Source of the DNA: Granulicatella adiacens ATCC 49175
GTDB lineage: Bacteria; Bacillota; Bacilli; Lactobacillales; Aerococcaceae
Length of the DNA: 64,000 nt
Assembly: GCF_025150565.1 (NCBI RefSeq)
Contig: NZ_CP102283.1
Coordinates: 744,001 to 808,000 of the forward strand
Direction: 5' to 3'
In this document: positions 1 through 64,000 of the stretch, piece after piece
Numbering within the stretch: position 1 is the first letter of the stretch
How the letters are laid out: each line of letters opens with the position of its first letter
Position numbers and translations under genes: made by a program
Notes under the pieces: generated by a model
Database searches by the model: none
What the model was told of the DNA's origin: nothing
The model's input: only the letters and a program-made list of their open reading frames with translations

Positions 1-2
1 AT

Positions 3-110
3 CATATTGAAGGATTAAAAATTGTTGACGAAGAAGGAAATGATGTGACTCCTGATAAACTAAAAGCAATCCAAAAAGAAAAAGGATTACATAATCGAGG
101 AGAAGAATAA
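3..110 (+). CDS. DUF896 (UPF0291, YnzC-like) protein, C-terminal part
   Basis: Only the last 35 codons are inside the window; the start lies upstream of base 1. The reading frame ends with [17 protein letters not shown] followed by KGLHNRGEE and a TAA at 108-110. The block GLKIVD-EGNDVTP-KL is the typical C-terminal half of the DUF896/UPF0291 family, short cytosolic proteins of unclear function in Firmicutes (B. subtilis YnzC). A DUF896 gene just upstream of tkt is a common order in Lactobacillales, which supports the call. It is followed directly by a terminator, so tkt is a separate unit. Confidence 0.8.
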
Positions 111-115
111 GGATT

Positions 116-147
116 AGGAGGTTGAGGATTTTCAGCCTCTTTTTTTC
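116..147 (+). terminator. Intrinsic terminator after the DUF896 gene
   Basis: GAGGTTGA (118-125) pairs with TCAGCCTC (132-139), with one G-U pair, and is followed by a run of T. It closes the upstream gene. Confidence 0.85.
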
Positions 148-223
148 TACTATTTGTATCTCTAGTAAAATTGAATCAATTTTGCAAGGGGTTACTTTAT
201 TTTATTAAAGATTAGAATAACGG

Positions 224-253
224 TTGCAAAAGAATGTTTGAATTTAGTAAAAT
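224..253 (+). promoter_or_regulatory. Probable tkt promoter
   Basis: TTGCAA (224-229) and TAAAAT (248-253) are separated by 18 bases and lie about 50 bases before the tkt start. This is a sigma-A-like match by eye. Confidence 0.55.
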
Positions 254-301
254 AGAGTAGTAAGTTCCTATTAAGGAAAACTATATTTAAGGAGTGATTG
301 T

Positions 302-2296
302 ATGTTTGATAAAACCGATCAACTAGCAGTGAATACGATTCGTACACTAAGTATGGATGCCATTCAAGCTGCGAATTCAGGACACCCTGGCCTACCAATG
401 GGTGCAGCGCCAATGGCATATGTACTTTGGTCTAAATATTTAAAGGTGAACCCAAAACGTTCTAATTGGGTCGATCGCGATCGCTTTGTATTATCTGCAG
501 GTCATGGATCTGCAATGTTATATGCTTTATTACATTTATCTGGCTATGACTTATCAATTGAAGATGTGAAAAACTTCCGCCAACTTGGAAGTAAAACACC
601 GGGGCACCCAGAAGTACATGACACGGATGGAGTAGATGCAACTACTGGTCCGCTTGGACAAGGGTTTGCAAACGGTGTTGGGATGGCTATGGCTGAAGCT
701 CATTTAGCTGCAAAATTCAACCGTGAAGGGTACCCAGTTGTGGACCACCATACTTATGTATTATGTGGTGACGGGGACTTAATGGAAGGAATCTCGTATG
801 AAGCCGCATCTCTAGCAGGGACATTGAAATTAAATAAATTAATCGTGTTATACGATTCAAATGACATCTGTTTAGATGGACCATTAAATAAAGTGTTTAC
901 CGAAGATGTGAAGAAACGCTTCAAAGGATTAGGTTGGAACTATATTCGCGTTGAAGATGGAAACGACTTAGATGAAATTGCAGAAGCTATTGAAGAAGCA
1001 CAATGCCAAAAAGAAAAACCAACGATTATTGAAGTGAAAACGGTTATTGGTTACGGTGCTCCAAACCAAGGAACAAATAAAGTTCATGGAGCTCCTTTAG
1101 GACCTGACGGCATTGCAGAAGCAAAAGCAAACTACGGATGGGAATATGGCCCATTTGAAGTGCCTGAAGAAGTACAACACCGTTTTGATAAATTATTAGT
1201 CCAAACAGGTGAAAATGACTACAATGAGTGGAAAACTTTATTCGAAGGTTATAAACAAGCTTATCCAGAACTTGCAAAAGAATTCGAAGATAGCTTTGCA
1301 GAAAACATCGAAGTAGATCTAGAAAAAGTATTACCTTCATATGAATTTGGTAGCCCAGCAATGGCTTCTCGTGTAACAAGCCAAGCTGCAATTCAAGAAT
1401 TAGGAAAACATATTCCATTCTTATGGGGTGGGTCTGCAGACCTTTCTTCATCAAACAACACAATGAACAAAGCAGATACAGACTTCTCTCACGAAAATTA
1501 CGGAGGAAGAAACATCTGGTTTGGGGTTCGTGAATTTGCGATGGGAGCTGCGATGAACGGCATGCTTCTTCATGGTGGTAACCGTGTCTATGGTGGTACA
1601 TTCTTTGTATTCGCAGATTACTTAAAAGCAGCGATGCGTGTTGCAGCGATTTCTCATTTACCTGCAATCTATGTATATACACATGACTCAATTGCAGTTG
1701 GGGAAGATGGACCAACGCATGAACCAATCGAACAATTGGCAGCGTTCCGTGCAACTCCAAACTTAAACGTGATTCGTCCTGCAGATGGGAACGAAGTATC
1801 TGCTGCGTGGAAAGTGGCCGTAGAAACAAAAGACCGTCCATCAGTACTCGTATTCTCACGTCAAAACTTACCAGTTCTTGAACATTCACAGGAATTAGCA
1901 TATGAAGGTGTGAAACGTGGGGCTTATGTAGTAAGTCCTCAAAAATGCGATACACCAGAAGGTATCTTGATTGCGACAGGTTCTGAAGTTGCTCTTGCCA
2001 TCGAAGCGCAAAAAGTTCTTGCAGAAGAAGGAATTGATGTATCAGTTGTTTCAATGCCATCCATGAACTTATTCGAAGAACAACCAAAAGAATACCGCGA
2101 ATCAGTATTACCTAGCGATGTTCGTAAACGTGTAGCCGTTGAAATGGGGGCAAGTTTCGGATGGGGACAATATGTTGGCCTTGACGGAGCTACTGTGACG
2201 ATCGACCGCTTCGGTTTATCAGGTAACGGAAATAAAGTCATGGAAACATTAGGATTCACTGTAGAAAACGTAGTGAATACATTTAAATCTTTATAA
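302..2296 (+). CDS. tkt: Transketolase
   Basis: Transketolase moves two-carbon ketol units between sugar phosphates in the cytosolic pentose phosphate pathway and needs thiamine diphosphate and a divalent metal. The 664-residue product has the usual full length. The N-terminal ThDP domain carries [20 protein letters not shown] and the metal/ThDP motif GDGDLMEG near residues 156-163. The pyrimidine-binding domain contains [14 protein letters not shown] and [19 protein letters not shown]. The C-terminal domain follows. The start fits an AAGGAGTGATTGT ribosome site. It forms its own unit between two terminators. With the phosphoketolase at 9.6 kb it links pentose and hexose phosphates to a heterofermentative metabolism. 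The identification is firm; regulation is not visible. Confidence 0.97.
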
Positions 2297-2313
2297 AAAT
2301 AGGTTAAAATGAA

Positions 2314-2353
2314 GATTGAAAGCCCACAAGTAGTGGACTTTCAATCTTTTTTT
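2314..2353 (+). terminator. Terminator after tkt
   Basis: GATTGAAAGCCCAC (2314-2327) pairs with GTGGACTTTCAATC (2333-2346) with one mismatch, followed by seven T. The azlC ribosome site begins only a few bases later, so azlCD may depend on read-through or on a promoter I could not see. Confidence 0.85.
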
Positions 2354-2369
2354 GTTTTTAGGAGAATGT

Positions 2370-3068
2370 ATGAACGAATTGAAACAAGCATTTAAGATTA
2401 GTTTACCCATCTGTTTCGGGTATATCTTTTTAGGAATTGCATTTGCACTCTTGATGTCACAAGAAGGATTTCCGGCTTGGGCTTCTATTTTTTCAAGTAT
2501 TTTTGTATATGCAGGATCCATGCAATTTGCTCTTGTCTCATTTATGAGCGCAGGGATGAGTTTTTGGATGATTGCTTTAATGACTTTATTTATTAATGCC
2601 AGAATGTTGTTTTATGGCGTTGGCTTTATTGAAGAATTTAAAAAGTTGGGCTGGAAAGCATTTTATTTAATCTTCGCCCTATCAGATGAAACCTTTTCTC
2701 TCTTAGTAGGGATGAAACAAACGAAAACTGATACCGACGAAAATGTAATGGTCTATGTTGGGCTCTTAAACCATTTCTATTGGGTCTTTGGTACAGTCAT
2801 TGGAGTAGTCATCGGCGAATTTCTTCCGTTCTCCACAAAGGGAATCGACTTTTCAATGACGGCGCTTTTTGTCGTGATTCTTGTGAACCAATTGAAGAAG
2901 GCTGATCGTTACTTCCCATTTATCATTGGAGGCGTGAGTGCCATTTTCTGGTTAATTCTTGTTGGAAAACAATATTTTCTTGTGTGCGCCTTAGCGACAA
3001 CGATGATCGGTTTAATTTCAATCTTCGAACGTGAGAAACTACAAATGAAGGAGGAAGAAAATGAGTAG
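2370..3068 (+). CDS. azlC: AzlC family branched-chain amino acid exporter, large subunit
   Basis: AzlC with AzlD forms a membrane exporter associated with branched-chain amino acid and analogue (azaleucine) efflux in B. subtilis. The 232-residue product is hydrophobic throughout, with several membrane helices and the family start ISLPICFGYIFLGIAFALL, followed by VYAGSMQFAL. I chose the ATG at 2370 because TAGGAGA lies at a normal distance before it; a TTG at 2352 is in frame but sits inside the terminator T run. The gene overlaps azlD by 8 bases, the usual pairing for translational coupling. The family call is firm; the real substrate is not shown by sequence. Confidence 0.9.
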   Translation: MNELKQAFKISLPICFGYIFLGIAFALLMSQEGFPAWASIFSSIFVYAGSMQFALVSFMSAGMSFWMIALMTLFINARMLFYGVGFIEEFKKLGWKAFYLIFALSDETFSLLVGMKQTKTDTDENVMVYVGLLNHFYWVFGTVIGVVIGEFLPFSTKGIDFSMTALFVVILVNQLKKADRYFPFIIGGVSAIFWLILVGKQYFLVCALATTMIGLISIFEREKLQMKEEENE

Positions 3069-3384
3069 CACGTATATTATTCTTGCTCTTATTACTAGTG
3101 GAGTCGTGACCTTTGCAATTCGATTATTTCCGTTTTTAGTACTCCGCAATCAAACGAATTTATCCTCCCGTATGCAGTTTATTTCGGCGGTCTTGCCACA
3201 AGCGATTATTACGATTTTAGTCGTTTATTGTTTGAAGGATATTTCGTTTATAAACGCACCATTTGGAATTCCAGAACTCATTGCAGTCGTAATTGTAGTG
3301 TTATTGCAGTGGTGGAAAGAGAATACGCTGCTGAGTATCTTTGTCCCAACGGTCATTTACATGGTGTTATTACAAGTGATGTGA
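3061..3384 (+). CDS. azlD: AzlD family small subunit of the amino acid exporter
   Basis: This 107-residue protein is the small membrane partner of AzlC. It has the family length and about four hydrophobic segments, with the recognisable pattern TFAIRLFPFLVL near residues 20-31. The gene starts inside the end of azlC (8-base overlap), and the GGAGG ribosome site lies within azlC, so the two are probably translated together. No terminator is obvious before the next gene; a new promoter lies about 75 bases downstream. Confidence 0.9.
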   Translation: MSSTYIILALITSGVVTFAIRLFPFLVLRNQTNLSSRMQFISAVLPQAIITILVVYCLKDISFINAPFGIPELIAVVIVVLLQWWKENTLLSIFVPTVIYMVLLQVM

Positions 3385-3453
3385 AATTAACATATATGTT
3401 AATTGAGTTCCATACTACATGGTTGTATCTAGGTATTTTCCAGCCTTATTTTA

Positions 3454-3462
3454 TGGTAAAAT
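3454..3462 (+). promoter_or_regulatory. Extended -10 promoter for the ymdB-mutS-mutL-msrB group
   Basis: TGGTAAAAT forms an extended -10 element about 33 bases before the ymdB start. The -35 region (about 3434-3439) is a poor match, which is normal for this promoter type. Confidence 0.5.
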
Positions 3463-3494
3463 AGAGCTACATTGATTTAGAAAGAGGCACTCTT

Positions 3495-4292
3495 ATGAAA
3501 TTACTATTTGTTGGCGATGTTGTCGGATCTCTTGGAAGAGAGATGGTCGCACAATACGTCCCAAAATTAAAGAAAAAATATAAACCGCAAATCACTGTCA
3601 TTAATGGGGAAAATGCTGCCCATGGAAAAGGAATTACGGAGAAGATTTATAAGGAGTTATTGCAGGCTGGTGCAGACGTAGTAACGCTTGGGAATCACGC
3701 CTTTGATAACAAAGCGATTTTTGATTTCATTGAAGATGCCACAAAAATGGTACGACCGCTGAACTATCCAGCAGGAGTTCCAGGAAAAGGAATCGTTTAT
3801 GTAAAATGTAACGACAAAGAAGTGGCCGTCATCAACTTGCAAGGCCGTGTCTTTATGAATACATTGGACGATCCTTTTGCAAAAATCACAGAGGCAGTTG
3901 ACGAAGCGAGAAAGAGAACTCCGATTATCTTTATCGACTTCCATGCCGAAGTAACGAGTGAGAAACAAGCATTGTCTTGGTACTTGGACGGAAAAGTGTC
4001 TGCCGTCGTTGGAACACATACGCATGTCCCAACAAATGATGCCCGCGTTCTACCGCAAGGGACAGCCTTCCTTTGTGATGTGGGAATGACAGGTCCGTAT
4101 AACGGAATTCTCGGAATGGACCGCGATATTATTATTACGAAATTCCTCAATCAATTACCGGCAAGATTTGAAGTGGCAGAAGACGACGAAGGCCAATTAA
4201 GTGCTTGTTTGATTGATATTGATGATAAAACGGGGAAGGCGAAATCCATTCAACCGATTCGTATTACTCCAGATGCACCATTTTTTGAATAA
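3495..4292 (+). CDS. ymdB: YmdB-type metallophosphoesterase (TIGR00282)
   Basis: YmdB of B. subtilis is a dimetal phosphodiesterase acting on 2',3'-cyclic nucleotides and influencing biofilm and sporulation decisions. This 265-residue protein has the family length. The expected metal ligands are visible at conserved places: D8 in FVGDVVG, E39-N40 in NGENAAHGKG, N67-H68 in TLGNHAFD, a histidine in IDFHAE and the pair in GTHTHVPT. The GMTGPY(N/D) block near the C-terminus is also typical. It leads a gene group with mutS and mutL (22-base gap to mutS), an arrangement found in several Firmicutes. The enzyme class is firm; its role here is inferred from the family. Confidence 0.93.
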   Translation: MKLLFVGDVVGSLGREMVAQYVPKLKKKYKPQITVINGENAAHGKGITEKIYKELLQAGADVVTLGNHAFDNKAIFDFIEDATKMVRPLNYPAGVPGKGIVYVKCNDKEVAVINLQGRVFMNTLDDPFAKITEAVDEARKRTPIIFIDFHAEVTSEKQALSWYLDGKVSAVVGTHTHVPTNDARVLPQGTAFLCDVGMTGPYNGILGMDRDIIITKFLNQLPARFEVAEDDEGQLSACLIDIDDKTGKAKSIQPIRITPDAPFFE

Positions 4293-4314
4293 AATATTAG
4301 AAAGAGAGTCCGAA

Positions 4315-6870
4315 ATGCCACAAAAAACGAAACACACACCGATGATGCAACAGTATTTTTCGATTAAAGAAAAATATCCTGATTGCTTATTGTTTTATCG
4401 ACTAGGTGATTTTTATGAATTGTTTTATGATGATGCGATTGAAGCAGCACGACTTCTCGAAATTACACTAACCAGTCGAAATAAAAATGCTGAGGACCCA
4501 ATTCCAATGTGTGGGGTTCCGCATCATGCCGCAAAAGAATATATAAAAACGCTGATTGAACTTGGAAAGAAAGTAGCCATTTGTGAGCAGTTGGAAGATC
4601 CAAAGCTTACAAAGGGAATGGTGAAGAGAGACGTTGTTCAAGTCTTGACGCCTGGGACGTATACAGAATATCAAGCGCAAAATCAAAACCATTATTTAGT
4701 ATCGATTTTACCGCTTGTTGGGAAACGATATGCACTCTCATATGTGGATGTGTCAACTGGGGAATTAAAAGTGACACAACTTGAAAACTTAGAAGAAGTG
4801 CGTAGCGAATGCTCAAGTTTACTATGCCGTGAAGTCGTTCTTGTCGATAGTGATGTGACAGAAGAACTTCGCCATCTGTTTACAAGCATGCAAATCTTGA
4901 TTTCAACGATTGAAAAAGATGAAATTAATGCAGAAGACTGCACAGACTTAGTCTCAGAACTAGAAGATGAAGCTTCCGTTCGATGCGTACAAAATCTATT
5001 AAGTTATTTGAAACTGACTCAAAAGAGAAGTTTCTCGCACTTACAAAAAGCACAAGCATATCAAAGCGAGTTCTATCTCTCAATGAATTATGAGACAAAA
5101 CGTAACTTAGAATTAACGATGACAATCCGTTCCAACCAAAAACATGGGTCACTATTCTGGTTCTTAGACGAGACGCAAACGGCGATGGGTGGACGTCTCC
5201 TCAAACAATGGCTTGAAAAACCACTTGTATTAGAAGGAGCGATTCAAAAACGCCATGCATTAGTAGAAACATTGAACCAACATTACTTCGAGCGTACAGA
5301 CTTTATCGAAACATTGAAACGTGTGTACGACTTAGAAAGAATCGTGGGAAAAGTGTCATTTGGAACCGCCAATGCACGAGACCTCTTGCAACTTAAACAA
5401 ACACTTAGTCAAGTACCAATCTTTAAATCGATTGTGGATAGCTTGGACTCAGAGGCATGGAGCGCTCTTGGAGAAAACTTATTCGACATTCCTGAGTTAT
5501 ACGATTTAATCGACCGTGCCATCGACGAAGATGCGCCACTGACGATTTCAGATGGAAATATTATCCGTTCAGGATATAACGCGACACTCGATACGTACCG
5601 CGATACGATGAAACACGGAAAAGAATGGATTGCTTCTCTCCAACAACAAGAACGTGAGCAAACAGGCATCAGTTCATTGAAGATTAGTTTCAACAAGGTG
5701 TTTGGGTACTATATCGAAGTGACAAAATCAAATCTATCGAAACTCGATAGTAGCCGCTATGAGCGTAAACAAACGCTGGCGAATGCGGAACGTTTTATTA
5801 CGCCTGAATTAAAAGAAAAAGAAACGCTCATTCTAGAAGCGGAAGAAAAATCAAGTGCACTCGAATATCAATTATTCGTAGAAGTGCGTGAACAGGTGAA
5901 ACATTATACGGCCGAGTTGCAACAATTGGCAAAAACGGTCGCAACGATAGACGTCCTGCAAGCCTTCAGTGTGGTGAGCGAACGTTATCACCTGGTGAAG
6001 CCTACGATTTCAATGAAGAACCGTAGACTCTGGATTGAGGATGGTCGCCATCCGGTTGTTGAAAAGGTGATGGGACAATCAACGTATGTTCCAAATAGCA
6101 TTTCAATGAGTCCAGACGAGCATATTCTTCTCATTACTGGGCCGAATATGTCCGGTAAATCGACTTACATGAGACAATTAGCGCTCTGTGTGATCTTAGC
6201 GCAAATCGGATGTTTTGTACCTGCTAAGAGTGCAACGATTCCAGTCTTTACGAAAATCTTTACCCGTATTGGGGCTGCTGATGATTTAATTTCTGGACAA
6301 AGTACATTCATGGTAGAGATGATGGAGACAAACCATGCACTTCGAAATGCCGATGAAACAAGCTTGCTATTGTTTGACGAAATCGGACGTGGAACGGCTA
6401 CTTATGATGGAATGGCGCTCGCTGAAGCCATCATCACATATATTCACGAGCATTTATCTGCAAAAGTATTATTCTCAACACACTACCACGAGTTAACAAG
6501 ACTCAGCGAGAAATATGCAGATTTACGCAATGTGCATGTGGGAGCCGTTGAAGAAAATGGCGAAGTGGTCTTCTTGCATAAAGTATTAGAAGGTCCTGCT
6601 GATAAGAGTTACGGAATTCATGTGGCGAAACTGGCTGGGCTGCCAACAGAGCTGTTAAAAAATGCCAGCACGATTTTAAATCATTTAGAAGCTAAAGGGG
6701 CAGCTAATGAAAATAGCACCTTCGTGGAACAAGTATCGCTCTTTGAAGAAGAAGCAGAAACTATGCCTGAATGGGTTCGCGAGCTTAAAGGATTAAACTT
6801 AATGAGCATGACGCCAATGGATGCAATGAACATCCTGTATAAATGGCAACAAATAGAAAAGGGTGAGTAG
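4315..6870 (+). CDS. mutS: DNA mismatch repair protein MutS
   Basis: MutS recognises mispaired and looped bases and recruits MutL. The 851-residue protein has normal length. The N-terminal mismatch-reading domain contains the Phe-X-Glu wedge motif in GDFYELFYDDA. The C-terminal ABC-type ATPase has Walker A GPNMSGKST at residues 609-617, the Walker B region LLLFDEIGRGT, and the following STHYHEL. I chose the ATG at 4315 (MPQKTKHTPMMQQY) because this is the conserved family start; an in-frame upstream start would lie inside ymdB. mutL follows after 3 bases, so the pair is co-expressed. Confidence 0.97.
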   Translation: MPQKTKHTPMMQQYFSIKEKYPDCLLFYRLGDFYELFYDDAIEAARLLEITLTSRNKNAEDPIPMCGVPHHAAKEYIKTLIELGKKVAICEQLEDPKLTKGMVKRDVVQVLTPGTYTEYQAQNQNHYLVSILPLVGKRYALSYVDVSTGELKVTQLENLEEVRSECSSLLCREVVLVDSDVTEELRHLFTSMQILISTIEKDEINAEDCTDLVSELEDEASVRCVQNLLSYLKLTQKRSFSHLQKAQAYQSEFYLSMNYETKRNLELTMTIRSNQKHGSLFWFLDETQTAMGGRLLKQWLEKPLVLEGAIQKRHALVETLNQHYFERTDFIETLKRVYDLERIVGKVSFGTANARDLLQLKQTLSQVPIFKSIVDSLDSEAWSALGENLFDIPELYDLIDRAIDEDAPLTISDGNIIRSGYNATLDTYRDTMKHGKEWIASLQQQEREQTGISSLKISFNKVFGYYIEVTKSNLSKLDSSRYERKQTLANAERFITPELKEKETLILEAEEKSSALEYQLFVEVREQVKHYTAELQQLAKTVATIDVLQAFSVVSERYHLVKPTISMKNRRLWIEDGRHPVVEKVMGQSTYVPNSISMSPDEHILLITGPNMSGKSTYMRQLALCVILAQIGCFVPAKSATIPVFTKIFTRIGAADDLISGQSTFMVEMMETNHALRNADETSLLLFDEIGRGTATYDGMALAEAIITYIHEHLSAKVLFSTHYHELTRLSEKYADLRNVHVGAVEENGEVVFLHKVLEGPADKSYGIHVAKLAGLPTELLKNASTILNHLEAKGAANENSTFVEQVSLFEEEAETMPEWVRELKGLNLMSMTPMDAMNILYKWQQIEKGE

Positions 6871-6873
6871 TGT

Positions 6874-8784
6874 ATGGGAACCATTAAAGAATTAAGTCCA
6901 TTACTGACAAACCAAATCGCAGCAGGGGAAGTCATCGAACGTCCTTCTTCTGTGGTGAAGGAATTGCTCGAAAACGCGATTGACGCTGGCAGTACTCGTA
7001 TCGAGATTGAAATCGAAGAGAGTGGTCTTCGCAAGATTCGCATTCAAGATAACGGAAGTGGGATGACGAAAGAGGATGCTCGTATGTCGATTAAACGTCA
7101 TACAACGAGTAAACTCTATTCGCCAGAACAACTCTTTAGAATTCGTACACTTGGGTTCCGTGGTGAAGCCTTAGCGAGTATTACGGCCGTATCGAAAGTG
7201 ACGCTGACAACTTCTACCGGAGAAGACAGCGGCGTAGAGTTAAAGATCGAGTCTGGTGAAATCAAAGAAGAGAAGACCGTTCCACCATTAAAAGGAACGA
7301 CTTTCCTAGTTGAAGATTTGTTTTATAATACACCGGCTAGGTTGAAATTCGTTCGTACATTGCAGACGGAGTTAGCTCATATTACGGATGTAGTGAGTAA
7401 AGCATCTCTCAGTCACCCAGAAATTGCCTTTATTTTAAAAAATGACGGTAATCTGTTATTGCAAACTTCTGGGAAGGGTGAGTTGCTGCAAGCAGTCGCA
7501 GGAAATATTGGACCCGTAAATGCTCGTAAGATGTTACCTTTTAGTGGAGAAGACGAAGATTTCAAAGTATCAGGATATACGTCGCTCCCAGAACTCACTC
7601 GTTCAAACCGCAATTACTTATCGATTTTCATTAATGGACGACCAATACGCAATATGGCAATCGCAAAGGCCATTACATTAGGATACGGATCCACATTAAT
7701 GGTCGGACGATTCCCAATTACCATTATTTCGATTGAAATGGACGTACAACTCGTTGATGTGAACGTGCATCCAACGAAACAAGAAGTTCGAATCAGTAAA
7801 GAGCAAGAACTTTCTCTCGTAATTCAAAAAGCGATTAGAGAGGCGATACAGGGTGTACAACGCATTCCTGAGTCGATTGAAGACTTGTCCTTCAAACGCA
7901 AAGAAAACAGGGTAGAAGCTCCAAAACCAGTCCAACAAACTTTGGAGTGGCAATTGAAGACACCTATTGTGGAGCCTACTCGCGTAGAAACACCTTCTTA
8001 TTCAGAAAATGTAAGAGAAGAAGTGGAAGTTCTACCGGTCGATGATGCGCCTATTCAAGTAAGGAAAGTAGTTGAACCTGTCCTTCAAGAAAAACTCGTG
8101 GACAGCCACGATGACCATGCAGACTACTTGAAATTAGCTGAGAAAATCGATACACAGCCTTTCGAAAAGGAATTCCCAGAATTGCATTATTTTGGACAAA
8201 TGCATGGAACTTATTTATTCGCGCAAAACGAAAAAGGCTTATATATGATTGACCAACATGCCGCCCAAGAACGGATTAAATATGAACAGTTCAAAGTGGA
8301 GATTGGTCAAGTAGGCCGAGTCAGTCAACCACTAATGGTTCCGATATTACTGGAGTTCTCGAAGAAGGATAGCGTGAAATTGGAAGAACGATTATCCCTT
8401 GTTGAGGAGTTTGGAATTGAGATGGAACCATTTGGACAAAATACCTTCCAAATTCAATCGCATCCAGCATGGATTAAGAAAGGGCAGGAGAAGGCGATTA
8501 TTGAAGAGATTATCGACTTTATCTTGGCCGACGAGAAGATTACGGTAGCTAAATTAAGAGAAGCTACAGCGATCATGATGAGCTGTAAAGGTTCGATTAA
8601 AGCCAATCACCACTTAAGTGAATGGGAAGCACGTCAGTTATTAGTGGATTTAGCAAAATGTAAAAATCCATATAACTGTCCGCACGGTAGACCCGTACTC
8701 GTTCATTTAACGAATAAGGACTTGGAACATCTCTTCAAGAGAATTCAAGATCCGCATCAAACGAAACGACAACAATTTGAATAG
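6874..8784 (+). CDS. mutL: DNA mismatch repair endonuclease MutL
   Basis: MutL couples mismatch recognition to strand removal. The 636-residue product has the GHKL ATPase motifs: [24 protein letters not shown] near the N-terminus, DNGSGM, and [11 protein letters not shown]. The middle part is a variable acidic linker. The C-terminal dimerisation domain carries the nickase motif [12 protein letters not shown] starting at D460, plus CPHGRP near residue 610. These two motifs indicate an active endonuclease, as expected in bacteria that lack MutH. It is packed between mutS (3-base gap) and msrB (11-base gap) on the same strand. Confidence 0.97.
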
Positions 8785-8795
8785 GAGAGACCACG

Positions 8796-9230
8796 ATGGA
8801 ATTTTCAAAAGAAGAACTAAAAAAACGATTAACAGAAATTCAATACGAAGTGACTCAAAATGAAGCCACAGAAAGACCTTTCTCAGGAGAATATGATGAT
8901 TTCTACGAAGAAGGAATCTATTTAGATATCGTCAGTGGTGAACCACTTTTTAGCTCAAAGGATAAATTTGATGCAGGATGTGGATGGCCATCATTTTCAA
9001 AACCAATTGAAAATACAACTCTAACGGAGAAAGAAGATTACAAACTAAGCCGTAAAAGAACTGAAGTAAGAAGTGGACAAGCAGATTCACATTTAGGACA
9101 CGTCTTTGAAGACGGTCCAAAAGAATTAGGTGGACTACGTTATTGCATTAATTCAGCGTCTCTTCGCTTTGTCCCAGTTGATAAACTCGAAGAAGAAGGT
9201 TACGGAGAGTTTCTTCAATATTTTAAATAA
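8796..9230 (+). CDS. msrB: Peptide-methionine (R)-S-oxide reductase MsrB
   Basis: MsrB reduces the R form of methionine sulfoxide in oxidised proteins. The 144-residue product is a single SelR domain with the family motifs GCGWPSF near residues 60-66, the block [16 protein letters not shown], and the catalytic cysteine C117 in [11 protein letters not shown]. It is a stand-alone form without a fused MsrA. The start has a GGAGAG ribosome site. It is the last gene of the mutSL group and is followed by a clear terminator, so oxidative protein repair and mismatch repair may be transcribed together. Confidence 0.95.
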
Positions 9231-9256
9231 AGATCTGTTTGAACCTTATTATATGG

Positions 9257-9287
9257 AAAATCCGGGGTGGAAACCTCGGATTTTTTG
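9257..9287 (+). terminator. Terminator after msrB
   Basis: AAATCCGGGG and CCTCGGATTT form a GC-rich hairpin with one G-U pair, followed by a T run ending near 9286. Confidence 0.85.
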
Positions 9288-9302
9288 ATCCTATCATACT
9301 TT

Positions 9303-9315
9303 TTATGAACGTTTT
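9303..9315 (+). repeat. 13-base direct repeat, first copy, upstream of xfp
   Basis: TTATGAACGTTTT occurs here and again at 9406-9418, 103 bases apart. The first copy sits just before the candidate -35 box of promoter P1; the second overlaps an inverted repeat. The spacing and placement suggest regulator binding sites, but this is inference. Confidence 0.45.
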
Positions 9316-9316
9316 A

Positions 9317-9346
9317 TTGCGGAATGAACATAAAAAATGGTAATAT
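9317..9346 (+). promoter_or_regulatory. Candidate distal xfp promoter P1
   Basis: TTGCGG (9317-9322), 18-base spacer ending in TGG, then TAATAT (9341-9346). If used, it would give xfp a leader of about 265 bases. Confidence 0.45.
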
Positions 9347-9413
9347 AGAGTGCTCGATGAATTAAATGATCAAAAAATCGAGATAAAACAGTCAAATAAA
9401 TGTGGTTATGAAC

Positions 9414-9445
9414 GTTTTCGATTTCTAAATAACCGTTTCGAAAAC
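9414..9445. promoter_or_regulatory. Inverted repeat between the two candidate xfp promoters
   Basis: GTTTTCGA (9414-9421) and TCGAAAAC (9438-9445) are perfect inverted copies with a 16-base centre. The left arm overlaps the second copy of the 13-base direct repeat. It does not fit a CcpA cre consensus. It could be an operator or a leader hairpin. Confidence 0.4.
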
Positions 9446-9507
9446 AGGAATATTTCCTACAAAACAAAGAAAACTAATGTATTTTCTGAAGGTTCTAATG
9501 CTTCTTC

Positions 9508-9536
9508 TTGACAGAGGCTACAGGCTATGGTAAATA
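9508..9536 (+). promoter_or_regulatory. Probable main xfp promoter P2
   Basis: A perfect -35 box TTGACA (9508-9513), a 17-base spacer ending in TGG, and TAAATA (9531-9536) as an extended -10. The start site would be near 9543, about 75 bases before the gene. Confidence 0.6.
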
Positions 9537-9618
9537 CTTGTCGATTAAAAAATGATAATTTTTTGAATCGGCTTTTCTGATTTTTTAGGAAACCAAAAAC
9601 AAGAAGGGAAGAAAATAC

Positions 9619-11988
9619 ATGACACAATTTGATACACCAGAATACTTAGCAAAGGTGGATGCTTGGTGGCGTGCAGCGAACTACATTTCAGTAGCTCAAA
9701 TGTACTTAAAAGATAACCCACTTTTACGTCGTCCAATCCAAAAAGAAGACGTTAAACTTCATCCAATCGGACACTGGGGAACAATCGCAGGACAAAACTT
9801 TATTTATGCGCACTTAAACCGTGCTATTAATAAATATGATTTAGATATGTTCTACATTGAAGGACCAGGTCACGGTGGACAAGTAATGGTTTCTAACTCT
9901 TACTTAGATGGATCTTACACAGAGTTATACCCACAAATCACTCAAGATGAAGCAGGGTTCAAACAATTATGTAAAATCTTCTCATTCCCTGGAGGAATTG
10001 CGTCTCACGCGGCTCCAGAAACTCCTGGTTCAATTCACGAAGGTGGAGAATTAGGTTACTCATTATCACATGCTACAGGTGCTGTTTTAGATAATCCTAA
10101 CGTAATTGCAGCAGCAGTTATTGGTGACGGAGAAGCAGAAACGGGTCCTTTAGCAGCTGGTTGGTTCTCAAACACATTTATCAACCCAGTAAACGATGGT
10201 GCAGTTTTACCAATCCTTTACTTAAACGGTGGTAAAATCCACAACCCAACTATTTTAGCTCGTCGTACGGATGAAGAGTTAACACAATTCTTCAATGGTT
10301 TAGGATGGGATCCAATCTTCGTAGAAGGAACAGATCCTGAAAAAGTTCACCCATTAATGGCTGCTAAATTAGATGAAGCTATTGAAAAAATTCAAGCGAT
10401 TCAAAAAGAAGCTCGTGCTAAGAGCGCCGAAGAAGCTACAATGCCTCATTGGCCAGTATTAGTAGTACGTACTCCTAAAGGTTGGACAGGTCCAAAAGAA
10501 TGGAACCATGAACCAATCGAAGGTGGATTCCGTGCTCACCAAGTTCCAATCCCAGTATCTGGAGAAGCTATGGAACATGTCGATGCATTAGTGGACTGGT
10601 TGAAATCATACCGTCCAGAAGAATTATTCGATGAAAATGGTAAATTAGTAGAAGAAATTGCTGCAATTTCTCCTAAAGGCCCACGTCGTATGAGCATGAA
10701 CCCAATCACTAACGCAGGGGTTGTAAAACCAATGGAAATTACTGATTGGACTAAACATGCCATCGATACATCTAAACCAGGTGCTATCCAAAAACAAGAT
10801 ATGATTGAATTTGGTAAATTTGCTGCTGACTTAGTTAAAGCAAACCCAGATAACTTCCGTATCTTTGGACCAGACGAAACTAAATCTAACCGTTTAAACG
10901 AAGTCTTCAAAGCAACGAACCGTCAATGGGTTGGTCGTCGTGACGAAAGCTACGATGAATGGATTTCACCAGTTGGTCGTGTTATCGACTCACAATTATC
11001 AGAACACCAAGCTGAAGGATTCTTAGAAGGTTATGTATTAACAGGTCGTCACGGATTCTTCGCATCTTACGAATCATTCTTACGTGTAGTTGACTCAATG
11101 ATTACTCAACACTTCAAATGGTTACGTAAAGCTAAAACTCACGCTCCATGGCGTAAAAACTATCCATCATTAAACTTGATTGCAACATCAACAGTGTTCC
11201 AACAAGACCACAATGGATATACTCACCAAGATCCAGGTTTATTAACACACTTAGCTGAGAAAAAACCTGAATTCGTTCGTGAATACTTACCAGCGGATAC
11301 AAACAGTTTAATGGCTGTTATGGCTGAAGCTTTAAGTTCAGAAGATAAAATTAACTTAATCGTTTCTTCAAAACACCCACGTCCACAATTCTACTCAGTA
11401 GAAGAAGCTAAAGAATTAGTGAGCGAAGGTTACAAAGTAATTGATTGGGCTTCAACAGTGAAAGAAGGAGAAGAACCAGACGTAGTAATTGCTGCTGCAG
11501 GTACTGAACCTAACTTAGAAGCATTAGCAGGTATTTCAATCTTGCACAAACAATTCCCAGAATTGAAGATTCGCTTCATTAACGTAGTAGATATCTTGAA
11601 ATTACGTTCTCCAAAAGTGGATCCACGTGGTTTATCTGACGAAGAATTTGATAAATTATTTACTACTGATAAACCAGTTGTATTCTGCTTCCACGGTTAT
11701 GAAGGTATGATTCGTGATTTATTCTTCGATCGCAACAATCATAATGTTCATATCCACGGATACCGTGAAAACGGAGATATCACAACTCCATTCGATATGC
11801 GTGTATTATCTGAAATGGACCGCTTCCACGTTGCTAAAGACGCTGCAGTTGCTGTATATGGCGAAAAAGCTAGCGAATTTGCTGCGAAAATGGACGAAAC
11901 TGTGGAATTCCACCACAGCTACATCCGTGAACATGGGGAAGATATTCCTGAAGTTGTGAGCTGGCAATGGGAAAATGTGAATAAATAA
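9619..11988 (+). CDS. xfp: Xylulose-5-phosphate/fructose-6-phosphate phosphoketolase
   Basis: Phosphoketolase cleaves xylulose 5-phosphate, and often fructose 6-phosphate, with phosphate to acetyl phosphate plus a triose or tetrose phosphate; it is the key enzyme of the heterofermentative pathway. The 789-residue length is typical. Motifs include [15 protein letters not shown] near residue 52, [18 protein letters not shown], the ThDP/metal motif GDGEAETGP at residues 169-177, and GYEGMIRDL near the C-terminus. Codon use is strongly biased to a few codons, as in highly expressed genes. It is a single-gene unit with a long, promoter-rich leader and its own terminator. Whether it acts on both substrates cannot be read from the sequence. 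Confidence 0.95.
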
Positions 11989-11999
11989 TTCATCTAATA

Positions 12000-12030
12000 G
12001 GGTGCCTCAGAAATGAGGCACTCTTTTTTG
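12000..12030 (+). terminator. Terminator after xfp
   Basis: GGTGCCTCA pairs with TGAGGCAC around a GAAA loop, followed by CTCTTTTTT. Confidence 0.9.
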
Positions 12031-12056
12031 TGCTGAGAAGAATATAAAATATAATA

Positions 12057-12247
12057 AATGATTACTCCGGAACCTTCGGTTTCTGTAAAAATCGCTGTAG
12101 TGGGGTACCGGCGCAAGCCTTGGTCTTGCGCCTTTAAAGCCTCAAAAAGGGAGTTAGGAATTTATTCCTTACTCCCTTTAATTCGCATTTAATACGATTC
12201 CCCACCACTGCGATTATAGAAACTCGAAGTTCCTTCGTAATCATTTA
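12057..12247. repeat. Structured inverted-repeat element, about 190 bases (short form)
   Basis: The ends form long imperfect inverted arms: AATGATTAC at the left and GTAATCATT at the right, continuing inward through TCGCTGTAGTGGGG and CCCCACCACTGCGA. Inside are two hairpins: GGCGCAAG/CTTGCGCC, and AAAGGGAGTTAGGAA/TTCCTTACTCCCTTT with one mismatch. The left half matches the minus strand of the element at 26276-26617 (shared GGGGYACCGG and CAAGCCTTGGTCTTGC). It carries no gene. No target duplication is visible at the ends. Confidence 0.7.
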
Positions 12248-12308
12248 ATTTTTAGTGCAAAAAAAACAGTCATTTCTAAGGCAAGCTGTTAGTGAATGAG
12301 GGAGGGGA

Positions 12309-12445
12309 AAGAGGGAGTAAGACAGAAGGAAAAATTGACTCACAGTGTGAGTCGATTTAATTTCGTAGTCTTATCCTCGCAAGGCTGATTGGGATAAAGC
12401 AAATCACGAGTGATGAAGCTTTATCCAATCAGCTACTGCGTAAAG
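12309..12445 (+). repeat. Double-hairpin module with TCACAGTGYGA core (copy 1)
   Basis: First hairpin: GTAAGAC and GTCTTAT enclose an inner stem GAC/GTC with the core TCACAGTGTGA at 12340-12350. Second hairpin: GCTGATTGGGATAAAGC pairs with GCTTTATCCAATCAGC, with loop AAATCACGAGTGATGAA, closed by CGCA and TGCG. The same layout with changed but complementary stems occurs at 13822-13960, 51425-51560 and, on the minus strand, 26391-26520. Confidence 0.8.
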
Positions 12446-12525
12446 GTATCTAAGTGAGTCTTATTTCGAAATATAATATAAATTATAATTTTGTTAGTAA
12501 TTTTCAAAAAATGAAAATATAGGGG

Positions 12526-12554
12526 TTGACTTTCAAAAAATTATGTGTTAATTT
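12526..12554 (+). promoter_or_regulatory. Promoter of the lysine riboswitch-controlled operon
   Basis: TTGACT (12526-12531), 17-base spacer, TAATTT (12549-12554). It lies about 27 bases before the riboswitch. Confidence 0.65.
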
Positions 12555-12580
12555 ATGTTCAACAATTAAATCAAATGGTT

Positions 12581-12792
12581 ATTGAACTGAGGTGCGGATG
12601 ACAAGAGTACAGGAAACTGGAAAGGGGATTTCGCCGAAACGTGAAAACGTTGGGGGCTGGTCATAATAGGTCAGTCACTGTCATGATATCTGCCCAGATA
12701 CTCATGAAGTGCAATCAATTACCGGGCAAAAGAATGACTACTTATGACTTTTTTTATGGGGAATCACGGCTTTTGTTCGTGGTTCCTTTTTT
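12581..12792 (+). promoter_or_regulatory. Lysine riboswitch (L box) with transcription terminator
   Basis: The leader holds the lysine aptamer signature in order: GAGGTGCGG, ACAAGAGTA, GGAAACTGGAAAGGGG, CGCCGAA, GGGGGCTGG, CACTGTCATGAT, and ATGAAGTGC, closed by ATTGA (12581) with TCAAT (12715). The expression platform is a terminator: GGAATCACG (12760-12768) pairs with CGTGGTTCC (12778-12786), followed by T. Established behaviour of this class is that bound lysine favours termination, so low lysine should switch on the importer genes downstream. Confidence 0.93.
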
Positions 12793-12840
12793 GTGTGTGA
12801 TGAGTGAACCAGTTTGATAATCGAGAAGGAGAGAAAGAAA

Positions 12841-13665
12841 ATGAAAAAAATTTTAGGCGCAATTGCAGCTTTAGCAATGACAGTAGGATTAGCAGCGTGT
12901 GGAACCCCTGTTAGTCAAGGAACAGCCAATCAAAACCAATTAGTGGTAGGGATGGAAGCTGGTTATCCACCATTTAACTGGACTCAAAACGACGATTCAA
13001 ACGGTGCGGTAAAAATTCAAGGGACAGACCAATACGCTGGTGGTTATGACGTTGAAATCGCAAAACGTGTAGCTAAACAATTAGGAAAAGAATTAGTCAT
13101 TGTTAAAACGGAGTGGGATGGCTTAACACCAGCTCTTGTTTCAAGTAAAATAGATGCAATCATTGCTGGTATGAGTCCTACTGAAGAGCGTAAAGCGACA
13201 ATCGACTTTACTGATTCTTACTATGATTCACAATTAGTATTAGTCGTTAAAAAAGGTTCTAAATACGCAAATGCTACTTCATTAGCGGATTTCTCTGGTG
13301 CTAAAGTAACAGCTCAATTAAATACTTTCCACTACTCAGTAATCGACCAAATTCCTGGTGTCGACAAACAAACTGCTATGGATAACTTCCCAGCAATGCG
13401 TGTGGCTTTACAATCTGGAACAATTGACGCTTACGTTTCTGAATTACCAGAAGCAATTTCAGCTCAAGCAGCAAACAGCGACTTCGTAATGGTTAAATTA
13501 ACAGATGGCTTCAAAACATCACCAGAAGACACACAAACAGCTGTTGGTGTGAGAAAAGATAGCTCACTAACAAAAGAAATCAACGAAGCATTAAAAACAA
13601 TCTCTAGCGAAGAACGTCAACAAATTATGGAAAACGCAATTAAAAATCAGCCAGCTGCAGAGTAG
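12841..13665 (+). CDS. Lysine ABC importer, substrate-binding lipoprotein
   Basis: This 274-residue protein belongs to the family 3 extracellular solute-binding proteins for polar amino acids. It has a lipoprotein signal: a short basic start, a hydrophobic stretch and the lipobox LAAC with the modified cysteine at position 20. The mature part has the typical first block LVVGMEAGYPPFNW and the later WDGLTPAL and GMSPTEERK. I chose the ATG at 12841 (GGAGAGAAAGAAA ribosome site), which gives a proper signal peptide. The upstream lysine riboswitch makes lysine the likely ligand. A structured repeat module begins at its stop codon and separates it by 385 bases from the permease gene. Confidence 0.9.
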   Translation: MKKILGAIAALAMTVGLAACGTPVSQGTANQNQLVVGMEAGYPPFNWTQNDDSNGAVKIQGTDQYAGGYDVEIAKRVAKQLGKELVIVKTEWDGLTPALVSSKIDAIIAGMSPTEERKATIDFTDSYYDSQLVLVVKKGSKYANATSLADFSGAKVTAQLNTFHYSVIDQIPGVDKQTAMDNFPAMRVALQSGTIDAYVSELPEAISAQAANSDFVMVKLTDGFKTSPEDTQTAVGVRKDSSLTKEINEALKTISSEERQQIMENAIKNQPAAE

Positions 13666-13960
13666 GATGTGAGACATCGCGTTCAGAAATGGAACGTTGG
13701 ACCGGAACGCCGGAAGGGACTCGGAACGAGTCGTGCGGACGTTTCGGGAAACGCACGCCATTTCTGCGATGGCGAGCTCAACTTTATAGAACTTTGAGTT
13801 TAACAAGCCCGAGTTCAACTACAGGATGGCAGAAAGACAGAAGCTAATAAAAATCTCACAGTGCGAGATTTTTATGCTTCGTAGTCTTTCGTCCGCAAAG
13901 TTTATTAGACTTTCTTAAATCGCGAGCGATGAAAAGAAAGTCAATAAACCTCTGCGCAGG
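13664..13960 (+). repeat. Tandem structured repeat modules inside the lysine importer operon
   Basis: The first module begins inside the stop codon of the binding-protein gene (TAGGATGTGAG). CAGAAATGG pairs with CCATTTCTG, CATCG with CGATG, and GGGACTCG-GAA-CGAGTC forms a small hairpin (13716-13733). It ends GCGAGCTCAAC near 13774. A short spacer with GAGTTCAACTA leads to the second module, which starts CAGGATGGC at 13822 and has the core TCACAGTGCGA at 13856-13866 within AAAAATC/GATTTTT. A long hairpin GTTTATTAGACTTTCTT/AAGAAAGTCAATAAAC follows. No protein-coding potential is apparent. Confidence 0.8.
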
Positions 13961-14050
13961 AGCACATAAACTCCTGCCGAAGCACAAACATAACACACCG
14001 CCACATTGTGTGGCGTATACATACACAAAATATAGAAAGTGGGAAAATAA

Positions 14051-14830
14051 ATGAGTATTGATTGGATTGTAAAAATCATTCAACAGAACTGGCAAATGTT
14101 CTTAACAGGTGCCTGGATTACACTATATATTTCAATTATTGGTACAATTATCGGGACATTAATCGGGATGTTCATCGGATTTGTTAAAACAATTCCACTA
14201 CCAGAAAAAGGACCTAAACGAATCCTTTTAAAAATTGCAGTTGTGATTTTAAACTGCTATACAGAGTTCTTCCGTGGAACACCGATGATCGTACAAGCGA
14301 TGGTAATTTACTACGGAACAGCATTAATGTTTGGAATTAACTTAGATGTTACATTCGCTGCGATTTTCATCGTATCGATTAATACAGGGGCTTATATGTC
14401 AGAAATCGTTCGTGGTGGGATTATTTCGATTGACCAAGGACAATTTGAAGCCAGCCAAGCTATTGGGATGACTCACTGGCAAACAATGCGTTATGTTGTT
14501 TTCCCACAAGTACTCCGTAACATCCTTCCAGCAGTAGGGAATGAGTTCGTCATCAACATCAAAGATACTTCTGTATTGAACGTAATTTCAGTTTCAGAAT
14601 TGTACTTTGCGACAAAAACAGTTGCGGGTCAAAACTTCCGTTACTTTGATACATTCTTTGTCACATTAATTTTATACTTCATCATGACATTCACAGTGAC
14701 TCGTATCTTACGTTACTTCGAACGTAAATTAGATGGTCCAGATAACTATGAAGTGATTTATTCAGATCCATTAAACTCAAATTCAATGTCAGCAGTCGAA
14801 GAAAAAACTAGACAGAAAGGAAATGCATAA
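14051..14830 (+). CDS. Lysine ABC importer, permease
   Basis: This 259-residue membrane protein is a HisM/GlnP-type permease for polar amino acids. It has about five membrane helices. The cytoplasmic coupling loop shows the family pattern [24 protein letters not shown] near residues 118-141, followed by [16 protein letters not shown]. It probably forms a homodimer with two copies of the ATPase. It ends one base into the ATPase start codon (TAATG), so the two are coupled. Expression depends on the lysine riboswitch promoter unless the repeat before it carries one of its own. Confidence 0.93.
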
Positions 14831-15567
14831 TGAGCGAAGCAGTAATTTCCATTCAAAACTTAAGTAAAACTTTCGGGACTAATGAAGTTCTTAAAGATAT
14901 TTCTTTTGAAGTAAAACAAGGGGAAGTAGTAACAATTATCGGATCAAGTGGTTCTGGTAAATCAACACTCTTACGCTGTGTCAACTTACTTGAAAAACCA
15001 ACTTCAGGAAAAATTTCCTACAACGGACAAAACATTCTTGAACATGACAAGAGCATTTACGAATACCGTACTCACGTAGGAATGGTATTCCAACAATTTA
15101 ACTTATTTAACAACTTAAACGTGTTAGAAAACTGTATCGTTGGACCGATGAAAGTGTTGAAAAAATCAAAAGAGGAAGCAGAAAAAATCGCAAAAGAATT
15201 CCTTGAAAAAGTAGGGATGTCTGCGTATATCAATGCAAAACCTCGTCAATTATCAGGTGGTCAAAAACAACGTGTGGCTATCGCGCGTGCATTATCGATG
15301 CAACCAGATGTATTGCTTTTCGACGAACCAACGTCAGCACTTGACCCAGAAATGGTTAACGAAGTGCTAGAAACAATGAAAAGCTTAGCGCACACAGGGC
15401 TAACAATGATTGTGGTTACTCACGAAATGGGATTTGCCAAAGAAGTGAGTGACCGTGTTGTCTTCATGGATAAAGGGGTTATCGCAGAAGAAGGCACTCC
15501 AGAACAAATCTTTGAAAATCCTCAAGTGGACCGTACAAAAGAATTTTTAGGACGCGTTCTAAAATAA
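14830..15567 (+). CDS. Lysine ABC importer, ATP-binding protein
   Basis: The 245-residue protein is a GlnQ/HisP-type ATPase. Walker [13 protein letters not shown] lies near residues 38-49, the Q-loop in VFQQFNLF, the signature [15 protein letters not shown], Walker [13 protein letters not shown], and the switch histidine in VVTHEMGF. Length and motifs are complete. It is the last gene of the riboswitch-controlled unit and is followed by a strong terminator. Confidence 0.95.
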
Positions 15568-15575
15568 GTGAAATA

Positions 15576-15584
15576 TGCTATAAT
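15576..15584 (+). promoter_or_regulatory. Candidate extended -10 promoter for tsaE
   Basis: TGCTATAAT is a perfect extended -10 element immediately before the terminator hairpin, so transcription would start inside the terminator stem. No good -35 box is seen. Confidence 0.4.
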
Positions 15585-15617
15585 GAGCTAAGACAGTTTG
15601 TCTTGGCTCTTTTTTTT
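15585..15617 (+). terminator. Terminator after the lysine importer operon
   Basis: GAGCTAAGACA (15585-15595) pairs with TGTCTTGGCTC around a short loop, followed by a long T run. Confidence 0.9.
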
Positions 15618-15654
15618 ATGCAAGACAACGAGATAAGGTTGAAGGAGTATCATC

Positions 15655-16128
15655 ATGTTTGAAGTACATACAACATCACAAGAGGAGACAATGGCACTAG
15701 GCAAGCGTCTAGGAGAAAAGATATTTGCCAATAGTTGTGTGATCTTAGAAGGCGATTTAGGCGCTGGAAAGACGACTCTTACCAAAGGAATAGCTGTTGG
15801 CTTAGGCATCGACCGTGTGATTAAAAGCCCAACGTATACATTGATTCGCGAGTATCGTAAAGGGAGACTGCCGCTATTTCATATGGACATGTATCGTATT
15901 GAAGAAAGTGGTGGCGCCAGTGAAGTAGGGCTTGAAGAGTACTTCTATGCGGGTGGCGTGTGCGTCGTTGAATGGGCGCAGTATATTGAAGATGAACTTC
16001 CTTCAACGTTCTTAAAGGTGAAAATCGACCGTGTAGGAGACGGTGAGTCTGAACGAGTGATTCGCTTAATCCCACATGGAAAAGAGTACGAAGAATTTAT
16101 CAAGAAATTGGAGGTCACTGATGAGTAA
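15655..16128 (+). CDS. tsaE: tRNA threonylcarbamoyladenosine biosynthesis ATPase TsaE
   Basis: TsaE works with TsaB and TsaD to place threonylcarbamoyl on A37 of ANN-decoding tRNAs. The 157-residue protein has the Walker A motif GDLGAGKTT at residues 33-41, and the family blocks SPTYTLIREY and HMDMYRI. The last motif CVVEWAQYIEDELP is also typical. The start has a GAAGGAGTATCATC ribosome site. It overlaps the downstream acetyltransferase by 8 bases; in many Firmicutes tsaE neighbours tsaB and rimI, but here the partner acetyltransferase does not look like RimI. Confidence 0.93.
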   Translation: MFEVHTTSQEETMALGKRLGEKIFANSCVILEGDLGAGKTTLTKGIAVGLGIDRVIKSPTYTLIREYRKGRLPLFHMDMYRIEESGGASEVGLEEYFYAGGVCVVEWAQYIEDELPSTFLKVKIDRVGDGESERVIRLIPHGKEYEEFIKKLEVTDE

Positions 16129-16645
16129 AGAAAAAGAAATTACATTTGCGCTTCCAGTCAAAGATGATGCCAAAGCGCTATTAGATTATAGTAAAAAAGT
16201 AGGAAGCGAAACAGATTTTCTCTCTTTTGGAGCGGAAGGATTGAGATATTCTGTCGCTCAAGAAGAGCTGTTTATTGAATCGCTCTATGAAAACGAAAAT
16301 CAATATATGTTACTAGCAAAAGATGGGGATGCCATTATTGCCGTTGGTTCGATTGCTGGGAGCCTGCATACTAAATTTTCACACCGTGGAGAGTTAGGAA
16401 TTAGCGTATTGAAGTCCTATTGGGGCCAAGGAATTGCGACCGTCATGATGGAAGAAATGCTTGATTGGGTGAGGGAATATTCAACTCTTTCTCGTGTTGA
16501 ACTTGAGGTTGTTGCTATCAATAAAAAAGCCCGTCACCTCTATGAAAAGTGTGGATTTGAAGAAGAAGGACGACTTAAGAACGGTGTGAAAATCGGTGAC
16601 GGATATGAAGATATTGTCTTGATGGCGAAGATGATTGAACGATAA
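16121..16645 (+). CDS. GNAT family N-acetyltransferase
   Basis: The 174-residue product has the GNAT fold. The acetyl-CoA loop YWGQGIATVMMEEML near residues 106-120 matches the Q/R-x-x-G-x-G/A pattern, followed by LEVVAINKKARHLYEKCGFEEEGR, the usual strand-helix that ends the fold. I chose the ATG at 16121 with GGAGG seven bases before it. It overlaps tsaE by 8 bases, so it is co-translated. Possible substrates include small amines or protein N-termini; the sequence does not decide. Confidence 0.85.
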   Translation: MSKEKEITFALPVKDDAKALLDYSKKVGSETDFLSFGAEGLRYSVAQEELFIESLYENENQYMLLAKDGDAIIAVGSIAGSLHTKFSHRGELGISVLKSYWGQGIATVMMEEMLDWVREYSTLSRVELEVVAINKKARHLYEKCGFEEEGRLKNGVKIGDGYEDIVLMAKMIER

Positions 16646-16660
16646 GGATGAGGTGAAAGA

Positions 16661-17359
16661 ATGAAATTTGGAATTATTGCGGCAATGGAAGAAGAAAAAC
16701 GTCTGCTCGAAGAAGAGATGACGATTGAGAAGAAAACGACCGTTGCCAATTGGGAGTTTATTGAAGGGACACTTGTTGGAAAGTCAATCGTACTTGTCCA
16801 ATCCGGAATTGGAAAAGTGATGTCTGCACTGGCTACTGGAATCTTAATCGATCGCTTCGGAGTAGACTTGGTGATGAATACAGGTTCTGCAGGTGGGTTT
16901 GGTTCATCTCTTGAAATCGGAGATATCGTCATTGGAACGGAACTGGCGTACTGCGATGCTGACGTAACAGCCTTTAATTACGCATACGGGCAAATGCCGG
17001 GCATGCCAGCGCGTTTTGCCATGAACCAGGACTTCTTACCGTCCATTGAACAAGCGATTGCTAAGGTGGATTTAAAGAGCCATACAGGCCTTATCGTTTC
17101 TTCTGACAGCTTTATCCATACTCGTGAGCAAAGAACACATATTTTAAAGCACTTTCCAGATGTGATGGCGTCTGAAATGGAAGGCGCAGCAATTGCACAA
17201 GCGTGTCACGCATTTGGAGTGCCATTTATTGTGATTCGTGCGATTTCAGATATTCCAGAGCGCGGGACCTCTGCTGTTGATTTTGATACTTTTATTGTTC
17301 AAGCAGGGAAACGTTCTGCTCAAATGGTTCATCAATTACTACAAGAATGGGAAGGATAA
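16661..17359 (+). CDS. mtnN: 5'-methylthioadenosine/S-adenosylhomocysteine nucleosidase
   Basis: This enzyme removes adenine from methylthioadenosine and S-adenosylhomocysteine, recycling methyl-donor by-products and feeding the autoinducer-2 precursor path. The 232-residue length is typical. The catalytic glutamate E12 is in AAMEEEKRLL; the purine-site glutamate is in SEMEGAAIAQ and the catalytic aspartate in RAISDIPERG. The block NTGSAGG is also conserved. It lies in a tight same-strand run, 15 bases after the acetyltransferase and 3 bases before the oxidoreductase. Confidence 0.95.
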   Translation: MKFGIIAAMEEEKRLLEEEMTIEKKTTVANWEFIEGTLVGKSIVLVQSGIGKVMSALATGILIDRFGVDLVMNTGSAGGFGSSLEIGDIVIGTELAYCDADVTAFNYAYGQMPGMPARFAMNQDFLPSIEQAIAKVDLKSHTGLIVSSDSFIHTREQRTHILKHFPDVMASEMEGAAIAQACHAFGVPFIVIRAISDIPERGTSAVDFDTFIVQAGKRSAQMVHQLLQEWEG

Positions 17360-17362
17360 AGA

Positions 17363-18304
17363 ATGTTAAATATTGGGATTGTTGGTGTTGGAGCGATTAG
17401 TCAAAAAGCTTACTTACCGGTGATGCGTTCGATTGGGAATGTCAAATGGTATATGTGTACTCGAAATCAAGAAGTGTTGAATCGAGAATCTAAATTATTA
17501 GGGAGATGTATTCCTTGTAATACGATTGAGGAATTATTGCAATTTCCTTTAGATGGAGTCTTTATTCATGTGTCTACAAAAGCTCATTTCGAGGTGGCAA
17601 AACAATTTTTAGAAAAAGGAATTCCTGTTTATATCGATAAACCAGTAGCTCCTAGCTATGAAAAAACTCTGGAGTTATATCAACTAGCAAAAAAACACGA
17701 TACCTTCATCATGGCTGGATTTAATAGACGTTTTGCTCCTAAAGTGGAAGTCTTAAAAAGTGTAGAAGATAAGAAGAGAATTATTGCAGAAAAGAACTGT
17801 ACTGTTGTTTCTCAAGATACAAGAACTAGAGTCTTTGATGTCTTTATTCATCCTTTAGATACAGCACTTTACTTAATGGACTCACTTCCAACGAATGGTA
17901 CTTATTTCTATAAGAAAAAGGACGGGGTATTAGAACAATGTATGGTCTACCTAGAGAATGAAAATGAAACGGCTTTGGTTCAATTCAATGAAACTTCTGG
18001 AGCTAACTTAGAAAGAATCGAAGTGCAAAGTCCTAGTGGAACTTATTCCCTTCGAAACTTAACGGATTTGGTGATTACTCAAGGTCAAGATGATGTTTTG
18101 GATGGATTTTCGAGTTGGGATTCTACTTTGTACAAACGTGGATTTGAGACGATTATTCATAGCTTTATCATTGCAGTTCAGACAAAATCAGAAAATCCAG
18201 TTTCGGCAAATAGTAGCTTGTTAAGCCACTTGATTTGCGAAAGAATTGTTATGGCAAAAGCCCCCCAAGGTTTCCTAACATTTGACGTAAACTCATTAGA
18301 ATAG
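17363..18304 (+). CDS. Gfo/Idh/MocA family oxidoreductase
   Basis: The 313-residue product has an N-terminal Rossmann fold with GIVGVGAISQKAYLP (residues 5-19) and the family motif YIDKPVAPS near residue 92, where the lysine is the usual active-site residue. The domain after it has the conserved HPLDTALYLMDSL, with the histidine expected for catalysis. The family oxidises or reduces sugars and related compounds with NAD(P); the substrate cannot be named here. It starts 3 bases after mtnN and precedes murB. Confidence 0.88.
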   Translation: MLNIGIVGVGAISQKAYLPVMRSIGNVKWYMCTRNQEVLNRESKLLGRCIPCNTIEELLQFPLDGVFIHVSTKAHFEVAKQFLEKGIPVYIDKPVAPSYEKTLELYQLAKKHDTFIMAGFNRRFAPKVEVLKSVEDKKRIIAEKNCTVVSQDTRTRVFDVFIHPLDTALYLMDSLPTNGTYFYKKKDGVLEQCMVYLENENETALVQFNETSGANLERIEVQSPSGTYSLRNLTDLVITQGQDDVLDGFSSWDSTLYKRGFETIIHSFIIAVQTKSENPVSANSSLLSHLICERIVMAKAPQGFLTFDVNSLE

Positions 18305-18338
18305 TAGTATTAAAAGGATTACGATTAAGGAGAATAGT

Positions 18339-19250
18339 ATGGACTATACATTATTTTCAAAAGAGTTTCCGAATGTAAAAGTTTTTTACAATGAACCTCT
18401 AAAAAAATATACATTTACTAAGACTGGTGGGAATGCTGCAATTCTTATTTTTCCAAAGGATAAGCAAGAAGCAAGCGAAGTCACCCATTGGTTACGCGAG
18501 CAAAATATTCAGACGACAATTTTAGGAAATGCCTCTAATGTTATCATTAAAGATGGTGGAATTTCCGGCGCTGTAATTATGTTGAATGATATGTCTCATT
18601 TAAAAGTAGACGGTACAAAAATTGTTGCTGAAGGTGGAGTAGCCTTAATTGACGTTTCTAAGGAAGCTGCTAAAAATGGCTTAACAGGTTTGGAATTTGC
18701 ATGTGGAATTCCAGGTAGTGTAGGTGGAGCCATTTATATGAATGCGGGCGCTTATGGTGGAGAAGTCAGTGAAGTTGTAGAATACGTAGAGGTGATTACT
18801 CCAGAAGGCCACTTAAAGACGTATTCTGCTGAAGAATTAGAGTTTAGTTACAGACATAGTTTCATTCAAAATACTGGAGATTTAGTGATTGAAGTGGGAT
18901 TCCAATTAGAAAAAGGGAATCAAGAAGAGATTGACGAAAAAATTGCAGAATTAACGCATTTACGTCAAAGTAAACAACCGCTTGAATACCCTTCATGCGG
19001 AAGTGTCTTTAAACGTCCCGAAGGATATTTTACTGGGAAATTAATTCAAGACGCTGGCTTACAAGGATATCAAATTGGTGGGGCACAAGTCTCCAATAAA
19101 CATGCTGGATTTATCGTGAACATTGACAACGCTACGGCAACAGATTATATGGATCTAATTCGCCATATTCAAAAAGTTATTTTAGAAAAAGATGGAGTTT
19201 CTCTAGAACCAGAAGTTCGAATTATCGGAGAAGAACCTACATCGCATTAA
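18339..19250 (+). CDS. murB: UDP-N-acetylenolpyruvoylglucosamine reductase MurB
   Basis: MurB makes UDP-N-acetylmuramic acid, the second committed step of peptidoglycan synthesis, using FAD and NADPH. The 303-residue protein matches the short Gram-positive type. FAD-site motifs include ILGNASNVIIKDGG and ACGIPGSVGGAIYMNAGAYGGE; the catalytic serine is in CGSVFKRP and the catalytic glutamate in LEPEVRIIGE near the C-terminus. The start has an AAGGAG site. An ECF transporter gene follows 15 bases later. Confidence 0.97.
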   Translation: MDYTLFSKEFPNVKVFYNEPLKKYTFTKTGGNAAILIFPKDKQEASEVTHWLREQNIQTTILGNASNVIIKDGGISGAVIMLNDMSHLKVDGTKIVAEGGVALIDVSKEAAKNGLTGLEFACGIPGSVGGAIYMNAGAYGGEVSEVVEYVEVITPEGHLKTYSAEELEFSYRHSFIQNTGDLVIEVGFQLEKGNQEEIDEKIAELTHLRQSKQPLEYPSCGSVFKRPEGYFTGKLIQDAGLQGYQIGGAQVSNKHAGFIVNIDNATATDYMDLIRHIQKVILEKDGVSLEPEVRIIGEEPTSH

Positions 19251-19265
19251 GAGGAGGAGAGGATT

Positions 19266-19805
19266 GTGAAAGACGGATTACAAAAAACAGTTGTCTATAC
19301 AATTTTAGGAATTGTAATTATGACTGCTTTAATGACCGTAACGTCGATTACAACACCGATTGAAGGAGTATATATTCAGTTGGCATATGGGTACCTTGCG
19401 CTCTTTGCGGGTGTTGCTGGAGCACTTCCAGCTGCCATTGTTGGGTTTACTGGCCATGTATTGTTTGATTTAATCAATACAGATCATTTATGGATTTCTT
19501 GGGCTATAAGTTCAGCTGCGTTAGGTTTTACGTTTGGATTTGCGATTCGAAGAAATAGCCTTCGACAAGGAGTGTTTTCAAAACACGATATGATTCGTTT
19601 TAACGTGGTTCAAGCGTCAGTGAATATTGCAATCTTTGGGTTGATTGCCCCAACATTAGATGTTTTATTCTATCAGTCTTCTACAACGATTGTATTTACT
19701 CAAGGTTGGATCGCAAGTGTTCTAAATTTATTAACCGTTGCTATTTTTGGAACGATTTCTTTAAAAGCATATGCGACTTACAAATTGAAACAAAACAAGC
19801 AATAG
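19266..19805 (+). CDS. ECF transporter S component-like membrane protein
   Basis: The 179-residue protein has five or six membrane segments and resembles the COG4720/UPF0397 group of substrate-capture (S) components of energy-coupling-factor importers, with the pattern IQLAYGYLALFAGVAGALPAAIVGFTGH near residues 37-64. S components bind vitamins or metals and share a common EcfAA'T module encoded elsewhere; no ATPase or T gene is next to it. It starts with GTG after a GGAGGAGAGG ribosome site and lies 15 bases after murB. The substrate is unknown. Confidence 0.72.
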   Translation: MKDGLQKTVVYTILGIVIMTALMTVTSITTPIEGVYIQLAYGYLALFAGVAGALPAAIVGFTGHVLFDLINTDHLWISWAISSAALGFTFGFAIRRNSLRQGVFSKHDMIRFNVVQASVNIAIFGLIAPTLDVLFYQSSTTIVFTQGWIASVLNLLTVAIFGTISLKAYATYKLKQNKQ

Positions 19806-19811
19806 AAAAGC

Positions 19812-19853
19812 AAACTCCCTCAATTCACTTATAAGTGAATTGAGGGAGTTTTG
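19812..19853. terminator. Strong terminator after the ECF gene
   Basis: A perfect hairpin of about 18 base pairs, AACTCCCTCAATTCACTT with AAGTGAATTGAGGGAGTT, followed by T and preceded by A, so it could work in both directions. Confidence 0.9.
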
Positions 19854-19892
19854 TATATATAGGGAAAGGAAGTTTGAGTGCTCACATTTATG

Positions 19893-19928
19893 AAGGAATT
19901 AAGCGATGGAGGTTGCTTAATTCCTTTT
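19893..19928 (+). terminator. Second terminator-like hairpin downstream
   Basis: GGAATTAAGC (19895-19904) pairs with GCTTAATTCC (19915-19924), followed by TTTT. It may be a back-up terminator or the end of a short transcript. Confidence 0.55.
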
Positions 19929-20458
19929 CTGTGTTTATAGGGAGAAGAGTGAAATACAAATAATATAATCTTAAAAAACACACTATATGTGGAAATTTAC
20001 ATGGCGGTAACCACAAAATAGATTCAAAAAAATTGAAAATAATATTTCTGATAAAAACAAGAAATATTCCCTAAAGTAAACTTTTAGTGTATAAAAAGTA
20101 GCGATTTATATATAAATAATAATCTACTGATTAGTCAAGGGAATATAGTGTATAAAGAAAAAATATTGGAAAAGATTCTTCCACAATAAAATATTTCCCT
20201 TAGTTTACCAAAAACGAAGAGGAATCGTTTTAAATCCGAACTAAAATTATATGAGTCCAATGAAATTCTATTAAATATTTGAATAGTAAATTTTCAACGG
20301 AAAAGAAGTCTAAAAAAAGTAAAATGTAACATATATGCTACATTTTAAGATGATAAAAATTCTCTAGTAAATAAATGGACACACTCGCCTATAAATTTGT
20401 GATTCCATTTATTGTAAATCCAGCATCTTCACCAAACAACTTAATTCAGCCTCTAATC
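19929..20458. other. AT-rich gene-free stretch before the M16C peptidase gene
   Basis: About 530 bases hold no convincing reading frame. The 11-base sequence TAGTGTATAAA occurs at 20085-20095 and 20146-20156. Two related blocks, AAATATTCCCTAAAGTAAAC near 20062 and AAATATTTCCCTTAGTTTAC near 20189, flank an inverted GGGAATAT near 20139. It may be a decayed element or a regulatory region; I see nothing that decides. Confidence 0.4.
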
Positions 20459-20478
20459 TTCTTTTTTTGCACCAAAAA

Positions 20479-20487
20479 TGTTAAAAT
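20479..20487 (+). promoter_or_regulatory. Extended -10 promoter for the M16C peptidase
   Basis: TGTTAAAAT, with TTCTTT 17 bases before the -10 hexamer (20459-20464). It lies 35 bases before the start codon. Confidence 0.5.
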
Positions 20488-20521
20488 AAGTGAAAACCTT
20501 TTAAGAAGAAGGAGGAATTTT

Positions 20522-23443
20522 ATGCCAAAAGAGTTTAAAGGCTTTAAATTATTAGAAAAAAGAGACTTACCAGATATCCGTTCAGTAGGGTATTTATATC
20601 AACATGAAAAAACAGGAGCGGAAGTTCTTTATTTAGAGAACGAAGACGATAATAAGGCTTTTAATATCGCGTTTAGAACTCCACCATATGATGATAATGG
20701 AATTGCGCATATTATTGAGCATTCAGTATTAAATGGATCAAGAAAATATCCAACGAAAGAACCTTTTGTAGAGTTATTAAAAGGATCACTAAATACTTTC
20801 TTAAATGCGATGACTTATTCGGATAAAACAGTTTATCCTGTATCTTCTCGTAATCAAAAAGATTTTACCAATTTAATGTCTGTTTATTTAGATGCTGTGT
20901 TCTATCCGAACTTCAAGCATGATCCTCAAATTTTAATGCAAGAGGGATGGCATTATCACTTAGAAAATGCAGACGATGAACTGATTTATAAAGGCGTTGT
21001 TTATAACGAAATGCGTGGGGCTTTCTCCCAACCAGAATCAGAATTATATCGTTTAATTGAACCAACTTTATATCCAGATACGGTGTATAAACATATTTCA
21101 GGAGGAATGCCTGCTAGCATCCCAACTTTAACACAAGAGAAATTTGTGGCTTTCCATGACAAATATTATCACCCAAGCAATGCGCGTGTTACATTATACG
21201 GGAATCTAGATTTAGACGTTGCTTTTGATCAGTTAAGTGAATACTTTGATGCATTCGAACCAAAAGCTTATGACTTTGGTCCTGTTGAACAAGCTCCGTT
21301 TGAAAAAAGACATGAATTAGAGGCAAAATTCTCGATTTCTCAAGAAGAATCTGAGGAAAACAAAACATTGCTTGCTTATGTTTGGGCTGCTGGAAAAGGT
21401 ACAGATGCTGAATCACTGATTGCTTTAGCAGTATTAGACGAACTTCTTTTAGGAAGTAATACAGCACCTATTAAAAAAGCACTTTTGAAGTCAGGTCTCG
21501 GTTCTGATGTATCTGGTGGTTTTGGTGCGGCAACATATTCACCTATATTTGAAATTGTTCTGAAAGATACAAATCCTTCTGCAAAAGAAGAATTTATATC
21601 AATTATTGAAACAGAATTAAAACGACTTGTTGAAGAAGGAATTCCTCAAAAAGCCATTCAAGCGGCATTAAACAAGGCGGCGTTCCGATACAAAGAGCTT
21701 ACAGCTTTAGAAGGTTCTACTCCTAAAGGGATTCTGTATTCTCTAAACGCGCTAACGAGCTGGTTATATGGTGGAAATGTGTTCGAGACATTTGAGTACC
21801 AACCAATTTTAGATAAGATTCAAAGAGAAATGACCAATGGATACTTCGAAAAATTAATTCAAAGTACATTATTAGAAAATACGCACTCAGCAGTGATTAC
21901 ACTTTCTCCTGAACCAGGACTTCTAGAGCGTAAAGACCAAGCGCTAAAAGAACAATTAGCTGCTTATAAGGCTTCACTAAGTGACGAAGAATTAGAAGCA
22001 TTGGTTGAAGAAACTCAAAAATTATTAGAACGTCAAACGACTCCAGACAAGGAAGAAGATTTGGCAAAATTACCTAAACTATCCATTGAAGATATTGACC
22101 GCGAAGTGAAGCCATTACCACTAACTGTGGAAGAACATGAAGGCATACCAACCTTCTTACACTATGAAGACTTCACAGCAGGCATTTCTTACGTGAAATA
22201 TTACTTCGATTTATCCGGCGTGAAGACAGAAGACATTCCAGTTGTGGCCTTCTTAACAGAAGTGTTAGGAGAAGTTGGAACAGAAACCTTCACAGATGAA
22301 GCTCTTAGCACAGAAATTGACTTCTACACTGGTGGTATCGGAACGAATGCGACTGTAATTACTGAATCGGTAGCAGACAATATCTACTATCCTAAATTTA
22401 CTGTAAGTGGGAAAGCCTTGTCTGAATATCAACCACAGCTTTTGAGTTTGATTGAAGAAATCGTTCATCGTTCGAACTTAGATGATGTAGAGAAGATTAA
22501 AGAGCTCTTACTCAATGTGAAAGCGGACTTAGAGATGAACTTCAATTATGGTTCACACGTGGCTGCGCTTCGTCGTTTAGAGTCTTATTACTACGAAGGC
22601 GCGAAATACTTACAATCGCTTGAAGGAATCGATTACTACGACTTTATTTGTGATGTGGTTGCTGGTTTTGACGCTAAACCTCAAGCATTTATCGACCGCT
22701 TGAAAGCTGTGTTAAAAACGATTTTAACAACAGACCAATTAGTGGCAACCTTTGTCGGAAGTAAGGAAGACTTTGAACATTTCAAACAAGTGTCAGAGGA
22801 CTTCTTCAAACATCTTGGAAATCACAAAGTTGAAAAACAAGCCTTCACGAATCCAGTGGAAGTGTTAAACGAAGGATTCAAGACCGCGCAAGAAATCAAC
22901 TATGTCGCAAAAGGATATAACCAAACGCTTCTAGGGGTGCCGGTGAACGGAATGAACCTATTCTTAAAATCAGTTCTAGGACTTGATTATTTATGGAATA
23001 CGGTTCGTGTTCAAGGTGGGGCATACGGCGGTATGAGTGTTATCACCGATAAAGGGGACGTCGCAGGTCTTTCTTACCGCGACCCGAACATCGTTGAAAC
23101 ACTCGAACGATATGACGGACAAGTGGAGTACTTAGAAAACTTCAACCTTTCTAAGGCCGAGTTTGAAAAGAACTTGATTGGTACATTCAGTACGATTGAC
23201 CGTCCACTTTCAGCGGCTCAAAAAGGTGCAGTAGCCTTCACGCGTTATTTCACGCATTTGACACAAGAGAAAGTGCAACAGTTCCGTGATGAAGTCTTAG
23301 CGGTAACTCCTGAAAAGGTACGCGCATACGCTCCAACGATGAAAGCCATCATGGCTCAAAATGCGTTGGTTGTAATTGGAAATGAAACGAAGATTGAAAA
23401 CCATAAAGATCTCTTCAAAAACATTCGTAACTTAACAAAATAA
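20522..23443 (+). CDS. M16C family zinc metallopeptidase (presequence-protease-like)
   Basis: The 973-residue product has the length and layout of the M16C single-chain clamshell peptidases (yeast Cym1/plant PreP relatives), which digest peptides inside a closed chamber. The inverted zinc motif is HIIEH with H63, E66 and H67, and the third ligand is E163 in VYNEMRGAFSQPES. Two homologous halves are joined by an acidic linker around residues 480-520. The C-terminal half has GGAYGG near residue 840. I chose the ATG at 20522 because AGAAGGAGGAATTTT lies before it; an in-frame start further upstream falls before the promoter. There is no signal peptide, so it is cytosolic. Confidence 0.92.
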   Translation: MPKEFKGFKLLEKRDLPDIRSVGYLYQHEKTGAEVLYLENEDDNKAFNIAFRTPPYDDNGIAHIIEHSVLNGSRKYPTKEPFVELLKGSLNTFLNAMTYSDKTVYPVSSRNQKDFTNLMSVYLDAVFYPNFKHDPQILMQEGWHYHLENADDELIYKGVVYNEMRGAFSQPESELYRLIEPTLYPDTVYKHISGGMPASIPTLTQEKFVAFHDKYYHPSNARVTLYGNLDLDVAFDQLSEYFDAFEPKAYDFGPVEQAPFEKRHELEAKFSISQEESEENKTLLAYVWAAGKGTDAESLIALAVLDELLLGSNTAPIKKALLKSGLGSDVSGGFGAATYSPIFEIVLKDTNPSAKEEFISIIETELKRLVEEGIPQKAIQAALNKAAFRYKELTALEGSTPKGILYSLNALTSWLYGGNVFETFEYQPILDKIQREMTNGYFEKLIQSTLLENTHSAVITLSPEPGLLERKDQALKEQLAAYKASLSDEELEALVEETQKLLERQTTPDKEEDLAKLPKLSIEDIDREVKPLPLTVEEHEGIPTFLHYEDFTAGISYVKYYFDLSGVKTEDIPVVAFLTEVLGEVGTETFTDEALSTEIDFYTGGIGTNATVITESVADNIYYPKFTVSGKALSEYQPQLLSLIEEIVHRSNLDDVEKIKELLLNVKADLEMNFNYGSHVAALRRLESYYYEGAKYLQSLEGIDYYDFICDVVAGFDAKPQAFIDRLKAVLKTILTTDQLVATFVGSKEDFEHFKQVSEDFFKHLGNHKVEKQAFTNPVEVLNEGFKTAQEINYVAKGYNQTLLGVPVNGMNLFLKSVLGLDYLWNTVRVQGGAYGGMSVITDKGDVAGLSYRDPNIVETLERYDGQVEYLENFNLSKAEFEKNLIGTFSTIDRPLSAAQKGAVAFTRYFTHLTQEKVQQFRDEVLAVTPEKVRAYAPTMKAIMAQNALVVIGNETKIENHKDLFKNIRNLTK

Positions 23444-23450
23444 GTCAACA

Positions 23451-23490
23451 AAAACTCCCAACCTTCACAAAAGTGAAAGTTGGGAGTTTT
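23451..23490. terminator. Shared bidirectional terminator
   Basis: AAAACTCCCAACCTTCAC pairs with GTGAAAGTTGGGAGTTTT almost perfectly. It sits between the convergent peptidase and Wzy-like genes and has A and T runs suited to both strands. Confidence 0.9.
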
Positions 23491-23498
23491 ATTGTTTA

Positions 23499-24695
23499 CT
23501 ATTCATGGGACATTTTATTTTCTTCTTGTTTTAGCCACATTGGGATACTTGTCATCACTAATAAGAATAGGAATGCACTTTGTACCCAAAGAATGGCCAC
23601 ATCGAATATGCCATGTACGAAAAGTACAACGATAAGTGACACATAGAGTCCAACGATTGGACGTTTCTTCGGATCGCGACTCATTTCTAAAATCATACGA
23701 ACAGGTTTAAAAGAAGCAATTGCAAGAAGCAATGTTCCAATAATTCCGTAGCTTGAAAGTGTATCAATATATAAACTATGTGCGTGTTCATGGTAGCGAG
23801 CACCGATTCTTGCAAAACTGTGCAAGTAAGTTAGAGGCCCTTCCCCAAACCATGGATTTTGTTTAAAGAGAACCATCCCTGAATTCCAAATTGAAATCCG
23901 CTCTTCCATAGATGAATCAAGGGTTCCCATACGAACTCCAATATCGTTAGAGAAGAGGAACATCAGACCAATTCCAAAAGCAGCAATACTGAGCCAGAAT
24001 GCTTTTGAGTTTCGAATCGTTGTAAAGAGATAAATAATGGCTCCACAGATAATCGCTGGGAAAGCCGTTCTATTTTGAGTGAAGCTGAGACCAAATAGAT
24101 TAATTCCAATCGCAACAGCACCAATGAACTTCCAGAACCAACTCTTTGTGATGCTAAGTAAGTAGAAGGCAATCATAATACAGAAGCAACAAATGATTCC
24201 GTAATAATTCGGGTTAAAGAAGGTTACTTCGGCACGGTTTTGGTGCCATACTTGCATCTTCGGAGATAGGAATGTGTAGTTAAATTTATGAACGATTTCG
24301 TAGTGTTCTAAAAATGCAAATCCAGCGGCAAAAATGCTAAGTAGTAAGATGGTCTGCAGAACAATATGGAAAAAGTCCGGTGTCAATCGCCTTTGATAAT
24401 AATTGAAAAATATAGCATACATCAAAAAGCCAATTGAGATTACAGCCCCAATATAGTTTCCAGACACCATCGAAACGGCAAAGCTAAATCCAATGAATGT
24501 TAGTAAAAATGGGTGTGACACGAGGTCTTTTAGAACTTGTGTTAATTTCCCGGTAAAGGCAAGAAGTATGATATATAAGCCAAACAATGTTAGGAATAAA
24601 TAAAACGGAAGGAAGCTACTAATAATGAGTAAGTATAGTGCTAAGTCCTGGTTCGAGAATCGTTTTATTTTTCCGATAATCGTTAGTAGTTTCAT
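23499..24695 (-). CDS. O-antigen ligase/Wzy polymerase family membrane protein
   Basis: The 398-residue product has 10 or more membrane segments and the Wzy_C pattern of O-antigen ligase-like proteins. The long extracytoplasmic loop contains GEGPLTYLHSFARIG and YHEHAHSLYIDTLSSYGIIG, with the conserved glycines and histidines of that family. Such proteins polymerise or transfer glycans at the outer membrane face; in Gram-positives they serve capsule, teichoic or glycoprotein pathways. The gene stands alone, with no other glycan gene nearby, so its substrate is unknown. I chose the ATG at 24695 (GAAAGGAC ribosome site) rather than an in-frame start 30 bases upstream. Confidence 0.78.
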   Translation of the reverse strand: MKLLTIIGKIKRFSNQDLALYLLIISSFLPFYLFLTLFGLYIILLAFTGKLTQVLKDLVSHPFLLTFIGFSFAVSMVSGNYIGAVISIGFLMYAIFFNYYQRRLTPDFFHIVLQTILLLSIFAAGFAFLEHYEIVHKFNYTFLSPKMQVWHQNRAEVTFFNPNYYGIICCFCIMIAFYLLSITKSWFWKFIGAVAIGINLFGLSFTQNRTAFPAIICGAIIYLFTTIRNSKAFWLSIAAFGIGLMFLFSNDIGVRMGTLDSSMEERISIWNSGMVLFKQNPWFGEGPLTYLHSFARIGARYHEHAHSLYIDTLSSYGIIGTLLLAIASFKPVRMILEMSRDPKKRPIVGLYVSLIVVLFVHGIFDVAILWVQSAFLFLLVMTSIPMWLKQEENKMSHE

Positions 24696-24752
24696 AATAG
24701 TCCTTTCAGGTAAATTTAATACCAATTAATCTAATGAAATAGATATCAGCTT

Positions 24753-24782
24753 ATTTTACCACTAAATGACTAGAGAGGGCAA
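24753..24782 (-). promoter_or_regulatory. Promoter of the Wzy-like gene
   Basis: On the minus strand TTGCCC, an 18-base spacer ending in TGG, and TAAAAT. It is back to back with the gpmA promoter. Confidence 0.5.
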
Positions 24783-24808
24783 ATTGCAAGGTGTTGGGGC
24801 GACCTTCT

Positions 24809-24837
24809 TTGAAAGATTCAGAAAACAGGCGTACAAT
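24809..24837 (+). promoter_or_regulatory. gpmA promoter
   Basis: TTGAAA (24809-24814), 17-base spacer, TACAAT (24832-24837), about 30 bases before the gpmA start. Confidence 0.65.
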
Positions 24838-24868
24838 AAAGATAGATTCTCAGAAAGAAGGAATAAAA

Positions 24869-25555
24869 ATGAAATTAGTATTTGTTCGACATGGAGAAAG
24901 TGAATGGAATGCCCTCAATTTATTTACTGGTTGGAGCGATGTGGAGTTAACTGCTAAAGGGGAAGAAGAAGCCCATCACGCAGGAAAAGTACTACGTTCA
25001 TTAGGCATTCAATTTGATCATGTGTATTTATCCGTATTAAAAAGAGCTATCCATACAGGTCATATCGTCTTGTCTGAATTAAATCAAGACTATTTACCAG
25101 AAACGAAGAGTTGGCGATTAAATGAACGACATTATGGAGCCTTACAAGGACTAAACAAACAAGAAACCCGTGAAAAATACGGCGATGAACAAGTGTTGCT
25201 TTGGAGACGTTCATATGACGTGATGCCTCCGCTTCTTAGCGAAGAAGAAGCTGCTAAACAAGCGCAAGATCCACGCTACAAACATTTACAAGTGAAGGAT
25301 CTTCCTCAAGGGGAAACATTGAAAACAACTTTAGAACGCGTGCTTCCGATTTGGCAAGATAAGATTGCGGTGGATTTACTAGATGGTAAGAATGTTTTAG
25401 TTGTTGCGCATGGAAATTCTCTACGTAGTTTAGTGAAATATTTATTGAATCTTAGTGAAGACGAAATTTTGAAATTTGAAATCCCAACAGGGACACCACT
25501 TGTATTTGATTTAGACGAAAATCTACAAGTAAAAGAATATCATTTTGAGAAATAA
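24869..25555 (+). CDS. gpmA: 2,3-bisphosphoglycerate-dependent phosphoglycerate mutase
   Basis: This glycolytic enzyme interconverts 3- and 2-phosphoglycerate. The 228-residue protein has the catalytic histidine in VRHGESEWN at the N-terminus (H9), the block TGWSDVELTAKGEEEA, WRLNERHYGALQGLNK, and the second histidine in VVAHGNSLRSLVKYL. I chose the ATG at 24869 with GAAGGA before it, giving the standard start MKLVFVRHG. The following C39-like gene starts 11 bases after its stop. Confidence 0.95.
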   Translation: MKLVFVRHGESEWNALNLFTGWSDVELTAKGEEEAHHAGKVLRSLGIQFDHVYLSVLKRAIHTGHIVLSELNQDYLPETKSWRLNERHYGALQGLNKQETREKYGDEQVLLWRRSYDVMPPLLSEEEAAKQAQDPRYKHLQVKDLPQGETLKTTLERVLPIWQDKIAVDLLDGKNVLVVAHGNSLRSLVKYLLNLSEDEILKFEIPTGTPLVFDLDENLQVKEYHFEK

Positions 25556-25566
25556 GGAGAATGCGA

Positions 25567-26109
25567 ATGAAGTGGGAGAAAAAGCACACATTAGAAGAGA
25601 GCGTTGAATGGAGAGGCCTTCCTGAAAGTGAAATGGAACCGTTCAAAGCTTATGTAAATGGAAAGACACCAGGAATTTGTGGAACGTATGCTGCAGCAGC
25701 GTTAACAGCACTGATGTCAAAACGCGAAGGAGTCGTGACACAATCGATGGACGAGCTCCTAAAAGGCATGGAAGCTTCTATTGAATACGCATTTCCCTAT
25801 CGTGGAACTTTTTATTGGGACGTACAACGTGGACTCAATCATGAATGGAAGAAATACGGTTATAAGACACATTTTAATTTATTTAGTGAAAAAGTTGTAC
25901 CACGCCTTCTTGAAGACGGCGTGCCTGTTGTCGTAGGAACAACAGCTGCACTTGGTAGCCCGTATAAAAATCACTGGGTCGTGGTGTACCAATACGCCTT
26001 CGATTCAAATGGAAAACTCTGGTATAAGGCATACGACAACCATGGATCTATTACAACCGTTATTCCAGCTGTCCAAACACTTTGCGCTATCTGGCTAGAA
26101 AAACTTTAG
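25567..26109 (+). CDS. C39-like (papain-fold) cysteine peptidase-like protein
   Basis: The 180-residue product has a possible Cys-His-Asp/Asn layout: the cysteine in GICGTYAAAALTAL near residues 36-49, the histidine in KNHWVVVYQY near residue 137, and YDNHG near residue 157. This pattern fits the broad C39-like group of bacterial proteins, many of which are uncharacterised or inactive. There is no signal peptide. I prefer the ATG at 25567, because the ATG at 25561 is only one base from the AAGGAG site. It is coupled to gpmA on the same strand. The enzyme activity is not established. Confidence 0.55.
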   Translation: MKWEKKHTLEESVEWRGLPESEMEPFKAYVNGKTPGICGTYAAAALTALMSKREGVVTQSMDELLKGMEASIEYAFPYRGTFYWDVQRGLNHEWKKYGYKTHFNLFSEKVVPRLLEDGVPVVVGTTAALGSPYKNHWVVVYQYAFDSNGKLWYKAYDNHGSITTVIPAVQTLCAIWLEKL

Positions 26110-26222
26110 TTGATAGCGCACTAAGTCAACAAACTAGACAGCACCAAGCTTCAAAACTGAAAAGCAAAATTAAAATCTCAGCACAGTAGTAAGGAGCGAA
26201 GAGGCCGTTATTGGGCACATAA

Positions 26223-26678
26223 TTCTATCAGAGTATTTTTAAACTCTGTCTCATAAAAATGAATAGCACTAAAGAAATGATTACGAAAAAGCCTGCGGAT
26301 TTTTATAATCGCAGTAACGGGAATCGCATCGAATGTGAACTACGCGGAGTTGGAACTTGTTCCTTAGTTAAAACAGTTTATAAAGTTAGACGCAGTAGCT
26401 GATTGAATCAAGCTTCATCACTTGTGATTCGCTTAATTCTAATCAGCCTTGCGGGGGTAAGACTACAAAGCAAACAGGACTCACACTGTGAGTCCTGTTT
26501 TGACTTTGGTCTTACTCCCGTTTGAAGCTTCGAAGGAGCAAGACCAAGGCTTGGTCCGGTGCCCCGTAACAGCGATTATAAAATAAAACCGCAAGGCTTA
26601 GAAGTAATCATTTTTTTCTGTGCCTAAACTAATTCTATGAGCAGGGTTTAAGACAAAATCAAAAGTACTCTGATAGAA
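26223..26678. repeat. Large nested inverted-repeat element before gor
   Basis: Outer arms: TTCTATCAGAGTA (26223-26235) and its exact inverse TACTCTGATAGAA (26666-26678). Inner arms: AAATGATTACG (from 26276) through ATAATCGCAGTAACGGG, matched by CCCCGTAACAGCGATTAT through AGTAATCATTT (to about 26613). Between them, on the minus strand, lies a complete double-hairpin module with core TCACAGTGTGA at 26481-26491 and the loop AATCACAAGTGATGAA. Its left half (minus sense) matches the element at 12057-12247. It has no gene and fills most of the gap between the C39-like gene and gor. Confidence 0.75.
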
Positions 26679-26679
26679 T
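26671..26679 (+). promoter_or_regulatory. Candidate gor promoter at the edge of the repeat
   Basis: TGATAGAAT fits an extended -10 element about 28 bases before gor. It overlaps the outer right arm of the repeat, so the element may supply or modify the promoter. Confidence 0.4.
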
Positions 26680-26706
26680 GAATGTGACAAAAAGGAGGAA
26701 GAATGA

Positions 26707-28056
26707 ATGAAAGAATTTGATTTAATTTCTATCGGTGGCGGTAGTGGTGGTATTGCAACAGCCAATCGTGCCGCTATGTATGGTGCAAAAGTGGCTGTAG
26801 TAGAAGGAAACTTACTTGGAGGAACATGTGTAAATATCGGCTGTGTTCCTAAAAAAATTATGTGGTATGGAGCGCAAATTGCAGAAGCGATTCACGCCTA
26901 TGGACCAGACTATGGTTTTACAGCAGAAAATGTAAAATTCGATTTTAAGACACTAAAGAAAAATCGTGAAGCGTATATTGACCGTTCACGTAATTCTTAT
27001 AATGGAACATTTGAACGTAACAACGTGACTGTTATTAAAGGATACGCACGCTTTGTTGATGCTCACACAATCGAAGTGAATGGGGAAGAGTATCGTGCAA
27101 AACATATTGTGATTGCAACAGGCGCAAAACCTGCGATTCCAAATGTAGAAGGGAAAGAACTTGGAGGCACGTCTGACGATGTATTTGCATGGGATGAGTT
27201 GCCACAATCTGTTGCTATCTTAGGTGCTGGATATATTGCCGTAGAACTTGCTGGTGTTTTACATGCGCTAGGCGTGAAGACAGACCTATTTGTTCGCCGC
27301 GATCGTCCACTTCGTAACTTCGATCATTCGATTATTGAAGTGCTTGTTGCCGAAATGGAAAAATCAGGCCCAACTTTACATACTAATAAAGTGCCTCAAA
27401 AACTCGTTCAATTAGAAAATGGTAGTGTGGAAATTCAATTTGAAGATGGAACAATTTTCACTGCTGAAAAAGTGATTTGGGCTACTGGACGTGTCCCACA
27501 TACAGCTGGATTAAACCTTGAAGCAGCAGGCGTTGAATTAACAGAACGTGGATTTATCAAAGTGAATGAATTCCAAGAAACGACAGCAGAAGGGGTGTAC
27601 GCTTTAGGAGATGTATCTGGTGAAAAAGAACTAACACCAGTAGCAATTAAAGCAGGCCGTACATTAGCAGAACGTTTATTTAATGGACAAACAAACGCGA
27701 AAATGGACTACACTACGATTCCAACAGTCGTGTTCTCACACCCAGCGATAGGAACAGTAGGACTTTCAGAAGAACAAGCCGTGAAAGAGTATGGTAAGGA
27801 AAACGTGAAGACATACTTGTCAACGTTTGCTGGAATGTATTCAGCTGTGACAAGTCATCGCCAACAAGCACGCTTCAAACTGATTACAGCAGGTGAAGAT
27901 GAAAAAGTAGTCGGACTCCACGGGATTGGATATGGCGTTGACGAAATGATTCAAGGCTTCGCAGTAGCCATTAAAATGGGAGCCACTAAAGCTGACTTCG
28001 ATGCAACTGTAGCAATCCATCCAACAGGATCAGAGGAATTTGTGACGATGCGTTAA
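26707..28056 (+). CDS. gor: Glutathione-disulfide reductase
   Basis: The enzyme reduces oxidised glutathione with NADPH. The 449-residue protein has FAD-binding [14 protein letters not shown], the redox pair C41 and C46 in [13 protein letters not shown], the NADPH fold [13 protein letters not shown] followed by an arginine-rich stretch [12 protein letters not shown] typical of NADPH preference, and the C-terminal [12 protein letters not shown] with the catalytic histidine. Length and ends match the family exactly. It is a single gene following the large repeat, and a tandem repeat module begins at its stop codon. Confidence 0.93.
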
Positions 28057-28360
28057 GGATGTGAGACATCGCGTTCAGAAATGGAACGTTGGACTGGAAC
28101 GCCGGAAGGAACGTGAAACGTTCTGCGGACGTTTCGGGAAACGCACGCCATTTCTGCGATGGCGAACTCAACTAACAGGATGTGAAGGCGAGTGGTCAGC
28201 TCTCGACCCTTTACCGAAATTAACGCAAGCGTCCGATAAGGACGTGCGGATAATTATCGGAAAGGAACGCGAAAGCTACGAGCCTGAACTCAACTACACA
28301 GGATTTGAGCAAAAGCGTTCAGCCAATATTCACAGTGTGAATGTTGGGTGACGGTGAGCT
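28056..28360 (+). repeat. Tandem structured repeat modules after gor
   Basis: Three units follow each other. Unit 1 starts at the last A of the gor stop (TAAGGATGTGAG), has CAGAAATGG/CCATTTCTG, CATCG/CGATG and the hairpin GGAACGT-GAA-ACGTTC (28108-28123), and ends GCGAACTCAACTAA. Unit 2 starts CAGGATGTGA at 28176, contains GTCC-GATAA-GGAC, and ends GAACTCAACTACA. Unit 3 starts CAGGATTTGAG at 28299 and holds the core TCACAGTGTGA (28330-28340) in CAATAT/ATGTTG. Reading frames here have no family resemblance and are taken as chance. Confidence 0.78.
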
Positions 28361-28402
28361 TACCTTCATCACTCCACAAAATCATTTAGATTTACAAGCA
28401 CA

Positions 28403-28438
28403 AAAACACCCTAGATGGATAACCATCTAGGGTGTTTC
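28403..28438. terminator. Terminator between gor repeats and tRNA-Leu
   Basis: AACACCCTAGATGG pairs with CCATCTAGGGTGTT around ATAA, with A and T runs for both directions. It ends the minus-strand tRNA transcript and probably plus-strand read-through. Confidence 0.88.
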
Positions 28439-28447
28439 GTTTGTTTA

Positions 28448-28530
28448 TGCGGCCGGCGGGACTTGAACCCGCACAGGTATACACCCACTGCCCCCTCAAG
28501 ACAGCGCGTCTGCCATTCCGCCACGACCGC
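28448..28530 (-). tRNA. tRNA-Leu (anticodon GAG)
   Basis: The minus strand folds as a class II tRNA: acceptor GCGGTCG with CGGCCGC, discriminator A, a D arm with AATGGCAGACGCGC, anticodon stem CTGTC/GGCAG with loop TTGAGGG and anticodon GAG (plus positions 28495-28497), a long variable arm, and T arm GCGGGTTCAAGTCCCGC. CCA is not encoded. GAG reads CUC and CUU leucine codons. Confidence 0.95.
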
Positions 28531-28541
28531 AGAACTATTTC

Positions 28542-28570
28542 AGTTTATCAAATGTTTAGCGGAATTTCAA
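28542..28570 (-). promoter_or_regulatory. tRNA-Leu promoter
   Basis: On the minus strand TTGAAA, a 17-base spacer ending in TGA, and TAAACT, ending 11 bases before the tRNA. The -35 box overlaps the last codons of the sprT-like gene. Confidence 0.65.
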
Positions 28571-29001
28571 TCTAAAAGGATTAATTTTCCACGACATTTT
28601 CCACATACGTAGCGGTTCGTGTTCATCTTGCGCATTCTAGGGTAGCGGTGATGGCACGATGTACATTCGTAAATGAAGTTCGGCTCTCTCATTCGTTCGA
28701 CAAAGCGACTGCCGCCCACTTGATGAAGGAGTTGTTTAAAGTCCTGGTCTCGGTGACGGTAGCCACGACCCATTTGATGAAGATGATAATGGCAAAGCTC
28801 ATGTTTGATAACACCAATAAGTGCTTCGATTCCGAGTTTGTCTTCTATATTTGGATTTATCTCGATATTTCCCGTCTTCAGAAGATAACGACCACCGCTA
28901 GAACGTAGACGATTGTTATAAGTGATTTTGTGCGTGAATTCGCGGTGAAAAGACGTGCGCGAAATCTCCTCGGTTAAGTTTTGTAATTCGTGTTCGTTCA
29001 T
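28567..29001 (-). CDS. SprT-like zinc metalloprotease domain protein
   Basis: The 144-residue product matches the bacterial SprT-like family (B. subtilis YdcK). The zinc-peptidase motif HELCH lies at residues 67-71, and a C-terminal zinc ribbon has two Cys-X2-Cys pairs in YECTSCHHRY and YVCGKCRGKL. I chose the ATG at 29001 because GGAGG precedes it. Eukaryotic SprT-domain relatives digest DNA-crosslinked proteins; the role of the bacterial members is not settled. It is followed on the same strand by tRNA-Leu. Confidence 0.87.
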   Translation of the reverse strand: MNEHELQNLTEEISRTSFHREFTHKITYNNRLRSSGGRYLLKTGNIEINPNIEDKLGIEALIGVIKHELCHYHLHQMGRGYRHRDQDFKQLLHQVGGSRFVERMREPNFIYECTSCHHRYPRMRKMNTNRYVCGKCRGKLILLD

Positions 29002-29057
29002 AATTGCCTCCGACCTTAGTGTAACATTCTTTGCACCTTTAGAAAACAAGATAAACT

Positions 29058-29086
29058 TTGACCTTTCCGCACCAGACGGGTAAAAT
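29058..29086 (+). promoter_or_regulatory. trkA promoter
   Basis: TTGACC (29058-29063), 17-base spacer, TAAAAT (29081-29086), 36 bases before the start codon. Confidence 0.7.
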
Positions 29087-29122
29087 AGGAGGGTATAAGA
29101 TTTTCAATCTGGAGGAAACTAA

Positions 29123-30475
29123 ATGAAAATTGTTGTTGTCGGTGGGGGGAAAGTCGGCGAAGTCATTTGCCAAGAACTCTCAACGGAAGAAAATGACATT
29201 GTATTGATTGATAAAAATCAAGATTTAATTGATCGACTCTTAAACAAATTCGATATAATGGGAATTTGTGGAAATGGTGCTAGTTACGACATTCTTGTAG
29301 AAGCAGGAGTGGAAAACTGTGATATCTTTATTTCCGTAACGGAAATGGATGAAATTAATATTATTGCGTCAATTCTTGCGAAAAAAATTGGAGCGGAATA
29401 TACAGTTGCACGTGTGCGTAATCCTGAGTATTCACAACAATTACAACTCATTCGTGAAAGTTTAGGAATTTCATTACTGATTAACCCTGAGCTTTCGACA
29501 GCTCGTGATATCGCGAATAACTTTAATTATCCTTCTGCATTAAGTGTAGAAAATTTTGTTGGAAATCGTGTGAGCTTACTGGAATTAGAAATCAACGAAG
29601 GATCACGTCTTGCTGGATTATCTTTAAAAGAAGTGCGTAATCGTTTTGAATCCATCTTAATCTGTGTGATTCATCGTAACGAGCAAAGCTTTATTCCGGA
29701 CGGAGATTCAACACTAGAAGCAGGAGATCATGTGTATATTACTGGAGCTTATCCTGACTTACGTAATTTCTTAAAATTAACAGGACAAGAAACGAAGAGT
29801 GTCTCTTCGGCCGTGATTGTTGGTGGTGGTCGTATCACCTATTACTTACTCAATATGTTGAAACAAACTAAAATCGATACGAAAGTGATTGAAGTGAATG
29901 AAGAGCGCAGTGAAACTTTAAGCTATGCATTTCCACATACAACAGTAATTCATGCTGACGGAACTGATCACGATGTATTAGAGGAACAACGCATTACAGA
30001 ATATGATGTGTTTGTATCGATGACAGGGATTGATGAGGAAAACTTAATCCTTTCTGCATATGCAAAGCAACAAGGCGTCCAAAAGATTATTACGAAGATG
30101 AGTCGTCCAGCTCTTCTTAAAGTATTTAAAGGTTTTGACAGCCAATCAGTTGTGACTCCAAAACATATCGTAGCTAATGAAATTATTCAATTCGTTCGTT
30201 CACGTTCAAATACTCAAGGGTCAAATGTTGAAGCATTATACCGTTTAGCAGATAACCAAGTTGAAGCACTGCAATTCCGTGTTCAAAAGAATAGTGCGAT
30301 TTGTGGCATTCCACTATCAGAACTCAAAACAAAATCAAATCTCTTGATTGCGTTTATAGTTCGTGGACAACAACTAATCTATCCTGCCGGAAATGATACC
30401 ATTGAACCATTTGATAAGGTAATCGTCGTGACAACGGAAAAAGACTTTGACGACATTAACGACATTTTGGAATAG
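29123..30475 (+). CDS. trkA: Trk potassium uptake regulator TrkA, two RCK domains
   Basis: TrkA is the cytosolic nucleotide-sensing gate of the Trk potassium channel. The 450-residue protein has two copies of the RCK_N/RCK_C pair. The first Rossmann motif is VVGGGKVGEVICQEL with acidic IDKNQD; the second begins VIVGGGRITYYLLNML near residue 232. This duplicated form pairs with TrkH, unlike the single-unit KtrA at 39 kb. trkH follows after 10 bases. Confidence 0.93.
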   Translation: MKIVVVGGGKVGEVICQELSTEENDIVLIDKNQDLIDRLLNKFDIMGICGNGASYDILVEAGVENCDIFISVTEMDEINIIASILAKKIGAEYTVARVRNPEYSQQLQLIRESLGISLLINPELSTARDIANNFNYPSALSVENFVGNRVSLLELEINEGSRLAGLSLKEVRNRFESILICVIHRNEQSFIPDGDSTLEAGDHVYITGAYPDLRNFLKLTGQETKSVSSAVIVGGGRITYYLLNMLKQTKIDTKVIEVNEERSETLSYAFPHTTVIHADGTDHDVLEEQRITEYDVFVSMTGIDEENLILSAYAKQQGVQKIITKMSRPALLKVFKGFDSQSVVTPKHIVANEIIQFVRSRSNTQGSNVEALYRLADNQVEALQFRVQKNSAICGIPLSELKTKSNLLIAFIVRGQQLIYPAGNDTIEPFDKVIVVTTEKDFDDINDILE

Positions 30476-30485
30476 AGGTGTCGCA

Positions 30486-31949
30486 ATGAATATAAAAACA
30501 GTTCGCTATTTTGTGGGAAAAATGCTTCAAGTTGAAGCAGCACTTTTAGCTTTACCACTAATTGTTAGCTTTATTTATCAAGAGTCACACACTCAAAAAC
30601 TAGCTTATGCTGGTACGATTCTGATGCTGCTTGTGATTGGCTCTCTCTTAAGCTTTAAAAAACCTGAGCCGCTTAAAATTATGGCTCGGGACGGGGTTGT
30701 TACCGTTGCGTTGAGTTGGATTTTACTCTCTTTCTTTGGAGGATTACCTTTTGTCTTTACGGGGGAAATTCCTAATGTGGTAGATGCCTTCTTTGAAACA
30801 GCAAGTGGATTAACAACAACGGGTTCAAGCATTATTCCAGACCTTTCTGTATTAGCACATTCTTCATTATTTTGGAGAAGTTTCACTCACTTAGTCGGTG
30901 GGATGGGGGTACTGGTTTTTGCACTTGCGATTCTACCAAGTCATGGTTCTGAATCCGTGCAATTAATGCGTGCGGAAGTCCCTGGACCTGTGTTTGGAAA
31001 ACTTGTTTCAAAATTAGCGCATACAGCGCAAATCTTATATATGATTTATTTAGCAATGACTTCCGTACTAGTGATTATTCTAGTCGTCTTCCAAGTACCA
31101 CTCTTTGATGCATTGCTTCTAGCGTTTGGTACAGCTGGAACAGGTGGTTTCGGGATTAACAATGCTGGATTTAGTATTTACGCCAATCCTGCAGCTGTGG
31201 AATGGATTATCGGAGTAGGGATGATGCTCTTTGGAATCAACTTTAACTTGTACTACTTTATTCTTTTAGGCGCTGTTAAAGACGTTATCAAAGATGAAGA
31301 AATGCGTACGTATGTCGGAATCGTCCTTAGCTTTACGATGATTATCTTTACCGTATTGACGATTACTCAAACGGCTTTAGGAGTTCCAATTCGTAGCGTC
31401 TTCTTCACGGTATCGTCGATTATTACGACAACGGGATATTCAACGGTCGACTTTGGACTCTGGGGAGTATTCCCACATGCCTTGCTTCTTCTACTAATGT
31501 TTATTGGGGGATGCGCAGGGTCAACAGCAGGGGGGATTAAAGTTTCTCGTGTCATCGTGTACTTCAAGAGTGCGATTGCCGAATTAAAGCGCATGGGACA
31601 ACCTCGCCGTGTCTTTGTTCCAACGATGAATGGAAAACCAATTGACAATAAGATGGAGAAGAGTATTGCCAACTACTTAATCGTCTATGTACTGTTCTTC
31701 CTCGTATTGTTACTCTGCGTTTCATTTGAAGCAGGCGATTTTACAACAGCCTTCTCAAGTGTAGCTGCAACCTTTAACAACATCGGGCCAGGGCTTGGTC
31801 AAGTTGGGCCTACAAGCAACTTCTCGATGTATTCGGATTTCAATACATTTGTCCTTTCAATTGGGATGATTGCAGGACGTTTGGAAATTTATCCAATCAT
31901 TATGCTTTTCTCTCCAACAACTATGAAGGCATTTACTCGAAGACGTTAA
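30486..31949 (+). CDS. trkH: Potassium channel subunit TrkH
   Basis: The 487-residue membrane protein has the four pore repeats of the Trk/Ktr superfamily, each with a filter glycine: TTTGSSI near residue 115, GTGGFGIN near 219, TTTGYSTV near 314, and NNIGPGLG near 432. I chose the ATG at 30486 (GAGGTG ribosome site) giving MNIKTVRYFVGKML; an in-frame start upstream would overlap trkA. With TrkA it forms a complete potassium import system. A strong terminator follows. Confidence 0.93.
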   Translation: MNIKTVRYFVGKMLQVEAALLALPLIVSFIYQESHTQKLAYAGTILMLLVIGSLLSFKKPEPLKIMARDGVVTVALSWILLSFFGGLPFVFTGEIPNVVDAFFETASGLTTTGSSIIPDLSVLAHSSLFWRSFTHLVGGMGVLVFALAILPSHGSESVQLMRAEVPGPVFGKLVSKLAHTAQILYMIYLAMTSVLVIILVVFQVPLFDALLLAFGTAGTGGFGINNAGFSIYANPAAVEWIIGVGMMLFGINFNLYYFILLGAVKDVIKDEEMRTYVGIVLSFTMIIFTVLTITQTALGVPIRSVFFTVSSIITTTGYSTVDFGLWGVFPHALLLLLMFIGGCAGSTAGGIKVSRVIVYFKSAIAELKRMGQPRRVFVPTMNGKPIDNKMEKSIANYLIVYVLFFLVLLLCVSFEAGDFTTAFSSVAATFNNIGPGLGQVGPTSNFSMYSDFNTFVLSIGMIAGRLEIYPIIMLFSPTTMKAFTRRR

Positions 31950-31972
31950 CAAATTCTTAAACAAATAGATAA

Positions 31973-32016
31973 AGAACTTTAAGGAAAGAGCACTCTTTTC
32001 TTAAAGTTCTTTTTGT
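31973..32016 (+). terminator. Terminator after trkH
   Basis: AGAACTTTAAGGAAAGAG pairs with CTCTTTTCTTAAAGTTCT, followed by T. Confidence 0.9.
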
Positions 32017-32068
32017 ATACTAGAGGTGTAACGAGTGAGTTACGATTTTGAATAAAGGAGGTTCATTC

Positions 32069-33019
32069 ATGAAGAAATGGGTGAAAGGAACCGCAATCGT
32101 CCTTGCATTGATGGGATTATCCATGAAGAGTGCATATGCCATTGATACTACGACCATCAATGAAAAATGGGGCAAACCGACCGTTGTTTATGGCGGAGGA
32201 TTAAATGAATCACAAATTAAACAGACATCAGAGTTATTAGGAATTAAAGATTCGAATACAGTGAAAACCGAAAAAGCAACTGGGCAAGATATGATTAAAT
32301 ATCTTGGAAGTGGAGATGGAAACACTTCTGTTATGATTTCTTCAGTGATGGTTCAAAAGAAAGATAAAGGAACTGGTGTGAAGGTTCGTATTAAGACTCC
32401 TGAAAACATCACCCTAGTGACAGCTGAGCAATATGCTAATGCGGCCATCACTGCTGGAGTAACTGATGCAGAAATTGAAGTAGCAGCAGTATCAAAGGTA
32501 ACTGGAGAGTCCGCTTTAACAGGTGTATATAAAGCCTTCGAAGCAAACGGGATTCAGCTGGACGCCAAACGTACTGAAGTAGCTCAACAGGAATTAGAAG
32601 TGACGAATAAAATCGCGCAAGAGAATGCAAACCAAAAAGGATTCGATTCCTCAAAACTCGATAAAGCGATGATTGAAATCAAAAAAGAACTTGCAGAACT
32701 CAAACAAAAGCAAGGACAACTAGCAACTAAGGAAGATATCGAACGCATTATTAATAATGCCTTGAAGAATAATTCATTGCAAAATGTGATTTCTAAAGAT
32801 CAAATTAATGCGTTAGTCGCTTTTGCACAAAACTACCAAAACACAAGTGCGATTGATTCCAAACAAGTATTAGAGCAATTAAATAGCTTGTCAAAATCAG
32901 TCGGCGAAAAGATTAACAGCTTAGTCGAACAAGCCAAAAACGAAGGATGGTTGGATAAAATTGCCCAATTTTTCACTTCCATCTTTGAAAGTATTAAAAA
33001 TCTATTCAATCAACAATAG
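32069..33019 (+). CDS. DUF1002 (YpuA-like) exported protein
   Basis: The 316-residue product has a signal peptide with likely cleavage after SAYA near residue 25. The N-terminal 200 residues match DUF1002, as in B. subtilis YpuA: EKWGKPTVVYGGGL near the mature start, and ITLVTAEQYANAAITAGVTDAEIEVA around residue 115. The last 120 residues are helical and rich in Lys and Gln, with coiled-coil character, ending in an amphipathic IAQFFTSIFESIKNLF. The start at 32069 has a clear AAAGGAGG site. The function of the family is unknown; it is exported. Confidence 0.85.
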   Translation: MKKWVKGTAIVLALMGLSMKSAYAIDTTTINEKWGKPTVVYGGGLNESQIKQTSELLGIKDSNTVKTEKATGQDMIKYLGSGDGNTSVMISSVMVQKKDKGTGVKVRIKTPENITLVTAEQYANAAITAGVTDAEIEVAAVSKVTGESALTGVYKAFEANGIQLDAKRTEVAQQELEVTNKIAQENANQKGFDSSKLDKAMIEIKKELAELKQKQGQLATKEDIERIINNALKNNSLQNVISKDQINALVAFAQNYQNTSAIDSKQVLEQLNSLSKSVGEKINSLVEQAKNEGWLDKIAQFFTSIFESIKNLFNQQ

Positions 33020-33047
33020 TAAAGTCAGATTGAATATTTTATAAACA

Positions 33048-33128
33048 AAAAGCAGTCGTACCAGAACCAACTAAGAACAGCTGTAAGTTCTTAGAATCCC
33101 CCTCTTTAGGTTCTTGGAAGGCTGTTTT
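33048..33128 (+). terminator. Branched, cloverleaf-like terminator
   Basis: Three nested pairings can form: AGCAGTC (33051-33057) with GGCTGTT, CCAGAACC (33061-33068) with GGTTCTTGG, and CTAAGAAC (33071-33078) with GTTCTTAG (33087-33094), then six T. It is more elaborate than an ordinary terminator and separates the DUF1002 gene from the next unit. Confidence 0.55.
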
Positions 33129-33180
33129 TTGCTTTTCTTCTATATCACAATAAGGTCTTCACAATAAAAAAATAAATTAA

Positions 33181-33189
33181 TGTTATAAT
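33181..33189 (+). promoter_or_regulatory. Extended -10 promoter of the small membrane protein gene
   Basis: TGTTATAAT is a full extended -10 element 41 bases before the start codon; no good -35 box is seen. Confidence 0.5.
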
Positions 33190-33229
33190 TTTTTAAGAAG
33201 ATAGCTCTTGTAAAAAGGAGGAGAGTGCA

Positions 33230-33553
33230 ATGAAAGAATGGATAAAAAAGTATACCGTGTATATTGTTATTGCTATGATGTATTATTGCATTCCATTATA
33301 TTTAGTGAAAGATACAGGAAGTGGTATCTTTCTACTATTGATGGTCATCCCTATATTTGTATTCCTTATTTCACTAGTCTTCGCTATAAAGAACGGATTT
33401 AGATGGTATTTTTCGATTGTTCTTGGACTCTTATGGATTCCGAATCTCTTTTTACTAAATGATTCTGCTACTATTTATATTTTGATGTATTCAGGTATCA
33501 GTTTTATAGGACAATTTGTTGGAATTGTATTAAAAAATAAAGTTAAAAAATAG
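33230..33553 (+). CDS. Small four-helix membrane protein, unknown function
   Basis: I do not recognise this 107-residue protein. It has about four hydrophobic segments (residues 7-25, 32-53, 58-75, 80-100) and a basic C-terminus NKVKK. The ribosome site AAAAGGAGGAGAGTGCA is strong and a promoter lies just upstream, so it is probably a real gene and a single-gene unit. Possible roles (immunity, envelope stress) would be guesses. Confidence 0.65.
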   Translation: MKEWIKKYTVYIVIAMMYYCIPLYLVKDTGSGIFLLLMVIPIFVFLISLVFAIKNGFRWYFSIVLGLLWIPNLFLLNDSATIYILMYSGISFIGQFVGIVLKNKVKK

Positions 33554-33715
33554 ATCTGGCTATCTCTGGTTATTCTTTTCTGTTTGTAATTTAAAATAAG
33601 ATAAGATACTGCAAACCAATATCATGCTTTACATGCTCCCTTTAACACGAATATTCTAATAAGTGAAAAATAATGAATGAATTTGAGGTAAATAATAAAA
33701 AGGTGAGAAATTTTG

Positions 33716-33744
33716 TTGAATATACCTTTTGGATATGTTATATT
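33716..33744 (+). promoter_or_regulatory. Promoter of the DUF4230 gene
   Basis: TTGAAT (33716-33721), 17-base spacer ending in TGT, TATATT (33739-33744). Confidence 0.65.
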
Positions 33745-33784
33745 TACCACAAATATGGGATAAATTTAAAGGAGTTTGTGGGAT

Positions 33785-34408
33785 ATGGAAGATAAATTTA
33801 AATTGGAATGGAAAGGTTTTTTTAAGACGTTAGTACCATTATGGTGGTTAGCAGGATTATTATGTGTAATCTTAGTTTCATATGTATGGGGGCTTACTAG
33901 TCAGAAACCTGAAACTCCAAAATCCTCGATTTCAATCGAGTATTTAGAAAAAGTGAATGAAGTTGTATTTTTGAATGCGGGAGTTAAAGATATTATTACT
34001 GAGACTAAATCAACACAAGTTTTTGGTTTTGATGTACCATTTTCAAAAAAGACAGCATTAGTAATTTTAAATTATAAAGCAAAATTTGGAATAAAAAAAC
34101 CTGTGAAAATAGAAAAAATAGGTGAGAATGAATTTAAGATTATTGTTCCTAAATTTGAAGTGATAGGTGTAGAACTTTCGAAAGATAATCCTTATGATTT
34201 ATATGATAGCCATGGAGAATTGTTGAGTGGAACGACAGAGGATGTTGATACAGGAAAACTTGTAACTAATCAATTAGCTAGTGAAAAACAAGAAGAATAT
34301 TTAGAAAAATATAAAGATGATATTAAAGAATCTGCGATCAATTATTATAAAACATTAGTTTCCTCTATGTTTGAAGACCCTAAATTGACTGTAGAATTTT
34401 CAGAATAA
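33785..34408 (+). CDS. DUF4230 membrane-anchored protein
   Basis: The 207-residue product has one membrane segment near residues 17-36 and an outside or peripheral domain. The block KTALVILNYKAKFGI, then FKIIVPKFEVIGVEL and the helical tail LVTNQLASEKQEEYLEKYKDDIKESAINYYKTL, resemble DUF4230, a family of unknown role. I prefer the ATG at 33785 since AAAGGAG lies ten bases before it; a TTG at 33776 is too close to that site. It is AT-richer than its neighbours. It is a single-gene unit between its own promoter and terminator. Confidence 0.7.
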   Translation: MEDKFKLEWKGFFKTLVPLWWLAGLLCVILVSYVWGLTSQKPETPKSSISIEYLEKVNEVVFLNAGVKDIITETKSTQVFGFDVPFSKKTALVILNYKAKFGIKKPVKIEKIGENEFKIIVPKFEVIGVELSKDNPYDLYDSHGELLSGTTEDVDTGKLVTNQLASEKQEEYLEKYKDDIKESAINYYKTLVSSMFEDPKLTVEFSE

Positions 34409-34437
34409 CACTTTCGCATGGAATTTTAGAAATAAAT

Positions 34438-34466
34438 AACCCTGACCAGAGATGGTCAGGGTTTTC
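34438..34466. terminator. Bidirectional terminator between convergent genes
   Basis: AACCCTGACCA pairs with TGGTCAGGGTT around GAGA, followed by TTTT. Confidence 0.9.
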
Positions 34467-34476
34467 CTTTTGCATT

Positions 34477-35343
34477 TTAGAATAAGATTAAGAGTAGGCT
34501 GATGGTGATAATTAATTGTACCACTAAACCGATGAGTGATAAGTATACTGGATCGATGGAGGATTCTGTTGCGCTTTTAAAAATAGATGAGGCTAGTGTC
34601 ACAATATAAAGTAAAATATGCGCAAAGAATACAATTAAGATTCCAACGAAAAACCACACTGGAGAAATAAAAGTCATAACAGTTGCAATGGCTAATAATA
34701 GAATTGCTAAGACATTCATTCCTTCATATTGAGTTAACCAGTAGTTAAAGACATGTTGACGTTTTTGGAAAACATGTTTTAGCCCATATGAAATAGTAGG
34801 GAATCCAAGGTAGAAGAATAAGTAAAATACCAGGAATCTAACAAACATCCAAATATAATTGGGGGTACTTGTTAAGCTTGGTAAGATTGAAATATCAGCG
34901 AATAATTGATACTGGGTAAATAAAGTGTGAATGACATGAGTTGTAATGAATGCAGACATTACAGTCGCTAAAATAATTAACGCGTACCCATAAGTACGAC
35001 TATATTGACGTTTCCGCGAATATTGATTCGTTGGGTGAAGCAAACGTTCTCCAAAGAAAGTAAAGAATCGTTTGAATTTATTCCACGCACCTGCATATGC
35101 AAAACGGTTATTCTTTACTCGGTTTTCTTGTGAACTACGGTTATCTTCTTCTGGAATTTTCGTTTCAACTTTTGTAGTGAATGAAGCAGTAGGTTCATTA
35201 TTTTCATCTAATAAGTCTGTTTGAACTCCATCATTTGGCTCAATGGCAGTAGGAGCAGAAAGTTCATCTTGAACGGTGCCGCAATAAGGGCAGAGTGTTT
35301 CTTTTTCGTCAATCATTTCATGACAGAATGGACATTGTTTCAT
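34477..35343 (-). CDS. Zinc-ribbon membrane protein
   Basis: The 288-residue product starts with a zinc ribbon, CPFC near residues 4-7 and CPYC near 19-22, followed by an acidic linker (about residues 28-80) and five or six membrane helices in the C-terminal 170 residues. This resembles the zinc-ribbon plus YIP1-like membrane proteins of Lactobacillales, whose role is unknown. I chose the ATG at 35343 with GAGGAA before it. A structured RNA with its own promoter and terminator lies 62-225 bases upstream on the same strand, so this gene may be controlled by it. Confidence 0.7.
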   Translation of the reverse strand: MKQCPFCHEMIDEKETLCPYCGTVQDELSAPTAIEPNDGVQTDLLDENNEPTASFTTKVETKIPEEDNRSSQENRVKNNRFAYAGAWNKFKRFFTFFGERLLHPTNQYSRKRQYSRTYGYALIILATVMSAFITTHVIHTLFTQYQLFADISILPSLTSTPNYIWMFVRFLVFYLFFYLGFPTISYGLKHVFQKRQHVFNYWLTQYEGMNVLAILLLAIATVMTFISPVWFFVGILIVFFAHILLYIVTLASSIFKSATESSIDPVYLSLIGLVVQLIITISLLLILF

Positions 35344-35404
35344 GAAGTTTCCTCTTTCCATATGTATTACTAAATTTCATTGCTATTGTATCATAATTTT
35401 ACTA

Positions 35405-35568
35405 TAAAAAAAGACTAGGAACTCCTAGTCTTAGCGTGGCATCTTTTCAGATGAGTAGGTCGTGTTCACATCACGAACTACAAACAGCTACATCCGGTAG
35501 TGTGCCTAAGCACGCCTGTTCCACATAACTCGCAGTCTCTTATGTACTGCGTGTCGCCTCATCGCATA
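35405..35568 (-). ncRNA. Structured RNA of about 164 nt, unrecognised family
   Basis: On the minus strand, from a strong promoter to a terminator, the sequence can form an H-type pseudoknot (CGCAGT with ACTGCG, and ACATAA with TTATGT, plus positions 35523-35551), a junction AACAG/CTGTT holding hairpins GTGC-TTAG-GCAC and CTAC-CGGAT-GTAG, a hairpin TCGTG/CACGA, and two exclusive choices: GATGAG with CTCATC, or CATCT-GAAA-AGATG. AAGACTAGGA and TCCTAGTCTT then form a terminator with seven U. It could be a trans-acting small RNA or a riboswitch for the zinc-ribbon gene. I do not see tmRNA, 6S, SRP or common riboswitch signatures. Ends are estimates. Confidence 0.7.
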
Positions 35569-35574
35569 GAATAC

Positions 35575-35603
35575 ATTATAGCAGAGGGAGTGTGGAATGT
35601 CAT
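35575..35603 (-). promoter_or_regulatory. Strong promoter of the structured RNA
   Basis: On the minus strand ATGACA, a 17-base spacer ending in TGC, and a perfect TATAAT. The -35 and -10 match consensus in 11 of 12 positions, and it also has the extended -10 TG. Confidence 0.75.
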
Positions 35604-35610
35604 GTATGAA

Positions 35611-35988
35611 CTATTTTTCGCGGATAACTTCGATTTTGTATCCATCTAGGTCTTTCACGAAATAGTAGTTTGCTGGATGTCCTGGTAATCCTTTTAATTC
35701 TGTAACGTCATAGCCTTTAGCAACGTGTTCAGCGTGAAGAGCTTCTAAGTCTTTAGCACTGATGGCGATATGACCATATCCGTCACCGATTTCGTATGGG
35801 CCGTGGCCATAGTTATATGTTAATTCTAATTCATAGTCATCTCCTTCAAAAGCGAGATAAGCGATTGTGAATTTGTGTTCTGGGAAGTCTTTTCTTCTTG
35901 TTTCTTTAAAACCAAATGCTTCTTCGTAGAATCGAATGCTTTCTTCTAGATTTTCAACACGGACACAAGTATGCAACATTTTTGACAT
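35611..35988 (-). CDS. gloA: Lactoylglutathione lyase (glyoxalase I)
   Basis: Glyoxalase I turns the methylglyoxal-glutathione adduct into lactoylglutathione. The 125-residue protein is a VOC-fold metalloenzyme with the expected start MLHTCVRVENLEESIRFYEEAFG, LELTYNYG, GYGHIAI and YKIEVIRE; the histidines and glutamates in these blocks are the family metal ligands. I chose the ATG at 35988, which has AAAGGAGGT before it. With glutathione reductase at 26.7 kb it indicates glutathione use in this organism. Confidence 0.92.
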   Translation of the reverse strand: MSKMLHTCVRVENLEESIRFYEEAFGFKETRRKDFPEHKFTIAYLAFEGDDYELELTYNYGHGPYEIGDGYGHIAISAKDLEALHAEHVAKGYDVTELKGLPGHPANYYFVKDLDGYKIEVIREK

Positions 35989-36082
35989 GGTGTGACCTCC
36001 TTTATTTATTTTATTTAAGACTAACAAACTCGAATGATAAATACAAGTTTTCAAGACTGTTTCTATTTCAAAGACAAATGTA

Positions 36083-36088
36083 TATAAT
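36083..36088 (+). promoter_or_regulatory. Candidate aspartokinase promoter (-10)
   Basis: TATAAT, perfect -10, about 70 bases before the gene; the -35 region (TTTCTA near 36060) is weak. No lysine riboswitch is visible here. Confidence 0.4.
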
Positions 36089-36159
36089 TAGTGGAAATTC
36101 GTTGCGTTCCATTCATTAATTTGGTAGTCTAGGTACATTGAAAAATAAGGAAGTGTCAT

Positions 36160-37536
36160 ATGAAAGTAATCAAATTTGGTGGGAGCTCTTTAGCAAATGC
36201 CACACAATTAAGAAAGGTCTTTAATATTGTAAAATCCGATTCAAGTCGTAAAATTGTAGTGGTTTCAGCACCAGGAAAACGGTCTTCTGATGATGAAAAA
36301 GTAACAGATCTTCTTATCCAATTAGCAACTTCTCATATTGAAGGGAATTATGATGAAGAAGTATTAAAGAAAATCTTAGTCCGTTATAAAGAAATCAGCG
36401 ATGAGTTGGAATTAAAACCAGAAGTGTTTGAACTCGTTCGAATTCATTTTAAAAACTTAAAAGAAAGAAACGATCTATCCTCTGAATATTTAATGGATGC
36501 TTATAAAGCAAGTGGGGAAGACTTAAATGCTCGCCTCATCGCGTCCTACTTTAACCAAGAAGGTCTTGCTGCTAAATATGTTGGACCTAGAGAAGCCAAA
36601 CTATGGGTGAGTGATACTCCAGGGGAAGCTCGCGTTTTGGAAGAAAGCTATCATGAATTAGAGTACTTACAATTAACAAATGAAGTGATTGTTTTCCCAG
36701 GATTCTATGGAGTTACAAAAGAAGGAAAAATCGTAACGTTCTCTCGTGGGGGATCAGATATTACTGGGTCAATTTTAGCCAATGCGGTGAACGCTGATGA
36801 GTACGAAAACTTCACAGATGTGGATGCGATTTATGTAGCAAGTCCAAAAATTGTTCATAAACCACTCCCTATCGATGTATTATCTTATACAGAAATGCGT
36901 GAGTTATCGTACGCTGGTTTTTCAGTATTCCATACAGAAGCACTTCTGCCTTCTATCAAAAAAGGAATCCCAGTGCATGTATGTAATACGAACAATCCTG
37001 AAGCAAGTGGAACTTACATTATGAAAGGGAAGGTGACTTCTCCAAATGTTATTTCCGGTATTGCAAGTTCACCAGGTTTCGTAAGTATTTACGTGAAGAA
37101 ATACTTAATGAACCATGAGATTGGTTTCCTCCGTAAAGTATTGACGATTTTTGAAGAAGAGGGCATATCGATTGAACATATTCCCACAGGCATTGATGAT
37201 GCGACAATTATCATTCGTGGGGAAGATGCTACTGATGAACAATTAGAGTCTATTGTAGAGCGATTCTATGCTGAATTAGATGTAGACGAAGCAAGCTTTA
37301 CACGTGGACTTTGCTTGATTATGTTAGTAGGGGAAGGGATGGTCAACATGGTCGGTACTACTGCTCGTGTGGCTTCAACTCTTGCTCGTACTCAAATCAA
37401 TATTGAATTATATAACCAAGGGGTATCTGAGGTTTCGATGATGTTTGGTATTTTAGACCAATATGAAAAGAAAGCTATCCGCGCGTTGTATGATGAATTT
37501 TTCGGTGAAGAAAAAGAATATCAAGTGGTGGAATAA
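36160..37536 (+). CDS. lysC: Aspartate kinase
   Basis: Aspartokinase phosphorylates aspartate, opening the lysine, threonine, methionine and diaminopimelate pathways. The 458-residue product has the kinase start VIKFGGSSLANA, FPGFYGVTKEGKIVTFSRGGSDITGS near residues 180-205, DVDAIYVASPK, and a C-terminal tandem ACT regulatory region (from about residue 310) with GEGMVNMVGTTARVASTLA. It resembles the monofunctional class with family name aspartokinase III or the lactobacillar type. It is a single gene with a terminator. The absence of an L box contrasts with the lysine importer. Confidence 0.92.
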   Translation: MKVIKFGGSSLANATQLRKVFNIVKSDSSRKIVVVSAPGKRSSDDEKVTDLLIQLATSHIEGNYDEEVLKKILVRYKEISDELELKPEVFELVRIHFKNLKERNDLSSEYLMDAYKASGEDLNARLIASYFNQEGLAAKYVGPREAKLWVSDTPGEARVLEESYHELEYLQLTNEVIVFPGFYGVTKEGKIVTFSRGGSDITGSILANAVNADEYENFTDVDAIYVASPKIVHKPLPIDVLSYTEMRELSYAGFSVFHTEALLPSIKKGIPVHVCNTNNPEASGTYIMKGKVTSPNVISGIASSPGFVSIYVKKYLMNHEIGFLRKVLTIFEEEGISIEHIPTGIDDATIIIRGEDATDEQLESIVERFYAELDVDEASFTRGLCLIMLVGEGMVNMVGTTARVASTLARTQINIELYNQGVSEVSMMFGILDQYEKKAIRALYDEFFGEEKEYQVVE

Positions 37537-37589
37537 TTTTTCCTCTCCATATTAAAATGAAACATTAACGGTTGTAATTAATCAATAGG

Positions 37590-37627
37590 AAGAGTAGAAT
37601 ATCGAATATATTCTGCTCTTTTTATTT
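37590..37627 (+). terminator. Terminator after aspartokinase
   Basis: AAGAGTAGAATAT pairs with ATATTCTGCTCTT with one G-U pair, then TTTATTTT. Confidence 0.85.
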
Positions 37628-37665
37628 TGAGCGCAGTATTTTTGTTTAGAATAGGAGGGACGAAG

Positions 37666-39045
37666 ATGATTCGTTTCTTATTGAAAGATTCCATTCCAAA
37701 AAGGATTGCAGCCAGTTTTGCCATTGTGATTTTGGTTGGATCATTACTACTTAATTTGCCGATTTCGCAAATAGCGACCTCACAAGCTACGTATTTTGAC
37801 CATTTATTTACTACCGTATCGATGGTGTGTGTAACGGGTCTATTTACGCAACCCGTAGCCGAAACGTATAATGTTTTTGGTCAGATTATTTGTATGATTT
37901 TGATGCAAATTGGAGGCTTGGGACTAATGAGTATCATAGCTTTTTTCCTCTATGATTCTGGAAAGAAGATGTCCTTAGTCGATAAACTAGCCCTGCAAGA
38001 TAGTTTGAATCGAGAAGATGGTCAGGATTTCAAAAAATATTTAACAACGATTTTTAAATATACTTTCGTTATTGAATTGATTGCAGCAGTTATTTTATCT
38101 TTTCGTTTCGTTCCTGAACTAGGAACCGGAAAGGGAATCTTCACAGCATTTTTCTTAGCCATCTCCGCTTTTTGTAATGCGGGATTTGATAATTTAGGTT
38201 CAAATAGTCTGATTAACTATGCAACGGATCCACTGTTGAATTTAGTCATTGCAGCTCTTATTATTCTTGGCGGGATTGGTTTTTCTGTTTGGTTTGATTT
38301 CAAAAACAGTTATTTATCTATGCGAGAATCTACAAAGAGCAAAAAGAAAAAATCATTCTACCGACGATTGCATTATCATACGAAGATAGTTCTTTGGCTA
38401 ACTGGGATTATTCTCTTAAGCGGAACGGTTTTAACCATGTTGACGGAATGGAATAATCCAAATACGATAGGTAATCTATCATTTTTAGATAAATTGCTTG
38501 TCAGCTTCTTCCAAACAGTGACGATGAGAACGGCAGGATTTGCTTCGATTGATTACACAACAGCGCATCCAACTAGCCTTCTTTTATATTCTATTCAAAT
38601 GCTAATTGGAGGTTCTCCTGGTGGGACTGCTGGTGGAGTGAAGACGACAACTTTCTTAGTAGTTCTCTTGTTTATTCGCTCAGAAGTATATGACGAGCGT
38701 ATGATTCAATTTAGAAATCATCGTATTTCGCAAGAATTAGCGAGAAAAGCTTTAACGATTTTTATCGTATTTACTACATTAATTCTAACGAGTGTATTCT
38801 TACTCAGCTTAACGGATCCAGATGCTCCATTGTTATATACTTTATTTGAAACTATTTCAGCGGTATGTACAGTAGGAGTAACGGCAAATTTAACACCGAC
38901 GCTCTCTTTTCTTGGAAAAATTGTGATTATGCTGTTGATGTTTATTGGACGTATCGGACCATTAACGGTTCTGTTAAGTTTTTCAAACAGAAAGAAAAAA
39001 ACACTCGACATGAAGTATGCAAAAGCACCATTAATAATTGGATAG
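37666..39045 (+). CDS. ktrB: Ktr-type potassium transporter, membrane subunit
   Basis: The 459-residue membrane protein belongs to the Trk/Ktr superfamily. Pore-loop glycines are in VTGLFTQP near residue 59, CNAGFDNLG near 175, RTAGFASID near 291, and CTVGVTANLT near 405. GGSPGGTAGGVKTTT is the usual sequence between pore units. I chose the ATG at 37666 with AGGAGGG before it. The partner ktrA starts 15 bases downstream. It is the second potassium uptake system in the window; the symbol rests on pairing with a short KtrA. Confidence 0.9.
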   Translation: MIRFLLKDSIPKRIAASFAIVILVGSLLLNLPISQIATSQATYFDHLFTTVSMVCVTGLFTQPVAETYNVFGQIICMILMQIGGLGLMSIIAFFLYDSGKKMSLVDKLALQDSLNREDGQDFKKYLTTIFKYTFVIELIAAVILSFRFVPELGTGKGIFTAFFLAISAFCNAGFDNLGSNSLINYATDPLLNLVIAALIILGGIGFSVWFDFKNSYLSMRESTKSKKKKSFYRRLHYHTKIVLWLTGIILLSGTVLTMLTEWNNPNTIGNLSFLDKLLVSFFQTVTMRTAGFASIDYTTAHPTSLLLYSIQMLIGGSPGGTAGGVKTTTFLVVLLFIRSEVYDERMIQFRNHRISQELARKALTIFIVFTTLILTSVFLLSLTDPDAPLLYTLFETISAVCTVGVTANLTPTLSFLGKIVIMLLMFIGRIGPLTVLLSFSNRKKKTLDMKYAKAPLIIG

Positions 39046-39060
39046 AAAGTAGGAATTATG

Positions 39061-39723
39061 ATGAGAAAAACAGTTGGTATTTTAGGATTAGGCGTATTCG
39101 GGATGACCATTGCTAAACAACTAAGTGACTATGATTGCGACATTATTGCTGTGGACCGTGATGAAATTAACGTCAATCGTATTGAATCGCTGGTCACAAA
39201 AGCAGTGATTGCTGATGTTACAGATGAAGATGTTTTAAAAGAAATTGGAATCGGTGACTGCGATACAGTTGTGGTTGCTACAGGTTCGAGTTTAGAAGCG
39301 AGCATTTTAGCAGTAATGCACTGCAGTCGACTTGGTGTTCCTGAAATTATTGCCAAAGCAAAAAGCCGAACAACAACAGAAATCTTAACGAAGATGGGTG
39401 CACAACGTGTGGTAAACCCAGAAAAGGAAACAGGAATTCGTCTCGTAAAGAACATTCTTCACCATAAACTAGCTGAGGTGATTTCTCTTGATGGGAATAT
39501 CTCGCTTGTAGAATTTTATCCGCCAAAATCATGGGTTGGAAAACAACTAAGAGATTTAGACTTACGTAAAGATTATGATTTGAACTTAATTGGATATCGT
39601 GAAGGAAAGGATGAATCGTTGAATACAAAAGTGTTCGCAGATTTTCTCATTCGTGAGGATGTCATTCTTGTAGCGATTATCGGAACGGATAGTTTAGACA
39701 AAGCCACTTTCCTTGAAGACTAA
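39061..39723 (+). CDS. ktrA: Ktr potassium uptake regulator, single RCK unit
   Basis: The product of about 220 residues has one Rossmann RCK_N domain with GILGLGVFGMTIAKQL and acidic AVDRDE, then DTVVVATG, and an RCK_C domain after residue 135. This is the KtrA layout, half the size of TrkA at 29 kb. Two adjacent ATG codons occur at 39058 and 39061; I prefer the second because AGGA is six bases before it. A strong terminator follows the gene. Confidence 0.92.
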   Translation: MRKTVGILGLGVFGMTIAKQLSDYDCDIIAVDRDEINVNRIESLVTKAVIADVTDEDVLKEIGIGDCDTVVVATGSSLEASILAVMHCSRLGVPEIIAKAKSRTTTEILTKMGAQRVVNPEKETGIRLVKNILHHKLAEVISLDGNISLVEFYPPKSWVGKQLRDLDLRKDYDLNLIGYREGKDESLNTKVFADFLIREDVILVAIIGTDSLDKATFLED

Positions 39724-39728
39724 TTAAC

Positions 39729-39770
39729 GAGATCAGATGAATCAAAAGCGATTCATTTGGTCTCTTTTTC
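39729..39770 (+). terminator. Terminator after ktrA
   Basis: GAGATCAGATGAATC pairs with GATTCATTTGGTCTC, then TTTTT. Confidence 0.9.
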
Positions 39771-39854
39771 TTTAAAAATGGATTCAAACCCTTTCCAAAG
39801 CATCCATTTCATAGTACACTATGACTATCAACTTTTTAGAAAGTAGGGATTATA

Positions 39855-41657
39855 ATGGCCAATAAAAAACCATTAAGACGTGAAGACGTTCCTGTAGAAT
39901 TAACATGGGACCTTTCCGCAATTTACGAATCAAACGAAGGATTTGAAAAGGATTTAGAATTTGTAAAATCACAAATTCCAGCAGTAGCTGCTGCAAAAGA
40001 TACAGCACTAAAAGACGGGGAATCATTATTAGCGTTCTTAAATCTTTTAAACGTAGTGGATGATAAGATTGAAACAGCTTATGTTTACTCACATTTAAAA
40101 GCAGACCAAGATACTTCAAATAACGAAAATCAAGTTTTAAACCAACGTGCGTTCTCTACATATATTGATTTTTCAGGCGCTTCTGCATGGTTTAGTCCAG
40201 CAATCTTAGCATTATCCGATGAAGAGTTCGAAGAATATTTCAAACAAGAACCAGGACTAGAAGACTTCCGTGTATTATTAGAAACAGCGCGTATTAAAAA
40301 AGGTCACGTGCTTTCAGATAAAGAAGAAGCTTTATTATCAAAAGCAAGTGAAGTGTTCCAAGGCGCAAGCAAAACGTTCAATTTATTAAATAACGCTGAT
40401 ATCAAGTTTGACGAAATCACAACTGAAGATGGCGAAAAAGTTGAATTGACAAACGGAAACTACTCAGTATATATCGAATCTAAAAACCAAGCTGTTCGTA
40501 AGGAAGCATTCGAAACATTATATAAACCATACATCAACTTAAAAAATACATTCGCAAGCACACTTGGTACAGAAGTGAAAGGTCATAACTTCAGCGCTTT
40601 AGTCCATAACTATGACTCAGCTCGCCAAGCAGCACTTGCTTCAAACCAAGTTCCGGAAGAAGTGTATGATGCTTTAGTAGAAGTGGTAAACGAAAAATTA
40701 CCATTACTACACCGTTATATTGCATTACAACAAAAAGCATTAGGCTTAGATGAATTGCATATGTATGACTTATACGTACCAATTACAGGCGACGCTCCAA
40801 TTAAATATAATTACGAAGAAGCTGCAAAAGCAAGTCGTGAAGCCTTACTACCACTTGGAGAAGAATATGCTGAAATCATGAAAAAAGCTTATGCTGATCG
40901 TTGGATCGACGTTGCTGAAAATATCGGTAAACGTAGTGGTGGTTACTCAAGTGGGGCATACTCAACAGCACCATACATCTTGTTGAACTGGCATGATGAA
41001 TTATCAAACTTCTTCACATTAGTTCACGAGTTAGGACATAGTGCTCACAGCTACTTCACTCGTAATACACAACCAAAACAATACGGAGATTACTCAATCT
41101 TCTTAGCAGAAATTGCTTCTACAACAAACGAAAACATCTTAACAGATTACTTGTTGAAGAAACATACAGATAAAGAAGCGCAAAAATATATCTTAAACAA
41201 CTATTTACACCGCTTCAAATCAACCATTTTCCGTCAAACACAATTTGCGGAATTTGAACATCAAATCCACTTAATGGATCAACAAGGTCAACCATTAACG
41301 CAAGAATCTCTTGCAAAAGTATATGGAGAAATCAACGCTAAATACTATGCGAATGTCATCCAAGATGAACAAATTGCATACGAATGGGCTCGTATTCCTC
41401 ATTTCTACATGAATTACTATGTATTCCAATATGCAACTGGTATGGCTGCAGCAACTGCTTTATCAGATAAGATTTTACATGGGACTCCTGAAGATTTAGA
41501 AGCTTACTTAAACTACTTACGTGCAGGACGTAGTGATGCTCCGATCGAAGTCATGAAGAAAGCTGGAGTAGATATGACGAAGAAAGATTACTTATATGAT
41601 GCATTTGATGTATTTGAAAAACGTCTATCTCAATTAGAAGCTTTAATGAGTGAATAA
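39855..41657 (+). CDS. pepF: Oligoendopeptidase F
   Basis: PepF is a cytosolic M3B zinc peptidase that cuts oligopeptides of about 7-17 residues and is common in lactic acid bacteria. The 600-residue length is standard. The zinc motif is HELGH from H391, followed downstream by the third ligand in FLAEIASTTNE. The N-terminal block PVELTWDLSAIYES is also typical. Codon bias suggests good expression. It is a single gene with a possible promoter at 39792-39820 (TTTCCA, 17 bases, TACACT) and a terminator. Its neighbour on the other side is the spxH-like gene, a position often seen near pepF in Firmicutes. Confidence 0.95.
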   Translation: MANKKPLRREDVPVELTWDLSAIYESNEGFEKDLEFVKSQIPAVAAAKDTALKDGESLLAFLNLLNVVDDKIETAYVYSHLKADQDTSNNENQVLNQRAFSTYIDFSGASAWFSPAILALSDEEFEEYFKQEPGLEDFRVLLETARIKKGHVLSDKEEALLSKASEVFQGASKTFNLLNNADIKFDEITTEDGEKVELTNGNYSVYIESKNQAVRKEAFETLYKPYINLKNTFASTLGTEVKGHNFSALVHNYDSARQAALASNQVPEEVYDALVEVVNEKLPLLHRYIALQQKALGLDELHMYDLYVPITGDAPIKYNYEEAAKASREALLPLGEEYAEIMKKAYADRWIDVAENIGKRSGGYSSGAYSTAPYILLNWHDELSNFFTLVHELGHSAHSYFTRNTQPKQYGDYSIFLAEIASTTNENILTDYLLKKHTDKEAQKYILNNYLHRFKSTIFRQTQFAEFEHQIHLMDQQGQPLTQESLAKVYGEINAKYYANVIQDEQIAYEWARIPHFYMNYYVFQYATGMAAATALSDKILHGTPEDLEAYLNYLRAGRSDAPIEVMKKAGVDMTKKDYLYDAFDVFEKRLSQLEALMSE

Positions 41658-41689
41658 TCTCAAAAATTAATTGGTTCTAAAACACAAAA

Positions 41690-41724
41690 AGGTTCGTAAG
41701 AAATTTTCTTACGGACTTTTTTTG
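41690..41724 (+). terminator. Terminator after pepF
   Basis: GTTCGTAAGAAA pairs with TTTCTTACGGAC, then seven T. Confidence 0.88.
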
Positions 41725-41761
41725 TTTTAAAAGAAATAATGGGAAGCTAATAATTTTTTAT

Positions 41762-41792
41762 AAAAAAAGCCCAACTAGAAACTCTAGTTGGG
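41762..41792 (-). terminator. Terminator of the spxH-like gene
   Basis: CCCAACTAGA and TCTAGTTGGG form the hairpin; on the minus strand it is followed by seven T. Confidence 0.88.
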
Positions 41793-41798
41793 AGATAA

Positions 41799-42509
41799 TT
41801 AATAGCGATTTAAATTCATATTGACCACTTTATCAAATTTTTGAGGTTCATTTGTATGTGTTCCTACTAATTTTTTTGTAGAGTGATACCCTGGTAAAGG
41901 CTCACCATTACAAATTTCAGCAATAGTTTCAGCTGTAATGCTACTAGCTAAGAGTAATCCATAAGGCTGATTAGAGTTATCAAAAATAACAAGGGAAGGT
42001 GTATGTGTAACATTCATCTCTTGCGCAATTTGAAGATCTCGATCATAGGCTTTTTTTACAGCGGAACTAGATTTATCCTCGTAAAACATCTTTTTATCAA
42101 TTTCAACTTTATTTAATATTTCTTCTAACAAGTCATCATTGTATTCGCGTTTTTGTTGATGAATTTGTTGTTGTAATTCAATCAGAAATTGATGTCCAAG
42201 ACGTTTTCCTTGTAATAGTGCAGCTTTGTAAGAGAGGGCTGCATCATAAATCTTCATGTATATATCATTTCGTAAATCTAAATCCGTTACAGGTAATTTT
42301 TGGTTTTTCATATATTGATTAACGGTCTGTAAATTATGAAATGTTAAAAAGTGATAATGCACTTTAAATTCAGAATTACGTACAAATTTTAGTAATTCAT
42401 TTTCACAGCGATAACAGTATGTTCCCAAGGGATTCACGAATAAAAATAATTCGAAAATCTTTTCGTGTGAAGTGTTTTTTGATAGATTTTTTGTTTCGTA
42501 GGTACTCAA
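41799..42509 (-). CDS. spxH: SpxH (YjbH)-like DsbA-fold adaptor protein
   Basis: SpxH feeds the redox regulator Spx to ClpXP for degradation. This 236-residue protein has a thioredoxin/DsbA-type fold with a Cys-X2-Cys in NPLGTYCYRCENELLKF near residues 32-35, and the later THTPSLVIFDN with the cis-proline region. The gene order with CYTH, relQ, nadK and the pseudouridine synthase matches the B. subtilis yjbH-yjbK-yjbM-yjbN-yjbO region, which supports the name more than motif similarity alone. It starts with TTG at 42509 (AGAGGTG upstream). It could otherwise be called a DsbA family protein. Confidence 0.75.
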   Translation of the reverse strand: MSTYETKNLSKNTSHEKIFELFLFVNPLGTYCYRCENELLKFVRNSEFKVHYHFLTFHNLQTVNQYMKNQKLPVTDLDLRNDIYMKIYDAALSYKAALLQGKRLGHQFLIELQQQIHQQKREYNDDLLEEILNKVEIDKKMFYEDKSSSAVKKAYDRDLQIAQEMNVTHTPSLVIFDNSNQPYGLLLASSITAETIAEICNGEPLPGYHSTKKLVGTHTNEPQKFDKVVNMNLNRY

Positions 42510-42551
42510 AATCTGACACCTCTGTTCCTCTAACTTTATTTTTGTAACTTT

Positions 42552-42560
42552 ATTGTAACA
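42552..42560 (-). promoter_or_regulatory. Extended -10 promoter of the spxH-like gene
   Basis: On the minus strand TGTTACAAT, with a weak CTGAAT 17 bases upstream of the -10 hexamer. Confidence 0.5.
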
Positions 42561-42600
42561 TAGTTCCTAAAAAATTCAGAATAAAATGCGGTTTTCTCTC

Positions 42601-43185
42601 TTAGGAGGAGATACTTGAAAGGGCGCGTTTAATTTTACTTTCTTCTTGTTCTCGTTGAATCTGATACTTTTGAAGAATCTGCAAAAAGACTTCTTCTCCC
42701 AATGAGAGATTCTGAACTTCCATCTCCATTTCATAGTCCACTTTTCCGTTATAGTAACTTTCATCTAAAACAAGCCATTCGTTATTAGATAAGGGACCTT
42801 CAAATCGATGAGTGGTTAATAGAGCAGTTTGTTTGACCTTTTCGATAAAGACTCCGTTACTTTCTAATGCTTCTTTTATGGATAAAGGAAGTGAAAATTG
42901 CTTTTGTTCATTGTATTGATGAAGGATTTCAACAGGCATTTCATGAGTGAATTCCAATACTTCTAGACTTGATTGGGGAATTTTTAAAGTGATTTCTCCA
43001 ATGGCTTTTCCCTCAACAATTCGGATACGTAAAGCCATTTTATGAGATTGGAGGATTCCATCCCAATCATAATAACTATTGGTTTGGGTAATCTCTTTAG
43101 TTAAGAGGGGCTTAAAATCCTCTAGTAGCGAATGATATTGACTTTTGGTCAGTAAATTTTTAAATTCTCTTTCTACTTGTAACAA
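42601..43185 (-). CDS. CYTH domain protein (YjbK-like)
   Basis: CYTH proteins are tunnel-fold enzymes acting on triphosphates. The 194-residue product begins with the signature E-X-E-X-K as E5-R-E7-F-K9 and has other charged strand residues such as ALRIRIVEGK and GEITLKIP, then WLVLDESYYNGKVDYEMEMEV. The position next to relQ matches B. subtilis yjbK. It starts with TTG at 43185, since AAGGAGG is seven bases upstream and the nearby ATG is out of frame. The substrate (triphosphate, possibly thiamine triphosphate or tripolyphosphate) is not known. Confidence 0.85.
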   Translation of the reverse strand: MLQVEREFKNLLTKSQYHSLLEDFKPLLTKEITQTNSYYDWDGILQSHKMALRIRIVEGKAIGEITLKIPQSSLEVLEFTHEMPVEILHQYNEQKQFSLPLSIKEALESNGVFIEKVKQTALLTTHRFEGPLSNNEWLVLDESYYNGKVDYEMEMEVQNLSLGEEVFLQILQKYQIQREQEESKIKRALSSISS

Positions 43186-43208
43186 TCATATTCCTCCTTC
43201 AGCATTCT

Positions 43209-43237
43209 ATTGTATCTCAAAATGAGGGAGAATTGAA
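43209..43237 (-). promoter_or_regulatory. Promoter of the CYTH gene
   Basis: On the minus strand TTCAAT, 17-base spacer, TACAAT, ending 23 bases before the TTG start. It is divergent from the relQ promoter. Confidence 0.5.
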
Positions 43238-43275
43238 AAAAATCGCATTAATTAGTCAAGCTTTTACATAAAATA

Positions 43276-43284
43276 TGGTATGAT
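43276..43284 (+). promoter_or_regulatory. Extended -10 promoter of the relQ-nadK-rluD-mgtE operon
   Basis: TGGTATGAT, 33 bases before relQ, with a weak -35 region. Confidence 0.5.
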
Positions 43285-43317
43285 AGAGAACGGAAATGAA
43301 AAAAAGTAGGTGGAAAT

Positions 43318-43986
43318 ATGGAAAAGTTGGAAACGCCGCTTGTTGAAGATTGGGAAGCCTTTCTAGCTCCGTATTATCAAGCAATTGAAGAATTAAAAAT
43401 TAAATTAAAAGGGATACGTCGTCAGTATCGTCAAGAAGGAAGACATGCTCCGATTGAATTTATTACAGGGCGTGTGAAGACTCCTGAGAGTATTCTAGAA
43501 AAGATGCAAGTTCGTAATATTCCTAGAGAAGAATTTCTCGAAGGCGTACAAGATATTGCTGGACTTCGTATTATGTGTCAATTCGTTGATGATATTTATG
43601 AAGTCGTTCGTCTAATTCGTCAAAGAAACGACTTTGAAATCGTGATTGAACGAGATTACATTCAAAATAAAAAAGCGAGTGGATATCGTTCTTACCACCT
43701 TGTGTTGGAGTATCCTGTACAACGAATTGAAGGGGAAACGAAGATCTTAGTAGAAATTCAAATTCGTACATTAGCAATGAATTTTTGGGCGACGATTGAA
43801 CACTCTTTAAACTATAAATATAAAGGAGAATTCCCTGAAGCGATTCATGAACGATTAGAACGTGCAGCGGAAGCAGCCTTCTTACTGGATGAAGAGATGT
43901 CTGAAATCAGAGAGGAAATCCAGGAAGCGCAATATATTTTTGCAATTTGTAAGGAAAATCAAAGAAAAAGAAAGAAACGGAGGTAG
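43318..43986 (+). CDS. relQ: Small alarmone synthetase RelQ
   Basis: RelQ makes (p)ppGpp from ATP and GDP/GTP without a hydrolase domain. The 222-residue protein is a single RelA_SpoT synthetase domain: FITGRVKTPESILEKM, VQDIAGLRIMCQFVDDIYEV, ASGYRSYHLVLEYP and VEIQIRTLAMNFWATIEHSLNYKY, the last containing conserved active-site residues. The C-terminal helices suit the tetramer-forming RelQ type. It begins a tight operon with nadK (3-base gap), the usual Firmicute order. Confidence 0.94.
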   Translation: MEKLETPLVEDWEAFLAPYYQAIEELKIKLKGIRRQYRQEGRHAPIEFITGRVKTPESILEKMQVRNIPREEFLEGVQDIAGLRIMCQFVDDIYEVVRLIRQRNDFEIVIERDYIQNKKASGYRSYHLVLEYPVQRIEGETKILVEIQIRTLAMNFWATIEHSLNYKYKGEFPEAIHERLERAAEAAFLLDEEMSEIREEIQEAQYIFAICKENQRKRKKRR

Positions 43987-43989
43987 GTC

Positions 43990-44817
43990 ATGAAAGTCGG
44001 TTTATATGGAAATCAATCAGAAAAAACGAAAGAAGTCATGAATGCCTTTAATCATCTTTGCCAACAAGGGGAATTTACTAGAGATGATGAACATCCGGAT
44101 ATTGTGATTACAGTTGGTGGAGACGGAACTCTTTTAGGAGCTTTTCATCATTATCGTAATCAATTAGATCAGATCCGATTTGTTGGGATTCATACTGGGC
44201 ACCTCGGATTTTATACGGATTGGCGCAATTATGAAGTGGATGAATTAATCGAGTCATTAAAGAAGGACAAAGGAGAGCGTGTCAGCTATCCTTTGCTTGA
44301 CGTTACTGTGAAGTTAAAAAATGGTGAAACAGCACATTATTCAGCTTTAAATGAGGCAACTTTACGCAAAGTAAACGGTACGTTATTTTGCCAAGTCTTT
44401 ATAAATGGTGATTTGTTTGAAAACTTCCGTGGAGATGGTCTTTGCATTGCAACCCCAACTGGTTCAACAGGCCTTAGCAAGTCACTTGGTGGAGCAGTCG
44501 TGCATCCGCGTGCTGAAGTGATGCAAATGTCAGAGATGGCGTCTATTAATAATCGAGTTTATCGTACACTCAGCTCACCAATGATTTTCGCCAAAGATAA
44601 TGTATTGACCCTTCGTCCTGAAAGTGAAGAAGGAATGGTCATGGCGATTGATCATTTAACTTATGATGGCAATGAGATTGAAGAGATTCAATTAAAAATT
44701 AGTCAAGAACGAATCTCTTTTGCGGCATACCGCCATACTCCATTCTGGGACCGCGTTGAAGATGCATTTATTGGTTCCCGTGAATTGAATTGTAATGGAA
44801 GTGAGGAAGTCCGTTGA
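43990..44817 (+). CDS. nadK: NAD kinase
   Basis: NAD kinase makes NADP from NAD and ATP (or polyphosphate). The 275-residue protein has the motif VTVGGDGTLLGAFHHY near residues 37-52, HTGHLGFYTDW, the NE in ALNEATLRK, and GDGLCIATPTGSTGLSKSLGGAVV. All family motifs are present. The gene lies between relQ and the pseudouridine synthase, and its stop codon overlaps the TTG start of the next gene by 4 bases. Confidence 0.95.
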   Translation: MKVGLYGNQSEKTKEVMNAFNHLCQQGEFTRDDEHPDIVITVGGDGTLLGAFHHYRNQLDQIRFVGIHTGHLGFYTDWRNYEVDELIESLKKDKGERVSYPLLDVTVKLKNGETAHYSALNEATLRKVNGTLFCQVFINGDLFENFRGDGLCIATPTGSTGLSKSLGGAVVHPRAEVMQMSEMASINNRVYRTLSSPMIFAKDNVLTLRPESEEGMVMAIDHLTYDGNEIEEIQLKISQERISFAAYRHTPFWDRVEDAFIGSRELNCNGSEEVR

Positions 44818-45707
44818 TTTTAACGTGGAATTACCCATACGAGTATCCGATGATGATGCGTTCTTTTCTGCAAGAAATAGGCATTTCAAGAACGTTTCTG
44901 GCCCATGTCAAATCTAACGGAGAATTACTCATCAATGGCCGTCATGAGATTGTTTTGAAAACACTCCAACCTGGAGATGTCCTTACAATGGTGATACCAC
45001 CTTCTGGAGAGCATGAAACGGTCATTCCAAGTGAAGTTCCGATTGACATTTTATATGAAGATGAATATTTACTCATTATTAATAAGCCTGTTGGGACTGC
45101 TTCGATTCCTTCAAAGTTACATCCGGACCATTCGATGGCCAATCGAGTGAAAGGGTACTATAAGAGACGTGGGTATGCGGACCAAATTACTCATGTGGTG
45201 ACACGTCTTGACCGCGATACAACAGGAGTTATGATGTTTGCCAAGCACCGTGTTGTACATGCATGGATGGATCAGGCATTACGAGAAAAAACAATTCAAA
45301 AGAAATACTTGGCATTAGTACATGACACTTCAACTCTAGAAGCACACGGATTTATTGATGCCCCTATTGGTCGTCATGAAGGGTCGATTATTAATCGTTG
45401 TGTATCAGAAGATGGAAAACCATCCTTAACCGAGTACTGGAAGAAAGAAACCCTTGTTGGAGCAGAACTTGTTGAGATTTTATTACACACTGGACGCACA
45501 CATCAAATTCGTGTTCATTTCTCATGGATTGGGGCACCGCTTGTGGCGGATGATTTGTATGGCGGTGTTAAAGATGAGTTTTTAGACCGACAAGCTCTGC
45601 ATTGTCACTCACTTACATTTATTCATCCGATGACGAAAAAAGAACTGATAATAGAAGCTCCACTCCCTAAGGATATGAGTCAGTGGATTGAAGCGCATAA
45701 GAAGTAA
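44814..45707 (+). CDS. RluD/RluA family pseudouridine synthase
   Basis: The 297-residue product converts uridine to pseudouridine in rRNA or tRNA. A short N-terminal part resembles the S4-like region, followed by the RluA catalytic domain with the aspartate in VTRLDRDTTGVMMFAKH near residue 128, GRTHQIRVHFSWIG, and HCHSLTFIHPMTKKE. It starts with TTG in the overlap TTGA with the nadK stop, with GAGGAAG before it. It corresponds to B. subtilis YjbO by context. Which RNA site it modifies is unknown. Confidence 0.9.
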   Translation: MILTWNYPYEYPMMMRSFLQEIGISRTFLAHVKSNGELLINGRHEIVLKTLQPGDVLTMVIPPSGEHETVIPSEVPIDILYEDEYLLIINKPVGTASIPSKLHPDHSMANRVKGYYKRRGYADQITHVVTRLDRDTTGVMMFAKHRVVHAWMDQALREKTIQKKYLALVHDTSTLEAHGFIDAPIGRHEGSIINRCVSEDGKPSLTEYWKKETLVGAELVEILLHTGRTHQIRVHFSWIGAPLVADDLYGGVKDEFLDRQALHCHSLTFIHPMTKKELIIEAPLPKDMSQWIEAHKK

Positions 45708-45724
45708 AGAGAGGAGAATCACCA

Positions 45725-47092
45725 TTGAGAGAAATCGTTTATGAATTTGATGATATTTTAGAACAAATTCAACATACTTTAGCAACAGAAGATAAGCAGC
45801 AATTCAGAGAAATCTTCTTTGAAAACCACACTTACGACCAGGCACAAATTTACTTGAGTTTAACCTTGGAAGAGAGAAAGCTGGCTTACCAATACTTAAC
45901 GCCCGAAGAAATGGCAATGGTGTTCGAACTTTTAGAAGAAGACGTAGAAGATGTGGAAGAGTACTTAAATGAAATGGACGAAGCCTATGCCTCACGAATG
46001 CTTGCGGAAATGTATTCCGATAATGCAGTAGACGTGTTGAAGCAAGTGGGGGAAGAAAATGTCCGCACATACTTACGCTTGATGCCACATAAAACGGCAA
46101 GTGAACTCCGTCAATTATTGAATTACGAAGATGAAACAGCAGGGGCGATGATGACGACGGAATTTATCGCCGTGCGTGAATCAGATACATTAAAGACAGC
46201 GATGGCAACTGTTAAACGTTTTGCTGAAGACGCTGAAACCATCTATTATGTGTATGTGACTGACGATGAAAATCATTTAACTGGGATTCTTACATTGAAA
46301 GACTTAATCGTGAAACCAGACGAAAAGCTCGTCAAGGATATCATGATTGACCGTGTCGTAACCGTACACGTCAATGATGCGCAAGAGGAAGTAGCCCAAA
46401 CGATTAAAGACTACGACTTCCTTGCAATTCCAGTCGTTGACGATACGAATACACTAGTAGGGATTATCACAGTCGATGATGCGTTGGATGTTATCGAAGA
46501 AGAAGCGACTAGCGACTATTCAGGTCTTGCTGGGGTAAACGTTGATGAAGCTCACCAAGGCGTGTGGGCAGGAATTGTCAACCGACTGCCAGGGATTATG
46601 ACCCTTCTCATCATGGGAACCGTTACGGCATTCCTTTTCAGACATTATGAGCCACTGATTCAACAAGCAAGTATTTTTGCCATCTTCATCACCTTAATTA
46701 CTGGTACTGCCGGAAATACAGGGACACAATCACTTGCGGTTGCAATCCGTAAGATTGGTCTTCATGAAGAAGAGCAGTCATTCTGGAAAGTACTTGTCCA
46801 AGAAGGGACAACCGGTCTTGGGATTGGGTTGATTTCTGGAGTAGTGGTATTTGGTATTGTGAGTCTATGGCAAGGAAATCTCGTTCTTGGAGGCATTATC
46901 GGCTTTGCGATGTTCGCGTCGATTTTCGTAGCCGCATTGACAGGGACTTGTATTCCATTCGCGTTGGAGAAATTCAATTTTGATCCTTCGATTGCCAGTG
47001 GACCATTTATCACAACCGTGAACGACTTGACGACTGTGCTTGTTTACTTCACGATTGTCAGCCAATTTATTTCGGTGTATTTAGCTAAATAG
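45725..47092 (+). CDS. mgtE: Magnesium transporter MgtE
   Basis: MgtE is a magnesium-gated channel. The 455-residue protein has an N-terminal MgtE_N superhelix (about 1-130), two CBS domains (about 130-255) with the acidic residues that sense magnesium, and a five-helix membrane domain with the pore sequences TAGNTGTQSLAVAIRK near residue 323 and ASGPFITTVNDLTTVLVYF near 425. It starts with TTG (AGAGGAGAA upstream). It lies in the relQ operon and has no M-box riboswitch of its own. A terminator follows. Confidence 0.95.
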   Translation: MREIVYEFDDILEQIQHTLATEDKQQFREIFFENHTYDQAQIYLSLTLEERKLAYQYLTPEEMAMVFELLEEDVEDVEEYLNEMDEAYASRMLAEMYSDNAVDVLKQVGEENVRTYLRLMPHKTASELRQLLNYEDETAGAMMTTEFIAVRESDTLKTAMATVKRFAEDAETIYYVYVTDDENHLTGILTLKDLIVKPDEKLVKDIMIDRVVTVHVNDAQEEVAQTIKDYDFLAIPVVDDTNTLVGIITVDDALDVIEEEATSDYSGLAGVNVDEAHQGVWAGIVNRLPGIMTLLIMGTVTAFLFRHYEPLIQQASIFAIFITLITGTAGNTGTQSLAVAIRKIGLHEEEQSFWKVLVQEGTTGLGIGLISGVVVFGIVSLWQGNLVLGGIIGFAMFASIFVAALTGTCIPFALEKFNFDPSIASGPFITTVNDLTTVLVYFTIVSQFISVYLAK

Positions 47093-47096
47093 AAAC

Positions 47097-47137
47097 GATA
47101 TAGTATATAGGCATTTGTTTATATACTATATTTTTTT
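47097..47137 (+). terminator. Terminator after mgtE
   Basis: ATATAGTATATA pairs with TATATACTATAT, then seven T. Confidence 0.85.
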
Positions 47138-47146
47138 GATTAAAAT

Positions 47147-47182
47147 AAATAGGTTGACTACCTATTTATGCTGTGTTAAGTT
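47147..47182 (+). promoter_or_regulatory. Promoter and probable MarR operator
   Basis: TTGACT (47154-47159), 17-base spacer ending in TGT, and TAAGTT (47177-47182) form a promoter. A perfect inverted repeat AAATAGGT-N5-ACCTATTT (47147-47167) covers the -35 box. A bound MarR dimer would block polymerase, giving autorepression of the downstream regulator and exporter. Confidence 0.75.
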
Positions 47183-47213
47183 AGAGTATGTAATTGAAAG
47201 AAAGGAGATAATG

Positions 47214-47690
47214 ATGGATTCAAAAGCTTTATCAGATGAAATTATTCATCTTTTTACAAGAATGAATAAAATTAAATTTTTTAGAAATATTGCACCGAAT
47301 TTAACACCTTCTGAAACAGATGTGCTGATGTTATTGTTTTGTCATCTTGAAGAGACTGGAGAAGAATTAACCGTAAAGGACATTAGTAGTTTTTTTGAGA
47401 TTAAAACTTCTACGACAATTCAGTTTGTTAATTCTTTAGAAAAATACAACTATATTAAACGGAAAAGTGATCCTAAAGATAAAAGAATTACTTTAGTTTC
47501 GCTTACTAATTACGGAAAAAAGGTTGCAGAAATTGTTGACAAAAATAAACAAGAAGTCATGCGCCAAATTATTCTTTCTGAGGATGTTCAGGAAATCAAT
47601 AATTCTTTTGCGTTATTAAACCGCATCTTGAATACAATTGATGCCATTCCGATACAAACAATTTCAATAAGAGAGGATATGAATCAATGA
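47214..47690 (+). CDS. MarR family transcriptional regulator
   Basis: The 158-residue product has a winged helix with ELTVKDISSFFEIKTSTTIQFVNSLEKYNYIKR (about residues 60-92) and the wing DPKDKRITLVSLT, diagnostic for MarR. I prefer the second of two adjacent ATGs (47214), six bases after AAAGGAG. It overlaps the first exporter gene by 4 bases (ATGA), so it is the repressor of its own exporter operon, supported by the inverted repeat over its promoter. The inducing ligand is unknown. Confidence 0.9.
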   Translation: MDSKALSDEIIHLFTRMNKIKFFRNIAPNLTPSETDVLMLLFCHLEETGEELTVKDISSFFEIKTSTTIQFVNSLEKYNYIKRKSDPKDKRITLVSLTNYGKKVAEIVDKNKQEVMRQIILSEDVQEINNSFALLNRILNTIDAIPIQTISIREDMNQ

Positions 47691-49423
47691 GGAAAATTTT
47701 GGAACATATCAAGCGATATCGTGGAACGATTTTCACGATTATAATCTTGACCGTTTTACAAGTAGGTTCAACTTTATTAACGCCTACCATTTTAGCTTCT
47801 TTAGTTTCAAATGGAATTTTGAAACAAGACCAAGCGACGATTATACAACAAGGAGGATTGATGTTACTGACAACAACCTTAGATTTGGTACTTTCAGTAA
47901 CTGTTGTAAGATTTGTTGGTAAATTCTCCGCTGGGTTGGCTCGTGATTTACGACTCAGCATGTTTAACAAAATTCAGCGATTTTCAACACAAGACTTCCA
48001 AAAATTTGGTACGTCTTCTTATATCAATCGTACAACGCGAGATATACAAAGCTTGTCTCAAACGATTGGTTTTTCAATGAATTTAATTTTAATGGCACCT
48101 CTAATGTTTATTGGGTCTATTGTTTTATCCATGAGAATGAATTTTGAACTTTCTCTTGTTTTATTAGGCTCCATTCCATTTTTAGGAATTGCGATCGTTT
48201 TGATGATTATTTCTGTTTCAAAAGGGTTTACGATTCTTCGACAAACAACAGACCGATTAACACAAATTATTCGAGATACATTAACAGGGATTCGTGTGAT
48301 TAGAGCATTCAATAAGAGTGAGTATGAATTGAAGCGATACGATGAAGTCAATGAAGGCTATCGTAAACTGCTTTTTGATTTAAACGTGAAATTCAGTCTT
48401 ATTACTCCTATTATGATGATTACCATTAACTTTGCTAATTTAGCCGTTGTTCTTGTTGGGGCAAATCTTGTACAAGGCCTACAACTAGATATCGGATCAT
48501 TGATGGCGGTTATTCAATATTCTGCTTTAGTACTTGTTTCATTATTAATGTTGGCATTTATATTTGTAATGGTTCCTCAAGGCTTAGTAGCAGCTCGCAG
48601 AATCAATGAAGTTTTAGATCAAGAAAATATTCAAAAATTTGTTGAAACAGAGCGTGGTCTAGAAAAGATTGAAACAGTAGAATTCAATAATGTTTCTTTT
48701 AAATACGAAGGTGCAGAAAAAGAAATGTTAAAAGATGTGAATTTTACGGCGAAGACTGGAGAAAAAATAGCGATTATTGGATCTACCGGTGCTGGTAAAT
48801 CAACCTTAATGAATTTATTATTACGCTTCTTAGATACCAGTTCAGGAGAGCTCTTATATAATGGAGTGAATATTCAAGACTATGCTGAAAAAGAATTACG
48901 CCAGCAAATTGCATTTGTTCCTCAGAACCGCATGCTGTTTTCAGGAACGATTCGTGAGAATCTAAAATTTGGTAACGAAAATGCAACTGATGAAGAAATG
49001 ATTGAAGCGTTGAAATTAGCAGAAGCCTGGGAATTCGTTTCGAGTTTAGAAGACGGTTTGGATGCACATGTTGAGCAAAAAGGAGATAATTTCTCTGGTG
49101 GTCAAAAACAACGGTTGTCGATTGCGAGAGCATTAGTGAAAAAAGCTTCCGTTCATATTTATGACGATAGTTTTTCAGCACTTGATGCAAAAACAGAAGC
49201 GAGACTTCGTAATAATCTTAAAAAGATAAATGAAGATTCGATTGTTTTTGTTGTAGCTCAACGAATTACTTCTGTTACTGATGCGACTCGAATCATTGTG
49301 TTAAATGAAGGTGAAGTTGTCGGTATCGGAACACATGATGAATTAAAAGTCTCAAATCAAATCTATCAAGAAATTATGAATTCACAATCAAGTTTAGAAG
49401 AATTGGAGGATACTAATGAATAA
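47687..49423 (+). CDS. Heterodimeric ABC multidrug exporter, subunit with degenerate catalytic site
   Basis: The 578-residue half-transporter has six membrane helices and a C-terminal ATPase with Walker A GSTGAGKST (from residue 365) and a normal signature NFSGGQKQRLSIARAL. The Walker B end reads IYDDSFSALD, with Asp in place of the catalytic Glu, and the switch histidine is Gln in VVAQRITS. It is therefore the degenerate partner, as in LmrC- or BmrC-like subunits. It is coupled to the marR gene and to the second half (8-base overlap). The substrate is unknown; drug or lipid export is likely from family. Confidence 0.92.
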   Translation: MRKILEHIKRYRGTIFTIIILTVLQVGSTLLTPTILASLVSNGILKQDQATIIQQGGLMLLTTTLDLVLSVTVVRFVGKFSAGLARDLRLSMFNKIQRFSTQDFQKFGTSSYINRTTRDIQSLSQTIGFSMNLILMAPLMFIGSIVLSMRMNFELSLVLLGSIPFLGIAIVLMIISVSKGFTILRQTTDRLTQIIRDTLTGIRVIRAFNKSEYELKRYDEVNEGYRKLLFDLNVKFSLITPIMMITINFANLAVVLVGANLVQGLQLDIGSLMAVIQYSALVLVSLLMLAFIFVMVPQGLVAARRINEVLDQENIQKFVETERGLEKIETVEFNNVSFKYEGAEKEMLKDVNFTAKTGEKIAIIGSTGAGKSTLMNLLLRFLDTSSGELLYNGVNIQDYAEKELRQQIAFVPQNRMLFSGTIRENLKFGNENATDEEMIEALKLAEAWEFVSSLEDGLDAHVEQKGDNFSGGQKQRLSIARALVKKASVHIYDDSFSALDAKTEARLRNNLKKINEDSIVFVVAQRITSVTDATRIIVLNEGEVVGIGTHDELKVSNQIYQEIMNSQSSLEELEDTNE

Positions 49424-51161
49424 GACCGTTTTAAAAAGATTCTTAGGATATTTAAAACCGTACCGTTTTGTTGTCATTATGGTTTTAATTGTATCCTTCA
49501 TTTCAGTTGTGTTAGATGTGCAATTACCTAAAATTTTAGGGAATGCGACAACTTTAATTAGTAATAGCTTTATTGAGTCTAACTATACTTCTGTAGATAT
49601 TGCTGGAGTATTCGAAATAGGGAAGCTATTAGCGATTTTATATGTATTAGCTGCTGGGCTAAACTTCTTAGGAAAATATTTTATGTCGCGAGTTTCTAGT
49701 GATATCATTTATCGTCTTCAAAAAGAAATCGATGAGAAGTTTACGAGATTACCAGTGCGTTATTTTGATGAGCAATCACGAGGAGATTTATTAAGTCGTG
49801 CAACGAATGATATTCAAACCATTGACGATTCGTTTTCACAAGTCTCCGTACAATTTTTTACTACGGTATTAACGTTTATTGGAATCATTATAATGATGTT
49901 TACGATTAGTATTCCTCTGGCCATTGTCGGGATTTTAGGGATTCCACTATCGATGTTTGCTATTGGGATGATTGGTAAAAAATCAGCTGCCTCATTTGCA
50001 AGCCGTCAGGAAACAACAGGAACGATTAATGGATATATAGAAGAGTATTACGCCGGGCATGATATTGTAAATGCCTTCAATTATGAAGACCGTTCAGAAA
50101 AAGCTTTTAGCCAATTAAATGATGAACTTTATGAACATAGTTGGAAAGCTACTTTCTTTGCAGGACTTATGCAACCAATCTCTCGTTTAATCAATAATGT
50201 AGTCTATGTTTTTGTTGCAATTATCGGGGGATTTTTAGCTACTGGTGGAATGATTACAATCGGTGGTATTCAAGCGATTCTTCAATATATGCAAAATATT
50301 AGTCAGCCGATGGGGGAAGCAGCCAATATGATGGGGCTCACTCAATCGATGCTTGCTGCAGCAGAAAGGATTTTTGAATTACTAGATGCTGAAGAAATGG
50401 AAGAAGAAACCGGAAAACCAGCTCTTCCAGAAGTCCATGGGGATGTAACGTTTAAACACGTGAGTTTTGGTTACACACCTGAAGTTCAATTGATGAAAGA
50501 TTTAAATATCGATGTCAAAGCTGGTGAAACAGTAGCGATTGTTGGGCCTACGGGAGCAGGGAAGACAACCGTCATTAATTTACTGATGCGTTTCTACGAT
50601 ATTACGGGTGGAGCCATTGAAATCGATGGTCATAATATTCAAGACTATACGAAAGAGTCACTTCGTTCGAAAGTAGGAATGGTGTTACAAGATACATGGC
50701 TCTTTAAAGGAACGATACGTGAGAATATACGCTATAGTCGTCAAGATGCAACGGATGAAGAAGTAGTAGCTGCTGCCAAACAAGCCTTCGCAGATGATTT
50801 TATCCGTAAATTACCAAAAGGTTATGACACTGTGATTACGGAAGAGTCCGATAATATCTCTCAAGGGCAAAAACAATTACTAACGATTGCCCGAGCGATT
50901 CTAGCAAGTCCTTCCGTGTTTATCTTAGACGAAGCTACTTCAAACGTAGATACGCGTACAGAAGTGGAGATTCAAAAAGCAATGGATCATATTATGACGA
51001 ATAAGACATCGTTTGTGATTGCGCACCGGCTCTCAACCATTCGTAACGCAAATAAAATCCTTGTTATGCAAAAAGGAAATGTTGTGGAACAAGGAAGTCA
51101 TGATGAATTGATTGCCCAAAACGGATTCTATGCAGGATTATACAGAGCCCAGTTTGAATAA
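49416..51161 (+). CDS. Heterodimeric ABC multidrug exporter, catalytic subunit
   Basis: The 581-residue half-transporter has six membrane helices and an ATPase with Walker A GPTGAGKTT (from residue 377), canonical Walker B FILDEATSNVD, and switch histidine in VIAHRLST. Its signature is altered to NISQGQKQLLTIARA (SQGQ rather than SGGQ). Combined with the first subunit, one composite site is complete and one is degenerate, the usual plan of heterodimeric exporters such as LmrCD and BmrCD. A structured repeat begins one base after its stop codon. Confidence 0.93.
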   Translation: MNKTVLKRFLGYLKPYRFVVIMVLIVSFISVVLDVQLPKILGNATTLISNSFIESNYTSVDIAGVFEIGKLLAILYVLAAGLNFLGKYFMSRVSSDIIYRLQKEIDEKFTRLPVRYFDEQSRGDLLSRATNDIQTIDDSFSQVSVQFFTTVLTFIGIIIMMFTISIPLAIVGILGIPLSMFAIGMIGKKSAASFASRQETTGTINGYIEEYYAGHDIVNAFNYEDRSEKAFSQLNDELYEHSWKATFFAGLMQPISRLINNVVYVFVAIIGGFLATGGMITIGGIQAILQYMQNISQPMGEAANMMGLTQSMLAAAERIFELLDAEEMEEETGKPALPEVHGDVTFKHVSFGYTPEVQLMKDLNIDVKAGETVAIVGPTGAGKTTVINLLMRFYDITGGAIEIDGHNIQDYTKESLRSKVGMVLQDTWLFKGTIRENIRYSRQDATDEEVVAAAKQAFADDFIRKLPKGYDTVITEESDNISQGQKQLLTIARAILASPSVFILDEATSNVDTRTEVEIQKAMDHIMTNKTSFVIAHRLSTIRNANKILVMQKGNVVEQGSHDELIAQNGFYAGLYRAQFE

Positions 51162-51560
51162 CAGGATACGAGAAAAGGCGATTAGAAACGAATCACTGGA
51201 CCGAAACACTGAAAAGAACGTGAAACGTTCTGCGGTGTTTCGGGAAGCGGAACTTCACAGTGCGAAGTTCCGCGTTTCTGACTTTTCGAGTTCAACTACA
51301 CAGGATGTGAGCAATCGCGCTCAGAAATGGAACGTTGGACCCGAACGACGCAAAGGACTCGGTACGAGTCGTGCGTACGTTTGGGGAAACGCACGCCATT
51401 TCTGCGATTGCGAGCTCAACTACGCAGGATGGCAGAAAGACAGAAGACAAGAAAATCCTTCACAGTGCGAGTTTTTTCTGCTTTGTAGTCTTTCGCCCGC
51501 ATAGTTTATTAGACTTTCTTGAATCACGAGTGATGAAAAGAAAGTCAATAAACCACTGCG
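51162..51560 (+). repeat. Three tandem structured repeat modules after the ABC exporter
   Basis: Unit 1 (from 51162, CAGGATACGAG) contains AAGAACGT-GAA-ACGTTCT (51213-51230) and the core TCACAGTGCGA (51255-51265) in GCGGAACT/AGTTCCGC, ending GAGTTCAACTACA. Unit 2 (from 51301, CAGGATGTGAG) has TGAGC/GCTCA, AATCG/CGATT, CAGAAATGG/CCATTTCTG and GGACTCG-GTA-CGAGTC (51355-51370), ending GAGCTCAACTACG. Unit 3 (from 51425, CAGGATGGC) is a double-hairpin module with core TCACAGTGCGA (51460-51470), stem GTTTATTAGACTTTCTT/AAGAAAGTCAATAAAC and closing TGCG. The next 190 bases hold nothing I can identify. Confidence 0.82.
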
Positions 51561-51752
51561 TATAACTCTATAAACCAAACAACTTACGTATGCAAAATTT
51601 TAGAGTTCTTTGAGCATTAAAGACTGTTTATAAATAACAGAAAACGAAAAAGGATATCCTTTTTGGTTACCTATTACAAATTTATGTCGATTGAGTAATA
51701 TAACTCGAAAGTTTTGTAGTTTAGTTTGTTTCTAAGCGCGATTTCTTACATC

Positions 51753-52562
51753 TTATAATTTAAAGTAATCTTGCAAATACTTTGCTAATCCATTTTGATC
51801 ATTGGTGAATGGAGTAATGGCATTAGCCACATTTTTCAATTCATCAATACCGTTTTTCATCGCAACGCCGTGCCCTGCGTATTGAATCATTTCCATATCA
51901 TTGTCCTCATCACCAAAGGCAAGAATGTCCTCTTGCTGAATATCATAGTAACGAGAAAGATGTTCAACGGCTTTTGCTTTATGAATTCCGCTTGTAATCA
52001 CCTCTAGACAAGGGTAACTGCCTCCCCAAGTTCTTACTTCAATGCCGTTATTGTAACGATGTAAAATTTTCTTCTTGATTTCAGATTGTAATTCTAAGTC
52101 AGAGAATAACGCTACCGCTGTAGGCTTTTCTTTTAATTTTGTTGTTGGATGAATCAGTAATGGTTTTTGATCTTTTGGATAATAAGGACAATCAGGTAAT
52201 TCTGCAATATTGGAATACATTAATTCAGTCCCTTCGACCATCAAATAATCCACTGGTAAAGTCTTGTTAAAAGCAACTAAATCTAAAACAAGTTCAGTAT
52301 CCAATGTGATATGATAGCGTCCATCCCATTCTGGCTTGCTTGGATTATGACAGAGAGCACCATTAAAGTTAACAATAGGGCCTCCCAGATTCAATTGGTT
52401 ATAAATTTCTTTTGAACTACGATAAGGACGACCGGTAACGATAGCAACTTTATGACCTAGTTTTTGAACGGCATGAAGAGTGTCAATCGTTTCTTGTGTC
52501 AGTTCAGAATTTGCATTTAAAGTAGTCCCATCTAAATCGATAGCAATTAATTTTTGGTTCAT
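51753..52562 (-). CDS. Cof-type HAD-IIB phosphatase (YitU-like)
   Basis: The 269-residue product has all HAD motifs: D9 and D11 in IAIDLDGTTLN, the threonine in IVTGRPYRS, and GDEDNDMEMI near residue 217, with a large type IIB cap. B. subtilis YitU and relatives dephosphorylate a riboflavin intermediate and other sugar phosphates. The gene is divergent from yitV-yitW homologues, the same neighbourhood as in B. subtilis, which favours the YitU label, but activity is inferred. The start has AGAAAGGAG before it. Confidence 0.85.
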   Translation of the reverse strand: MNQKLIAIDLDGTTLNANSELTQETIDTLHAVQKLGHKVAIVTGRPYRSSKEIYNQLNLGGPIVNFNGALCHNPSKPEWDGRYHITLDTELVLDLVAFNKTLPVDYLMVEGTELMYSNIAELPDCPYYPKDQKPLLIHPTTKLKEKPTAVALFSDLELQSEIKKKILHRYNNGIEVRTWGGSYPCLEVITSGIHKAKAVEHLSRYYDIQQEDILAFGDEDNDMEMIQYAGHGVAMKNGIDELKNVANAITPFTNDQNGLAKYLQDYFKL

Positions 52563-52600
52563 AAATACTCCTTTCTAATAAAGTTATGTAAATTGGAAAC

Positions 52601-52629
52601 TTGAGATAAAAGTTTCATTTTAGTACAAT
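52601..52629 (+). promoter_or_regulatory. Promoter of the yitV-yitW pair
   Basis: TTGAGA (52601-52606), 17-base spacer, TACAAT (52624-52629). Confidence 0.65.
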
Positions 52630-52680
52630 ATCTGTATAAGTGTACCATATTTTCAATAAAATAAGAAGAAAGAGGAAGTT

Positions 52681-53442
52681 ATGATTCAAATTGATTATCG
52701 TGAAGTAAAGGGAATCCCTTATGCAGAAGTCGTAGATACAGCTTTAAAAGACCAAGTACTTCCTATTGTTGTGTTCTATCATGGTTGGACAGGTAGTAAA
52801 GATCGTGTAGTGACGATTGGGGTTGAACTCGCTAAGCGTGGCATTCGTGCGATTTTACCAGACCAACTGTTACACGGAGACAGAGGTGTGCGTCTAATTG
52901 GAGGAGAAATCTGGGAAATCGTTGCCAATAATATTAAAGAACTTCCTATTTTAAAAGAAGAGATGAGACAACGTGGACTCTTAAATGAAGAGAAGTTTGG
53001 TGTGTCTGGTTTAAGCATGGGTGGTATTACGACATACGCATTGTTCAATCGCTATCCTGAGATTACAGCTGCTGCCAGTTTGATGGGAAGTGCGGATCCT
53101 GCTCGTTTTGCTAAATGGACGATTTCTTCCATTTGGATGACAGGAGCAACGAAGGAACAGTGTGATGCATTAGAAGCGGAAATTGAGAAGAATAAAGCAT
53201 TCTTAGATGCAATGGCTCTTGCAAAACAACCTGAACATATTAATGGACGTCCATTATTCTTATGGCATGGGACGGCAGATGATAAAGTGCCATATGAATT
53301 AAATAAAGAGTTTTATGATAGTATTAAGAATGAACCTTACGCTACAAAGGTAGAATGGCATGAGACACAAGGGGAAGGTCATCGTGTACCTCACCAAGTG
53401 TTTGAAGCTGTAGCGGATTTTTTCCAAAAAGTATTTCAATAG
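52681..53442 (+). CDS. YitV-like alpha/beta hydrolase
   Basis: The 253-residue protein has the alpha/beta-hydrolase fold: FYHGWTGSKDR near residue 32, nucleophile elbow GLSMGG with S112, acid residue in WHGTADDKVP near residue 200, and histidine in GEGHRVP near 239. The family includes esterases and prolyl-oligopeptidase-like enzymes; no substrate can be assigned. It is followed after 11 bases by the DUF59 gene, as yitV and yitW are in B. subtilis. Confidence 0.85.
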   Translation: MIQIDYREVKGIPYAEVVDTALKDQVLPIVVFYHGWTGSKDRVVTIGVELAKRGIRAILPDQLLHGDRGVRLIGGEIWEIVANNIKELPILKEEMRQRGLLNEEKFGVSGLSMGGITTYALFNRYPEITAAASLMGSADPARFAKWTISSIWMTGATKEQCDALEAEIEKNKAFLDAMALAKQPEHINGRPLFLWHGTADDKVPYELNKEFYDSIKNEPYATKVEWHETQGEGHRVPHQVFEAVADFFQKVFQ

Positions 53443-53453
53443 GAGAGAAGCAA

Positions 53454-53783
53454 ATGACAGAAGAGAATAAAACTGCAGCAGAAGCAATGCAAGAAAAGAT
53501 TTTAGAAGCGTTAGAAACAGTCATTGATCCTGAGTTAGGAATTGATATTGTAAACTTAGGATTGATTTACGGAGTGGACTTAAATGAAGAAGGCCATTGT
53601 AAAGTGGATATGACCCTTACCACAATGGGATGCCCTTTAGCAGATATTATTACAGATGAAATTCATCGTGCGCTAGCTGAGATTGAAGAAGTGAAGACAA
53701 TCGATGTGAAACTCGTTTGGTATCCGGCATGGACTCCTGAACGGATGTCACGATACGCAAGAATTGCATTAGGTATTAGATAA
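53454..53783 (+). CDS. DUF59/MIP18 family iron-sulfur assembly factor (YitW-like)
   Basis: The 109-residue protein is a single DUF59 domain: VIDPELGIDIVNLGLIYGV near residues 23-41, LTTMGCPLADIITDEI with the conserved cysteine near residue 62, and WYPAWTPERMS. Relatives (SufT, YitW, MIP18) help mature iron-sulfur proteins. It is the second gene of a two-gene unit ending with a strong terminator. Confidence 0.9.
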   Translation: MTEENKTAAEAMQEKILEALETVIDPELGIDIVNLGLIYGVDLNEEGHCKVDMTLTTMGCPLADIITDEIHRALAEIEEVKTIDVKLVWYPAWTPERMSRYARIALGIR

Positions 53784-53787
53784 AACA

Positions 53788-53818
53788 AAATCCCCACAGA
53801 TGTGGGGATTTTTTTTTG
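53788..53818 (+). terminator. Terminator after the DUF59 gene
   Basis: AAATCCCCACA pairs with TGTGGGGATTT around GA, followed by a long T run. Confidence 0.9.
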
Positions 53819-53854
53819 CAATAAAATAAATTCTGTCAGATAAATACGTATGGT

Positions 53855-53879
53855 GAAATTATCATATATGATAATTTTC
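53855..53879. repeat. Palindrome in the gap after the DUF59 gene
   Basis: AAATTATCAT joined to ATATGATAATTT is a perfect 22-base palindrome. No gene starts nearby, so its role is unclear. Confidence 0.35.
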
Positions 53880-54009
53880 ATGGTGCATTCAAGGGTATGT
53901 GCTTTGACTTGAATGCAGGGTGGTTATTGAGTTTCGAGTTTATGTTTAATACCGCATATATTTTATATTGTATTGTCTTATAAATTAATCATTCGATATC
54001 ATTTCCAAT

Positions 54010-54118
54010 GCCCACACCCAAATCCTTCACACTGTGAAGGATTTTGCACGACTTTTTCAAAGTCCTTTGCGTCATATCAGTCCAGTGATTCAGTCCTGAA
54101 CGTTCGCCCTCACATCCT
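54010..54118 (-). repeat. Structured repeat module, minus strand copy
   Basis: On the minus strand the module starts at the last A of the stop codon of the 101-residue gene (TAAGGATGTGAG). It contains GGACTTTGAAAAAGTCGTGC, the counterpart of the GGACTCG-GAA-CGAGTCGTGC hairpin with a changed but complementary stem, and the core TCACAGTGTGA (plus 54027-54037) in AAATCCT/AGGATTT. It is shorter and more diverged than the other copies. Confidence 0.75.
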
Positions 54119-54423
54119 TAGTCTTCTCCCGGTCTCATCGGGCGTTTATATTTACTCTTTGATTCTTGTCGGATGATGGTATGTGGGGATTTACGTCCCG
54201 CATTTGAGTTTCGAAAGAGCATTTGCATTTTTTCGTCGTCGAAGAGTTCAAGGTTTTGATCGACGAAGTGACTTGCATCAGCTTTCCAATCGGAATGATA
54301 GTAATTGAATAATTCAGCCATTGCGATAGTTTTATCGGTGGCACTCCCTTTAAATTCAGGGTCTGTTACTTCTGTTAAGTATTGTTGCATTTTTGCAATT
54401 CTATTTTTATCAAAATCTGCCAT
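54118..54423 (-). CDS. Conserved-looking hypothetical protein, 101 residues
   Basis: I do not recognise this protein. It is mostly helical and charged at the N-terminus (NRIAKMQQYLTEVTDPEF), has aromatic residues in FNYYHSDWK, and a basic tail with KSKYKRPMRPGED. There is no membrane segment or signal. The ATG has AGAGGCG upstream, and codon use looks like its neighbours. A repeat module begins at its stop codon. The divergent MATE gene shares the upstream region. Confidence 0.65.
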   Translation of the reverse strand: MADFDKNRIAKMQQYLTEVTDPEFKGSATDKTIAMAELFNYYHSDWKADASHFVDQNLELFDDEKMQMLFRNSNAGRKSPHTIIRQESKSKYKRPMRPGED

Positions 54424-54554
54424 AACGTTCGCCTCTTTTCATTTATATTTTATCACAGCTCTGTTTTTGAAAAAAGAACTATTTAAATTACTGTTCATTT
54501 TTATTTGTTTGCATTATACTAGATAATGCTGTTTTTTAGAAAGGAGAGTGAATT

Positions 54555-55895
54555 ATGGCAAAAGATATGACAAGTGGCAAGCCTATCAAGTTGATTTGGA
54601 ACTTTACGATTCCGTTATTAATCGGTAATTTATTTCAACAATTATATAACATGGCGGATACATTTATCGTTGGACGAACGATTGGTGTTCATGCATTAGC
54701 TTCTGTTGGCTCAACTGGAAGTATTATCTTTCTTATTTTAGGATTTGCAAATGGATTAACGGCAGGATTAGCCATTCCACTTGCGCAAAGATACGGCGCT
54801 AAAGATTATTTAGGAGTAAAGCGTAGTTTTTATGTATCCATACTCATTTCTGCCGTGGTTGCTATTCTTCTAACAATTCTCAGTATGGTTTTTTGTCGTC
54901 AAATTTTAGAAGTCATGCAAACACCAGCTGAAATTATTGATGGCGCTTATGATTATTTGATGGTCATTTTTGCGGGAATCTTCTCATCTATGGCATTTAA
55001 CTTACTGTCTAACATTTTCCGTTCTATTGGAGATGCGAAAACGCCATTGTATTTCCTTGTGATTGCTTGCATCATGAATATTATTCTAGATGTTGTTTTT
55101 ATTGCTGGGTTCGGAATGGGAGTTGAAGGAGCAGGATATGCGACAGTTCTTTCTCAAATTTTTTCTGTTCTCGCATGTATTATTTATATATGGAAGAAAA
55201 TTCCTATTTTAAGATTGAACTCAAAAGACTTCGTTGCAGAATCTTCGGACGTTAAAGAACATGTTCGTATTTCGTTTCCGATGGCCTTTCAATCCTCCAT
55301 TATTGCAATAGGGGCCATTATTATTCAAATCACTTTAAATCAATTGGGAGCAACTGCTGTAGCTGCTTATACAGCTGCACAAAAAATTGATCAGGTTGCT
55401 ATTCTTCCAATGATGTCCTTTGGAGTAACGATGGCAACTTTCGTGGCTCAAAATTATGGAGCAAAAAAATACGATCGTATTTGGAGAGGCGTACGAGACT
55501 GCATTAAGTTATCCCTGACTTTTGCCATTTCGGTAGGAATTATTCTCAATCTGTTTAGTCCTATTTTTATTCGTGCTTTTGTCGGCGTTGGACATGAAGA
55601 AGTGGTTGAGTTAGGGGCGATTTATTTTATAACGAATGGAACGATGTATAGTCTTTTATCATTGCTCTTTATTTATCGATACACTTTACAAGGGGTAGGA
55701 AAGACTTTTACACCTACCGTAGCGGGAATTATGGAATTATTTATGCGTGCGTTTGCAGCCGTAGTACTTTCTAATTTATACGGGTATACGGGAGCAACGA
55801 TGGCAAACCCATTAGCATGGCTAGGTTCGTTAATTCCACTGATGATCGCATATTATTTATTTAAGAATAAATTTCCAGCAGAGCAGTTTTCTTAA
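54555..55895 (+). CDS. MATE family efflux transporter
   Basis: The 446-residue membrane protein has twelve predicted helices and the MATE start PLLIGNLFQQLYNMADTFIVGRTIG, followed by GFANGLTAGLAIPLAQRYGAKD and, in the second half, IGAIIIQITLNQLGATAVAAYTAAQKID. This family exports drugs or metabolites in exchange for Na+ or H+. The substrate is unknown. The ribosome site AAAGGAGAG is good. A weak hairpin (TTTCGGG/CCCGAAA, 55925-55946) follows without a strong T run. Confidence 0.92.
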   Translation: MAKDMTSGKPIKLIWNFTIPLLIGNLFQQLYNMADTFIVGRTIGVHALASVGSTGSIIFLILGFANGLTAGLAIPLAQRYGAKDYLGVKRSFYVSILISAVVAILLTILSMVFCRQILEVMQTPAEIIDGAYDYLMVIFAGIFSSMAFNLLSNIFRSIGDAKTPLYFLVIACIMNIILDVVFIAGFGMGVEGAGYATVLSQIFSVLACIIYIWKKIPILRLNSKDFVAESSDVKEHVRISFPMAFQSSIIAIGAIIIQITLNQLGATAVAAYTAAQKIDQVAILPMMSFGVTMATFVAQNYGAKKYDRIWRGVRDCIKLSLTFAISVGIILNLFSPIFIRAFVGVGHEEVVELGAIYFITNGTMYSLLSLLFIYRYTLQGVGKTFTPTVAGIMELFMRAFAAVVLSNLYGYTGATMANPLAWLGSLIPLMIAYYLFKNKFPAEQFS

Positions 55896-56001
55896 TGAGT
55901 ATATAAAAAATGTTATATCCTAAGTTTCGGGGAATTAATCCCGAAATATATAAATTTATATGAAGAAATTATGATAACATTTATAAAATGTTCTTTTTTA
56001 T

Positions 56002-56010
56002 GTTACAATT
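56002..56010 (+). promoter_or_regulatory. Candidate extended -10 promoter of the adhesin gene
   Basis: TGTTACAAT lies 116 bases before the adhesin start, leaving a leader of about 110 bases. The -35 region is weak. Confidence 0.45.
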
Positions 56011-56126
56011 TAATCGATAGTTAACAATTATTGTGGAAAGGTGATGATTTTTTTCTTATTTGGGGAATGAGAGGTTAGTTGCTCATGTGTTATGTTGGGA
56101 AACGCACATAGAAAAAGGAGATTAAG

Positions 56127-59100
56127 ATGAAACAAAAATTTTTAAAATTATTGTCGCTGTTTGTCGTCGTTGGTTTTCTCATGCAAGGATTGAATTCTTC
56201 AGTATTTGCGCAGGGAACGCCTCAGGAAGTAGATGCAACGATTACACATTTTGAAATCCAAAATGCAAATAAAAAGTCTGTTAACGAGTTAAATAAAAAC
56301 GACTTCTTTTACTTAGCAATGGATTGGCAAGTAAGTAATTCGGGTTCTGTATTACATTCTGGTGATTATTTCGATATTACACTACCCAATAATTTAACAT
56401 TTCCACCTGGATATTCAGAACCCCAATTTGATTTAACGGATTCTGAGGGGAATGTTATAGCTAGAGCTGTTGTGACTACAGGCCCTGAAGCTATTGGAGG
56501 TAAGATTCGAGTTACCTTTAATGACAAAATTAATAATAAATATAATGTAAAAGGGAAACTTTATTTAGGTGCTCTATTTAATAAACGTGTTACAAAAGAC
56601 AATGTGGTTAACCAATTTGATATTTCTGTTAAAGGGAAAGTCACTTCTACAAATCTTAAGGTAACAAAAGTAGGAGTTCCATCAGATCAAATTATTTCTA
56701 AATGGGGTCAACAAGTTACACAAAATGGCCAACGGATTGATCAAGTAGAATGGTATGCAAATATCAACTATGCTAAAGCAGATTTAAAAAATGCGGTTAT
56801 TACAGATGAACTTCCAAATGGAGAAACTTATATTCCGGGTTCTTTTGTGTTAGAAGAAGTAGAATATACAGATGAAGGTGCAATTCTTAGAAGACTTAAG
56901 AACATTAGTTTAGAAGGCAAACTTCAACTTAGAAACAATAACCAATCATTTACGATTAATATGGGAGATACTGGAGCGAAACAATATCGCTTAACTTATA
57001 GAACGACTTACACTATTGGTTCTTCTCTAAGAAATAAAATTAAAGTAACGCATGCAGGTGGTTCGAAAGAACACGGATTTACTTATAAGTCATCAGAAGC
57101 TGGTGGTACTGCCGATGGACAATTAGCAAGTAAAATCAAATTGACGAAAGTCGATGAAGAAGATAAAAATATTGTTCTTGCAAATGCGGTGTTCGAAGTC
57201 ACTGGTCCAGACAACCAAAAATTCGAACTAAAAACGGGTAATGACGGTACGATTATTTCTGGTGTGTTAAAACAAGGAACATACACAGTCAGAGAAATTC
57301 AAGCTCCTACTGGGTATCAATTAAATGGAGATACATTTACTTTAGAAGTAACTCCTAAAGGTGGAGCCTTAAAAACTGTTACTAATAAGAGAATTAAAAT
57401 CAACATTTCTGGTGAAAAAACATGGGATGATGCCAATGATCAAGATGGAAAACGTCCTTCAAAAATCAGAGTGAACTTACTAGATGAAAATCAAAAGGTA
57501 GTTCAATCTAAAGATGTGACACCAGATGCTTCTGGTAAATGGAAGTATACATTTGAAAATGTAGATGAATATAATGTCAAAACCGGTAAAAAGATGAATT
57601 ACACGATTACCGAAGAAGCGGTAGAAGGGTATACAACAGAAGTTACAGGATATGACATCAAAAACTCGTACACACCTAAAAAGACAAGTATCCAAGTGAC
57701 TAAGAGCTGGAATGACGCCGAAGATCAAGACGGAAAACGTCCTACAAGTGTCACCATCACTCTTTATGCAGATGGTCAAAAAACAGATCAAACGCTTGTC
57801 TTAAATAAAGAAAACAATTGGACAGGAAGCTTCTCAAATCTTGATGTGTATAAAGCAGGTAAGAAAATTGAATACACTATTAAGGAAACGACTGTTGAAA
57901 ATGGATATGCAAGTTCAACAGCAGGTAGCGTAGAACAAGGCTTCACTGTTACAAATAGTAGAACTCCAGAAAAAACTTCTGTGAAGGGAACTAAAACATG
58001 GGATGATGCTAACGACCAAGATGGCAAACGTCCAAAAGAAATTACCATTAAATTGTTGAAGAATGGTCAAGAATTTAAAACTCAAAAAGTTACTGCAGCT
58101 GATGGTTGGAAATGGAGTTTTGATAATCTAGACAAGTATGAGAATAAACAAGAAATTACTTATACTGTTGTAGAAGAACAAGTAGAAGGCTATACAACTA
58201 AAGTAAATGGGTACGATATCACAAACTCGTATACACCTGGTAAAACAAGCGTACAAGTAACAAAATCTTGGGATGATGCGAATAACCAAGATGGCAAACG
58301 TCCTGCAACAGTAACGGTTACTTTATATGCAGATGGCCAAAAAACAGATAAGACTCTTCAATTAACGAAAGAAAACAATTGGACAGGAAGCTTTACAGAT
58401 TTAGATGAATACAAAGATGGTAAAAAGATTGAGTATTCTATTAAAGAAGAAGCTGTTAAAAATGGTTATGTGAGCCAAGTGTCAGGAGATGCTAAAAAAG
58501 GTTTCGTAGTGACAAACTCTAGAACTCCTGAAAAGACTTCTGTTAAAGGAAGTAAAACTTGGGATGATGCCAACAACCAAGATGGCAAACGTCCAAAAGA
58601 AATCACAATCAACTTATTGAAGAATGGTCAACAAGTGGCTACGAAGAAAGTAACAGAGGCTGACGAGTGGAAATGGAGCTTTGAAAATCTTGACAAGTAT
58701 GAGAATGGACAAGAAATCACTTATACAATTGTAGAAGAAAAAGTGGAAGGCTACACAGCTACGGTTAAAGACTTCAACGTCACAAACTCTTATACTCCAG
58801 GGAAGACAAGTATCCAAGTAACAAAAGCTTGGGATGATGCTAATGACCAAGATGGTGTTCGTCCAACAAGTGTAACGATTAAGTTACTTGCAGATGGAAA
58901 AGAAACAGATAAGAAATTAGTATTATCGAAAGAGAATAACTGGACAGGTAACTTCACAGATCTTGATGAATATAAAGATGGTAAGAAGATTGAATATACA
59001 ATTTCTGAAGAAACAGTAGGAAAAGGATATACAACTCTGATTACAGGAAATGTTCAAGAAGGATTTGTGGTTACAAACAAGAGAACTCCAAATACGCCTC

Positions 59101-59219
59101 CTGAAAAACCAAAAGATGAGTTACCGAAGACAGGTACAGCTGCTTCATTAGCACTTCTTGGAGCGGTAGCCCTAATTGGTGGAGTGGCATTATTAAAGTT
59201 TCAAAGAAAAGAAAACTAA
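56127..59219 (+). CDS. LPxTG-anchored MSCRAMM-like adhesin with six Cna_B repeats
   Basis: The 1030-residue surface protein starts with a signal peptide cut near SSVFAQ (residue 29). Residues 35-320 look like the two Ig-like adhesin domains of collagen/fibrinogen-binding MSCRAMMs, ending in the latch-like YRLTYRTTYT. A SpaA/prealbumin-like domain follows (about 333-425; ASKIKLTKVDEEDK, TYTVREIQAPTGY). Then come six Cna_B repeats of 90-97 residues (about 429-990), each starting like KTWDDANDQDGKRP and containing Lys, Glu and Asn suited to internal isopeptide bonds. The end is LPKTG, a hydrophobic stretch and KFQRKEN for sortase anchoring. The ligand is unknown and no sortase gene is in the window. 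Confidence 0.92.
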   Translation: MKQKFLKLLSLFVVVGFLMQGLNSSVFAQGTPQEVDATITHFEIQNANKKSVNELNKNDFFYLAMDWQVSNSGSVLHSGDYFDITLPNNLTFPPGYSEPQFDLTDSEGNVIARAVVTTGPEAIGGKIRVTFNDKINNKYNVKGKLYLGALFNKRVTKDNVVNQFDISVKGKVTSTNLKVTKVGVPSDQIISKWGQQVTQNGQRIDQVEWYANINYAKADLKNAVITDELPNGETYIPGSFVLEEVEYTDEGAILRRLKNISLEGKLQLRNNNQSFTINMGDTGAKQYRLTYRTTYTIGSSLRNKIKVTHAGGSKEHGFTYKSSEAGGTADGQLASKIKLTKVDEEDKNIVLANAVFEVTGPDNQKFELKTGNDGTIISGVLKQGTYTVREIQAPTGYQLNGDTFTLEVTPKGGALKTVTNKRIKINISGEKTWDDANDQDGKRPSKIRVNLLDENQKVVQSKDVTPDASGKWKYTFENVDEYNVKTGKKMNYTITEEAVEGYTTEVTGYDIKNSYTPKKTSIQVTKSWNDAEDQDGKRPTSVTITLYADGQKTDQTLVLNKENNWTGSFSNLDVYKAGKKIEYTIKETTVENGYASSTAGSVEQGFTVTNSRTPEKTSVKGTKTWDDANDQDGKRPKEITIKLLKNGQEFKTQKVTAADGWKWSFDNLDKYENKQEITYTVVEEQVEGYTTKVNGYDITNSYTPGKTSVQVTKSWDDANNQDGKRPATVTVTLYADGQKTDKTLQLTKENNWTGSFTDLDEYKDGKKIEYSIKEEAVKNGYVSQVSGDAKKGFVVTNSRTPEKTSVKGSKTWDDANNQDGKRPKEITINLLKNGQQVATKKVTEADEWKWSFENLDKYENGQEITYTIVEEKVEGYTATVKDFNVTNSYTPGKTSIQVTKAWDDANDQDGVRPTSVTIKLLADGKETDKKLVLSKENNWTGNFTDLDEYKDGKKIEYTISEETVGKGYTTLITGNVQEGFVVTNKRTPNTPPEKPKDELPKTGTAASLALLGAVALIGGVALLKFQRKEN
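57411..59090 (+). repeat. Six in-frame Cna_B coding repeats in alternating A and B types
   Basis: Repeat starts are near 57420, 57705, 57996, 58266, 58558 and 58827. Odd units (type A, KGTKTWDDAN start, ending SYTPGKT) are about 270-285 bases; even units (type B, QVTKSWDDAN start, ending NSRTPEKT) are about 270-292 bases. Units 3 and 5, and units 4, 2 and 6, resemble each other more than their neighbours, so the unit of duplication was an AB pair. Confidence 0.85.
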
Positions 59220-59249
59220 AATCTCTATAATATAGTAGGTTTTATGAAG

Positions 59250-59288
59250 GGAATAAGTTTTATTTAAAAACTTATTCTCTTTTTTTTG
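59250..59288 (+). terminator. Terminator after the adhesin gene
   Basis: GAATAAGTTTT pairs with AAAACTTATTC, followed by CTC and a long T run. Confidence 0.88.
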
Positions 59289-59350
59289 TTTAAAACAATA
59301 GAAAATTCATATTTAAAATATAAAGTTTTAAAATTTAACATAATAAAAGA

Positions 59351-59380
59351 TTGACAAGTGATTAAGGAAACCTTTATTAT
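59351..59380 (+). promoter_or_regulatory. Promoter of the pilin-like gene
   Basis: Perfect TTGACA (59351-59356), 18-base spacer, TATTAT (59375-59380). Confidence 0.65.
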
Positions 59381-59423
59381 AACCGTAGTGGACTATAACT
59401 AAAAATTAGGAGGACAATTATAG

Positions 59424-61631
59424 ATGAAAAAATTATTTCATTCTTTTGTAGCACTATTGATGCTAGTATCGGTCTTCGTACCTTTACTTAAAATGAATAG
59501 TGTTGTTAACGCTGCTGAAAAACCATCTTCAGAATATACGTTAACGACGGTACCAACGATTAATACTAATAAATTAGTCGACCACGCAAAATATGGTGAA
59601 GGTAAGTTCTATCTACAAACAACTTACAAATTCCCAGATAATGTTACCCTTAACAATGGGGATTTTGTTACTTATCAAGTTCCTGCGGAGTTCAAAATTG
59701 AACAAGATTCAACAACTCCATTAAAGGCTGCAAATGGGGAAACTATTGCGGAATTGACAACAGACAAAGCAACAAATACTGCTAAAATTACTGTTACAAA
59801 TGAAGAATACTTCAAAAAGTTCAACGAAAATAAAGAACTTGTAGCTTCATTTACGACAGTATGGGCAGACCATGTACAAAGAAACAAGGAATATGAAATT
59901 ACTATTCCAGGTGCTGGGGTTTACCACTTAACTCGTATTGTTCCAGATGATGACCCAACTGGGTTTACTAAATGGGGGGTACAAGATTCTAATGACCCTA
60001 ACTACGTAAACTGGCGTGTACGTATTAACCGTTATGCTGAGAACTACACTGGAGTTTCTATCAAAGATACAATTCCAGAAGGTCAAGTATTAGCAAGTGA
60101 AATTACTGGTTACTACTTCCCTAACTGGGAAAACGGTGATGGAAGATCTCCATTAGACAAAGCACATGTTCAAGTAACAGATAAAAACAACTTTACTGTT
60201 ACTCCAAACGGAGACGGAACTTTACCAAACAAAGGTTTGTATTTAATTTATAGAACTCGTTTAACAAAACCTGTTGATCCAGTTACTAAACGTGTTTTAA
60301 ACCATGCGACTGTTACAACGAATGAAAAAGCTGAACCATTTGAAGTAGATGGATTTGCTCCAATTACTACAACTGATGGTGTCGGTACAGGTGCTAAATC
60401 TGACGAAGTTGAATTCCAAGTAACTAAGAAATTAGAAGGAAAAACTCTTGAAAAAGATGCTTTCAGTTTCCAATTAATCGACAAAACTGGTCAAGTAGTT
60501 GAAACAGTTAAAAACGATGAAAATGGTAAAGTGAAATTCAAAGCGATTAAATTCAGCGAAGTTGGCGAATCTGTTTACACAATTAAAGAAGTAAACGATG
60601 CTAAAAAAGGTTACACTTACGATGAAAAAACAATCACTGCTACAGTTACTGTAGAAGATGTATACGGTGAAAAAATTGCAAGTGTTAAATATGACAGCAA
60701 AGAGTTCTCTAACTCATATAAAGCTGCTCCTACAACAGTTGAATTAAAAGCTACTAAAGTTTTACAAAACAAAACTCTTGAAGCTGATAAATATACTTTT
60801 GAACTAAAAGAAAACGGTCAAGTTGTTCAAACAGCTAAGAACGCTCAAGATGGTTCAATTAAATTCCCAGCAATTACTTATGCTACAGAGGGAGTCCACA
60901 CCTATACTGTAACTGAACAAGCTGGAACTGAAGATGACGGAGTTGCATTTGATACAAATGCATACGAAGTGACTGTTGAAGTAAAAGACAATGGTGAAGG
61001 TCAATTAGTTGCTACAATTAAAAATGGAGATAACTTAACATTCACTAATGTTTACTCTGCTAAACCAGTTAAAAAAGCATTAACAGCTACTAAAGTTCTT
61101 AACGGTGGAACATTAGCTGACGATCAATTCGAATTCGAATTGAAAGAAGGCCAAAATGTTGTTGCTACAGCTAAGAACAAAGCTGATGGTTCAGTAACAT
61201 TCAAAGAAATTGAATATACAGCTGCAGGCAAACATACTTACACAGTATCAGAAAAAGCTGGTTCAGCAACTGGATATACTTACGATTCTAAAGTATACAC
61301 AGTAACTGTTGATGTTGTAGATAACGGAAAAGGTCAATTAGTTGCAAATGTAACTGATGGTGACAACTTAGTATTTACTAACAAATACGAAGAACCAACA
61401 ACTACTACAACGACAACAACAACAACTACTACAACTACAACAACAACTACAACTACAACAACTGAAACTACTACTGAAGTTCCTTCAACTGAAGCAACTA
61501 CTACAACAGTAGAAGAACCAAAAGAACCAGAATTACCAAATACTGGTGCTACAGCTACTTTAGCTGGAGCAGGTGTTGCTGTATTGTTATCAGGATTTGC
61601 AGTATTAGGATTTAAGAAAAGAGAAAACTAA
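59424..61631 (+). CDS. LPxTG-anchored protein with Spy0128/FctA-type isopeptide domains
   Basis: The 735-residue protein has a signal peptide (cut near VVNAAE, residue 31), an N-terminal adhesin-like part (about 35-310, with NWRVRINRYAENYTG and IKDTIPEGQ), and three consecutive pilin isopeptide domains of the Spy0128/FctA kind (about 332-435, 440-548, 550-655), each starting like TATKVLNGGTL and ending LVFTNKY or TFTNVY, where Lys and Asn can crosslink. A threonine-only linker follows, then LPNTG, a hydrophobic helix and GFKKREN. Codons are strongly biased, suggesting high expression. It could be a shaft pilin or a single-chain surface fibre; no pilus sortase is nearby. Confidence 0.9.
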   Translation: MKKLFHSFVALLMLVSVFVPLLKMNSVVNAAEKPSSEYTLTTVPTINTNKLVDHAKYGEGKFYLQTTYKFPDNVTLNNGDFVTYQVPAEFKIEQDSTTPLKAANGETIAELTTDKATNTAKITVTNEEYFKKFNENKELVASFTTVWADHVQRNKEYEITIPGAGVYHLTRIVPDDDPTGFTKWGVQDSNDPNYVNWRVRINRYAENYTGVSIKDTIPEGQVLASEITGYYFPNWENGDGRSPLDKAHVQVTDKNNFTVTPNGDGTLPNKGLYLIYRTRLTKPVDPVTKRVLNHATVTTNEKAEPFEVDGFAPITTTDGVGTGAKSDEVEFQVTKKLEGKTLEKDAFSFQLIDKTGQVVETVKNDENGKVKFKAIKFSEVGESVYTIKEVNDAKKGYTYDEKTITATVTVEDVYGEKIASVKYDSKEFSNSYKAAPTTVELKATKVLQNKTLEADKYTFELKENGQVVQTAKNAQDGSIKFPAITYATEGVHTYTVTEQAGTEDDGVAFDTNAYEVTVEVKDNGEGQLVATIKNGDNLTFTNVYSAKPVKKALTATKVLNGGTLADDQFEFELKEGQNVVATAKNKADGSVTFKEIEYTAAGKHTYTVSEKAGSATGYTYDSKVYTVTVDVVDNGKGQLVANVTDGDNLVFTNKYEEPTTTTTTTTTTTTTTTTTTTTTTETTTEVPSTEATTTTVEEPKEPELPNTGATATLAGAGVAVLLSGFAVLGFKKREN
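61396..61472 (+). repeat. Low-complexity ACN tract coding for polythreonine
   Basis: About 25 consecutive ACA, ACT and ACG codons form a wall-spanning threonine linker before LPNTG. In-frame length change by slippage or recombination is possible. Confidence 0.85.
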
Positions 61632-61644
61632 TCGTTAATCTTTA

Positions 61645-61679
61645 AATGAGGATGCATATGCATCCTCATTTTTTTTTTA
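61645..61679 (+). terminator. Terminator after the pilin-like gene
   Basis: AATGAGGATGCA pairs perfectly with TGCATCCTCATT and is followed by a long T run. Confidence 0.92.
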
Positions 61680-61688
61680 TTTATTAAA

Positions 61689-61697
61689 TGGTATAAT
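61689..61697 (+). promoter_or_regulatory. Extended -10 promoter of fhs
   Basis: TGGTATAAT is a perfect extended -10 directly after the terminator T run, 31 bases before the fhs start. Confidence 0.6.
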
Positions 61698-61728
61698 AAA
61701 ACGAATATACTTGAATCGAGGTGGAGAA

Positions 61729-63393
61729 ATGAAGTCGGATATTGAAATTGCACAAGAAGCGACAATGCAGCCAATTACAAAGATAGCAAGTAAGCTCGGA
61801 TTAACAGAAGATGAGATTGATTTATATGGGAAAGTGAAAGCGAAGATTCTTAAATCAGATATACATGAAGCCAACAACTATGGTAAGTTAATCTTAGTAA
61901 CTTCAATGAATCCTACTCCAGCAGGGGAAGGGAAATCAACCGTTACAATTGGTCTTGGGGATGCTTTAAGCTCTATCCAAAAGAAAACAGCCATTGCGTT
62001 ACGAGAACCATCTTTGGGGCCCACTCTTGGACTAAAAGGAGGGGCAACAGGTGGTGGCTATGCTCAAGTGGTTCCGATGGAAGAAATTAATCTTCATTTC
62101 ACTGGGGATATGCATGCATTAACGAGTGCAACCAACCTTCTATCTGCCATTATTGATAATCACATCCATCAAGGAAATGAACTAAATATTGATATCAAAC
62201 GAATACTATGGAAAAGGGCGGTAGATTTAAATGATCGTGCTTTAAGAACGATTGAAATCGGGCTCGGAGGTCCTGTAAATGGAGTTCCTAGAGAGGACGG
62301 ATTCGAGATTACAGTTGCAACCGAAATGATGGCTGTTCTTTGTTTAGCACGGGACTTAAATGACCTACAAAAGAGAGTTTCGAATATTCTTGTCGCGTAT
62401 GATATTTCTGGCAATCCAATTCGTGTTTCTGACTTAAAAGTAGAAGGTGCGATTACTGCCTTATTGAAAGAGGCCATTAAACCGAATCTGGTTCAAACTT
62501 TAGAGGGGACACCTGCTATCGTTCACGGAGGACCATTTGCCAATATTGCACACGGATGTAATAGTGTGATGGCTACAAAGATGGCCTTAACATTGGCGGA
62601 TTATACAGTGACAGAAGCTGGTTTTGGGGCCGACTTAGGAGCTCAAAAATTCCTGGATATTAAAGTGCCAGTATTAGGCAAGTCTCCAGATGCGATAGTT
62701 CTTGTCGCGACCATTCGATCGACTAAAATGCATGGAGGGTTGTCTCTCGAAGAGTTATCTAATGGGGAATCGCTCGATGCATTAAGAGAAGGATTTAAAA
62801 ACGTTGCTAAACACATTGAGAATGTTCAACAGTACGGTATTCCAATGGTCGTAGCTTTAAATGAATTTACAACGGATACTCTGGCTGAAAGAGAATTGTT
62901 TATGGAGCTTTGTGAATCGATTGGAGTAGATTGTGTCTTGTCTTCCGTTTGGGAAAAAGGCTCAGAAGGCGGAATTCAGTTAGCCGAAAAAGTAGTAGAA
63001 CTCTGTGAACAAAAGAGTCAGTTTAATGCATTGTATCCAGTAGATGCGACGATTCAAGAAAAGATTGATGCAGTTGCTACAAAAATTTATGGAGCATCGA
63101 AAGTGAATTATACCGAGAATTCGCTCGAAGATTTAAAAGAAATAGAGCGTATGGGTTGGAATGAAATGAATATTTGTATTGCAAAAACACCTTATTCATT
63201 CTCAGATAATGCAAAATTGAAAGGACGTCCAAACAATTTTGAAATCACCATTCGTTCACTTGTTCCTAAATTAGGTGCTGGATTTATTGTTGCGCTGACA
63301 GGGAAAGTTCTTACAATGCCTGGACTTCCGAAAGTACCCGCAGCCTTAGGAATTACCGTAAGTGAAGATGGAAAAATTCAAGGCCTCTATTAG
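61729..63393 (+). CDS. fhs: Formate-tetrahydrofolate ligase
   Basis: The enzyme joins formate to tetrahydrofolate with ATP, supplying 10-formyl-THF for purines and initiator tRNA. The 554-residue length is standard. The P-loop is [13 protein letters not shown] near residue 60; [39 protein letters not shown] and the C-terminal [10 protein letters not shown] are family blocks. I chose the ATG at 61729 (GAGGTGGAG upstream). An ABC-F gene follows after 20 bases. Confidence 0.96.
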
Positions 63394-63413
63394 AGGTGAC
63401 GAAAGGAGTTTGC

Positions 63414-64000
63414 ATGAAAGATTTTAGAGTAGATCATTTAAAAAAATCTTATGGTGCAAAAACACTATTAGAAGATGTTTCTTTTATTATCAATGAAGGA
63501 GAACATGTAGGTCTCATTGGTCAAAATGGGACTGGTAAAAGTACGCTTCTTTCGATTTTAGCTGGGGTCGATTTTGCAGAATCAGGAGATATTACAACTT
63601 CAAATGACTACAGAATTGGATATTTATCTCAACAACCGGAATTGGACGATGAAGATACAATTTTTGAAGCGTTATATAAAGGCGATCATCCAACATTAAA
63701 AGTCGTTCATGATTTTGAAGAAGTGGTGGATCAATTACGTGAAAATCCAACGTCCCAAAGCCTTACAAAACGATATAGTGCCCTTGAGCAAAAAATGAAC
63801 GAAATTGATGGATGGCAAGTAGAGGTTCAAATTAAAACTATTCTTCAGAAAATGGGATTGACGGATATCCAAAAGAAAGTCGGGACTTTATCAGGTGGTC
63901 AAAAGAAACGTGTTGGTCTTGCAAAAGTATTGATGGAAGAACCGGATTTACTCTTACTAGATGAACCAACAAACCACTTAGACCTTGAAGCGATAGAATG
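63414..64000 (+). CDS. ABC-F family ATPase (Uup-like), N-terminal part
   Basis: The gene runs off the window; 195 codons are visible. The first ATP-binding domain has Walker A GQNGTGKST near residues 37-45, the signature TLSGGQKKRVGLAKVL and Walker B LLLLDEPTNHLDLEAIE, with no membrane segment. These are features of ABC-F proteins, which act on ribosomes or, in Uup, are linked to DNA element stability and ribosome assembly. The ATG at 63414 has GAAAGGAG before it. Which ABC-F branch it belongs to cannot be decided from this part. Confidence 0.88.
   Translation, partial: MKDFRVDHLKKSYGAKTLLEDVSFIINEGEHVGLIGQNGTGKSTLLSILAGVDFAESGDITTSNDYRIGYLSQQPELDDEDTIFEALYKGDHPTLKVVHDFEEVVDQLRENPTSQSLTKRYSALEQKMNEIDGWQVEVQIKTILQKMGLTDIQKKVGTLSGGQKKRVGLAKVLMEEPDLLLLDEPTNHLDLEAIE

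What the first reader, a model, noticed from the sequence alone, without database searches (positions are those of the whole stretch)
35405..35603. Unrecognised compact RNA with pseudoknot and alternative helices
A near-consensus minus-strand promoter drives a segment of about 164 nt that ends in a perfect terminator. It can form an H-type pseudoknot of two 6-base helices, a junction with two small hairpins, and a choice between GATGAG/CTCATC and CATCT/AGATG pairings. This density of structure is like that of riboswitches or housekeeping RNAs. It lies upstream of a zinc-ribbon membrane protein gene on the same strand, so cis control is possible, but the terminator also allows an independent small RNA.
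Basis: partly seen in the sequence, partly recalled or inferred. Interest (0 to 1): 0.72.

Follow-up and report, generated by a model that had tools for sequence, protein, structure and literature searches.

The report
Small RNA antisense to 23S rRNA
This is the Granulicatella copy of a small RNA found across the lactic acid bacteria, and its two most conserved parts match, and co-evolve with, the catalytic centre of the large ribosomal RNA, so it probably acts on ribosomes, which was not known for it.

Summary
The RNA gene is real: a 162-nt transcription unit (35567→35406, minus strand) with its own promoter and terminator. It is not unrecognised. It is a divergent homologue, below both curated cut-offs, of two Rfam families, asd/MarS (RF01732) and Ref68/Lacto-3 (RF02840). 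These prove to be one family: one copy per genome in 142 of 198 genomes of the order (Lactobacillales), with six covarying helices.

New result: the invariant 5' leader AUGCGAUGAGNCGA is antisense to 23S rRNA 2506–2519 (peptidyl-transferase centre). The invariant P4 loop UGUG[A/G]A is antisense to 2473–2478 (helix 89 tip). The variable loop base covaries with 23S base 2474 in 53 of 53 genomes (29 A–U, 24 G–C, about four concordant switches). Leader base 7 is C only where 23S has G2513. Minimal relatives keep only these two elements, one hairpin and the terminator. Four genomes of another order carry the same 23S antisense, 15–17 nt, in the trailer of an rRNA operon.

Best explanation: a trans-acting RNA that pairs with 23S rRNA, probably during 50S assembly. 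Pairing is strongly supported by evolution; the function is inferred.

The parts
35575..35603 (-). promoter: -35 ATGACA (35603-35598), 17-nt spacer, extended -10 TG.TATAAT (35580-35575)
   Evidence: in 81 of 111 relatives a -10 hexamer lies 6-7 nt before the first base of the leader
35406..35567 (-). the RNA gene, 162 nt, inferred +1 at A of AUGCGAUGAG
   Evidence: Granulicatella-only model R1 refinds 84 of 92 relatives
35554..35567 (-). 5' leader AUGCGAUGAGGCGA, antisense to 23S rRNA 2519-2506; one G.G mismatch at leader nt 11 in this species
   Evidence: -21.4 kcal/mol; best site in own rRNA operon
35531..35551 (-). hairpin P1 (CGCAGU/ACUGCG)
   Evidence: position shared by relatives, sequence variable
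35521..35524 (-). long-range helix Plong 5' strand GUGG
   Evidence: 92% paired, covarying
35436..35439 (-). long-range helix Plong 3' strand CCAC
35484..35519 (-). three-way junction: P2 (35519-35516/35487-35484), P2a (35513-35510/35505-35502), P3 (35500-35497/35491-35488) with loop CGGAU
   Evidence: P2 98%, P3 98-99% of cells paired
35460..35476 (-). hairpin P4 with loop AUGUGAA
35464..35472 (-). GAUGUGAAC of P4, antisense to 23S rRNA GUUCACAUC (2472-2480); loop base 5 covaries with 23S 2474
   Evidence: 53 of 53 genomes concordant
35440..35453 (-). hairpin P5 (CAUCU-GAAA-AGAUG)
   Evidence: 95% paired
35406..35432 (-). intrinsic terminator, 9-bp stem and U run
   Evidence: a terminator was found by script in 100 of 118 relatives
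35385..35393 (-). extended -10 element TGATACAAT of the downstream gene, 3' of the terminator
   Evidence: same element in the G001 relative L122
34477..35361 (-). downstream zinc-ribbon membrane protein gene (not part of the RNA unit)
   Evidence: not next to the RNA in G. balaenopterae or G005
35611..35994 (-). upstream glyoxalase/VOC-family gene, same strand (not part of the RNA unit)
   Evidence: VOC upstream in several genera of the same family only

Best explanation
The segment encodes an independent trans-acting RNA, the Granulicatella member of one order-wide family that Rfam splits into asd/MarS and Ref68/Lacto-3. Its folded body presents two unpaired elements: the 5' leader, which pairs with 23S rRNA 2506-2519 (5' strand of helix 90, next to the peptidyl-transferase centre), and the P4 loop, which pairs with 2473-2478 (tip of helix 89). 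The two pairings are collinear and bracket nt 2479-2505. In mature 50S these bases lie in H89/H90, so the RNA most likely binds unfinished or unfolded 23S and acts as a folding placeholder or checkpoint for the last-folding part of the large subunit. Shown by computation: gene, family, structure, complementarity, intermolecular covariation. Inferred: that pairing happens in the cell (about 0.8), and that its role is 50S assembly (about 0.5).
For: Homology and structure: one copy per genome, 142/198 genomes, 45/55 genera; six helices, 91% of cells paired against 59% shuffled and 28-48% slid. Leader: best site in the 7.5-kb own rRNA operon region is exactly 2506-2519; 0 of 2000 shuffled leaders as good; -21.4 to -25.8 kcal/mol; 724 of 742 leader-23S cells paired over 53 genomes; nt 9, 11 and 12 mostly vary between bases that pair with U or G, and nt 7 is C in 6 genomes, all with G2513, and in none of the 29 with A2513 (Fisher 0.005). 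P4 loop: A with U2474 29, G with C2474 24, discordant 0 (Fisher 1.3e-15, not corrected for phylogeny), 4 parsimony changes each on a 23S tree built without 2474; 2474 is the best-associated of 59 variable 23S columns. Minimal f8 RNAs keep only leader, one hairpin, a P4 loop that is exactly UGUGGA, and the terminator, and their 23S has C2474. Four genomes outside the order carry AGGAUGCGAUGAGCCGA or GAUGCGAUGAGCCGA just after 5S rRNA in an rRNA operon. Expression of the S. agalactiae homologue falls in late stationary phase and at acid pH (PMC4448216), which fits growth-linked ribosome making. No 10-nt leader complement (ACTCATCGCA) was found on an mRNA sense strand in three Granulicatella genomes.
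Against: No experiment shows RNA-23S contact. MarS has a published mRNA target (mga) in S. pyogenes with a gel shift, and its deletion is viable (PMC5613026). The window's leader has a G.G mismatch at nt 11. Outside the hexamer, P4-23S pairing is variable. The RNA was not found in about a quarter of sampled genomes of the order. 23S could be compared in 53 genomes only, and the tree from a 23S segment is poorly resolved, so 'four switches' is approximate. The P3 loop (CGGAU/AGGAA) is not explained by rRNA pairing.
Confidence: 0.72

Rival explanations
1. An ordinary trans-acting sRNA that regulates mRNAs by base pairing, as proposed for MarS; the leader is an mRNA seed, and rRNA complementarity is incidental or makes rRNA a sponge.
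For: MarS binds the mga 5' UTR in a gel shift and its deletion changes the Mga regulon (PMC5613026). Free-standing sRNA with own promoter and terminator.
Against: mga is limited to some streptococci (own knowledge), while leader and P4 loop are conserved across the order. No sense-strand 10-nt leader complement (ACTCATCGCA) in three Granulicatella genomes. It does not predict the 53/53 covariation with 23S 2474.
Confidence: 0.15
2. A ribosome silencer: the RNA pairs with 23S of idle or stressed 50S subunits and blocks the peptidyl-transferase centre (a hibernation RNA).
For: Both sites are at or near the peptidyl-transferase centre.
Against: The S. agalactiae homologue goes down, not up, in late stationary phase and at low pH (PMC4448216). 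H89/H90 are folded in mature 50S (established knowledge).
Confidence: 0.1
3. A cis-acting leader (riboswitch or attenuator) of the zinc-ribbon membrane protein gene.
For: It lies 43 nt upstream of that gene on the same strand and ends in a terminator.
Against: The downstream gene differs in other Granulicatella and other genera; it has its own extended -10 after the terminator; the proposed switch helix is not conserved.
Confidence: 0.03

Closest known systems
asd / MarS sRNA (Rfam RF01732; S. pyogenes MarS, S. agalactiae Srn046)
   Same: Same leader AUGCGAUGAGnCGA, same helix order, UGUGAAC loop, own terminator; E 1.3e-7 over the full model.
   Different: 44.7 bits, below the 84-bit cut-off; neighbouring genes differ; described function is mga activation, with no rRNA link found in the papers read.
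Ref68 / Lacto-3 RNA (Rfam RF02840)
   Same: Same leader and CCGGAU hairpin; E 4e-5; in the 20 genomes hit by both models at E <= 0.001 the RF02840 hit lies at the same place as the RF01732 hit.
   Different: 30.6 bits, below the 44-bit cut-off; the Rfam model stops after P4; no function known to me.
Eukaryotic and archaeal rRNA-pairing small RNAs (U3, U14, snR30-type chaperones, box C/D guides; own knowledge)
   Same: A separate small RNA with elements antisense to conserved rRNA at sites that must fold late.
   Different: No C/D or H/ACA boxes seen by eye, a bacterial gene with promoter and terminator, no evidence of a modification guide.
6S RNA (RF00013)
   Same: Single-copy stable bacterial RNA of similar size.
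   Different: Separate 6S gene at G000:918359-918548; no 6S match here.

Membership tests
RF01732 asd/MarS | score at or above the curated gathering threshold (84 bits) | tested here: not met
   44.7 bits, full-length match, E 1.3e-7
RF01732 asd/MarS | leader, P1, long-range helix enclosing hairpins, UGUGAAC loop, terminator in this order | tested here: met
RF02840 Ref68/Lacto-3 | score at or above the curated gathering threshold (44 bits) | tested here: not met
   30.6 bits, E 4e-5
Order-wide family uniting RF01732 and RF02840 (proposed here) | both models hit the same single locus per genome | tested here: met
   20 genomes hit by both models at E <= 0.001, all at the same place; R2 finds 142/198 with one copy each
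Order-wide family uniting RF01732 and RF02840 (proposed here) | common covarying secondary structure | tested here: met
RNA that base-pairs with 23S rRNA | intermolecular covariation | tested here: met
   53/53 at loop base 5 x 2474; nt 7 x 2513
RNA that base-pairs with 23S rRNA | physical contact in the cell | not testable with these tools
   needs crosslinking or pull-down
Riboswitch/cis leader | conserved association with one downstream gene family | tested here: not met
   neighbours differ between genera and within Granulicatella
snoRNA-like modification guide | box C/D or H/ACA elements and guide geometry | not tested
   no dedicated search was run; none seen by eye

The most novel reading that the evidence does not exclude
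Lactobacillales carry a dedicated antisense RNA for the 23S peptidyl-transferase region that helps large-subunit assembly: a bacterial counterpart of snoRNA-type rRNA chaperones. Another Bacillota order (probably Staphylococcaceae) has put the same antisense element into an rRNA operon trailer. MarS virulence effects would be secondary.
Probability: 0.5. Interest if true: 0.95.

Novelty: new variant of a known kind. Interest (0 to 1): 0.87.

Why it matters
Bacteria are thought to build ribosomes without guide or chaperone RNAs. Co-evolution of an order-wide small RNA with two sites at the peptidyl-transferase centre would change that view, would explain why this RNA has an invariant leader and loop, and gives a new frame for MarS, studied so far as a streptococcal virulence sRNA. 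It makes direct predictions that can be tested in laboratory Lactococcus lactis.

Tried and rejected
1) H-type pseudoknot and GATGAG/CTCATC switch: not conserved, chance-level. 2) Leader as a minimal ORF (AUG CGA UGA): UGA lost in 9 of 111, all with GACGAG/GACGGG leaders, so not translation. 3) Leader as an mRNA seed: the 10-nt complement ACTCATCGCA was only found antisense to open frames; this pattern used A where 23S has G, so it missed the rRNA at first. 4) 6S or other Rfam RNA. 5) Family members outside the order: weak hits were rRNA trailers or coding DNA. 6) P3 loop pairing with 23S near AUCCGG: fits the window but not other lineages, and does not follow the C/U change seen in two genomes. 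7) Cis control. 8) One apparent exception to the covariation (G190) was my wrong choice of hairpin; the structure-based P4 gives UGUGGA, in agreement.

Full report
OBSERVATION. The segment is a transcription unit on the minus strand: promoter ATGACA-17-TATAAT with extended -10, inferred start at 35567, terminator stem 35432-35411 and U run to 35406, 162 nt in all. It folds better than shuffles (z -2.5). The genome is a Granulicatella: near relatives include G. elegans and G. balaenopterae, and two near-identical records carry other genus names and look mislabelled.

IT IS A KNOWN BUT DIVERGENT RNA. At Rfam's curated thresholds nothing matches. At E-value thresholds two families match the same stretch: RF01732 asd/MarS sRNA, 44.7 bits, E 1.3e-7, and RF02840 Ref68/Lacto-3, 30.6 bits, E 4e-5. 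Both are below their cut-offs, so I do not file it as a curated member of either. In 198 genomes of the order RF01732 hits 43 and RF02840 hits 93 at E <= 0.001; in each of the 20 genomes hit by both, the two hits start within one base of each other. Rfam lists the two without a clan. A covariance model built only from Granulicatella (R1) refinds 84 of 92 relatives from all these groups, and a broader model (R2) finds 142 of 198 genomes and 45 of 55 genera with one copy each (at least one of these hits, in G142, looks like coding DNA). In 300 genomes drawn from the class, the hits outside the order (E 0.001-0.007) are not members: four lie in rRNA operon trailers and two look like coding DNA.

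STRUCTURE. The common architecture is: leader AUGCGAUGAGnCGA, hairpin P1, long-range helix Plong enclosing P2 with P2a and P3, hairpin P4, hairpin P5, then terminator. In 84 relatives 91.2% of cells form standard pairs (shuffled 58.5%, slid 29-46%), with changes on both sides in all 24 pairs (one search is similar). The alignment was fitted to the model, which favours the structure, but the size of the effect and the control are clear. A separate column scan of the same alignment recovers the main helices. The leader nt 2-10 were constrained by my extraction pattern, so their 'invariance' is partly by selection; hits found by model alone show a few variants that keep the CGAyGAG or CGAGUCGA core.

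The H-type pseudoknot and the GATGAG/CTCATC alternative are not conserved. Neighbouring genes vary: a VOC gene upstream in several genera of the same family; in other families an SGNH-type hydrolase, a uridine-kinase-like gene or other genes by my reading of the sequences; downstream genes differ even among Granulicatella species. The downstream zinc-ribbon gene has its own extended -10. Cis control is therefore unlikely.

THE 23S CONNECTION. A search for the leader in genomes without the RNA hit the antisense strand of 23S rRNA. The 23S sequence UCGGCUCAUCGCAU (E. coli numbering 2506-2519, counted by me from A2503 and consistent with U2552 and U2585) is the complement of the leader. Further along the same antisense strand is GAUGUGAAC or GAUGUGGAC, which is the P4 loop; on 23S it is 2472-2480, the tip of helix 89. 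I then fetched 23S sequences and compared RNA and 23S within 53 genomes. Loop base 5 and 23S 2474 agree in all: 29 A-U and 24 G-C. In family f9, three genomes have the A-U state and eight the G-C state. On a tree of the 23S segment without column 2474 both traits need four changes. Of 59 variable 23S columns, 2474 is the one most associated with the loop base (one mislabelled genome, G190, resolved). Leader nt 7 is C in six genomes, all with G2513; in genomes with A2513 it is always U. Other leader variation is mostly wobble-compatible. The main exception is G at nt 11 in eight genomes, the window included.

SUPPORTING CASES. Two f8 genomes, one on the contig of Vagococcus lutrae, have a reduced RNA of leader, one hairpin, a hairpin whose loop is exactly UGUGGA, and a terminator; their 23S has C2474. 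Four genomes of another order (one genus; probably Staphylococcaceae, by 5S similarity known to me) have 15-17 nt perfectly antisense to 23S from 2506 upward, in the trailer 10-20 nt after 5S rRNA, before a terminator-like hairpin. I could not check whether all rRNA operons of these genomes have it.

MECHANISM. Shown computationally: gene, family, structure, two-site complementarity, covariation between molecules. Inferred: pairing in the cell; collinear two-site binding that brackets 2479-2505; competition of the leader with the native 3' strand of helix 90; binding to immature 23S because H89/H90 are folded in mature 50S. Growth-phase expression of the S. agalactiae homologue, down in late stationary phase and at pH 5.2 (PMC4448216), fits a role in ribosome making better than hibernation. 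The published MarS-mga interaction (PMC5613026) may be a later addition in streptococci or an indirect effect. I found no paper describing rRNA pairing for this RNA, but the library is partial.

NOVELTY. The RNA as a gene family is known (two Rfam entries, MarS papers). New here are the union of the two entries as one order-wide family and the 23S rRNA partner. I rate it a new variant of a known kind, because base-pairing RNAs and rRNA-pairing RNAs exist elsewhere; if the assembly role holds it would be a new class for bacteria.

VERDICT. The finding as written (an unrecognised riboswitch-like RNA) is mostly not right, but it led to a known RNA family with an unexpected and testable ribosomal partner.

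Noticed in passing
L151, L152, L153, L154 (trailer 10-20 nt after 5S rRNA): An rRNA operon trailer in four genomes outside the order holds (AG)GAUGCGAUGAGCCGA, a 15-17 nt perfect complement of 23S from 2506 upward, just before or near a terminator-like hairpin.
   Followed up: partly
L174 and L175 (f8; L174 lies on the Vagococcus lutrae contig): Minimal relatives: leader, P1, a hairpin with loop exactly UGUGGA, terminator; the P2/P3 junction and P5 are gone.
   Followed up: partly
Rfam RF01732 and RF02840: Two Rfam families without a clan hit the same gene in 20 of 20 genomes matched by both and should probably be merged.
   Followed up: yes
L134, L147: Leader variants AUACGAGUCGAC and CUGCGAGUCGAC (L134 is from family f9) lack part of the usual leader but keep CGAGUCGA, which still pairs with 23S 2506-2513.
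   Followed up: partly
window 12579-12722 +: Lysine riboswitch (71 bits) just upstream of a gene that looks like an amino-acid ABC transporter binding protein (12814-13665).
   Followed up: no
   Followed up: partly
conserved P3 loop, window 35496-35492: The P3 loop CGGAU/AGGAA is conserved across the family, but its partner remains unexplained.
   Followed up: partly
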